From a virus, in the IMG/VR virus record IMGVR_UViG_3300037317_000129, positions 1-33,497 of that record: a stretch of DNA of 33,497 nt; one strand, given 5' to 3'. Below, piece after piece: positions 1 to 33,497 of the stretch (position 1 is its first letter; each line of letters opens with the position of its first letter). The notes beneath the pieces were generated by a model, which was not told where the DNA came from, made no database searches, and saw nothing but the letters and a program-made list of their open reading frames with translations. Position numbers and translations under genes: made by a program.

Positions 1-127
1 AAAAAAAATGGACCAAAAGCGAGCTAAAATATGTACGAGGATATAATTTTTATCCAACCTGTGAATCGTGCGACGCCTTTGAAAACGGCAAGTGCCATAT
101 CGTCAAAGGTAACGTCGATGAGCAAAA
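1..127. repeat. Direct terminal repeat, left copy (circular closure)
   Basis: These 127 bases are identical to 33371-33497. An exact overlap of 127, a common de Bruijn assembly k-mer size, indicates a circular or circularly permuted molecule of 33,370 bp assembled from short reads, not a biological terminal repeat. The terminase/portal type (headful packaging) fits circular permutation. Confidence 0.95.
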
Positions 128-395
128 AGGTTCTTGCAACTTCTTCCGCTCACGGGGCATCAAATTATCTAAATACCAAGAATATAACCCCACTCACGAA
201 AAACACGAAGCTAGATATAAAGAACATGACCACCGACCCGTATGCGGCAACTGCCGTTTTTACCAAGGTCAAAAGTCATGCCAATTGGTGGAAGGTTTAG
301 TTAGCCCAACGGATGCAAGGTGTATAGCATGGAAACGAAAAGAGAGCGACTTCGCGAACCAAGACGCCGACTTTGGAAAATCGTCGAAGAGCTAA
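1..395 (+). CDS. Cysteine-rich double HiPIP-like protein (3' part; 5' end at 33358)
   Basis: Across the circular junction this frame gives a 135-aa protein starting at a TTG (33358) behind an AAAAGGAG ribosome site and ending with TAA at 393-395. It holds eight cysteines in two similar modules: C25-x2-C28-x7-C36-x13-C50 and C86-x2-C89-x8-C98-x13-C112 followed by x2-W. A V-x-G-x-V stretch follows the third cysteine of each module. The spacing resembles the small high-potential iron-sulfur-like proteins found in many phage genomes, so each module may bind a metal or Fe-S centre; that is inference. It lies just after small head-region genes. In a linear annotation it would be lost, and a shadow frame at 31-300 called instead. 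Confidence 0.75.
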   Translation, partial: KKWTKSELKYVRGYNFYPTCESCDAFENGKCHIVKGNVDEQKGSCNFFRSRGIKLSKYQEYNPTHEKHEARYKEHDHRPVCGNCRFYQGQKSCQLVEGLVSPTDARCIAWKRKESDFANQDADFGKSSKS

Positions 396-403
396 AAGAT
401 TAT

Positions 404-523
404 ATGCAAAATAAAGATAGTGAGCTTTATTTATTGGATAAGATTTATGAAAAAAGAGATGAAAGAAAAAGTAAAAAAAAGCATTTAAAAGAAGATATTA
501 AAGGTTATAAAAAAAGAAGCTAG
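404..523 (+). CDS. Small lysine-rich protein, probably frame-broken
   Basis: A 39-aa ORF from ATG 404, ending in HLKEDIKGYKKRS. Just past an A7 run at 509-515 another frame continues with KKEASKDKKLIEKLNKG up to about 560. A segment of the type HLKxDIKxxKKE...KEDKxLIxKL is familiar from small basic phage proteins, so the original gene probably ran through both frames. Joining them needs one A fewer (or two more) in the run. The ribosome site is weak. A longer GTG-started version from 320 would overlap the cysteine protein and is less likely. Function unknown. Confidence 0.4.
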   Translation: MQNKDSELYLLDKIYEKRDERKSKKKHLKEDIKGYKKRS

Positions 524-566
524 TAAAGATAAAAAATTAATAGAAAAGCTTAACAAAGGAAATAAA

Positions 567-704
567 ATGAAAAAACAAACTAAAAAAGATAAAATGGATG
601 AATCTCTTGGGATGCGCAGAGGAAAAGAATCCTCAAAAAAACAAAGCTATAAATCTCGTAGAGACGAATCTAAAGGCATGAAAAAGGCAATGAAGAAAAA
701 ATAA
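567..704 (+). CDS. Small basic phage protein (DESLGMRRGKE type)
   Basis: A 45-aa ORF, too short for routine callers, with AAAGGA upstream of ATG 567 and a TAATG overlap with the next gene. It contains DESLGMRRGKESSKKQ and SRRDESKGMKKAMKKK, a composition and motif common to small basic proteins near phage head genes. Very lysine- and arginine-rich, so it may bind DNA or sit in the virion; no function is established. Confidence 0.7.
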   Translation: MKKQTKKDKMDESLGMRRGKESSKKQSYKSRRDESKGMKKAMKKK

Positions 705-1003
705 TGCCGGAAAAAAACAAAATGGCTAAATCAAAAGTAAAAATACGTAAAGGGCTAAAAGTATCGCCTAAAAAAGCTGCTAAAATGCGCAAAAAACCGG
801 GTGGGTCAAACGTAGGTGAATATAAAAATTTACCGGCGTCGGATTTTGCAGGCCCAGCCGGCGGAGCACCAAAAGGGTCTTATCCTATTAATACAAAAAA
901 AAGAGCCAAAGCGGCGCTCTCTTATGCCCATAATGCACCCAATCCAGCAGGCATAAAGAAAAAAGTATACTCTAAATATCCTTCATTAAAATCTAAAAAA
1001 TAG
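704..1003 (+). CDS. Conserved small basic phage protein with LPxSxFAxP...KYP domain
   Basis: A 99-aa protein starting at 704 (TAATG overlap) or at the second ATG at 722, which would start MAKSKV. The N-terminal third is a lysine-rich tail. Residues about 43-95 contain LPASDFAGP, SYPINTKKRAKAALSYAHNA and KVYSKYP, a pattern widespread in phage proteins and as a C-terminal appendage of some phage proteins (YPI...RARAAL..AHNAP...VxxKYP). The precise role is unknown; packaging or virion association is an inference from the location. Confidence 0.7.
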   Translation: MPEKNKMAKSKVKIRKGLKVSPKKAAKMRKKPGGSNVGEYKNLPASDFAGPAGGAPKGSYPINTKKRAKAALSYAHNAPNPAGIKKKVYSKYPSLKSKK

Positions 1004-1007
1004 ATGG

Positions 1008-1107
1008 ATGTTTTATAGGATAGCTGCAGAAAAAAGGAGGGTCATGCTACACCTTTTGCAATAAACAAAAAAATAAAGTGTTTACTTTAAAATTGAGAAA
1101 CGAATAA
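1008..1107 (+). pseudogene. Possible broken 33-aa ORF with two A-run shifts
   Basis: No intact gene covers 1004-1132. Starting at ATG 1008, adding one A to the A6 run at 1030-1035 and one to the A7 run at 1067-1073 would give MFYRIAAEKKEGHATPFA followed by INKKNKVFTLKLRNE and a TAA at 1105-1107. As written, the frame stops at 1062-1064. A strong GGAGGG lies at 1036-1041. This is suggestive only; the product is not recognised. Confidence 0.25.
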
Positions 1108-1132
1108 ATCGAAAAATATAGTAAAAAAAATT

Positions 1133-1375
1133 ATGGCGAAAGCTAAATTAAATAAACCCTATCGAACACCGGGTAAGGACAAAAAATTTGCTGTAAAAGT
1201 TAAAGACCCTAAAACCGGAAATATAAAAACCGTTCGTTTTGGTGATCCTAACATGAAAATTAAAAAAAACGATCCTAAAGCTAAAAAAAGCTATTGCGCT
1301 AGGTCAGGCGGTATAAAAGGAAAAAATGACAAAACTTCTGCTAATTATTGGTCTAGAAAAATGTGGGAATGCTAA
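1133..1375 (+). CDS. Conserved small phage protein (RFGDPNM family)
   Basis: An 80-aa basic protein. It carries LNKPYRTPGKDKKFAVKVKD, VRFGDPNMKIKKNDPKAKKS and NYWSRKMWEC. The VRFGDPxMxIKxxDPxxxxSFxAR...YWSxxMW signature is a widespread phage family usually encoded near portal, capsid and packaging genes. There is no clear Shine-Dalgarno before ATG 1133; the start is chosen from the family's typical N terminus. The stop overlaps the next ATG (TAATG). Biochemical function is unknown. Confidence 0.8.
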   Translation: MAKAKLNKPYRTPGKDKKFAVKVKDPKTGNIKTVRFGDPNMKIKKNDPKAKKSYCARSGGIKGKNDKTSANYWSRKMWEC

Positions 1376-1538
1376 TGGCTAAAACAAAAATTACACCAGA
1401 AAAGAACAAAAAATTTCAAAAGGTCATGGAAGAATACGGAGAAGGAAAATTAAAATCTTCTAGCGGTAAAAAAGTAAAAATGTAAAACAAGCTAAAGCGA
1501 TTGCATATTCCGAAGCGCGTAAAAAAAAGAAAAAATGA
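1375..1538 (+). pseudogene. DUF6496-like small protein split by a -1 frameshift at an A run
   Basis: From ATG 1375 the frame reads to a TAA at 1483-1485 (36 aa, ending GKLKSSSGKKVKM). The next frame continues KQAKAIAYSEARKKKKK to TGA at 1536-1538. Together they match the common small phage protein with GxLxSGSGKKVTxxKQAIAIALSEA (DUF6496 type). One extra A in the A6 run at 1468-1473 or the A5 run at 1476-1480 restores a 53-aa protein. The downstream gene still begins with an ATGA overlap on the second-half stop, so the break is recent or is bypassed by slippage. Confidence 0.75.
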
Positions 1539-1759
1539 ATACAATTTTATATGTTATAAACTTTTATGAAGTGCAATTCGAAGGGATTGCTTTGGCTGTA
1601 AAACCTTTTAGATGGACTCCAAAAGATAAATATTTACAAGAGCTCATAGAAATTTTAGAAAATATGTTTGATGACTCCTATGGCGAACCGGTAAATATAA
1701 AACTAATTAATGAAAAAAAAGAAGAACTAACCTTTGAAGAAGAATGCTCGGTTATTTGA
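1535..1759 (+). CDS. Hypothetical 74-aa protein
   Basis: ATG 1535 overlaps the TGA of the preceding frameshifted gene (ATGA), suggesting translational coupling. The product is acidic at its C terminus (EKKEELTFEEECSVI) and not lysine-rich like its neighbours. No family recognised. It is the last + strand gene before the first reverse-strand island and overlaps the 3' end of a small reverse ORF. Confidence 0.55.
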   Translation: MNTILYVINFYEVQFEGIALAVKPFRWTPKDKYLQELIEILENMFDDSYGEPVNIKLINEKKEELTFEEECSVI

Positions 1760-1910
1760 TATAATTAGTTATGTTATACTCTAACATAGAAAAGTTTCGG
1801 GCTTTAGTAAAAACCTTACTATCAATATTATTTTTTTTTATTCCCCATGCTTTCCACAAATTATTTTCATTCCAAATAAATATAAGATGATTTTTAAAAA
1901 AAAATTGCAT
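1752..1910 (-). CDS. Hypothetical 52-aa protein, end of reverse island 1
   Basis: On the - strand an ATG at 1910 lies three bases past the stop of the preceding reverse gene and opens a 52-aa frame to TAA at 1752-1754, containing FIWNENNLWKAWGIKKNN. It fills most of an otherwise empty gap. No Shine-Dalgarno is visible, so translation would depend on coupling. It converges with and overlaps the + strand 74-aa ORF by 8 bases. Not recognised. Confidence 0.35.
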   Translation of the reverse strand: MQFFFKNHLIFIWNENNLWKAWGIKKNNIDSKVFTKARNFSMLEYNITNYIK

Positions 1911-1913
1911 TAT

Positions 1914-2117
1914 TTAAAAATTTTCTAAATGATAATTAATAGCAATCCGCATTTCTTCAATTAATTTATCCAAAGTAGACGCTTCAGCACTTAAAAGAGC
2001 GTCTTTTTCCACCATCATTTTTTTGCCGTAGGCAATCCATTTGTTGTCATAAGCGCTATGTTCTATAGTAAAAAAAAATTCTTCCCACATGCATTCAAGT
2101 TTAGGAAACTTTTTCAT
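1914..2117 (-). CDS. Hypothetical 67-aa protein
   Basis: ATG 2117 has AAAGGA at a good distance and overlaps the 3' end of the upstream gene by 17 bases, so both lie in one operon. The sequence is MKKFPKLECMWEEFFF followed by a charged, probably helical C-terminal half (EASTLDKLIEEMRIAIN). No signal peptide or membrane helix, and no family recognised. Confidence 0.55.
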   Translation of the reverse strand: MKKFPKLECMWEEFFFTIEHSAYDNKWIAYGKKMMVEKDALLSAEASTLDKLIEEMRIAINYHLENF

Positions 2118-2544
2118 AAAATCCTTTGTTATACGCCATACAGAATTTTACTAAATCAGGTTGATTCGAATAATCCATTGGATATTGGATAATATCTTGT
2201 ATAATTTCTGGGGGAGGAAGAGACCAGACAAGTTCTATATTTTCGTTTTGATGATCGAAACGATAAAGAGTACTTGAAGGAGTCATTGCGGGAGCTGATA
2301 AACGAGAAATAAACTTTTCGTCAATGGTTCCCGGCAAGTGAGGATGTTTTCTTAAAATTATATGTAGATAAGAATACTGTATATTTTTTTCATCACAGTA
2401 TTTTTTATCTTCCTCCGCTATTTTTATAATGCGATCAGGCCAATCTTTTTGTAACTCTTGTTGTAAATCTACTACTGGGATACGTTCGCTTTTTTTGTGA
2501 AGATTTTCATAGACTACTTTTCCGACATTTTTGTCGTTTTCCAT
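2101..2544 (-). CDS. Hypothetical 147-aa protein in reverse island 1
   Basis: The open frame extends upstream to 2622, but the start is placed at ATG 2544, which is preceded by AAAGAGG and gives MENDKNVGKVVYENL. The upstream extension is AT-rich and lacks a ribosome site. The middle shows HIILRKHPHLPGTIDEKF and the C-terminal third FDHQNENIELVWSLPPPEII, then a predicted helix. The pattern of a W-S-L-P-type strand followed by a short helix is seen in some small phage proteins, but I cannot assign a family. Soluble, no transmembrane segment. Confidence 0.6.
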   Translation of the reverse strand: MENDKNVGKVVYENLHKKSERIPVVDLQQELQKDWPDRIIKIAEEDKKYCDEKNIQYSYLHIILRKHPHLPGTIDEKFISRLSAPAMTPSSTLYRFDHQNENIELVWSLPPPEIIQDIIQYPMDYSNQPDLVKFCMAYNKGFYEKVS

Positions 2545-2608
2545 ACAACCTCTTTTTTTGTAATAAATACAAAAAAAAACTTTAATTGTATAGTAATAAC
2601 GACTTATG

Positions 2609-2836
2609 TCATTTTTTAGCAAAAAGCTCTAAATCACTAAAATCTTCTTTTTTAAGCTTTCTAAGCTCTTCTCGAAGCTCGTAGATTTCTTGCTGCATTG
2701 ATTGGCAATATTGCATTAATGATGAATACCGCTGAAAAATGCCTTTCCGCAAATTGTCTTGCTTAGATTCAATGCTTTTTAATTCCATCCAATATGGGTC
2801 ATCTTTTTGAAATAAATTATATTGATCTGCACTCAT
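2609..2836 (-). CDS. Small coiled-coil protein
   Basis: Start placed at ATG 2836 behind a strong GGAGGG, giving 75 aa. An upstream alternative at 2875 overlaps the previous gene and has no ribosome site. Residues 40-68 (MQYCQSMQQEIYELREELRK and on) form a clear heptad-type coiled coil, ending in DLELFAKK. The ATG lies one base past the stop of the upstream membrane-protein gene, so the two are tightly coupled. Function unknown. Confidence 0.6.
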   Translation of the reverse strand: MSADQYNLFQKDDPYWMELKSIESKQDNLRKGIFQRYSSLMQYCQSMQQEIYELREELRKLKKEDFSDLELFAKK

Positions 2837-2837
2837 A

Positions 2838-2999
2838 TTATTCCCTCCTAGCAATAAGACCCGGAATAATATCACATTGACCTTTTTTTTGTGATTTTAA
2901 CTTTCTCATATATTCAGAATTATTATGATTTAAGAAATAGGAAGTTAAAACTAATACTAACCCAGCTATAAAATATCCAAAAAATATTCGTAAGATCAT
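2838..2999 (-). CDS. Small one-helix membrane protein (53 aa)
   Basis: Missed by size filters. ATG 2999 overlaps the stop of the upstream gene (ATGA). Residues 2-22 (ILRIFFGYFIAGLVLVLTSYF) form a hydrophobic helix, followed by a polar basic tail (MRKLKSQKKGQ). With the neighbouring one-helix protein it forms an overlapping pair of small membrane proteins. Overlapping membrane-protein pairs are typical of spanin or holin loci, but there is no lipobox or other signature, so this stays open. Confidence 0.5.
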   Translation of the reverse strand: MILRIFFGYFIAGLVLVLTSYFLNHNNSEYMRKLKSQKKGQCDIIPGLIARRE

Positions 3000-3322
3000 T
3001 TCTTGCGATTTGCACTTTTGCGGTTACAGGACTCTTTTATTTTTTTTGCGTCATAATCATCACGAAATTGTCGATCACGGTTATTAATTCGATCACCCCT
3101 ATTTTCACGATCGTGGATTCTATCACGTTTAAATCTATCTTGGTCATGTTTAACTTTTTTGTGAGTTTGAGGAGAAATTGGCTCAATCATATCGGGTGTA
3201 TTAAATCCCATTCCACCAAAAGAATAGCATTTAAATATTATTAAAAATCCAGAAAGCAAAATTGCGGCAAGAATTAAATACCTTCTAAAAATGTCAATGT
3301 CAAATTTAAATTTTTTTTTCAT
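2996..3322 (-). CDS. One-helix membrane protein with charged tail (108 aa)
   Basis: A basic N terminus (MKKKFKFDIDIFRR) is followed by a hydrophobic helix at about residues 15-31 (YLILAAILLSGFLIIF) and an extremely charged tail rich in Arg, Asp and Asn (RDRIHDRENRGDRINN). ATG 3322 has AAAAGG upstream. Predicted single-pass, with the charged tail most likely periplasmic or in the cytosol depending on orientation. It overlaps the next small membrane gene by four bases. An i-spanin-like role is possible but unsupported beyond topology. Confidence 0.5.
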   Translation of the reverse strand: MKKKFKFDIDIFRRYLILAAILLSGFLIIFKCYSFGGMGFNTPDMIEPISPQTHKKVKHDQDRFKRDRIHDRENRGDRINNRDRQFRDDYDAKKIKESCNRKSANRKK

Positions 3323-3328
3323 GTAAAA

Positions 3329-3792
3329 TTACCTTTTTTCAGCTTTTATACATTGATCAACTAATTTTTTGCATTCGTTAATAACAAAATTCATGTTTTT
3401 GTAAGTTTCCCAAGATCTTCTATCATTTGCCCATTTGTAACTTTCATAAGTTTTTGTTTTCTCTTCGAAAAAAAGAAAAGACCTGGGACATAATCGCCAA
3501 AATGAGCACAATCAAAACCTATGATATACATGCTATCTGAATATTTTTCTCCATAAGTTAAATTTCCATGAACATTTGCTTCAATCTCATCATATGGCTT
3601 GCCGTGCCATGGATGATTTGAATCAAGAAAAACATAACCTACTAATACACCTAATGTATTTCTGTGGATATCACAAAAATAATCGTTATAAACAAACCCT
3701 ATATAATCCAGTTCTTCAATCCATTCGCCATAACCAAATTTTTTAAGTTTTTCATCAACAGTAAATAGATGTAATTTTTTTATAATTTCCAA
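3329..3792 (-). pseudogene. Conserved phage protein (VHGxLTY / GFDCAHxGD family), frameshifted
   Basis: The first frame (TTG start at 3792) carries GYGEWIEELDYIGFVY, CDIHRNTLGVLVGYVFLDSN, NVHGNLTYGE and IIGFDCAHFGDYVPG, matching a widespread phage hypothetical family whose C terminus normally reads YK...YVxxECxxLxxQ. Here that C terminus (WETYKNMNFVINECKKLVDQ) lies in another frame ending at 3329. The two frames meet at an A7 run (3468-3474 on the + strand, T7 in the mRNA); one extra base would restore about 154 aa. As written it ends at 3391 with an aberrant tail. The function of the family is unknown. Confidence 0.75.
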
Positions 3793-4041
3793 CGTCTGAT
3801 AATATCCATTACGTTGCGTCGTTGTAATCAGGTAGCATCTTTCATTTTTAACAAGTTACAAATTTCATGCATCATAACAAATTTAATTTTTTTTGAATAT
3901 ATGGTTACAACACAATATATTGATTAAATATGTAAAATATAATTTTAAAGTTATGCCTAAAATACAAATTTATTGTAAACTGATTACATAGAAGTGTAAA
4001 CATAACATAGTATTTAGTAACGAATAAAAAAAGGTAATAAA
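3793..4041. promoter_or_regulatory. Divergent control region with operator-like dyads
   Basis: A 249-bp gene-free segment between a reverse island and the + strand gene at 4042. It holds a TGTAA-N5-TTACA dyad at 3974-3988 within TTGTAAAC (3973-3980), a further GTGTAAAC at 3994-4001, and the 9-mer CTGATTACA at 3980-3988 (+) and, inverted, at 3823-3831. No promoter can be fixed with confidence. No gene seen. Confidence 0.45.
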
Positions 4042-4380
4042 ATGGAAAAATTAAGCACGGAAGAACTACGAACAATTTTTACAAATTACTGTATTTTTAA
4101 AAAAATACCTGTTTGTTTGCCCTTACATGGCTCAGAGTGGGATCTTTTAATAATGCATCAAAATAAATGGCAAACTGTCAAATGCATTTGGACTTCCTAT
4201 AAAGGAACAACTAAAGGTTTTATCGCTAGTATACAAAGGAGGAAAGGTATTATCTTGGCAGATTTATATTTTGTTTTTACCAGCGATAAAACAACTTTTT
4301 TAATCCCTAAAAATACTTTTTCTGGAACAAGAATTATAACTTCTACTCATCCTCATCATCGTCTTCATCATGTTTATTAA
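4042..4380 (+). CDS. Possible PD-(D/E)XK-type nuclease, 112 aa
   Basis: ATG 4042 follows AAAAAAAGG at a good distance. The protein has the compact arrangement of small PD-(D/E)XK endonucleases: an N-terminal helix, then a G-x-E-x-D-like element (HGSEWDLLIM, residues about 30-39), then W-Q-T-V-K (residues 43-47) resembling the QxK active-site half, and a later LADLYFVFTS strand. The resemblance is to small phage and homing-type nucleases (PDDEXK). It is the only + strand gene between two reverse islands, which fits a selfish or restriction-type insert. The histidine-rich C terminus overlaps a reverse gene by 38 bases. The assignment is tentative. Confidence 0.45.
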   Translation: MEKLSTEELRTIFTNYCIFKKIPVCLPLHGSEWDLLIMHQNKWQTVKCIWTSYKGTTKGFIASIQRRKGIILADLYFVFTSDKTTFLIPKNTFSGTRIITSTHPHHRLHHVY

Positions 4381-4740
4381 TAAAACCACATTCAATTAAC
4401 TGTTGATTTATTTTGTGTTTAACTTCATCAATAAATTTAATTATATGGTCATATAAAAAGATTTTATCTTCGAGAGGACAATCCGCTAAAATATATTTAT
4501 AAATAAATAAATTTTCATTTTTTTTCGTTAAATAACCTTTTTTTATTTTTTTACTAATATTTCTGTATTGTCCGACGAAAAATACTTATAACTTATAGTT
4601 TTTAAATTATAAATATAATTATTATTTTTTACTTTATATATATGATCACAATGTACTAATTTATTTGTTATTTCACTAAATTTTCCGTCAATTTCTTCTT
4701 CTAATTCTTTTAAATTTAAGTTACTAAAATCTTTCTTCAA
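4343..4740 (-). pseudogene. Hypothetical acidic-tailed protein, frameshifted at an A7 run
   Basis: From a TTG at 4740 (AGGAAAAG upstream) the frame reads 65 aa and stops at 4543-4545, directly after an A7 run in the mRNA (4546-4552). One extra A keeps the frame open for about 67 more residues, including NENLFIYKYILADCPLEDKI and FIDEVKHKINQQLIECGF, ending in an acidic HDEDDDEDE and TAG at 4343-4345. The second half has the composition of a real protein and fills a region otherwise empty of genes. Restored length about 132 aa. No family recognised. The acidic tail is antisense to the histidine-rich end of the neighbouring + gene. Confidence 0.55.
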
Positions 4741-5056
4741 AATCTTTTCCTACACTTTTAGCTTTGTTTTTCTTATTGCATAATATTGCATATGCTTCGT
4801 TCGTCAGCGGTTTTTGCATTTCAACGCGGCTACCAAATAAATCCCGTAAATGATCTTCAAAATAAACGCACTTCACTAATTCATGCATTTTCTCGAAACG
4901 CTTGACGTTATATTTTTGTCGCTCATCCGCTCGCATTGATTTAAAAAAGTCTAAGCTAACATCGATAACTTTTTTAATATGAGCAGATGCAGCATCAGCA
5001 CTATCAAAAAAATCTTTAGACGCATAAAGCGGATCAAGTGTTAGGACGTAATACAT
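4724..5056 (-). CDS. Hypothetical 110-aa protein
   Basis: ATG 5056 lies within the 3' end of the upstream HTH gene (23-base overlap), and its own stop overlaps the next start, so this is an operon. Sequence features: YASKDFFDSADAASAHIKKV and VKRFEKMHELVKCVYFEDHL, predicted helical and soluble. No recognised family. Its position directly after a putative regulator suggests a co-regulated partner. Confidence 0.55.
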   Translation of the reverse strand: MYYVLTLDPLYASKDFFDSADAASAHIKKVIDVSLDFFKSMRADERQKYNVKRFEKMHELVKCVYFEDHLRDLFGSRVEMQKPLTNEAYAILCNKKNKAKSVGKDFEERF

Positions 5057-5408
5057 ATTTATCCATCAAAAATTTAGCAATTTCAAAGCCGATTTGTTCC
5101 GTAGTTACCGTTGCGGTAGAAGGAACGGTTTGAGATTTTTTTTCTTTAGGTTTGATGACTTTAAATAATCGTTCGTATTGGGGAAAAAGGCTTTCATCGT
5201 AAAAAAAGTTTAGCAAATCAGCTTTGCGATAAACATTTACATTCCCAATAACATCAAAAGCATATTTTTCAGAAAACCAATTCCTTTTATTAAAGTCATA
5301 AATTTGCTGTTTTCGTTCAAACATTCCCACTTCTACTAAGTCTCTAGTTGTTAAATATTCTTTAGGCCATTTCTTTATATTTTCTTTAATTTTCTCAATA
5401 TCAAGCAT
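5034..5408 (-). CDS. Probable HTH/excisionase-like DNA-binding protein
   Basis: Start placed at ATG 5408 behind AAAGGAG (a GTG two codons earlier is less likely), giving 124 aa. Residues about 14-70 (EYLTTRDLVEVGMFERKQQI, then a wing-like FDVIGNVNVYRKADLLNFF) look like a winged or MerR/excisionase-type helix-turn-helix. The C-terminal third is a lysine- and threonine-rich linker followed by a short helix. It is the first gene after a promoter whose spacer is a perfect palindrome, so self-repression is a natural hypothesis. Confidence 0.5.
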   Translation of the reverse strand: MLDIEKIKENIKKWPKEYLTTRDLVEVGMFERKQQIYDFNKRNWFSEKYAFDVIGNVNVYRKADLLNFFYDESLFPQYERLFKVIKPKEKKSQTVPSTATVTTEQIGFEIAKFLMDKYVLRPNT

Positions 5409-5435
5409 ATACACTCCTTTTTAGAAAAAAAATTT

Positions 5436-5465
5436 TTTATATTTTGTTTAGTAAACAAATGTCAA
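5436..5465 (-). promoter_or_regulatory. Sigma70-type promoter with palindromic operator in its spacer
   Basis: On the - strand TTGACA (5465-5460) and TATAAA (5441-5436) are 18 bases apart. Seventeen of these (5443-5459) form the perfect palindrome TTTGTTTAGTAAACAAA. Transcription would start near 5429, 21 bases before the ATG of the HTH gene. A protein on the palindrome would block RNA polymerase. Confidence 0.7.
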
Positions 5466-5581
5466 TGTTTTTTTCTTGTAAATTAATTTTTTTAAATATA
5501 AGTACTTAGATAGGTGTGCGTTAGCCTGCGTTAATGGCCACCAATCAGACGTATAGCGTTTCGTCAACGCAAAGGAGAAAA

Positions 5582-6313
5582 ATGAATAATACAATGTCAC
5601 AACAGTCGGATGTAGCTATTGAGCAAGAGGAAGTCGTCCACCCTCAAGAAGATAACAACGTTCAAGAAGCTTTAGCTCCCGTAACCGAAGGCGCGCCACA
5701 AAACGAGGAGTCTAAAGAAAGTTCCAAAGAATATAACTTTAGACAACTTGAAAAATCACGGGACGAGCTTGCACGTCGTGTTCAAGAACTCGAATCTTAT
5801 GTCCAACAATCGCAACAACCGCAAAGCCAAGCCTCATCGGCAGAAGAAGAAGCTGATATAGCGCCCGATGATCTCGTCGAGGGAAAGCATCTTAAACGCG
5901 AAATTAAGCGGCTTGAAAGTCAGCTGCAGGGTTATCAAGCGATGAGCATTGAAGGGCGTTTACGTTCGCAGTATCAGGACTTCGATAGCGTTGTTACCAA
6001 AGAAAACATTGAAAAACTTAAGGAAACCGAGCCTGAGCTCGCTTCTACATTATTTGCTAGTCAAGATCTTTATTCCAAGGGCGTTGCAGCTTACAAGTTG
6101 CTTAAGAATTTAGGATACGGCCCCAATCCTCAAACCGAAATGAATAAAGAGCGAGTAGCGCAAAACGCTGCTAAACCTCGAAGTGCAAGCCAAGCCGGAG
6201 GCCAGTTTGGCCAGTCGCCAATTTCACAAGCAGGCGCATATCAACAAGGGCTTACCCCAGAGCTTAGACAGCAATTGCTTAAAGAAATGAACGATGCGAG
6301 ACGGGCTTACTAA
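5582..6313 (+). CDS. Scaffolding protein
   Basis: Directly upstream of the major capsid gene and acidic, glutamine- and glutamate-rich with strong coiled-coil tendency (RQLEKSRDELARRVQELESY; HLKREIKRLESQLQGYQ), as expected of a capsid assembly scaffold. The start is set at ATG 5582 because AAAGGAG precedes it at the right distance; the upstream ATG 5534 has no ribosome site. That gives 243 aa. The C-terminal part ends in a helical ELRQQLLKEMNDARRAY, a plausible capsid-binding helix. Assignment rests on position and composition, not on a family motif. Confidence 0.75.
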   Translation: MNNTMSQQSDVAIEQEEVVHPQEDNNVQEALAPVTEGAPQNEESKESSKEYNFRQLEKSRDELARRVQELESYVQQSQQPQSQASSAEEEADIAPDDLVEGKHLKREIKRLESQLQGYQAMSIEGRLRSQYQDFDSVVTKENIEKLKETEPELASTLFASQDLYSKGVAAYKLLKNLGYGPNPQTEMNKERVAQNAAKPRSASQAGGQFGQSPISQAGAYQQGLTPELRQQLLKEMNDARRAY

Positions 6314-6323
6314 AGGATAAAAT

Positions 6324-7277
6324 ATGTCATCTATCACTACAACCAGCACTTTACCAGCTCCGGTGCAACAAAGTTTTTCTTATAAGCTTTTGTCAGTACC
6401 AGTGCCTAATTTTATCCATAAAATTCCTGCAATGCACAAGCAAATGCCTAGAAACGGTGGTACGACGCTAAGAATGCGGCGATACAACCCTCTTCCTACA
6501 GCGACTGTACCTCTTGGCAATAGTGGTGTTACACCTCCACCGGCGCAATTAACCGCTGTGGATATTGATGCAAAAATGGATTTTTATGGACTTTATGTTC
6601 GTTTAAACGAACAAGTAACTTTACAGAACCAAGACCCCGTCCTTAATGAAGCAGCAGCACGTTTAGGCGTCTCGCTTCGTCAAACTGAAGACGAACTAAC
6701 GCGAGATATGCTCGCTTCTACAGCTAGTTTTGTTAACGCCGTCGGTGGAGTTAACGGCGATAATCCAACCGAAATTACGCGCAGTGACGTGGACGATATC
6801 GTCCGTACGTTACTTGACGCTAACGCTTGGACCATCCTCGACAATATTGAAGGCGAAGACAAATTTGGTACCGCGCCAACCCGCGATGCTTATTTTGCAC
6901 TTTGCTCGACTGCATTAACAGGCGATTTGGATAACGTAGCCGGATTTATCCATAAAAATCAGTATCCATCACCAATGAATGCCTTGCGAAGTGAATGGGG
7001 GTCGATTGGAAACCTCAGATTCTTAGTGAGTTCCATTGGATCGAAAACCCTAAACGCTTCAGCAAACGGTCGCGATGTTTTCAATATTTTTTGCGTCGGC
7101 CTTGAAGCATATGCTTGCATAGAGCAAGACGGATATTCCGCACAGTTCATCTATAGAGCCCCAATCTATGATGGACCGCTAGCTCTTAACGCAAGTGTCG
7201 GCTACAAGTTTGCCGAAGTACCTCGTATCACCAATGATGCCTGGATCATCAATCTACGTGCAACGAGGAGGTTATAA
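6324..7277 (+). CDS. Major capsid protein, N4-gp56 family
   Basis: A 317-aa protein following the scaffold, with AAGGAT before the ATG. It carries the arrangement of N4-gp56-type coat proteins: an N-terminal GGTTLRMRRYNPLPTATVPL, then DIDAKMDFYGLYVRLNEQV, LRQTEDELTRDMLASTA, and a C-terminal segment with GRDVFNIFCVGLEAYACI, APIYDGPLALNASVGYKF and WIINLRATRRL. It should adopt the HK97 fold and form the shell. Length is in the normal range for the family (about 280-400 aa). Highest-confidence structural call besides terminase and portal. Confidence 0.88.
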   Translation: MSSITTTSTLPAPVQQSFSYKLLSVPVPNFIHKIPAMHKQMPRNGGTTLRMRRYNPLPTATVPLGNSGVTPPPAQLTAVDIDAKMDFYGLYVRLNEQVTLQNQDPVLNEAAARLGVSLRQTEDELTRDMLASTASFVNAVGGVNGDNPTEITRSDVDDIVRTLLDANAWTILDNIEGEDKFGTAPTRDAYFALCSTALTGDLDNVAGFIHKNQYPSPMNALRSEWGSIGNLRFLVSSIGSKTLNASANGRDVFNIFCVGLEAYACIEQDGYSAQFIYRAPIYDGPLALNASVGYKFAEVPRITNDAWIINLRATRRL

Positions 7278-7278
7278 T

Positions 7279-8253
7279 ATGCCATACGGAACAATTATAC
7301 AACAAGGAAGATTTACTTCCGACGGCAATGCAAAAGATCTTGAAATTCGCAGCGATGTGGATTGGATTGAAGTCATCAATGAAACGCAGTGGGCTACTAC
7401 TCAAACTCCCGGTCGCGGAGTTAAGTTTGAATGGCAGCGCGGTCTAGCTGACGGTCATGCTTTTGAATATACAAAAGCGGATGGCGCAGACACTCTGCAG
7501 GCAGAAAAAGTCACTTCAGGAGGCTTTACGTTAGTAGATTCATCTAACACTACTCCTGAAGCGCAGCAGACTGGAACTACAATTACTAAAGCAGCTCCTG
7601 CCGTTTGTACGGTAACCGGTCACGGATATTCAACGGGTGATGTCGTTCGCATATATAATTCTGATAATATGGATCAACTTAATGGTTTGGAATTCTCCAT
7701 AACCAGAACGGCTGCAAATACCTTTGAATTAACCAACCTCGATACGAATACGGCAAACTTTACTGCTTCAACAAGCTTTAATGTGCGTCGCATTCCTTTT
7801 CAACCAAAATATGCTCCGCGAAATCGTGTTATTACCGATATTTCGCAAGCGGCAAATGCAATTGTAACTTTTGCCGTCGAGCATAATTTCCAAGTCGGAG
7901 ATCTCCTTGTATTTAGAGGACTTGATGATTTTGGAATGACGGAATTGGAAGGACTTCGAGGCGAGGTTACCGCAACCGGCGCCGCTGACGCCAACGGTTT
8001 TACTAACACCGTGACGGTTGATATCGATACATCCGGGTTTACCGCTTTTGCTTGGCCAACTGCGGGAACAGCTCCTTTAACACACCCACAAGCAACACCC
8101 TTCGGTGATGAATCCAGTGTTCTAGTCGGCGCTACAGACAACGTTTCTTTTATAGGAATTCGTCTTGGTAGCGGTATTGACGGGCCTGCTGGGTCTACAA
8201 GTGATGTAATTTATTGGAGAGCCGGAAAGTCCGAAAATATAAGTAATACATAA
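7279..8253 (+). CDS. Virion protein with two FCCH-like beta modules
   Basis: The start is ATG 7279, one base past the capsid stop, with GAGGAGG overlapping the capsid gene's end; 324 aa. Residues about 105-165 (VCTVTGHGYSTGDVVRIYNS, QLNGLEFSITRTAANTFELT) and about 185-265 (VTFAVEHNFQVGDLLVFRGL...) are two copies of the HGxxxGDxVxI...QLNGxxFxV module resembling the ubiquitin-activating-enzyme E1 FCCH-like domain common in phage virion proteins. Position after the coat protein suggests head decoration or a surface protein. The exact role is unproven. Confidence 0.65.
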   Translation: MPYGTIIQQGRFTSDGNAKDLEIRSDVDWIEVINETQWATTQTPGRGVKFEWQRGLADGHAFEYTKADGADTLQAEKVTSGGFTLVDSSNTTPEAQQTGTTITKAAPAVCTVTGHGYSTGDVVRIYNSDNMDQLNGLEFSITRTAANTFELTNLDTNTANFTASTSFNVRRIPFQPKYAPRNRVITDISQAANAIVTFAVEHNFQVGDLLVFRGLDDFGMTELEGLRGEVTATGAADANGFTNTVTVDIDTSGFTAFAWPTAGTAPLTHPQATPFGDESSVLVGATDNVSFIGIRLGSGIDGPAGSTSDVIYWRAGKSENISNT

Positions 8254-8278
8254 AAAAAAGAGGGCCCCTAAGGCCCTC
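8252..8278 (-). terminator. GC hairpin with T tract on the antisense side
   Basis: GAGGGCC (8260-8266), loop CCTAA, GGCCCTC (8272-8278). Read on the - strand it is followed by T8 (8259-8252), a good intrinsic terminator. On the + strand no T tract follows, so it should not end the capsid transcript and instead may block antisense transcription or stabilise the mRNA. Confidence 0.6.
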
Positions 8279-8296
8279 ATCTATATAGGTAAAATT

Positions 8297-8665
8297 ATGC
8301 AAGAACAAAGTATAAAAACCGCTGATGAAAATCAACCGGTAACTGCAAAAAAACTTAAATATTTACGAGATAAACACCGTCAAAAAGTAAAAGGAATTTT
8401 TAAATTTCATGAGGTGCCCGGTGGGCAAGTTTCATTTTTCTTCCGCGAATTTAAACAAGATCCCATTGAACGCTATACTTTATGCGATGGCCAAGTTTAT
8501 GAAATTCCTCTAGGAGTAGCTAAGCATTTAAATAAAAACTGCTGGTACCCCGTGCATGCTCATAAACTTGATGAAAATGGAAACCCTGACGTTGTAGTTG
8601 GTGCAAAGGTAAAAAGGACCTCTTTTCAAAGCCTTGAATTTATGGATCCTGAGGATGTGGACTAA
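8297..8665 (+). CDS. Conserved phage virion-region protein, 122 aa
   Basis: It contains KVKGIFKFHEVPGGQVSFFF, DPIERYTLCDGQVYEIPLGV and AKHLNKNCWY, then a C-terminal RTSFQSLEFMDPEDVD. The DG-x-x-Y-x-I-P-x-x-V-A-x-H-L-N core is shared by a conserved phage family encoded between coat and tail-adaptor genes. Probably a head or neck structural protein; the role is inferred from gene order. It starts with ATG 8297 after AGGTAAAATT, and the stop overlaps the next ATG. Confidence 0.65.
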   Translation: MQEQSIKTADENQPVTAKKLKYLRDKHRQKVKGIFKFHEVPGGQVSFFFREFKQDPIERYTLCDGQVYEIPLGVAKHLNKNCWYPVHAHKLDENGNPDVVVGAKVKRTSFQSLEFMDPEDVD

Positions 8666-9033
8666 TGGCTACTTGTTATGCCAATACAGCGCCTACATAT
8701 CAGCCTGCTAGGCGTATTATAAGCGCCGTGACAAACGCCGAAGAGGCTGAGGTAACCACTACTACTGATCATGACTATATAGACGGCGAAATCATCCGAT
8801 TTTATGTGCCCGAAGGTTACGGCATGACGCAGCTTAATCAAAAGCTGGCTACCGTAACCGTAACCGCAACCAACAAATTTACGATTAATATTGATACTAC
8901 TAATTTTGATTCTTTTGGAGCGCCATCTTCTTTTCCCTTTAATGAACAATGCGCCCAAATTGTTCCCGTTGGAGAAATTAATGCAACATTTGCCGGAGCT
9001 ACTAAAAATGTATTACCCACGGGGGATCGATGA
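8665..9033 (+). CDS. Single FCCH-like domain virion protein
   Basis: A 122-aa protein (TAATG start). Residues 17-85 (RIISAVTNAEEAEVTTTTDH, IDGEIIRFYVPEGYGMTQLN, TNKFTINIDTTNFDSF) form one FCCH-like module like those in the protein encoded at 7279. It ends with VGEINATFAGATKNVLPTGD. Expected in the virion, perhaps a tail- or head-surface component. ATGA overlap with the next gene places it in the structural operon. Confidence 0.6.
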   Translation: MATCYANTAPTYQPARRIISAVTNAEEAEVTTTTDHDYIDGEIIRFYVPEGYGMTQLNQKLATVTVTATNKFTINIDTTNFDSFGAPSSFPFNEQCAQIVPVGEINATFAGATKNVLPTGDR

Positions 9034-9995
9034 GTGTACCCGCTCCAGCCGCTACATTAGAAAGAATTCAACGAAAAGTTCGTGATTTAACGGGATCGCC
9101 GTCGGAGTCACAACTCACCACTGATGATCTCAACGATTATATCAATACGTTTATTCTCTATGATTTTCCCGAGCATATTCGTTTGTTTACGCTTAGAGAA
9201 ACATTGGTTTTTTATACGGAACCTAATGTAGACGTTTACGATCAAACTAATACAGATTATGATCCCAACACAACGATTACCGTAACCAAACCGATTTACA
9301 TTGCGGGATATGATTCTTTTTATACGGAATCTAGGGAACAATTCTACCGCGTTTATCCCCAAGTTAATTTCGAGCAAATATTAGCTACGGGATCAGGAGT
9401 TGCTAACTATACAGGAACCGTTACGCAAACGCCTTTTTTGCAAAACAATGTAACCATCGGCGCGGTTGATTCCGCAGGTAACGCACTGCAAGTTAATGAT
9501 GATGGCGATGGCAATCTCATTGGCGACGTTGGCGTCGGAACAAATACGGTGAATTATACAACTGGTGCGGTTGATGTCACTTTTTCCGCGTCTATACCTA
9601 ATCCTAATGAAATAACTATTTTTACGGTGCCCTACGTTGCATCCCGGCCCGAAGCAATGCTTTTCTTTGACAATCAATTTATTCTGCGTCCTGTCCCCGA
9701 TAAAATCTATCGCGTAGAAGTCGAAATTTACCGCCAACCCAGTTATCTAATGAATACCAGCAGCGTACCCGAACTTAAGCAGTGGTGGCAATACATTGCT
9801 TATGGCGCAGCAAAAAAGGTGCTTGAGGATCGTCAAGACATGGAAAGTTTAAGCGCAATTATGCCGGGTTTTAAAGAGCAGGAACGGTTAGTGCTTCGTA
9901 GAACAATTGTTCAGCAAACAAACGAGCGTGTCGCAACGATATATACTGAGCAAACGGGTTTCCCTTTTGGATATAATGAAAATTGGAGATTTTAA
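9030..9995 (+). CDS. Probable head-tail adaptor/tail protein, 321 aa
   Basis: The N terminus (TLERIQRKVRDLTGSPSESQ, LTTDDLNDYINTFILYDFPE) is typical of an adaptor-like phage protein found just after the capsid block. The C terminus (ELKQWWQYIAYGAAKKVLED to NERVATIYTEQTGFPFGYNENWRF) is helical. Between them, residues about 140-205 hold a beta insertion (GDGNLIGDVGVGTNTVNYTT...) that resembles one in the 737-aa protein encoded at 10577. A connector or tail-tube role is inferred from position. Confidence 0.55.
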   Translation: MSVPAPAATLERIQRKVRDLTGSPSESQLTTDDLNDYINTFILYDFPEHIRLFTLRETLVFYTEPNVDVYDQTNTDYDPNTTITVTKPIYIAGYDSFYTESREQFYRVYPQVNFEQILATGSGVANYTGTVTQTPFLQNNVTIGAVDSAGNALQVNDDGDGNLIGDVGVGTNTVNYTTGAVDVTFSASIPNPNEITIFTVPYVASRPEAMLFFDNQFILRPVPDKIYRVEVEIYRQPSYLMNTSSVPELKQWWQYIAYGAAKKVLEDRQDMESLSAIMPGFKEQERLVLRRTIVQQTNERVATIYTEQTGFPFGYNENWRF

Positions 9996-10577
9996 ATGAC
10001 ATATCAACCAAATATTCCCGCATCTATCGATATTATTAGCGCTTCTCAATCCGATTTGCAAAATAACTTTACCGCTCTAAATACTCAATATGCTGTCGAT
10101 CACGTGACCTTTACTGCCGCATCAGATAATGGCAAGCACAAAAAAAGCACGTATATTGAACAAGGCGCCGATCCCACAACCGCCGCAAACGAAGGAGCTA
10201 TTTATAGCAAAGAAAGTTCGTTAACTTCTGATACCCAGTTGTTTTTTCGCAGAGAATCAAACGGTACCGCAATCGAAATGACAGGTCTTTTAGCGGCAAC
10301 CAACGGCTGGACAAGACTTCCGTCGGGCATTTTGCTTAAATGGGGTACTGATAGTAAAAGCGGCAATGCAACCGTGACTTTTCCAAACCCTGCTAACATT
10401 CCGGCGTTTAATAATATTTACCAAGTTTTATTAACCGTTGAAGACAGCTCTGGTACGCCAAATTCATTTGTCTATTTAAAATCTATAAGCACTACCTCCT
10501 TCGACGTCAATGCGGTTCAACGTACTGCAACTTCAAGTTCAACAGCTACATTTCGATATTTAGCCATAGGGGATTAA
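9996..10577 (+). CDS. Tail-fibre-like protein, 193 aa
   Basis: Starts right after the previous stop. The N-terminal part (DHVTFTAASDNGKHKKSTYI, NEGAIYSKES) and the C-terminal domain (LPSGILLKWGTDSKSGNATV, ending STATFRYLAIGD) match the common short-tail-fibre C terminus with L-P-S-G-x-x-x-K-W-G and F-R-Y-L-A-I-G. Likely a trimeric appendage tip or small receptor-facing protein. TAATG overlap with the following large tail gene. Confidence 0.65.
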   Translation: MTYQPNIPASIDIISASQSDLQNNFTALNTQYAVDHVTFTAASDNGKHKKSTYIEQGADPTTAANEGAIYSKESSLTSDTQLFFRRESNGTAIEMTGLLAATNGWTRLPSGILLKWGTDSKSGNATVTFPNPANIPAFNNIYQVLLTVEDSSGTPNSFVYLKSISTTSFDVNAVQRTATSSSTATFRYLAIGD

Positions 10578-12790
10578 TGCCGCATCAGCCTTTTCTTATT
10601 GCCCCTCAATCTACCGGTTTAGAAACCGATTTAGAGTCCTTTTTACTTCCCGAAGATGCTTACCCGCAGCTAGAAAATATGTATATTTATCGCGGAAGGT
10701 TAAAGCGGCGCCTAGGCTATGGCTTATTAGGTAGGCTGCAATTGGCGTTTACCAGCGAGTCTGTTGGAAACACGGGGGCTTCCCCATGGACGTTTAATAT
10801 TTTTACCGCTTCGGGGATTGGAGGCGCAGATGCCAATAAAACGGTAGTGCCGGGCAGCGTAGAAATTACGATTACGGGCCCTATTGTTTTTACCGACCAA
10901 GGCGATGGCACCCTTACTTCAACCACAGGCGGTAATTCTGGAACGATAAATTACTCAACGGGAAGCATAACATTAACACATACGGCCGGCACGGGTGTAG
11001 CAACAACAGCGAATTTTGCTTATAATCCAAATCGACCGGTCATGGGGCTTTGGAATTATGAATTATCCAATATCAACAGAGAACGTCTTATTGCTTTTGA
11101 CACTCGCTATAGTTATTTATATAGCAATGCTAATAGCCGTTTTGAAGTAATTCCTAATTCCGGAGCGCCGATTACGTGGTCAGGTTCTGACAGTCAATTT
11201 TTTTGGGCGGTAAACTATCGCTTAGCGAATCCTTATGATAATGGCCTTTGGGCGGTTAATTATAACGCTACTGACGGAATTCGATATTACAATGGCACAA
11301 CGTGGACAACTTTTAGCCCTACGATATCTACAGTAGGGCCACAAACGCTACAAACGGCGCGTATTTTAATTCCTTACAAAGGCAGACTTGTTGCGTTAAA
11401 CACTATCGAAAATGACGGAGCAGCTGATCGCACTTATGTAAACCGCGCGCGTTTTTCGCAAATCGGCGATCCTACCAATACATCGACTTCTTGGGATCAA
11501 GATACGCCGGGTAGAGGAGGGTTTGTCGATGCGCCAACCTCCGAGCAAATTCTCACCGCCTTTTTTTATTACGATACGTTAATGGTAGGATTTGAAAGGT
11601 CTCTTTGGCAACTACGGGCTACAGGGGACTTTATCCTTCCTTTTGTATGGCAGCGCGTCAGTGCGGAATTCGGTTCGGAGTCAACATTTAGCCAAGTCGG
11701 TTTTGATCAGGGCGTTTTGATGGTCGGTAACCGCGCAATTATTAACGCTACCAGCAACAGCGCTACAAGAATCGATCAAAAAATTCCTGATACGGTTTTT
11801 AATATTCACAACGAAGAAGACGGATATAGACGCGTTCATGGCATACGTGATTATCGCCAAGAACTTGTTTATTGGACTTTTCCCGAAGCACGAATTAATG
11901 GTAAATTTCCCAATCGTATATTGGTTTATAATTACCGCGAAAATTCATGGGCTACGTTTAAAGATTCATTCACATGTTTTGGCAATTATCAAACTTTTGA
12001 CGATCGGACTTGGGCTGATATGAATATGACTTGGGCCCAAGCTAACATTCCGTGGAATGACCCTTCTCTGCAATCAGCTTTTCCCAATGTATGCGCGGGC
12101 AATAGTCAGGGATTTGTATTTGAAATAGCGCGAAGTCAAATTGGTAATGACGATTCACGTTACATTTCTAATATCACCACCGCGGATCCGGCAGTTGTCA
12201 CTTCTCCAAATCATAACTTTGAAGGAGGAGAGTGGATAAAGATAACGAACGTTATTGGAATGTCGGAGATTAATACCCAAGAGATATTTCAAGTAGATCC
12301 GGCAAGCATTACTACTAATACGTTTAGTTTACTTTTTTATAATAACGGGATCGTAGAGGATTTTGAAACGACAAGCACGTATAGCGGTGGAGGACTAATT
12401 GAAGAGTTACCTAATTTTGAAGTATTGACCAAGCGTTTTACGCCTTTTATGTCGCAAGGAAGAGGTGTTAGTGTAGATCATGCCGATTATTTTTTAAACG
12501 CTACAAACAGCGGTGAATTTAGTCTTGAGGTTATACCTAACGAAAGAAACAGCGATGGACGTACATTAACGGTGCCAACATCATTGCAAACTACCGCAAA
12601 TCCACCAAGCACACGCGGTTTTCAACAAAAATATTGGCACCGAGTTTATATTAATTCCAACGCGCAATTACTGCAATTTCGATATTTTTTAACCAATGCG
12701 CAAATGCAAAATACAAATACTGTCTACTCAGATGTGGTAATTCATGCTTTAATTATTTACGCCAGGCCCTCTATTAGGATTATTGGATGA
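10577..12790 (+). CDS. Large tail hub protein (stabiliser or tubular type), 737 aa
   Basis: The N terminus (GLETDLESFLLPEDAYPQLE, YRGRLKRRLGYGLLGRLQ) is typical of large podovirus tail proteins that describe a repeated beta structure. Residues about 80-155 carry a beta insertion (GDGTLTSTTGGNSGTINYST) like that in the 9030 protein. The centre is rich in aromatic beta repeats (ERSLWQLRATG, VLMVGNRAIINATS, RILVYNYRENSWATFKDS). Residues about 530-600 contain an FCCH-like module (PNHNFEGGEWIKITNVIGMS). Probably the closure or hub of the short tail, comparable in place to P22 gp10 or T7 gp12; the exact equivalence is uncertain. Confidence 0.55.
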   Translation: MPHQPFLIAPQSTGLETDLESFLLPEDAYPQLENMYIYRGRLKRRLGYGLLGRLQLAFTSESVGNTGASPWTFNIFTASGIGGADANKTVVPGSVEITITGPIVFTDQGDGTLTSTTGGNSGTINYSTGSITLTHTAGTGVATTANFAYNPNRPVMGLWNYELSNINRERLIAFDTRYSYLYSNANSRFEVIPNSGAPITWSGSDSQFFWAVNYRLANPYDNGLWAVNYNATDGIRYYNGTTWTTFSPTISTVGPQTLQTARILIPYKGRLVALNTIENDGAADRTYVNRARFSQIGDPTNTSTSWDQDTPGRGGFVDAPTSEQILTAFFYYDTLMVGFERSLWQLRATGDFILPFVWQRVSAEFGSESTFSQVGFDQGVLMVGNRAIINATSNSATRIDQKIPDTVFNIHNEEDGYRRVHGIRDYRQELVYWTFPEARINGKFPNRILVYNYRENSWATFKDSFTCFGNYQTFDDRTWADMNMTWAQANIPWNDPSLQSAFPNVCAGNSQGFVFEIARSQIGNDDSRYISNITTADPAVVTSPNHNFEGGEWIKITNVIGMSEINTQEIFQVDPASITTNTFSLLFYNNGIVEDFETTSTYSGGGLIEELPNFEVLTKRFTPFMSQGRGVSVDHADYFLNATNSGEFSLEVIPNERNSDGRTLTVPTSLQTTANPPSTRGFQQKYWHRVYINSNAQLLQFRYFLTNAQMQNTNTVYSDVVIHALIIYARPSIRIIG

Positions 12791-13254
12791 GTTCGCAAAA
12801 TCAAAACCCTTATCTACCGACTAGTTTTAAATACGATGAAGAAACGCTTATACCAAGGCTTCAAGATAATTATTTCTCCATCGCTAGCGCAATTAACCGA
12901 CGAGAAGTTAGTTTATATACGACTGCAGAGCTTCGCAATGGCGTAGAATGGCAAATTGGCAATGAGCAGCACGGAGTGCTAAGAAAAGTTATTGATTTTG
13001 GAACGCTACCCAACGCTACCACTAAAAACGTCGCTCATAACATAACCACTAATACCAACACCTTTTTTACCAAGATTTACGGTGTTTCTAAAGATCCGTC
13101 TACTCCTCAATGGATACCGCTTCCTTTCGCATCCACAACTTCCGCAAATAACATTTCCCTTTTAGTAAATAACACCAACGTGGTTATTACGACGGGCGTT
13201 GATAGAACAGCATTTACAGAGACATACATTGTTCTTGAATATTGGCAGGCGTAA
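12787..13254 (+). CDS. Conserved tail/virion protein, 155 aa
   Basis: ATGA overlap with the large tail gene. It has the layout LIPRLQDNYFSIASAINRRE, YTTAELRNGVEWQIGNEQHG, RKVIDFGTLPN, NVAHNI and WIPLPFAS, seen in a conserved phage family: a helical N terminus of type Y-x-x-I-A-x-x-I-N-x-R followed by a beta domain with R-x-V-x-D-F-G and W-x-P-L-P. Probable tail or fibre-attachment component. Function not experimentally known to me. Confidence 0.6.
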   Translation: MSSQNQNPYLPTSFKYDEETLIPRLQDNYFSIASAINRREVSLYTTAELRNGVEWQIGNEQHGVLRKVIDFGTLPNATTKNVAHNITTNTNTFFTKIYGVSKDPSTPQWIPLPFASTTSANNISLLVNNTNVVITTGVDRTAFTETYIVLEYWQA

Positions 13255-13293
13255 AATTCAAATATTTGATATATAAGGGTTAAAGGAGTATTT

Positions 13294-13842
13294 ATGGCAG
13301 CAGCATTACCAATTTTACTTGGTGCCGCTTTAGGCGCCGGCACGTTAGGGGTTGGTGCAGCAAGAGGCAAAGAAGGGCTTTTTGGTAAGCCGGGAGAAAT
13401 TAGAGCACTCCCTACCACCACCACCGAACAAGGACAAGCGTTGGATCAACTGCTCGGGGGCGCTCAGCAGCAACTACCCGATGCCTTTGGCTTTTTATCA
13501 AATATTCTTGGCCAATCTCCTGAAGCGATGCAACAGTTTCAAGCGCCTGCTCTTAGACAGTTTCGCGAGCAAATCGTGCCCGATATCGCACAGCGTTTTG
13601 GTGAAGTAGGCGGTTTGCAAAGTTCGGGATTTCAACAAGCGCTAGGTCAAGGGGCAGAACGTTTAACGGAAAATCTAGCCGCTCAGCGAGCCGGTTTAGG
13701 CTTTCAAGGGCTGGGACAATTGCAAAATTTGCTTAAAATGGGATTAGAGCCAAGGTTTCAATATCAAACTATTCCTGAAAGCCCGGGTTTTGTACAAAAT
13801 GCTATTCAATCGCTGTTTGGCATGCTTGGGGGTGCACGATGA
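13294..13842 (+). CDS. Ejection (pilot) protein candidate, 182 aa
   Basis: Preceded by AAAGGAG. A glycine- and alanine-rich hydrophobic N terminus (LPILLGAALGAGTLGVGAAR) precedes a glutamine-rich helical body (GQALDQLLGGAQQQLPDAFG; EQIVPDIAQRFGEVGGLQSS). Three such helical, Gln-rich or Lys-rich proteins in a row at the end of a podovirus head-tail block parallel the P22 gp7/gp20/gp16 set that is ejected to form a DNA conduit. Assignment rests on order and composition. Confidence 0.6.
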   Translation: MAAALPILLGAALGAGTLGVGAARGKEGLFGKPGEIRALPTTTTEQGQALDQLLGGAQQQLPDAFGFLSNILGQSPEAMQQFQAPALRQFREQIVPDIAQRFGEVGGLQSSGFQQALGQGAERLTENLAAQRAGLGFQGLGQLQNLLKMGLEPRFQYQTIPESPGFVQNAIQSLFGMLGGAR

Positions 13843-15044
13843 CTTTACCGGCTTCGATACAATTACCTCGGCAGCAAGGAGTAGAGCAAGCACTTGGAAC
13901 AGGATTAGGTGCGGCTGCTGGTGGAACGCTTGCAAATTTGCTTGGTCAATATCAACAGCAAAAACAAATAAAAGCTTTATCACCAATATTAGAACAATAC
14001 GGACTTAATGAAGAACAAATTAATCAATTAAGCAAATCGGGTATTTCTCCAGATAAAATTACAAATGTTTTACAGCTTTTAGGAGAACAACAACAATTAC
14101 AACAGTTTTATCAACAAGACGATCAAACGCCAAATCAGCCTTATGATTTAACAGGTGATGAAACGCGTTTACCAGCTGATAATCGCTTTAGTGAGCAAGG
14201 TTTGCAGCAGACAAATACTATGCAAGATTATCAGCAAAATAAGCAAATTAAACCGGAGCCTTATGACGAAACTCTTCAGGAAGAAAATATTGAACAATCA
14301 CCTCGAACTTCTAAACCAATTTTAGCATCTAAACAAATTTTTAAACCGGTAAAAGCTAAAGATATTCCAGATTATCAACGTAATGTTATGCGCGCTAAAG
14401 AAATGGCTTTTAATCAAAATAAAGAATTTTTAAAAGAACTTAGAGAAAGCGGAAATGTTGCAAAAGAGAATTTGCCTTTAGTCGAAAGAGGATTAAATAT
14501 TGTAAAACGTAAAGGCGTCGGAGGTTTAAAAGGAACGCTTCAAGAACAAATAGGTAAATTTTTACCTTTTGCAAGAAGTCCTGATGTACGCGAGTTTCAA
14601 AGAATACAAAAAGCTTTAACTGTGGGTCAATTTAGAAAAAACTTTGGCGCGCGTCCTGCCGCTTCGGAGTTTTTTTACATTACTGATATTTTTGGAAGAC
14701 CGGGAGATAGAAAAGAAGCATTAGAAAGAAGTTTGTTACAAGAAAAATGGTTGCTGGAAATTGCAAAAAAGAAACAAGAAGTAACACAAAATATACTAAA
14801 TCAAACTAATGGCGAAGTACCTTTAAATTTAGATGAGTTAGTAAGTCAAAAAGTTCAACCTCTTTATGATAAATTTTTAAAAGATAGCGGTTATTACGAC
14901 TGGAAAAATCAAACCCTAAAAAAATATAAACCTCAATTACGAAAAAACGAAGTTTTAATGATTTATCCTGATGGCACTCCTAGCGCAGTTTCAAAAAATG
15001 AAGTGCGCGAGGCACAAAATCAAGGAGCTTTTCTTTTACAATGA
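13839..15044 (+). CDS. Ejection protein candidate, 401 aa
   Basis: ATGA overlap with the gene before. The N terminus is GTGLGAAAGGTLANLLGQYQ, a small hydrophobic helix; residues about 45-150 are strongly glutamine-rich. The middle and C-terminal half are charged and helical, with a final MIYPDGTPSAVSKNEVREAQ motif seen at the end of some phage internal proteins. Base composition drops to more A and T from here on compared with the tail genes, and codons are more A-ended. Second member of the ejection set. Confidence 0.55.
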   Translation: MTLPASIQLPRQQGVEQALGTGLGAAAGGTLANLLGQYQQQKQIKALSPILEQYGLNEEQINQLSKSGISPDKITNVLQLLGEQQQLQQFYQQDDQTPNQPYDLTGDETRLPADNRFSEQGLQQTNTMQDYQQNKQIKPEPYDETLQEENIEQSPRTSKPILASKQIFKPVKAKDIPDYQRNVMRAKEMAFNQNKEFLKELRESGNVAKENLPLVERGLNIVKRKGVGGLKGTLQEQIGKFLPFARSPDVREFQRIQKALTVGQFRKNFGARPAASEFFYITDIFGRPGDRKEALERSLLQEKWLLEIAKKKQEVTQNILNQTNGEVPLNLDELVSQKVQPLYDKFLKDSGYYDWKNQTLKKYKPQLRKNEVLMIYPDGTPSAVSKNEVREAQNQGAFLLQ

Positions 15045-16408
15045 CAATTTTAGGGCGTCCTTTATCTAAACCTTTATTTGAAGACGACAATACGGAAAAT
15101 CTTCCACCCCAGGCTAATTTACAACAAAATGGCCAATTCGTTGGTAGATCTCTTGCAGAAGAACCAAAGCAAAAAGAAAAAGAAGGTTTTTATTTAAAAA
15201 AAGGATTGAAAAAAGAAGATTTTAAATTGCCGTCAGGTGTAAAAGCGTTTGCAAGAGGAGCTTTAAAAGGAACACAAGAATTAGCTTCATCTGCACCGGG
15301 CCCTCGTGGGCCAATATCTCAAGAATTAGGAGAAAAAATATTAAATGATTTAATACCTCTTGAGGATACAACCGCTTTAAAATTAACCGAAAGAGCCGGA
15401 AAATTAGCACCACAATTTTTAACTGGTGGAGAAAGTTTATTAGCAAAAGGAGCACGAACCGCAGGCGCCTCAATTTTAGGTCAGCTTGGGGAAGAAATGG
15501 GCTTTGGAGAAACAGGTCAAAATATTCTTGAAGGCCTCGCTTCACTGTCTCCAAAATTTGGCAAAAAAATAATACCTAAAGGATCGCAAAAAGAATTAGT
15601 AGAGTTTGGTAGAAGAAAGGGTTTAACGGAAAAAGAAATAGCTCCAGCTTTAACTGGCACTGAAGAAAGCGGGCTATTAGCAAAATTTTCACCAAAAAGA
15701 GGGCGTACACAGAAAGCGTTAGGTAGAACTAAACAAGCACTTGGAAGAACATATGATAAGTTGCGTGAAATGCCCGCTGCGAAAAAAGGATTGTCAGAAA
15801 GTAACCAAAATAAAATTGTTGATGATTTTGGTAAAATAATAAAAAAACTTCCGTCTGAAGACTTTAAAAAAATTGAAGCGGATTACAATAAATTAATTTC
15901 TGAACCTATAACCGGTGATTCTATAATAAATTTTCAGGTAGCTTTAAACAAAGGACTAAAAAAGAACCCTCAATTAGGTCAATTAAAAGAACCACTTCGA
16001 AAAGCTTCTGAACAAATTAGCCCTAATTTTGCAAAAGATTTACAACTTACTAATCAATTATATAGTAATTACGGAAGTTTATCTAACAGGCTTAAACCTA
16101 CTATTTATAGTGATTTAATACCGACCCTTAGAAAAGCTACGCAATTTGTTATAGGATTAAGCACGGGTAACTATCCATTAATAGTCGAATCCGTTGCCGA
16201 AAGTAGCGCACGTCAATTAGCACGAGAAATGTTAATTAATCCTCGTTTTAAAAACTTATCACGTCAAATGATTGATGCTTTAAATAAAAATAAAATACAA
16301 GTTGCAAATAGAATAGGAAAAGAATTAGTTAAATTATCTAAAAAGGAAATTCCTGATTTAAAAATTAAAGAAGATGATATCGACTTTAAAAAATCAGTCG
16401 AAAAATGA
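15041..16408 (+). CDS. Ejection protein candidate, 455 aa
   Basis: Overlaps the previous gene (ATGA). Lysine-rich throughout, with an amphipathic helix region (EDTTALKLTERAGKLAPQFL, GGESLLAKGARTAGASIL) that could associate with membrane and a C-terminal helical domain (ATQFVIGLSTGNYPLIVESV, ARQLAREMLINPRF). No transglycosylase or other enzyme motif seen. As the third and last gene of the set before a strand switch, it would be the large ejected protein. The stop overlaps a tiny reverse ORF by 15 bases. Confidence 0.55.
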   Translation: MTILGRPLSKPLFEDDNTENLPPQANLQQNGQFVGRSLAEEPKQKEKEGFYLKKGLKKEDFKLPSGVKAFARGALKGTQELASSAPGPRGPISQELGEKILNDLIPLEDTTALKLTERAGKLAPQFLTGGESLLAKGARTAGASILGQLGEEMGFGETGQNILEGLASLSPKFGKKIIPKGSQKELVEFGRRKGLTEKEIAPALTGTEESGLLAKFSPKRGRTQKALGRTKQALGRTYDKLREMPAAKKGLSESNQNKIVDDFGKIIKKLPSEDFKKIEADYNKLISEPITGDSIINFQVALNKGLKKNPQLGQLKEPLRKASEQISPNFAKDLQLTNQLYSNYGSLSNRLKPTIYSDLIPTLRKATQFVIGLSTGNYPLIVESVAESSARQLAREMLINPRFKNLSRQMIDALNKNKIQVANRIGKELVKLSKKEIPDLKIKEDDIDFKKSVEK

Positions 16409-16465
16409 AATTCCTTCAAGAAAAACAACTAAAAATCCTAAAAATATAGCTCCTATAATTGTCAT
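16394..16465 (-). CDS. Tiny membrane peptide, 23 aa
   Basis: TAATG start at 16465 on the stop of the preceding KDFHGRLC gene. The peptide MTIIGAIFLGFLVVFLEGIS plus FFD is a single hydrophobic helix. It has the same coupled start as the four genes before it but lacks the soluble tail, so it may be a separate small toxin- or holin-like peptide or the remnant of one more repeat unit. Ends within the 3' end of the convergent + gene. Confidence 0.4.
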   Translation of the reverse strand: MTIIGAIFLGFLVVFLEGISFFD

Positions 16466-16638
16466 TATTTTCTCCTTTCTTCAATAGCACATAAACGGCC
16501 ATGAAAGTCTTTTATTTCTTCATGAATAGCATCTATTTTAGCATCTATGTACTTCCAATCATTGCGAGATTCTGATCTAAACCAAATGATTAAGCCGGCG
16601 TTTGCTAAAAATAAAGATAAAATTTGCACCCACTCCAT
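16465..16638 (-). CDS. KDFHGRLC small membrane protein, intact copy (57 aa)
   Basis: TAATG start at 16638. N-terminal hydrophobic helix (residues 2-20, EWVQILSLFLANAGLIIWF), a charged linker, then IKDFHGRLCAIEERRK at the C terminus. Three other genes in this cassette have, or once had, the same end. Intact reading frame with a GGAG-type site (AAAGGAG) inside the upstream gene's 3' end. Function unknown; topology predicts one membrane anchor with the motif at the end of a short helix. Confidence 0.6.
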   Translation of the reverse strand: MEWVQILSLFLANAGLIIWFRSESRNDWKYIDAKIDAIHEEIKDFHGRLCAIEERRK

Positions 16639-16871
16639 TATTTATTTCTCCTTTCCTCAATAGCACACAATCTGCCATGAAAGTCTTTCATTTCTTTGTT
16701 GACTTCCTCTTTCCAAGAGCGAATTTCAGTTGTAAAATCCTTAAAATAGCTATGCATTTCTCCTGAAAAGTTTCTTAAATCTGATCGTGATTCACTACGG
16801 CTCCACAACTAAAGTGTTATGTTAAAGCCTAAATTAACCACAATAAAAGTTGCTAATTGCGTCCAGTTCAT
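16638..16871 (-). pseudogene. KDFHGRLC membrane protein with in-frame amber codon
   Basis: From ATG 16871 (AAAGGA upstream) the frame encodes MNWTQLATFIVVNLGFNITL, then TAG at 16809-16811, then continues in the same frame for 56 residues ending EMKDFHGRLCAIEERRNK and TAA at 16638-16640. The amber lies at the end of the membrane helix, exactly where its paralogues continue into the linker. The downstream part is fully conserved, so the stop is recent, suppressed, or the two halves work separately (an internal ATG exists 18 codons after the TAG). Stop and next start overlap (TAATG). Confidence 0.6.
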
Positions 16872-17046
16872 TATTTATTCCTTTCTTTTTTAATAACGCA
16901 TAATCTTTTTTTTAATCTTTAAAAATTTTTATTATTTCTGCAATTCCCTGTCCAATAAACATACCACATCCAAAACTTACCATTTGATCTATTTTAAAAT
17001 ACATTCCGGCCAATGTTATACCCAGGGAAATTAAAGCAATTGCCAT
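16871..17046 (-). pseudogene. KDFHGRLC paralogue, frameshifted; 44-aa membrane ORF
   Basis: ATG 17046 overlaps the stop of the preceding paralogue. The intact part (16912-17046) is 44 aa, two hydrophobic stretches: MAIALISLGITLAGMYF and MVSFGCGMFIGQGIAEIIKI, then FKD and TAA. In the next frame, after an A8 run, the sequence reads KKRLCVIKKERNK with its own TAA overlapping the following start (TAATG), matching the RLCAIEERRNK end of the other copies. One extra base near the run would give a 58-aa protein. The N-terminal half differs from its paralogues, suggesting a different membrane segment on the same tail. Confidence 0.5.
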
Positions 17047-17234
17047 TATTTATTCCTTTCTTCCATAAAGCGTTGCATCATTTGAATATATTTTTCTTCA
17101 AGCCTACACAAGCGCCCGTGAAAGTCTTTCATTTCATTTTTCATATCATTTTGAAAAGATAAATTATCTCTATGCACAAACCAAACCGCACCAATGGTAG
17201 ACCCTGCAATTGTTAAAACTTGTAGCCAGTCCAT
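17046..17234 (-). CDS. KDFHGRLC small membrane protein, first copy (62 aa)
   Basis: Start chosen at ATG 17234, which overlaps the stop of the coiled-coil gene (TGATG); a TTG one codon upstream is possible. MDWLQVLTIAGSTIGAVWFV is a membrane helix; the tail reads NEMKDFHGRLCRLEEKYIQM and ends QRFMEERNK. It is the longest and least degenerate member of the tandem family. The conserved C-terminal motif and very short length suggest an assembly or interaction tag. No database family can be named from the sequence. Confidence 0.6.
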   Translation of the reverse strand: MDWLQVLTIAGSTIGAVWFVHRDNLSFQNDMKNEMKDFHGRLCRLEEKYIQMMQRFMEERNK

Positions 17235-17737
17235 CAATTATCACCTTTGTTTTTACGTCTTCGTTCCCATACTCGTTTCATGGCTTCGCTGCGTTTATTT
17301 GGTATATCGCTTACGCTAGCTGTAGACTCTTTGTAAAGATGATTCATGATATTTTCCGTTTCAACAACCGCTATACGTTCGCTTAACCTTGCAATATCTT
17401 TTCTTATTTCCTTTATTTCGTTGTCTATGTTATCAAATCGTGCGCTCACTTTATTGTATTGTTCAGTAGATTTTTTATCGCTCTTGTCGAATTGTTCAGT
17501 AAACTTCTTGTCCATTTTTTCAAATTGTTCAGTAAACTTCTTGTCCATTTTTTCAAATTGTTCAGTAAATTTTTTGTCCATTTTTTCAAATTGTTCAGTA
17601 AATTTTTTGTCCATTTTTTCAAATCTTTCATCTATTTTTTCAAATTTCTTATCCATTCGATAAATAACCCAACCAATTAAAGAAAAAATAGGCACTAGAG
17701 TTGGTAGAGTGTTTTGAGCTAATTCTAAAAGTTCCAT
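17234..17737 (-). CDS. Membrane-anchored coiled-coil repeat protein, 167 aa
   Basis: First gene of the third reverse island. ATG 17737 has AAGG upstream. Residues 12-27 (PTLVPIFSLIGWVIYR) form a membrane helix, followed by at least four copies of an 11-residue repeat of type EQFEKMDKKFT (about residues 38-85) and a further heptad coiled coil (NEIKEIRKDIARLSERIAVV). The basic C terminus is EAMKRVWERRRKNKG. A long membrane-tethered rod, probably oligomeric. It is co-transcribed with the tiny membrane proteins. An exclusion or lysis scaffold role is conjecture. Confidence 0.6.
   Translation of the reverse strand: MELLELAQNTLPTLVPIFSLIGWVIYRMDKKFEKIDERFEKMDKKFTEQFEKMDKKFTEQFEKMDKKFTEQFEKMDKKFTEQFDKSDKKSTEQYNKVSARFDNIDNEIKEIRKDIARLSERIAVVETENIMNHLYKESTASVSDIPNKRSEAMKRVWERRRKNKGDN
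17458..17622. repeat. Five 33-bp tandem repeats within the coiled-coil gene
   Basis: Units begin at 17458, 17491, 17524, 17557 and 17590 with exact 33-base period, the outermost ones diverged. Each encodes one 11-residue (hendecad) unit, so copy-number change keeps the frame. Confidence 0.85.
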
Positions 17738-17767
17738 AAATAAACCTTACTTGTAATTTTTTCTAAC

Positions 17768-17796
17768 ATAATACTCTAAATTTCTTATTTCTACAA
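17768..17796 (-). promoter_or_regulatory. Promoter of the reverse membrane cassette
   Basis: On the - strand TTGTAG (17796-17791) and TATTAT (17773-17768) are separated by 17 bases, placing a start near 17761 and a leader of about 24 bases before ATG 17737. Confidence 0.5.
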
Positions 17797-17828
17797 CTTT
17801 ATAAAAAATTTCAATTGTAAATTTTTTC

Positions 17829-17857
17829 TTTACACTCAATTTCTCTCATGGTACTAA
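17829..17857 (+). promoter_or_regulatory. Promoter of the tail-fibre operon
   Basis: TTTACA (17829-17834), 17-base spacer, TACTAA (17852-17857). A start near 17864 would put the GGGCG...CGCCC hairpin at the very 5' end of the mRNA. Confidence 0.5.
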
Positions 17858-17865
17858 AAGACTAA

Positions 17866-17884
17866 GGGCGTGAGATTTCCGCCC
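17866..17884 (+). promoter_or_regulatory. 5' leader hairpin of the tail-fibre mRNA
   Basis: GGGCG (17866-17870), nine-base loop, CGCCC (17880-17884), 22 bases before the start codon at 17906. A stem at the extreme 5' end would be expected to slow 5'-dependent decay. It does not cover the GAGG ribosome site. Confidence 0.4.
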
Positions 17885-17905
17885 AGAGAAAATGAGGTAT
17901 ATACA

Positions 17906-18781
17906 ATGACTAGCCAAACCGGTAGCTTTAATGCAGTAGCTGGAGAAAATCCAACTTCATATTTAAATCAAAATCAACCATCTAATGTTTTATTAATACG
18001 CGCTCAAAGGGCTCCTAAAAATTCTGATCGGAGACAAAAAATAGGGACGTTGTGGGTTGATCAAACCACCGATCAAACTTACCAGCTTACTACTGTTAGC
18101 GCCGGCGCGGCTAATTGGACTCTTTTAGGCCCTGGAGCATCGGACGTAGACACGCTAACAGGTGATTCTGGGGGAGCTATAAGCCCTAGTGGTGGTAATA
18201 TTACACTGGCTGGCGGATCAAATATCACATCTTCTGGATCAGGTTCTACAATTACTTTTGCACTAGATAATTCTATTAATGTTTCCTCTGATATTACAAC
18301 CGGCGAACTCGATGTTGATAACATCAATATTAATGGTAATACCATCAGTTCTACCGATACCAATGGAAATATTAACTTAAGTCCAGATGGAACAGGCGTT
18401 GTTGCCACTTCCAAAGCGGATATTAACGGCGGTAATATCGATGGAACAACCATTGGCGGTAGCACACCAGCAGCCGGAAATTTTACTACTGTAGACGCAA
18501 GTGGAAATATCTCTCTTAGCTCTGCGGCTACACAATTGCAAGTAACCGGCGGAGCGGTAACGGATTTTATTGGTACGGCCACCTTAAGTTCTGGAACGGT
18601 AACCGTAGCTAATACCAATATCGCCGCTAATGATCACATATTTTTAACGTATCAAGGCACTAGCATATCTGATAGCGGACAGCTAAGTTATACCATTAGT
18701 GCAGGCACGTCATTTACCATCGAATCGACAAATGCATCAGATGCCAATGACGTTTCTTACTTTATCGTGAGAGAATTGTAA
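17906..18781 (+). CDS. Tail fibre protein, 291 aa
   Basis: The start is ATG 17906 behind GAGG; the frame is open from GTG 17870 but that lies in the leader hairpin. Residues about 5-85 (TSYLNQNQPSNVLLIRAQRA, IGTLWVDQTTDQTYQLTTVS, NWTLLGPGAS) resemble a virion-attachment domain shared with the protein encoded at 21263. Next come DTLTGDSGGAISPSGGNITL and repeated GNTISSTDTNGNINLSPDGT strings, typical of trimeric fibre shafts. The end (AANDHIFLTYQ, SYFIVREL) is a small beta domain. First gene of the fibre operon; TAATG overlap with the next. Confidence 0.7.
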   Translation: MTSQTGSFNAVAGENPTSYLNQNQPSNVLLIRAQRAPKNSDRRQKIGTLWVDQTTDQTYQLTTVSAGAANWTLLGPGASDVDTLTGDSGGAISPSGGNITLAGGSNITSSGSGSTITFALDNSINVSSDITTGELDVDNININGNTISSTDTNGNINLSPDGTGVVATSKADINGGNIDGTTIGGSTPAAGNFTTVDASGNISLSSAATQLQVTGGAVTDFIGTATLSSGTVTVANTNIAANDHIFLTYQGTSISDSGQLSYTISAGTSFTIESTNASDANDVSYFIVREL

Positions 18782-19113
18782 TGCCGGCGATAAAAGACTC
18801 ATTAAAGCCTTTAGAAATGGCTACAGTGGCTTCAAGTGGTTTAACGGGCAGTTATGCCGCAGCAAAGACACTAGAGCAACCAACAGCGATTCTGCGCGTT
18901 GTGAACGATTCTTCGGAAACGGTGCTTCTTTCATACGATGGGAGCACCGATCATGATGCAGTCGACAGCGGCCAAACCTTGCATTTGGAAGCTGCCACTA
19001 ATCGCGAGCCACAAAACGAGCGAAGCATCTTAGCAAAAAATACGGTCATTTCGCTTAAAGGCACAGCTGGTCAGGGAAATATTTACATAACTGGATACTA
19101 CCACCCGGGATAA
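18781..19113 (+). CDS. Small tail/decoration beta protein A, 110 aa
   Basis: It pairs with the next gene: both carry L-x-x-(S/F)-x-D-G-x-x-D-H in the first half (here TVLLSYDGSTDHDAVDSGQT) and a beta C terminus with G-x-x-Y/V-x-x-x-Y. They look like diverged duplicates of a small beta-sandwich protein. Located inside the fibre operon, so a fibre-base or adaptor role is likely. G+C-rich compared with the flanking regions. Confidence 0.5.
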   Translation: MPAIKDSLKPLEMATVASSGLTGSYAAAKTLEQPTAILRVVNDSSETVLLSYDGSTDHDAVDSGQTLHLEAATNREPQNERSILAKNTVISLKGTAGQGNIYITGYYHPG

Positions 19114-19114
19114 T

Positions 19115-19465
19115 ATGGCACTTGGAGTAAAACTACTACCGGAAACCGTTCGAACACTAGCTTTTGGATCGATTGGCGCGGCATATATGGGTATTGGGAC
19201 GGCTTTTGAAAACCCACTACGCATCATTCGCTTTCAAAACCTAACGGACACGAGATTAATTTTTAGTTTTGACGGTATTAATGATCATTTTTATTTACCT
19301 AAGCGGGGATATCTTTTGTTAGACGTCTGCGCAAACAAAACCATCGAAACCGGTTTTTATATCGGCGCTGGAACCAGATTTTACGTAAAAGAGGACTCTA
19401 CCGCCCCAAGCCCAACCGATGGATTAGTAACCGTAACGGCATGGTATAGCCACGAGATAATATGA
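19115..19465 (+). CDS. Small tail/decoration beta protein B, 116 aa
   Basis: Diverged paralogue of the preceding protein: RLIFSFDGINDHFYLPKRGY aligns with its SETVLLSYDGSTDHDAVDSG, and GAGTRFYVKEDS aligns with its AKNTVISLKGTA. Starts two bases after the previous stop; ATGA overlap with the next gene. Probably a structural partner of the first copy, such as an asymmetric ring or fibre connector; that is inference. Confidence 0.5.
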   Translation: MALGVKLLPETVRTLAFGSIGAAYMGIGTAFENPLRIIRFQNLTDTRLIFSFDGINDHFYLPKRGYLLLDVCANKTIETGFYIGAGTRFYVKEDSTAPSPTDGLVTVTAWYSHEII

Positions 19466-20691
19466 GTCAGGAAGGCGTTTATTTTACTGAAACGGTCATC
19501 GAGACCATAGAAGGCAACAGCGGTGGCCCCGTAACGCCTGACGCCAGTGGCAATTTTTTTATTCTTGGGGAAAACTCTCAAGGCATAGATACCAGCGGCG
19601 ATCCCGTAACGCATACTCTAACCGTAACGGCTTTCGATGCGACAGAAACGCAAAAAGGCGTCGTCGAGCTTGCAACAGACGCCGAAGCAATTGCAGGCAG
19701 TGCCAGCACCAATTTAGCCATCATCCCAAGCAGCTTAACCGCGAAGCTAGGCACGCAAACGGCAAATGGCATAGCGTACGGGGCCGGGACTAGTTCAGCA
19801 CTGCAATGGACAAGCGCGGGTACTGATGGGCAACTAATCATCGGCGCTACGGGAGGCGCTCCGGCGTTTGCGGATTTAACCTCTACCGGCGGCACTATAG
19901 CCATAACGGCAGGCGCAAATACGCTAAATATCGATGTAGATGTTGAGGTAGCTACTCAGTTTGATACCGACAGCGGTTCAGCGATTCCTAGCGGAAATAT
20001 ACTTGATATTTTAGGCGGAACAAATATCAATACAGCCGGCGCTACAAACGTTGTTACCGTCAATCTTGACACGGATGTTGCAGGGCTAACTTCTCTTGAA
20101 GTGGATAACCTGCGCTTAGACGGCAACACCATCAGCTCTACCGATACGAACGGCGACATCACTTTGACACCAGATGGCACCGGCGTGGTTAATATATCTT
20201 ACGGCACGCAATACGCAATTCCTTATTTTGAAACCGGCGGAGAAATTACTGAAGTCGGCCCTTTAACTGATGGGCAATTAATTATTGGCGCGACAGGCGC
20301 AGCTCCCGCCGCTGCAACGCTTACTGCTGGTACAAACATATCGATTACCAACGCTGCAAACTCCATAACAATAGATGCCCATAGCGGATCACAAGTTGTT
20401 AATGTCACGTCGCTTGATAATACGGATTCCCCTTATACCGTGCTTAGCGATGATTATTACATGAGTTGTGACGTATCTAGCGGAACCCTAACTATTGACT
20501 TGCCGGATAGCCCCGATACCGGACGCGTCTTTGTAGTTAAAGATTCGGGAGGTGATGCGAATACTAACAATATAACGGTTACAACCGTTGGTGGCGCGGT
20601 AAATATTGATGGAGCGACAACTTTTGTGATGAATACAGATTATCAAGCGACGCAATTTCTTTTTAACGGCACAAGTTATGAGGTATTTTAA
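19462..20691 (+). CDS. Tail fibre protein, 409 aa
   Basis: Long, low-charge Gly/Thr/Ala/Asn-rich shaft. SGGPVTPDASGNFFILGENS near the N terminus, TVTAFDATETQKGVVELATD (a phage fibre repeat found in many tail fibres), then LDGNTISSTDTNGDITLTPD, the same string as in the 291-aa fibre. The C-terminal domain (NTDSPYTVLSDDYYMSCDVS, TLTIDLPDSPDTGRVFVVKD, FLFNGTSYEVF) is a common fibre tip module. G+C is visibly higher than in neighbouring genes, which fits acquisition from another phage. Confidence 0.75.
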   Translation: MSQEGVYFTETVIETIEGNSGGPVTPDASGNFFILGENSQGIDTSGDPVTHTLTVTAFDATETQKGVVELATDAEAIAGSASTNLAIIPSSLTAKLGTQTANGIAYGAGTSSALQWTSAGTDGQLIIGATGGAPAFADLTSTGGTIAITAGANTLNIDVDVEVATQFDTDSGSAIPSGNILDILGGTNINTAGATNVVTVNLDTDVAGLTSLEVDNLRLDGNTISSTDTNGDITLTPDGTGVVNISYGTQYAIPYFETGGEITEVGPLTDGQLIIGATGAAPAAATLTAGTNISITNAANSITIDAHSGSQVVNVTSLDNTDSPYTVLSDDYYMSCDVSSGTLTIDLPDSPDTGRVFVVKDSGGDANTNNITVTTVGGAVNIDGATTFVMNTDYQATQFLFNGTSYEVF

Positions 20692-21260
20692 TGGCGTATA
20701 CAGGAAGAGCCGCTGATAAACAAGTTTATACATCAAAAGGGCCTACCACAGCTAATGAATTTAATTTTCCTTCTTGGGTAAGATTAGATAGCCAAACCGC
20801 TTCAAGTTCCAGCTCAATTGAATTTACATCTTTTGTTGATTCTAATTTTAAAACTTATGTAGTTGTTTTAGAAGAAGTGGATTTAAGTGGAGGGTCTAAT
20901 TTAGAAATGGAAATTTCCGATGATAATGGCTCTACTTGGCAAACAAGCAATTATCAATCAGGAAATACCTTTATTGCCTATAATTCGGCAACTTGGATCA
21001 ATCAAAACATCACTGATGCTTTTCAAATTTTTACGGGAGCTATTAATAACACCAATGGTCAAATTTATTTATATAATTTTAATAGTTCTGCAAATGTTTC
21101 AATTTATGGATTTTTTCGGCCACAAAATTATAATGGATTTGAAATGACTTATGGTCGACAAACCACCCTTACTAATGTTGATGCATTTAGATTTGTTCCA
21201 ATTGGTGTAAATACTATTGACGCAGGAAAATTTACCCTCTTTGGTTTATATACAGGTTAG
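20691..21260 (+). CDS. Tail fibre tip/receptor-binding protein candidate, 189 aa
   Basis: TAATG start. Aromatic- and Asn-rich beta protein: LEMEISDDNGSTWQTSNYQS, IYLYNFNSSANVSIYGFFRP, and a C terminus VDAFRFVPIGVNTIDAGKFT / LFGLYTG. This ending (FRF-x-P-x-G-x-x-x-x-x-G-x-F-x-L-F/Y-G) is typical of phage fibre or appendage distal domains. Its base composition is clearly more A and T than the upstream fibre gene, so it probably has a different origin. Ends with TAG. Confidence 0.55.
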   Translation: MAYTGRAADKQVYTSKGPTTANEFNFPSWVRLDSQTASSSSSIEFTSFVDSNFKTYVVVLEEVDLSGGSNLEMEISDDNGSTWQTSNYQSGNTFIAYNSATWINQNITDAFQIFTGAINNTNGQIYLYNFNSSANVSIYGFFRPQNYNGFEMTYGRQTTLTNVDAFRFVPIGVNTIDAGKFTLFGLYTG

Positions 21261-21262
21261 TT

Positions 21263-22507
21263 ATGCCAGACTTTAATCACAATTTTCTCGGTCGTCAATC
21301 CCTTCAATACCTCGGTAACCGCGCAGCAACGCCACCTAACTTTATTAAGTTAAACCGTGATCCTACCACGCAAGATTTTAAAGAATTTGTCGTTGGTGAT
21401 TTATGGTTAAATACTACGAGCAACGGCCTTTGGTATTTAGCAAATTTAACAGGTAGCGTAGCGACTTGGGTTCAAATTACAGGAGGAGCGGCTGCACTTG
21501 ATACGCTTACCGGGGATACCGGCGGCGCCGTTCCGCCTGACATGAGCGACAATATTAATATCCTTGGCGGCACAGGCATACAAGTTAACGGCAACCCCGC
21601 AACAAATACGCTAACGATTGAAGGGATTGACCCTATAGCAACCCAATATGACGCCGACAGTGGCAGCGCAACGCCTAATTCCGGCGTTGTTAATCTCGTG
21701 GGTGGCAACAATATTTCTACCTCAGCTACGGGAAATACGGTAACTTTTTCTACCATCAATCCCGAAACTCCATTAGGAAAGATTAATGTAGATGATAATG
21801 TAGCGCCTGGAACCAATCCGGTGGTTGCTGATAGCGCCGGGGAAATAACCATTGCAGGGGATGTCGTTAATAACAATTCAACACCAATTCAAACTATCTC
21901 ACGCGCGGCAAACGCATTTGACATCGAAGTTCAATCCGCGACAACTGTAACAGGGGCTCCAGGAAATAAATTAGCGAGCGGCTTAGCGCAATTTGAATCT
22001 ACCGAATTCAACGTAAATAGCGATGGCTATGTCAGTTTAGTAGGTGGCGGCACGGCAACAAGTTCTTTGTTTAATGTTTTTTTAAATTCAACCATATCAA
22101 ATGTCACTGGAGATGGAACAGGATATTTAATCATATTTGATAATGAAGAATTTGATTTAAATAATGACTACAATATTGCGACAGGAAGATTTACGGCGCC
22201 ATTTGATGGGTATTATCAATTTAACTCTTCTGTCGGTTTTTCCGGTCTTACATCTTCTCACACCACCGGTAAACTACAGTTTTTAATAGGTGGCACGGAA
22301 GTACAAGGAGTTGTCAGGGGTAATTTTTTTAGCATGTCTGATGCAGGCAATAATTTAGCCTTAAATATCTCTACATTTTTAAACCTATCCGCCGGGGATC
22401 AAGTAGGTGTATTTACGGAAGTTACTGGCGGACCAAAAACAGTAGATATTTTAAGGTTTACAGGTCTAATTACTTCTTTTTCAGGATTTATAATAAGGAA
22501 AGATTAA
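21263..22507 (+). CDS. Tail fibre with C1q/TNF-like C-terminal domain, 414 aa
   Basis: Residues 1-80 (NFLGRQSLQYLGNRAATPPN, FVVGDLWLNTTSNGLWYLAN, TWVQITGGAA) repeat the attachment-domain layout of the first fibre. A shaft with DTLTGDTGGAVPPDMSDNIN follows. Residues about 255-412 (SSLFNVFLNSTISNVTGDGT, DLNNDYNIATGRFTAPFDGY, YQFNSSVGFSG, GFIIRKD) have the F-x-V...D...Y-x-x-x-x-G-x-F-T-A-P-x-x-G-x-Y-x-F pattern of C1q/TNF-like jelly-roll trimers. Likely a trimeric receptor-binding fibre alternative to the 409-aa one. Confidence 0.7.
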   Translation: MPDFNHNFLGRQSLQYLGNRAATPPNFIKLNRDPTTQDFKEFVVGDLWLNTTSNGLWYLANLTGSVATWVQITGGAAALDTLTGDTGGAVPPDMSDNINILGGTGIQVNGNPATNTLTIEGIDPIATQYDADSGSATPNSGVVNLVGGNNISTSATGNTVTFSTINPETPLGKINVDDNVAPGTNPVVADSAGEITIAGDVVNNNSTPIQTISRAANAFDIEVQSATTVTGAPGNKLASGLAQFESTEFNVNSDGYVSLVGGGTATSSLFNVFLNSTISNVTGDGTGYLIIFDNEEFDLNNDYNIATGRFTAPFDGYYQFNSSVGFSGLTSSHTTGKLQFLIGGTEVQGVVRGNFFSMSDAGNNLALNISTFLNLSAGDQVGVFTEVTGGPKTVDILRFTGLITSFSGFIIRKD

Positions 22508-22704
22508 TGAAAGGAATTATCACATCTTTAATCTGTTTAAATATTGTAAGTTGTTCTTACTTAAATAAAAAGTTTGGGTTTCCCGACGACCATCCGATTG
22601 AAGAGGCTATCGAAGAAAACATCGAAGATACTTTCGACGTAGAACTTGAATTGACGCCGAATTCAAACGAATATCAGCGCCATAACAAGAAAAGCGGAAA
22701 ATAA
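22507..22704 (+). CDS. Small lipoprotein, 65 aa
   Basis: AAGGAAAG precedes ATG 22507. The signal sequence MKGIITSLICLNIVSC ends in a lipobox I-V-S-C, so Cys16 would be lipidated. The mature part is acidic (DDHPIEEAIEENIEDTFDVE) and closes with LELTPNSNEYQRHNKKSGK. Small lipoproteins with this E-x-I-E...DxxLTP layout are common in phages. It could be an o-spanin-like or exclusion lipoprotein. It is last in the fibre operon, where lysis genes are sometimes placed. Implies a cell envelope with lipoprotein processing. Confidence 0.6.
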   Translation: MKGIITSLICLNIVSCSYLNKKFGFPDDHPIEEAIEENIEDTFDVELELTPNSNEYQRHNKKSGK

Positions 22705-22726
22705 TACAGCGATAATAATATCTTTT

Positions 22727-23602
22727 TTACTCATATTTATTCTTATTAACCTTAATGTTGTAGTAGTATTTTCCCGGCTTCATATATTTTTCAACATCAA
22801 TACCATCCTCTTTCATTTTTTTCTTATCAATTGCGCCACCGCTGTTTTTTAAAAACACTGTAAGATTATCGGTTTTAAAGTTACCGCCGTCTCCAAAATC
22901 TAAGATATGCGGTTTAAGCTCTTTTAAGCGCTCGTCTAGCCTTTGTTTTTCTTCGTAAAGCCTTAGGTATTCTTCTTCATATTTTTTAAGCTCAGGGTCT
23001 TCTATGTAGCGATAATCCTTTTGCGAAAGTGCGGGGGGAATATCGTTAAGCAAATTTTCCCAAAAGATCAAGGCTTCTTGCTTTAAAAATTCCTGCGTTT
23101 CTTCACAGCGCTCAATTTCCATCACAAAGCTTTTTTGGCTATCAGGATTAAAGATGCAAAAATAGCATGAAGGAAGATCCGATACCATCATTTGCCATTG
23201 CATCTGAATGTAATAATGTTCCGGGATCTCTCCGCTTTCATATAACTCAAAGTTTTTTTCCGTGGGAACTTTGATCTCGACAAATTTGTTTAAATCGCTA
23301 TTATATCCGTCAAGTGATGCACGAAAGAAATTATAAATGTCGTGTTGGATGTTGATCGGGAAAAACTCCGCTTGCATATGTTGATTAAAAGCTTTGCGAG
23401 CGTCTGATTCATAACAATTACCTCGAAGCATAGCAAGATTCATAAATTTTGAATCCACTAACCCGATTTTCTCCTCAAAAATATTATAAGCTGTTGCAAA
23501 AGGACTTTTACCAACAATGGCGGCAATATCCGACGACCCAATACCTCCTTTTCTCCATACTTTCCATGCATCACTCTGATCTTGCAAGTCTATGATTTGC
23601 AT
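22727..23602 (-). CDS. YqaJ/lambda-exonuclease-family recombinase, 291 aa
   Basis: A 5'-3' exonuclease of the PD-(D/E)XK YqaJ type, acting on double-strand ends to make 3' single strands for the annealing protein encoded just upstream. Visible: GGIGSSDIAAIVGKSPF (residues 19-35), E65 in GNCYESDARKAF, catalytic D98 in RASLDGY and E109-x-K111 in FVEIKVP, followed by a helix with YIQMQWQMMVSDLPSCYF. A coiled-coil stretch (EEYLRLYEEKQRLDERLKEL) precedes the C-terminal domain. AAAGGAG lies before ATG 23602. The pair ERF-YqaJ is a standard phage two-component recombinase. Active-site residues all appear present. Confidence 0.9.
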   Translation of the reverse strand: MQIIDLQDQSDAWKVWRKGGIGSSDIAAIVGKSPFATAYNIFEEKIGLVDSKFMNLAMLRGNCYESDARKAFNQHMQAEFFPINIQHDIYNFFRASLDGYNSDLNKFVEIKVPTEKNFELYESGEIPEHYYIQMQWQMMVSDLPSCYFCIFNPDSQKSFVMEIERCEETQEFLKQEALIFWENLLNDIPPALSQKDYRYIEDPELKKYEEEYLRLYEEKQRLDERLKELKPHILDFGDGGNFKTDNLTVFLKNSGGAIDKKKMKEDGIDVEKYMKPGKYYYNIKVNKNKYE

Positions 23603-23634
23603 AATCTTAGTACTCCTTTTTTGTTATGTTGTTT

Positions 23635-23651
23635 AGGGGCGCGTAGCCCCT
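23635..23651 (+). terminator. Hairpin between ERF and YqaJ, T-rich on the + side
   Basis: AGGGGC (23635-23640), loop GCGTA, GCCCCT (23646-23651), followed on the + strand by ATTTTATTTT. The genes here run on the - strand, so the T side is antisense, as in five other hairpins of this genome. Confidence 0.5.
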
Positions 23652-23654
23652 ATT

Positions 23655-24422
23655 TTATTTTCCGTCCCTTATTTGTTTTAGTTCACGAATGCGTTTGATA
23701 GATCCCAAAAATTTAGATTTTGGCATATCCGCCAAACTACCAAGCTGCAGTTTTTCCATGACCTCTTCACAAATATCATCGTAACCATCAAGTTCATGTT
23801 CAAGCTCTTCACGCTGCTCTTTTGTAATAAATTCATATGCTTGCTCTTTTGGCTTGTAATTAGTAATAGATGGCTTTTTAGCGCGTATTTCTCGCGTTTC
23901 AACCATAGCTTGTTCGCCGTCGTCGTCATCGTCTGAGCTGACCATACCAATCAAGCTTGTATAACTGTATCTTCGAAGATACGTGAGATACGATCCAAAT
24001 GACTGAATATCTTGCTTAGTGGGTGTTACGGGAAGTTCACTTCGAATAAATTGACCGCTGCTATGACCGAGAATTGTAGGTAATATCACGCGCCCGTTTT
24101 CCTCTACGCATGGCGGTTGCAGCACGCACAGGTTGTTTTTCGCTAGACAGGGCCTGGCACATTTTACGATCTGCGCTAAATCAGCGTATCGGCTTTTAAA
24201 GTATGGGTTAGTGGAATTTTCATTGGCGATCGGCATTTCCGCTTGCGCCTTCGCAAGTGCAGCAAATAGCTCGTTGAGCTGATCCGATGAATATACCTTT
24301 TTGTTCTCCGCCGTTTTTCTTAGTTCCTCGTTCTCTTCTTTTAGCTCCTTCACTACTTGCAAAATGTAGTTGATTAGAACTTGCGCGCTTTGCACTTCTT
24401 CGGTTTTGATTTGTTTTTCCAT
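23655..24422 (-). CDS. erf: ERF-family single-strand annealing protein, 255 aa
   Basis: Visible ERF signature: NPYFKSRYADLAQIVKCARP (residues 72-91), an N-L-C-V-L-Q strand, then FGSYLTYLRRYSYTSLIGMV (142-161) and an acidic DDDDDGEQ. The G-x-x-x-T-Y-x-x-R-Y motif is the family hallmark. ERF proteins anneal complementary single strands and assist circularisation of terminally redundant genomes, which suits headful packaging here. A coiled-coil N terminus (residues 16-40) precedes the domain. GGAAGGAG lies before ATG 24422. Encoded just ahead of its exonuclease partner. A C-terminal acidic helical tail may bind host SSB. Confidence 0.88.
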   Translation of the reverse strand: MEKQIKTEEVQSAQVLINYILQVVKELKEENEELRKTAENKKVYSSDQLNELFAALAKAQAEMPIANENSTNPYFKSRYADLAQIVKCARPCLAKNNLCVLQPPCVEENGRVILPTILGHSSGQFIRSELPVTPTKQDIQSFGSYLTYLRRYSYTSLIGMVSSDDDDDGEQAMVETREIRAKKPSITNYKPKEQAYEFITKEQREELEHELDGYDDICEEVMEKLQLGSLADMPKSKFLGSIKRIRELKQIRDGK

Positions 24423-24507
24423 GATGTACTCCTTCCAGCATGTTAAAATATTCTATTAAATCTGTAGATGATTCGATAAGATACCATCCCTTTGGCGAAA
24501 TTTTCAT
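24220..24507 (-). CDS. Small upstream ORF overlapping ERF (uncertain)
   Basis: An ATG at 24507 with AAAAGGG upstream begins MKISPKGWYLIESSTDLIEY, which looks like real protein for about 30 residues. After that the frame overlaps the ERF gene for 200 bases and reads as low-complexity Ser/Lys/Arg/Gly shadow. Either a short leader-type gene overlapping ERF or a gene whose true end was lost. Reported because it fills the gap and has a ribosome site; function unknown. Confidence 0.3.
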   Translation of the reverse strand: MKISPKGWYLIESSTDLIEYFNMLEGVHHGKTNQNRRSAKRASSNQLHFASSEGAKRRERGTKKNGGEQKGIFIGSAQRAICCTCEGASGNADRQ

Positions 24508-24516
24508 ATAACCCTT

Positions 24517-24894
24517 TTATATTGTAAGGCTTTGTTGTAAATTATTATTGTAATTCACGCTAGGTCTTTTGTTAAAATCGCGAAAGTTTCCAATATTAGG
24601 GTTAAGACCGCGTTTGCGCAGATCTTTTTCTAACTGATCCATAACTAGAGAAAGAGTATAACCGCCAATTTCCACCACTTCTTGATCGGTAAGACCGCGA
24701 TAAGAAGCTTTTTCATACGGATTTAAGCTATCTCCGTGAGTTACGGTATAATAAAAAAAGTCATCGACTTCTAAATCGTGAGCGGCTGCTCTAATAATTC
24801 GTAGATTTCTGGAAATAAAAGAATATCCAGCTTGGAAAAGTAAAGATTCGAAATAATCGCGCATTTGAACGCGATAAAACGCGTAATTTGACAT
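24517..24894 (-). CDS. Hypothetical 125-aa protein, first of recombination operon
   Basis: Start set at ATG 24894 behind GAGG (an in-frame ATG at 24906 forms part of that leader). Contains FYRVQMRDYFESLLFQAGYS, SRNLRIIRAAAHDLEVDDFF and LVMDQLEKDLRKRGLNPNIG; a soluble, mostly helical protein. Its 18-base leader (24897-24914) is identical to that of the tail-fibre gene at 17906. Located upstream of ERF and YqaJ, so probably an early gene. No family recognised. Confidence 0.55.
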   Translation of the reverse strand: MSNYAFYRVQMRDYFESLLFQAGYSFISRNLRIIRAAAHDLEVDDFFYYTVTHGDSLNPYEKASYRGLTDQEVVEIGGYTLSLVMDQLEKDLRKRGLNPNIGNFRDFNKRPSVNYNNNLQQSLTI

Positions 24895-24941
24895 TGTATA
24901 CCTCATTTTCTCTGTGGTTTGAGTTGATTATATTAATTTTC

Positions 24942-24970
24942 TTGTAATACGATAACAATAACCCTATTTA
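24942..24970 (+). promoter_or_regulatory. Promoter for the + strand early operon
   Basis: TTGTAA (24942-24947), 17-base spacer, TATTTA (24965-24970), with ATG 24988 a short distance downstream. On the other strand TATAAT (24932-24927) could serve the divergent 24894 gene, though its -35 is unclear. Confidence 0.4.
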
Positions 24971-24987
24971 TACCAAAGAGAAAAGTA

Positions 24988-25497
24988 ATGGCTCCTCCAA
25001 AATTTTATAAAAAACTAGATTATTTCGAGAAACTTGCTTATTTTATTTTGACTGAAAAACCAACAATACGCGCTTTAGCTAATTTTTTAGGCCTAAACAA
25101 GTGGCATGTAAACAATATTTTAAAAGGCCGCGTGTCTGTTGGTAGCAAATTAAAATGGTCCATAGATGTAAAAATGGAGGAGTACTACCATGGAAAATCA
25201 AAAAGTCCGATTAGTGAAAACAAAAGATCAGCTGAATACTGGTTTACAACACATTCCCAAGCATACTTTGAAAAGGGAATTAGAGACGCTGTTAAAAAGC
25301 GAAATTCCGGAAATAGTCGAAATCTATCCCGATATATCACCCAAAAAGCCAAGCGTACCCGAGCACGTATTAAAAAATATGCGCAAGCCGAAGAACAAAG
25401 ACAAGAAAGTTGTCGAAACAGGAACCGCGCACGTCTTCTTTCCACTTTACGGTCTACATATGAGGGGGATCAGATACTTGAAAAACGAAAGCGGTAA
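24988..25497 (+). CDS. HTH protein (N-terminal domain), 169 aa with long overlap
   Basis: ATG 24988 follows AGAGAAAAG. Residues 18-50 (AYFILTEKPTIRALANFLGL, NKWHVNNILKGRVSVG) form a clear helix-turn-helix of Cro/CI or sigma-like type, a likely early regulator. From about residue 67 the frame overlaps the gene at 25190 for 308 bases, and the protein becomes Arg/Lys/Ser/Gln-rich (RYITQKAKRTRARIKKYAQA), like a shadow frame. The true protein may be short or may really use both frames. A divergent recombination operon lies upstream, which it could control. Confidence 0.5.
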   Translation: MAPPKFYKKLDYFEKLAYFILTEKPTIRALANFLGLNKWHVNNILKGRVSVGSKLKWSIDVKMEEYYHGKSKSPISENKRSAEYWFTTHSQAYFEKGIRDAVKKRNSGNSRNLSRYITQKAKRTRARIKKYAQAEEQRQESCRNRNRARLLSTLRSTYEGDQILEKRKR

Positions 25498-25630
25498 AAC
25501 GTACGTTTTTTTCCCGTACCAAAAAAGCCCCGACGGCGAACAATCATACCCTACTTTAGATTTCGAAAATAAAGCGCGGTGGAAAAAAATCAAAGATAGG
25601 ATTATCAAGGAAATATGCAAAGAAGTATAA
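25190..25630 (+). CDS. Hypothetical early protein with SpoVG-like C terminus, 146 aa
   Basis: Very strong GGAGG seven bases before ATG 25190. The N-terminal two thirds are charged and helical with proline-rich stretches (EIYPDISPKKPSVPEHVLKN). The last 65 residues (AHVFFPLYGLHMRGIRYLKN, GKTYVFFPYQKSPDGE, WKKIKDRIIKEICKEV) form a beta-beta-beta-alpha unit reminiscent of small SpoVG-type DNA-binding domains in phages. Codon use is normal for the genome, unlike the overlapping frame. Family call is tentative. Confidence 0.55.
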   Translation: MENQKVRLVKTKDQLNTGLQHIPKHTLKRELETLLKSEIPEIVEIYPDISPKKPSVPEHVLKNMRKPKNKDKKVVETGTAHVFFPLYGLHMRGIRYLKNESGKTYVFFPYQKSPDGEQSYPTLDFENKARWKKIKDRIIKEICKEV

Positions 25631-25651
25631 AAAAGCCCGCGCGAAGCGGGC
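25629..25651 (-). terminator. Hairpin 1 of the pre-replication gap
   Basis: GCCCGC (25635-25640), loop GCGAA, GCGGGC (25646-25651), with A6 on the 5' side. On the - strand it is a hairpin followed by T6. Five bases after the stop of the + strand gene. Confidence 0.55.
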
Positions 25652-25728
25652 ATCTTATGAATACAATAATACCTAGAATACCTATGAATTTTTTTGTAGT
25701 ATATACGGTTAAAAATTTTTTTAGCAAT

Positions 25729-25754
25729 AAAAAACCCCTCGAAAAAATCGAGGG
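25729..25754 (-). terminator. Hairpin 2 of the pre-replication gap
   Basis: CCCTCGA (25736-25742), loop AAAAA, TCGAGGG (25748-25754). Read on the - strand it is followed by G then T6 (25734-25729), an intrinsic terminator shape. No T tract on the + side. Confidence 0.55.
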
Positions 25755-25829
25755 AAAAAATTAAAAAAGGAATTTTATCATAAATAAAAATACAGTGGTT
25801 ATACCATGGAAAATAAATTATTTTTTGTC

Positions 25830-25859
25830 AAAAAAAAAGCCCCCGATTTAACGAGGGCT
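25830..25859 (-). terminator. Hairpin 3 of the pre-replication gap
   Basis: AGCCCCCG (25838-25845) pairs, with one mismatch, with CGAGGGCT (25852-25859), loop ATTTAA. On the - strand followed by a T8-T9 run. Same antisense orientation as the others. Confidence 0.5.
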
Positions 25860-25869
25860 AACATCAACA

Positions 25870-25888
25870 TCATAATTTAAATCAACAA
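25870..25888 (+). repeat. 19-bp direct repeat, copy 1 (leader)
   Basis: TCATAATTTAAATCAACAA, repeated exactly at 25914-25932 (44-bp spacing). This copy lies in the leader just ahead of the ribosome site of the replication gene. Confidence 0.8.
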
Positions 25889-25902
25889 ACAGGAGGTACA
25901 TA

Positions 25903-27012
25903 ATGACACAGCTTCATAATTTAAATCAACAAGAGCAACCGCAAAAAAAACATGTCCGCAATATAAAAAATAAAAACTATGATTTTGCAATAGCAACCGA
26001 CGACTCTTCTTTAGTTTTCGATGTTGAAAAAAATCCTGACCGCCAAACATATCAGTCTCAATACGCCATAATAAAATCTGAAATTTTAGACGATAGAAGT
26101 TTATCAGCCGAAGAAAAAATATTTCTTGTCACAATCAGTTCATTTATGTGCAAAAAAGGTTATTGTTGGGCAACCAACGATTACCTTGCCAAGGTCATGA
26201 ATCTACACGAAAAAAAAATTCAACGCTTATTATCAAGCTTACGTCGTAAAAATTATTTAAAAACATTAGGTATACAGTTTAATTTCAAGACTTTCCGTAG
26301 AATTTACATGCCGGAAGATTTTGAAAAATTAAAAAAATTTTTCCTACGGACAAACGTGTCCGATCGGGATGAGACCCATTTGTCCGGTGATATAATTACT
26401 AAGATATATAAGAAAAATATATCTAATAAATTAGATATACAAAAAGCGGCGGATGGGCCGCCGCCTGGTGTCGCTAACGCTCCACCTCCCTCTAAATTTT
26501 CAAAAAAAGAATTGATAAAAGAAAAACACATGGAAACCGCAAATTATTTTCACGAAAAGGTTGATGAGCTTAAAATACCTAGAAAAAAACCTGACATGAG
26601 CAAAGAAGCGAATGAGATTCGGTTGCTGTGTGACAAAGACGGCGTTGACATTGAAGAGGTTAAGCCTGTGATTGATTGGTTGTTTACAAAAAGTTTTTGG
26701 CAAGAAAAGGGAGTTTTGCCAATGAAAACGGCGAAGTTTAGGAAGGATTTTGGGAAGTATTTGCAGCAGTATCGCAAACGAAACGACATAGAAAAAACAG
26801 GCTTTACGCCAAAAAATGGTTGGGAAAACTACAACAAAAACCGAGAATGTGCATGGAAAAATTGCCGCAAAAAGTATGGTTGGAAGCATTTTGAGGCTTT
26901 AGAAAGCTGTTTGAAGCAGAAATACGGGTCGAGAGAGTCAATTTCCTACGACATGCCGACTGAGACTTTTCAGGAAATTTTTGAAAAGTGGTGGAATGAG
27001 CGCAAAGATTAG
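25903..27012 (+). CDS. Replication initiator-like protein with HTH, 369 aa
   Basis: Strong AGGAGGT before ATG 25903. Residues about 50-130 (IIKSEILDDRSLSAEEKIFL, KKGYCWATNDYLAKVMNLHE, KKIQRLLSSLRRKNYLKTLG) form the winged HTH of plasmid/phage replication (RepA_N or phage O-like) proteins. A linker with proline-rich ADGPPPGVANAPPPS precedes a helical C-terminal domain (KPVIDWLFTKSFWQEKGVLP, KFRKDFGKYLQQY), comparable to the helicase-loader part of such proteins. No polymerase or helicase is encoded, so this protein would recruit the host replisome. The exact family cannot be confirmed without a search. Confidence 0.65.
   Translation: MTQLHNLNQQEQPQKKHVRNIKNKNYDFAIATDDSSLVFDVEKNPDRQTYQSQYAIIKSEILDDRSLSAEEKIFLVTISSFMCKKGYCWATNDYLAKVMNLHEKKIQRLLSSLRRKNYLKTLGIQFNFKTFRRIYMPEDFEKLKKFFLRTNVSDRDETHLSGDIITKIYKKNISNKLDIQKAADGPPPGVANAPPPSKFSKKELIKEKHMETANYFHEKVDELKIPRKKPDMSKEANEIRLLCDKDGVDIEEVKPVIDWLFTKSFWQEKGVLPMKTAKFRKDFGKYLQQYRKRNDIEKTGFTPKNGWENYNKNRECAWKNCRKKYGWKHFEALESCLKQKYGSRESISYDMPTETFQEIFEKWWNERKD
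25914..25932 (+). repeat. 19-bp direct repeat, copy 2 (coding)
   Basis: Exact second copy, inside codons 4-10 of the replication gene. Two copies flanking the start codon suggest an autoregulatory or iteron-type binding site, or a simple local duplication. Confidence 0.8.
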
Positions 27013-27265
27013 GGAAATTGCAAAGTTTGATTGAACTAGCGAATTTAAATTGATCACAAGGGCGTTTAAATGGCCGTGAATGAAATAAAATGAGGTGAGT
27101 AATATGAACATACTGCTAAAGGGTAAAAATTCAATACAGGGCAAATATGAAGGTTTTTGATAAAAAGGGACGAAAGCATGAAAGTTGAGGCTTAAAAAAA
27201 GTCCGACAAGCGATTTGTTCAAAAAATTAATTGAAGAAAATAAAATAATTTGTATAATTCATATT
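27013..27265. other. Gap with short ORFs and a possible shifted 5' extension
   Basis: No convincing gene. ATG 27104 has GAGGTGAG upstream but encodes 18 codons. ATG 27178 (GGGACG upstream) reads MKVEA and stops at 27193-27195; one extra A in the A7 run at 27194-27200 would join it to the downstream frame (LKKSPTSDLFKKLIEENK, then the 27266 gene). The segment also holds a TTGAAG/TATAAT promoter near its end. Confidence 0.35.
27231..27258 (+). promoter_or_regulatory. Promoter for a leaderless transcript
   Basis: TTGAAG (27231-27236), 16-base spacer, perfect TATAAT (27253-27258). The ATG at 27266 is seven bases beyond the -10, so the mRNA would begin at or next to the start codon. Confidence 0.5.
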
Positions 27266-27553
27266 ATGGAAGTAAATTTTGATAGATTCATACCTGACCC
27301 GCATAACAATCGCGAAGGTTTTGCAAACGTTCGAATCAACGATAAGCTTGAATTTTTATACGTCGTTTCAAGAGATAAAGAAACGGGGGATTTAAAAGCT
27401 TTTCCTCCTGCTCAGCGATCTGGGGAAGGGTATTTGAAATGCTATAAGTTGCCTTTTGAAACTGCTAAAAAGATTGAAGAATTAGTTATTAGCAAAGTTT
27501 TTAAAATTCTTGAGAACGATAAAAGCCATGTTAATGATGAACCTGACTTTTAA
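27266..27553 (+). CDS. SpoVG-like small protein, 95 aa
   Basis: Start placed at ATG 27266. The frame is open upstream to 27185 but only with TTG and no ribosome site. The protein (FDRFIPDPHNNREGFANVRI, NDKLEFLYVVSRDKETGDLK, AFPPAQRSGEGYLKCYKLPF) has the strand order A-x-V-x-I...G-x-L-x-A-x-P of SpoVG-type DNA-binding proteins, followed by a C-terminal helix (ETAKKIEELVISKVFKIL). Possible early regulator. Tentative. Confidence 0.45.
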   Translation: MEVNFDRFIPDPHNNREGFANVRINDKLEFLYVVSRDKETGDLKAFPPAQRSGEGYLKCYKLPFETAKKIEELVISKVFKILENDKSHVNDEPDF

Positions 27554-27607
27554 ATAGTTTGTTTACCATTTATTAAAATCAGAATCTTTACTTTCTTCTT
27601 TTTATAA

Positions 27608-28033
27608 TTAACTTTCAATTTCTTTAGTTTCTTCAAGCAACACTTCACGAACCGCGTTATAAATTCGCTGTCGCCATCTTCTTTGAGCTTCAGCGCAAAT
27701 CCCATAAAAGTTTGTATCTTTAATATCGATTATTTCATGCAAAATTTCATTAAAATAATCTGGTGAAGCTATAAAATTGTAAAACCAGTCGTTTAGTTGA
27801 TAGTGAAAAGTATCAGCTTCTATCTTATCTATTAAACATTTGTTTGTTAAATCATTTTTTTCATATTCATAAAAAGACAAAGCGTTTTTAATTTCGGGTA
27901 TTTCAATCTCATAACAGGCTGGTGCAGGTTCAATATTAGCTTTTTCGTAAACTAAGTATAAAAAATCTAAATCAGGGATGAAGTTATTGATTTTGTTTGT
28001 GAATTTTTCTAAGTAATTTGTTTTTGTTTGCAT
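27608..28033 (-). CDS. Hypothetical 141-aa protein
   Basis: GAGGG lies 12 bases before ATG 28033. Soluble, acidic, with predicted helices: TNYLEKFTNKINNFIPDLDF, NDWFYNFIASPDYFNEILHE, and a basic AEAQRRWRQRIYNAVREVLL near the end. Transcribed away from the late operon through a control region with operator-like repeats, so it may be part of the early or regulatory programme. Not recognised. Confidence 0.55.
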   Translation of the reverse strand: MQTKTNYLEKFTNKINNFIPDLDFLYLVYEKANIEPAPACYEIEIPEIKNALSFYEYEKNDLTNKCLIDKIEADTFHYQLNDWFYNFIASPDYFNEILHEIIDIKDTNFYGICAEAQRRWRQRIYNAVREVLLEETKEIES

Positions 28034-28273
28034 AATATTTACTTTTCCCTCTTTATTGTTTATTTTCTAAGTACAAGTTTACAACACGTCTATATTTATT
28101 GTAAACCGGATACAATAAATTTCCGCGTTTTTACTTTTTTCCACCCTATTTATATTTGCTCAACTTCTTAAACATTAAACATTTATCCTAATTTCAAATT
28201 TTTCACCCGTTTACAATAAGCTTGGTTGTTTTTTTCTAGCGCTAAATATTTGCTCAGACTTATTTATAAAAGT
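28034..28273. promoter_or_regulatory. Divergent control region before the late operon
   Basis: A 240-bp gene-free segment. GTTTACAA at 28077-28084, its complement TTGTAAAC at 28099-28106 (14-base spacer), another GTTTACAA at 28209-28216, and a 10-bp inverted repeat ATTTATTGTA...TACAATAAAT at 28094-28120 (7-base loop) with TGTA-N7-TACA inside. The first 13 bases of the last element also occur at 3968-3980. A repressor- or activator-binding cluster is likely. Confidence 0.55.
28225..28251 (+). repeat. Late-gene upstream element, copy 1
   Basis: GTTGTTTTTTTCTAGCG followed by CTAAATATTT, repeated at 28826-28854 with a one-base insertion in two places. Lies 22 bases before the RusA start. Candidate phage-specific promoter or regulator site. 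Confidence 0.65.
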
Positions 28274-28663
28274 ATGAAGCAAGAGCTATTCAGATACGAC
28301 ATTTACGCTAAGCCAATTGCTAGAGTAAATCCCGTGCGCTCCGGTAAGATTTATTTTGACCCGCAATCTAGACTAAAAAAAGAGCTGCGTTACGCGTTTA
28401 AAGCAGCTAATCCAAATCTTGAGCCTTTTAATATTCCACTGCTTGTTCACTTTTCCTTTTATTTTCTTCGAAAAAAAAATAGCTCACATTATATGACAAA
28501 AAAGCCCGATTTGTCAAACTTAATTAAATTTTACGAAGATTGTTTTAACGGCGTAATTTGGAAAGATGACAAACTAATCTGGGCTTATGAAGATTGCTTT
28601 AAATGCTACGGTGAATACGAAGGAATTAAAATAATTTGTTATGAAGAACAAAACGCTACTTAG
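28274..28663 (+). CDS. rusA: RusA-family Holliday junction resolvase, 129 aa
   Basis: Start at ATG 28274, which begins MKQELFRYDIYAKPIARVNP and gives the usual RusA length (about 120 aa); the longer frame from 28226 lacks a ribosome site. Conserved acidic residues are seen in MTKKPDLSNLIKFYEDCFNG (D79, D89) and VIWKDDKLIW (D98, D99), the metal-binding set of this homodimeric endonuclease. RusA cuts Holliday junctions and branched DNA so that concatemers can be packaged, which fits its place immediately before terminase. Confidence 0.85.
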   Translation: MKQELFRYDIYAKPIARVNPVRSGKIYFDPQSRLKKELRYAFKAANPNLEPFNIPLLVHFSFYFLRKKNSSHYMTKKPDLSNLIKFYEDCFNGVIWKDDKLIWAYEDCFKCYGEYEGIKIICYEEQNAT

Positions 28664-28817
28664 ATTAAAAATTTACGTTGATAGGAACGCTTATGAAACG
28701 AATGATTACGAAGTTATGCTGTTTGACTTCCCAAGCTTACAAAGAGCTCTTGAAGCATTCGACTTTATGCAAGCGAACCATACGCCATGTCAAGAATTCG
28801 AAATCTTTCAATTTTAG
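28641..28817 (+). CDS. Hypothetical 58-aa protein between RusA and terminase
   Basis: Begins inside the end of the RusA gene (23-base overlap) and encodes MKNKTLLRLKIYVDRNAYET, then YEVMLFDFPSLQRALEAFDF and a C-terminal EFEIFQF. The alternating beta-alpha-beta pattern is compact. No ribosome site is visible, so it relies on coupling. Not listed by size-limited ORF callers. Function unknown. Confidence 0.5.
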   Translation: MKNKTLLRLKIYVDRNAYETNDYEVMLFDFPSLQRALEAFDFMQANHTPCQEFEIFQF

Positions 28818-28825
28818 ATAGTTCA

Positions 28826-28854
28826 GTTGTTTTTTTCTAGCGGCTAAAATATTT
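28826..28854 (+). repeat. Late-gene upstream element, copy 2
   Basis: Second copy of the GTTGTTTTTTTCTAGCG element, followed by GCTAAAATATTT, 28 bases before the terminase small subunit start. A site repeated ahead of two late genes suggests a shared promoter or regulator-binding function. Confidence 0.65.
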
Positions 28855-28882
28855 ATTTGATAGCTATCAGATAGGGGATGCT

Positions 28883-29362
28883 ATGAAATATACAAAAGAA
28901 GAATTAGTAGAAATTTGCGATGAGTTAATAAAATGGGCTCTAAAAGATGACTCACTTTCTTTAATGCAATTCTTTCTCACTGAGTACGCTACAAAAAGAA
29001 AGCTTACAAAACAAAAGCTTGATTATTTGATCAATACTTATTCAGCGCTAAACGATACGTTTTTTTACGCTAAATGTATTTTAGTCGATAAGATACTAAA
29101 CAGCAAAACTTTGCAAGAAAACACGTTCAAAGCTTCGTTGATACGATACTTGCGCATGTACGATGAATATCTTAAAGAGTCTGAGCAGACAGAAAACTTA
29201 GAGCGAAATATAGCACTTGGCGTAGCTACTCTCTTTTCTGAAGATTACTCTAAAGAACAGCTGGAAGGTGATTTCGCGAAGATTCACGCTAACAATTTAA
29301 TGAAAAGACAAAAGACTATGGACCCGTCAATAAAGAAGTCTGATGAACATAGAAACAAATAG
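28883..29362 (+). CDS. Probable terminase small subunit, 159 aa
   Basis: Directly upstream of and overlapping the large subunit by 20 bases, with AGGGG before the ATG. The N-terminal half (MKYTKEELVEICDELIKWAL, TEYATKRKLTKQKLDYLINT) contains a helical segment that could be the DNA-binding HTH. The C terminus is charged. Small-subunit families are very diverse, so position is the main evidence. It would recognise the packaging start and recruit TerL. Confidence 0.6.
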   Translation: MKYTKEELVEICDELIKWALKDDSLSLMQFFLTEYATKRKLTKQKLDYLINTYSALNDTFFYAKCILVDKILNSKTLQENTFKASLIRYLRMYDEYLKESEQTENLERNIALGVATLFSEDYSKEQLEGDFAKIHANNLMKRQKTMDPSIKKSDEHRNK

Positions 29363-30713
29363 AACGCTTAGAAACTTTAAGCCACGGCCTTATCAATTGC
29401 CGATTTTAGCTGCTCTAGATGAGGGTTTTCGGCGCGTCTTAGCAATATTACCGCGCAGGGCCGGCAAAGACATCACAGCGCTAAATTATGTCATTAGAGA
29501 GATGCAAAAGACGCCAGGCGTTTATTACTACGTTTTCCCGACATACTCTCAAGGCCGCAAAGTCATCTGGGACAGTATGACAATTGAAGGCGTTCGTATG
29601 CTTGATTTCTTCCCTAAAGAATGGGTCGAATCGATGAATCAGCAAGAAATGAAAATTCGCTACAAAAACGGCTCAATCTTTCAAGTGGTGGGCTCTGACA
29701 ACTTCGATAGGCTTGTTGGAACAAATCCACGCGGCGTTGTCTTCTCAGAATACGCGCTTCAAGACCCTAGAGCTTATCAATACATTAGACCGATTCTAAC
29801 GGCAAATAAGGGCTGGGCTTTATTTATCTCTACACCAAGAGGAAAAAACCATCTATACGCGCTCTATGAGCTTGCTAAGGTCAGTCCTGATTGGTATCTC
29901 ATTAAGCTAAGCGTGGAAGACACCGGCCATATCCCGCTCTCTGAGATTGAAAAAGAGCGCCAAGAAGGAATCATGAGCGATGATCTCATTCAGCAAGAAT
30001 ATTACACTTCATTTGACCTAGGCGTAGAAGGCTCTTATTACGCTAAATACATCGATCAGCTTCGCGTTGACAAGCGGATTGGCGTTGTTCCGTGGGAGAA
30101 CGGTTTTCTTGTGCATACGGCGTGGGACCTTGGTATGAGGGATTCGACATCAATTATTTTTTTTCAAGTGATTGGTCAAACGGTTCGTATTATTGACTGT
30201 TATCAAAACCATTCTCAAGGGCTAGAACATTATGCAAAAGTTTTAAGCTCAAAACCTTACAACTACGGAAAACATATAGCACCACACGACATCAAAGTCA
30301 GAGAGCTTGGAAGCGGCGTAACAAGACTGGAAAAAGCAAAAGAGCTGGGCATTCACTTTACTCTGTCAAACGATGTTTCGATAGCCGATGGCATCGAAGC
30401 TTCAAAAACTTTGTTTAGTAAACTGTGGGTCGATGAAACGAAGTGTTCAGAGCTTATCAATGCTTTAGAAAACTACAGGCGGGAATATGACAGTAAGCGC
30501 AAAGTGTATAAGAATAATCCTCTTCACGATTGGTCTTCTCATTTCGCAGACAGCTTTCGCTATCTTGCTGTATCCCTTCCTAAAACCCGTGACGGCTTAA
30601 GCGCTGAAGAGCGTGAACGCCAATATTACGAAGCAATATACGGCAATCATCACAACTTGCCCGATTTTTTCAAACAAGATCATGAACCGCTACCCCTTAA
30701 ATTACCTATATGA
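29343..30713 (+). CDS. terL: Terminase large subunit, 456 aa
   Basis: Packaging ATPase plus nuclease. Walker A-type PRRAGKDI at residues 38-45, adenine-binding region YQLPILAALDEGF ahead of it, Walker B-type GVVFSE (131-136) with catalytic Glu, coupling motif FISTPRGKNH (161-170). The nuclease domain has D262 in TAWDLGMRDST and D396/D403 in HDWSSHFADSFRY, the two acidic clusters that bind metals. Full length for the family. It translocates DNA into the procapsid and makes the headful cut. ATG 29343 overlaps TerS; its own stop overlaps the portal start. Confidence 0.93.
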   Translation: MNIETNRTLRNFKPRPYQLPILAALDEGFRRVLAILPRRAGKDITALNYVIREMQKTPGVYYYVFPTYSQGRKVIWDSMTIEGVRMLDFFPKEWVESMNQQEMKIRYKNGSIFQVVGSDNFDRLVGTNPRGVVFSEYALQDPRAYQYIRPILTANKGWALFISTPRGKNHLYALYELAKVSPDWYLIKLSVEDTGHIPLSEIEKERQEGIMSDDLIQQEYYTSFDLGVEGSYYAKYIDQLRVDKRIGVVPWENGFLVHTAWDLGMRDSTSIIFFQVIGQTVRIIDCYQNHSQGLEHYAKVLSSKPYNYGKHIAPHDIKVRELGSGVTRLEKAKELGIHFTLSNDVSIADGIEASKTLFSKLWVDETKCSELINALENYRREYDSKRKVYKNNPLHDWSSHFADSFRYLAVSLPKTRDGLSAEERERQYYEAIYGNHHNLPDFFKQDHEPLPLKLPI

Positions 30714-32815
30714 GCATGCATGCATTTCCGCAACTAGGACCTACTTATTACACTGAGAAAGACAAAGCTCTTAAAGACATGATGGAATATTACTACGCGC
30801 AAAGTATTACCATTAATCAGTCCTTCTGGTCGGAAGCGGACATTGACACCCGGTTTGAAGCGGGCGATCAAACACTTTGGAATGATATCTATGGGAATTT
30901 GCCTGCTTTTCGTAAGCGTCAATTTAATTTTAACAGGATACGCCGAATCATCAACATGATTACGGGCTATCAACGGCGCAATCGTAAATCAACAGTTGTT
31001 ATACCAGTGGAGACAGGCAATGAAACAACAGCTAATCAACTTTCTCAAGCGCTGCTTTGGGCTAACAGAAACTCAAGTGCCTATCAGACTATCTCAAATT
31101 CTTTCCATGGAGCTTGTGTTACGGGCCTTAATCTTCTTAGCGTTTACATGGATTATAATAGCGATCCTATTTCAGGTGACATCAAGCTTGATAATCTAGC
31201 GTATAATTCTTTTATCATTGATCCCTTCTTTCGTAAGCAAGACCTTAGCGATTGCAACTTTATTTGGCGCCGTTCATGGCTTTCTCATCAGCAAATAATT
31301 AGCTTATTGCCAGACAGAGCAGAAGAAATCGCCGCAATGGAACCTGTTCCATACCACGACGCTAGATTTCAGTTTATGCCAGAGAGCTATAACTACGGCA
31401 TGAAGAATCTTTTAACCTACGATGAGTTTTGGTACCGCGATTATCGTGAACAGACGCTAATAGTAGACGTTCAAAGCGGTGAGACGATGGAATGGAAAGG
31501 CTCAAAAAAAGATTTTGAGCAGTTTATGAAAGATTTTCCTCAAGTGACCACGATAAAGACGCAAATACCTACCGTTCGGCTTGGCATTTCGGTGCAAGAT
31601 AAGATCATGTATCACGGCCCAAACCCGCTAAACATTGATCATTACCCGTTTGTACCAGTGATGGGCTATTATAACCCACAAATGCCTTATTTTCCTGATC
31701 GGATTCAGGGTGTTGTTAGAAACCTTCGCGATTCGCAATATCTTTACAACAGACGGCGCGTTATTGAGCTTGATATGCTTGAGTCGCAAGTCACTACTGG
31801 CTGGATTTTTAAGGAAAACTCTCTTGTAAACCCAAAAGATATCTATCTCTACGGTCAAGGAAGGGGTATAGCGCTTAAAGAAGAAGCGCAGATGAGCGAT
31901 ATTTCACAAATTCCACCTCCGCAAGTACCGCCTTCAATGTTACAGCTGTCAGAATTCCTAGGAAACGAAATACAGCAGATATCAGGCGTTAATGAAGAGC
32001 TTCTTGGCATGGCCGATGATGATAAAGCTGGTATATTGTCGATGCTTAGGCAAGGAGCTGGACTTACTACCCTTCAAGTGCTTTTTGATCAATTAGATTA
32101 TTCGCAAAAGCTTCTTGGCAATATTTACTTGTCGTTAATTCAAAATAATTTTACACCCGGAAAAATACGAAAGATAATTAATGAAAAACCAACAGATGAA
32201 TTTTACTCCAAAGCATTCGGAAAATACGACTGTGAGGTTGAGGAAGGCCTTAACACCACAACCCAAAAACAAATGCAATTTGCGCAGCTCCTCCAGCTCC
32301 GCGAAGCTGGCGTTCCCGTTCCCAACGATACGCTGCTTAAAGCGTCTACTATGCAAAACAAACAAGAGCTCATCGAAGATATCAGCAAAGAACAACAAGC
32401 CGCGCAGCAAGCGCAGCAGAAGCAACAACAACTACAAATGCAGCAGTTGGAGTCTCAAATCAATCTGGCCAATGCAAGGGCCGTTGCCGATACAGGACTT
32501 GGATACGAAAGAGCGTCGCGAATTATGGAAAATCAGGCACTTGCTAAAGAACGCGAAGCAGAGGCTCAAAAAGACGACGCTAATGCGGCTCTTGACATGG
32601 TCAAAGCGGCGAAAGAATTAGAAGGAATGAATTTGGATCAAATTATTAAGGCCCTGCAAATCGTTGATACTGTCCGCCAACATACGGAACTTTCTAATCA
32701 AGAAAGAAAAGAAAATAGGCAAGGTCAGGCAATGGTAGATAGGGGCGAAGCAGCCTTGCAGCAGGGAGAAAGCCCTGGACTGCAATTTCTATCACAACAA
32801 CAAGGAGAAATATAA
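30710..32815 (+). CDS. Portal protein, P22-like, 701 aa
   Basis: Length matches the large P22-type portal (725 aa). The N-terminal half shows ADIDTRFEAGDQTLWNDIYG, FNFNRIRRIINMITGYQRRN and WANRNSSAYQTISNSFHGAC, the typical start of this family; the clip and wing regions follow, including FVPVMGYYNPQ and VVRNLRDSQYLYNRRRVIEL. The C-terminal part is a long glutamine-rich helix (KEQQAAQQAQQKQQQLQMQQ) like the P22 barrel that senses headful packing. Dodecameric channel of the head. ATGA overlap with terL. Confident. Confidence 0.9.
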   Translation: MSMHAFPQLGPTYYTEKDKALKDMMEYYYAQSITINQSFWSEADIDTRFEAGDQTLWNDIYGNLPAFRKRQFNFNRIRRIINMITGYQRRNRKSTVVIPVETGNETTANQLSQALLWANRNSSAYQTISNSFHGACVTGLNLLSVYMDYNSDPISGDIKLDNLAYNSFIIDPFFRKQDLSDCNFIWRRSWLSHQQIISLLPDRAEEIAAMEPVPYHDARFQFMPESYNYGMKNLLTYDEFWYRDYREQTLIVDVQSGETMEWKGSKKDFEQFMKDFPQVTTIKTQIPTVRLGISVQDKIMYHGPNPLNIDHYPFVPVMGYYNPQMPYFPDRIQGVVRNLRDSQYLYNRRRVIELDMLESQVTTGWIFKENSLVNPKDIYLYGQGRGIALKEEAQMSDISQIPPPQVPPSMLQLSEFLGNEIQQISGVNEELLGMADDDKAGILSMLRQGAGLTTLQVLFDQLDYSQKLLGNIYLSLIQNNFTPGKIRKIINEKPTDEFYSKAFGKYDCEVEEGLNTTTQKQMQFAQLLQLREAGVPVPNDTLLKASTMQNKQELIEDISKEQQAAQQAQQKQQQLQMQQLESQINLANARAVADTGLGYERASRIMENQALAKEREAEAQKDDANAALDMVKAAKELEGMNLDQIIKALQIVDTVRQHTELSNQERKENRQGQAMVDRGEAALQQGESPGLQFLSQQQGEI

Positions 32816-33126
32816 TGGCAAAACGATACAAACAAAGTGTTCGCGACCGTATGGACGAGGGCGAAGGCATGGCAAAGTATTATGAAAAAGAACATATAAC
32901 TCATGCAGGAGACGCCGAAAAAAGACGTCAGTATGAAGATTCAATGATGATCCACGAAGATCACAGCGCCCCTGCAAATTTACCGCAAGAATGCATACAT
33001 AAATACTATCCTTCCTACGCTGAAGGAATGAAGGGCTCTCTTGATGATACTATACGCGGCGTTGATAAACAAATCGGTGATGATGTTCGTAAAATGCGCA
33101 AAGAAAGAAGCAATGAGAAATATTGA
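32815..33126 (+). CDS. Small conserved head-region protein, 103 aa
   Basis: TAATG overlap with the portal. Sequence: RYKQSVRDRMDEGEGMAKYY, NLPQECIHKYYPSYAEGMKG, DDTIRGVDKQIGDDVRKMRK. The layout R-D-R-x-x-E-G-x-G-M...P-x-x-x-x-x-x-Y-P...D-D-T-x-x-G-x-D-x-Q is a conserved small phage protein found right after the portal in podovirus-like genomes. Function unknown, probably head assembly or virion-associated. Confidence 0.65.
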   Translation: MAKRYKQSVRDRMDEGEGMAKYYEKEHITHAGDAEKRRQYEDSMMIHEDHSAPANLPQECIHKYYPSYAEGMKGSLDDTIRGVDKQIGDDVRKMRKERSNEKY

Positions 33127-33272
33127 TGCCTATAGCAATTAGAAATGACGACAAAGCGCAAAAGATTCAGCAGAAGATATTAGGAAAGCCGCAATCGGCC
33201 AATCCTCCTTCAAAAGGGTCTAAAATTGCCGCTAAGTCGCAAAAAAAGCTGTATGTGAAATATCAGCGATAA
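33126..33272 (+). CDS. Small basic protein, 48 aa
   Basis: TGATG overlap with the previous gene. Lysine- and glutamine-rich (KAQKIQQKILGKPQSANPPS), ending KLYVKYQR. Too short for routine ORF tracks but well placed in the operon. No function can be assigned. Confidence 0.55.
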   Translation: MPIAIRNDDKAQKIQQKILGKPQSANPPSKGSKIAAKSQKKLYVKYQR

Positions 33273-33276
33273 AACA

Positions 33277-33292
33277 GGGGGCGATAGCCCCC
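33277..33292 (-). terminator. Hairpin after the small basic gene
   Basis: GGGGGC (33277-33282), GATA loop, GCCCCC (33287-33292), a perfect stem. On the - side it is followed by TG then T4, a weak terminator; no T tract on the + side. Placed five bases after the preceding stop. Confidence 0.45.
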
Positions 33293-33357
33293 ATCAACTC
33301 GTATAGAGAAAATTGAATAATACAATGTTCCTTTAATATACAGAAAAGGAGCAATTT

Positions 33358-33497
33358 TTGAAAGGGCTTAAAAAAAAATGGACCAAAAGCGAGCTAAAAT
33401 ATGTACGAGGATATAATTTTTATCCAACCTGTGAATCGTGCGACGCCTTTGAAAACGGCAAGTGCCATATCGTCAAAGGTAACGTCGATGAGCAAAA
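33358..33497 (+). CDS. 5' part of the double HiPIP-like protein (continues at base 1)
   Basis: TTG 33358 lies eight bases after AAAAGGAG and opens the frame that continues over the circular join to 395. This stretch encodes the first 46 residues, including C25, C28 and C36 (YPTCESCDAFENGKC). It is cut only by the end of the window. Confidence 0.75.
   Translation, partial: MKGLKKKWTKSELKYVRGYNFYPTCESCDAFENGKCHIVKGNVDEQ
33371..33497. repeat. Direct terminal repeat, right copy
   Basis: This is the second copy of bases 1-127. Joining 33370 to base 1 restores one open reading frame across the junction, which supports circularity. Confidence 0.95.

Follow-up and report, generated by a model that had tools for sequence, protein, structure and literature searches.

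The window, by which we mean the whole 33,497-nt stretch of viral DNA that was analysed (IMG/VR record IMGVR_UViG_3300037317_000129), is a circular phage contig with a genome unit of 33,370 nt, and the exact direct repeat of 127 nt at its ends (Table 1) is the usual assembly overlap of such a contig. A gene for a small cysteine-rich protein runs across the join. Its frame is closed upstream at 33336, is open from 33337 and continues in phase across 33370/1 to the stop codon ending at 395. The TTG at 33358 is the sole start codon ahead of the cysteine modules, the next in-frame starts being codons 100 and 101, and a Shine-Dalgarno-like AAGGAG lies 6 nt 5' of it. The product of 135 residues is basic (pI 9.2) and has exactly eight cysteines (25, 28, 36 and 50; 86, 89, 98 and 112), which form an N module with the spacing C-x2-C-x7-C-x13-C and a C module with C-x2-C-x8-C-x13-C at a distance of 61 residues from each other. 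A sequence-only reading had proposed a gene hidden at 33370/1 with two tandem C-x2-C-x7/8-C-x13-C modules and eight cysteines; the crossing is borne out by the in-phase frame, the exact repeat and the ribosome-binding-site-like AAGGAG, and the spacing is exactly as claimed. The interval it gave, 33358-33497, covers the first 46 codons with three of the cysteines, but the remainder of the gene lies at 128-395. The gene does span the join, but to call it invisible in a linear reading was an overstatement, because the terminal repeat leaves a 5'-open ORF at 3-395 that displays both modules with all eight cysteines.

Table 1. Features of the twin-module locus in the window.
Feature	Position	Strand	Evidence or remark
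Terminase large subunit, neighbour	29343..30713	+	phrog_2, E 2.7e-25
Portal protein, neighbour	30710..32815	+	phrog_156, E 1.6e-86
Shine-Dalgarno-like AAGGAG	33346..33351	+	read from sequence
Twin-module gene, 5' part, TTG 33358; terminal repeat copy from 33371	33358..33497	+	
Terminal direct repeat, copy 2	33371..33497	.	
Terminal direct repeat, copy 1	1..127	.	assembly overlap
Twin-module gene, continuation past circular join; stop 393-395	1..395	+	135 aa whole product
N module, Cys25-x2-Cys28-x7-Cys36-x13-Cys50	60..137	+	N-module profile: HiPIPs first in PDB
C module, Cys86-x2-Cys89-x8-Cys98-x13-Cys112	243..323	+	PF01355 22 bits
Major head protein, downstream past join	6324..7277	+	phrog_1357, E 2.8e-31

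Upstream on the same strand, the genes for the terminase large subunit and the portal protein are followed by two small ORFs; on the downstream side, small lysine-rich ORFs lead to a scaffold-like ORF, assigned by its position and its similarity to contig L123, and then to the gene for the major head protein. One of the lysine-rich ORFs (704-1003, 99 aa, 3' of the twin-module gene) has a counterpart in L123 (2537-2845) with 66% identity over 91 aa and is more conserved in that contig than the portal is. Elsewhere in the window, a 167-aa ORF on the minus strand (17234-17737) contains tandem EKMDKKFTEQF-type repeats and is probably a coiled coil, and three fibre-like ORFs at 17870-22507 carry repeated blocks, common to each other and to ORFs of L122 and L123, as modular receptor-binding proteins do.

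The double motif is not a product of chance: the strict motif occurred in 8 ORFs of 300 simulated genomes (first-order Markov) and in 14 ORFs of real sequence from related phages (93 loci, 1.15 Mb), and no ORF of either set had it twice. Three pattern scans of viral contigs for a HiPIP-type module led to 12 contigs with convincing coding modules, namely two proteins of about 147 aa with one module (L096, L101), a 567-aa module protein (L097), a short frame (L109), five portal-type proteins that carry the module C-terminally (L115, L116, L117, L119, L121) and three doubles (L113/L122, L102/L123, L118/L124); 13 stretches with stop codons inside the motif (3 + 10) and a 46-aa ORF (L114) were set aside. 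A profile search from the window and the three doubles gave four more double contigs (L125-L128), and one with L127 and L128 gave eleven more (L135-L141 and L143-L146), so that pattern scans and profile searches together place the same two-module protein in 18 IMG/VR contigs besides the window. The candidate view that the protein is unique to this phage was dropped in the light of these 18 contigs. Nor was the expectation confirmed that phage HiPIP-like proteins usually have one module, with doubles in 3 of 12 contigs from the pattern scans and in 18 besides the window after the profile searches.

The window protein aligns end to end with those of L102, L113 and L118; alignments A1 and A3 both run end to end, with all eight cysteines kept in 8/8 rows and 24-37% identity between the window protein and its seven relatives in A3 (37% to L113). 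A profile built without the window scored the window protein at 80.8 bits, compared with at most 31.7 bits in 10,000 shuffles with the cysteines fixed, and as a positive control A3 recovered 18/18 double-module records, 11 of them outside A3. A chance ORF or an assembly artefact at the contig join might be suspected from a gene that spans the assembly overlap and starts with TTG, but with the phase kept across the join, a ribosome-binding site in place, aligned products in 18 other contigs and such a score from a window-free profile this reading is extremely improbable; the artefact was rejected on the last two points, and the twin-module gene is a real gene. By tblastn, with the window protein, six relatives and one single-module protein as queries, no relative was found in 50,697 phage records. 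Single-sequence searches with the window protein returned 0/4 candidates in viral contigs and 0/21 in prokaryote genome contigs, A1 returned 0/55 in the prokaryote genome contigs, and PHROGs held no useful family for the window protein (best phrog_5016, E 0.002, annotated as unknown function).

A second branch of the family (L127, L128 and L135-L146; alignment A7), on contigs of up to 167 kb, is clearly related to A3 (99.9% by hhalign), and in most of its proteins the C module is lengthened by an insert of about 8 residues. By the look of its virion genes we judge this branch to be of crAss-like type. One of its contigs encodes, besides the twin-module protein, an additional single HiPIP-like module protein of 124 aa (L137:7495-7866). 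A weak single HiPIP-like module is also present in small ORFs among the early genes of the cultured Pelagibacter phages HTVC026P (L131:7144-7389) and HTVC202P (L130:6639-6848), with E values of 1e-4 and 2e-4 against the module profile.

When N and C models were built leave-one-out from 16 of the 19 double proteins, the N and C modules were sorted correctly in 32/32 cases, and those of the window were called N then C (34.8 vs 13.6 bits for the N module, 36.4 vs 19.6 bits for the C module). Left out were L125 (near-identical to L126), L145 (same protein as L146) and L144 (N module unmatched by the search pattern). Because the halves are distinguishable throughout, the module pair is old and was inherited together, with specialised halves and no recent duplication. 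The two-module architecture, an N-type and a C-type module some 60 residues apart in one protein, thus marks an old inherited family, which is a new observation. BLASTP of the N half against the C half of the window protein gave nothing (E 0.18); kinship of the halves is suggested by their shared pattern and by the match of both to HiPIPs.

HiPIPs are known as bacterial periplasmic electron carriers, and to be counted among them a protein should be Tat-exported to the periplasm and hold a [4Fe-4S] cluster with a potential of +50 to +500 mV. The proposed HiPIP likeness is supported by sequence. PF01355 scored the window C module at 22 bits, equal to the curated cut-off of 22 (E 2e-4), and gave no match to the window N module; among the relatives, L126 reached 23.7 bits, above the cut-off, and L102 17.1 bits, with no score for L113 and L118. 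Compared with all PDB chains, the A3 profile found 1hlq (1.5e-5) and PioC (1.2e-4), its eight best matches being HiPIPs throughout, and the A4 profile of twenty modules found PioC (6e-9) and 1hlq (6e-8) with HiPIPs in all ten best places, A4 being biased towards HiPIPs because some members of the family came from pattern scans that used HiPIP-like features. HiPIPs were likewise the top PDB matches of A5, the N-module profile, led by PioC (E 0.003) and 1hlq (0.016). Against six plasmid HiPIPs, hhalign gave moderate probabilities of 86% for A3 and 60% for the N modules, both single-comparison values; for the A7 branch alone the HiPIP link is weak (best PDB match PioC, E 0.05; hhalign probability 9%).

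Both window modules show the four-cysteine pattern C-x2-C-x(n)-C-x12/13-C and an aromatic residue at Cys4+3, which is Phe in the N module and Trp115 (codon end 332) in the C module. In HiPIPs, as described in PMC7462912, Trp at Cys4-1 is well conserved and an aromatic residue follows at Cys4+2 or +3. Trp at Cys4-1 is absent from 32/32 modules of the 16 double proteins, and the N-terminus of the window protein, read from sequence, has no twin-arginine motif and no hydrophobic stretch. Since this Trp and a Tat-type N-terminus are missing, we describe the modules as HiPIP-related, judging from their profiles, rather than place the protein itself among the HiPIPs. The two redox or metal centres that had been proposed stand as cysteine content only. 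AlphaFold modelled the full protein and the C module with very low confidence (pLDDT 38.3 and 47.5), which the absence of clear secondary structure described for PioC may help to explain.

Evidence on a role in the phage head comes from fusions and neighbourhoods. In L135, one 464-aa frame encodes a head maturation protease (phrog_1028, residues 32-185, E 5e-33) and then the twin module, with the major head protein (phrog_752) two ORFs downstream of the fusion, and single modules end some portal proteins, with a phrog_145 match in L119 and L121. Through these fusions the family is linked to head proteins, which is a new point. A terminase, portal, head, connector or virion-structural match lies nearby in 13/19 contigs (window, L123-L128, L135, L137, L138, L141, L143, L145), a raw count from the fetched neighbourhoods without a background rate; no recognised head gene was found near the twin module in the other six (L122, L136, L139, L140, L144, L146), as far as these were scanned. 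The position beside the packaging genes that the sequence-only reading had pointed out is correct for the window, where terminase and portal precede the gene, but it is not constant. G051, a relative of the window across the portal (54%) and the head protein (66-75%), carries the twin-module gene next to a RusA-like gene and at least 12 kb from the portal and major head genes, and a fixed place beside the packaging genes was dropped as it is contradicted by this position. In G052 (portal 36%, head protein 50%) the gene is found on the opposite strand, flanked by portal and scaffold, and in L123 and L143 it is on the strand opposite the portal and head genes. Scans with PF01355 and A3 detected the gene in 0/50 terminase/portal relatives of the window, 17 of them at least 31 kb long, these being the longest 50 of 89 distinct records (93 loci); for this reason we regard it as accessory, dispensable in the clade and kept where present.

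Two observations concern the head genes of these relatives. In L135, the motif AGNITG-x-x-T-x-D-x-x-LTQE-x-LK is found both in the protease/twin-module fusion (L135:7077-8468) and near the N-terminus of the adjoining major head protein (L135:9294-10808), possibly as a shared processing or docking sequence. In G051 the major head protein gene is split (L154:16092-18097) into an N-part and a C-part, matched over 56 aa and 209 aa; the stretch of about 1.2 kb that separates them contains a 344-aa ORF that by eye resembles a LAGLIDADG-type homing endonuclease, and Rfam showed no intron at gathering score in this region.

We tentatively favour, at somewhat less than an even chance, an accessory, head- or assembly-associated cytoplasmic protein of two HiPIP-related modules, each with a putative [4Fe-4S] cluster. 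The smallest HiPIPs (PioC/Iro type) would be the ancestors of the modules or have a common ancestor with them, and each module would hold one cluster through its four cysteines. Because such clusters would stay reduced in the reducing cytoplasm, the protein is probably no electron shuttle like the periplasmic HiPIPs; the clusters would hold together two tiny folds with almost no secondary structure of their own. From the fusion in L135 to a head maturation protease and the single modules that end some portals, we infer that the protein is accessory to head assembly or to the virion and would act near the portal, the protease or the packaging motor; more speculatively, it could be a redox- or iron-sensitive switch on assembly.

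A reducing compartment and the lack of an export signal would also suit modules of HiPIP ancestry that carry no cluster, have zinc or no metal bound, and act as small knobs, either structural or for binding nucleic acid or protein. The Trp that shields the HiPIP cluster is missing from every module sorted above, the protein is basic, and the N module weakly matches zf-HC3 (E 0.053, below the Pfam cut-off). A zinc ribbon, however, consists of two CxxC (or CxxH) knuckles, and in both modules the second cysteine pair is C-x13-C, which leaves no second knuckle; no zinc ribbon rivals the HiPIPs in the PDB profile searches, the best zinc finger for the N-module profile scores E 0.47 vs 0.003 for PioC, and the aromatic residue at Cys4+3 is kept. 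The zinc ribbon was rejected on spacing and on this competition in the PDB, and a zinc-binding or metal-free protein in general seems unlikely. The patchy distribution among terminase/portal relatives and the variable position and strand of the gene could instead speak for an auxiliary redox or iron-handling protein, which would carry electrons or spare or sense host iron during infection, unrelated to the virion and near head genes by coincidence; HiPIPs proper are electron carriers, according to PMC7462912. We consider this auxiliary role quite unlikely, as HiPIPs work in the periplasm and the protein shows no signal that would take it there, neither a redox partner nor a metabolic gene was recognised in its neighbourhood in the window, and the fusions are to a head protease and portals and none is to a metabolic enzyme.

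Extended to the whole family, the head-associated reading would mean that several uncultured phage lineages, including large-genome ones of crAss-like type, carry an ancient iron-sulfur protein with two clusters and an origin among the minimal HiPIPs, which is part of the head or acts on it (portal, maturation protease, packaging), with assembly or stability dependent on the iron-sulfur supply or redox state of the host; in this full form we find it doubtful. If true, a HiPIP-type module pair with head protease and portal fusions would extend the fold to virus assembly. It would also be a second case, unrelated to the lambda-type tail tip (PMC10721106), the sole phage structural [4Fe-4S] case to come up in our searches of open-licence literature, and would make testable why phages use iron-sulfur clusters.

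By titles and abstract openings, no phage HiPIP-like protein was found in the open-licence literature searched. The closest known proteins are the minimal HiPIPs PioC from Rhodopseudomonas palustris TIE-1 and Iro (PDB 6xyv, 7a4l, 7a58), with PioC as the best PDB match of A4. According to PMC7462912, the PioC cluster is ligated by Cys22/25/34/47 in a protein without clear secondary structure, and its spacing C-x2-C-x8-C-x12-C is nearly the same as C-x2-C-x7/8-C-x13-C in the phage modules, which have the Tyr before the first CxxC and the aromatic residue after Cys4 in common with PioC/Iro. PioC, however, has one module, is periplasmic and carries Trp46 before Cys4, whereas the phage protein has two modules, no export signal and never a Trp at this position. 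The phage C module scores at the gathering threshold of the HiPIPs of PF01355 (e.g. 1hlq, the second-best PDB match of A4), but these are exported, have one module and, in 1hlq, a longer Cys2-Cys3 loop than the phage modules, and the phage N module goes unrecognised by PF01355. The tail tip proteins lambda gpL and RcGTA gp13 hold a [4Fe-4S] cluster on four cysteines, its function being described as still unknown in PMC10721106. The likeness lies in an iron-sulfur site of four cysteines in a phage, putative in our case; the spacing of gpL Cys173/182/205/212 is unrelated to the twin modules, and the two are set apart by spacing and by place, tail tip as opposed to head region. The twin-module relatives, finally, share the same architecture over the full length, in L135 as a fusion to the head maturation protease.
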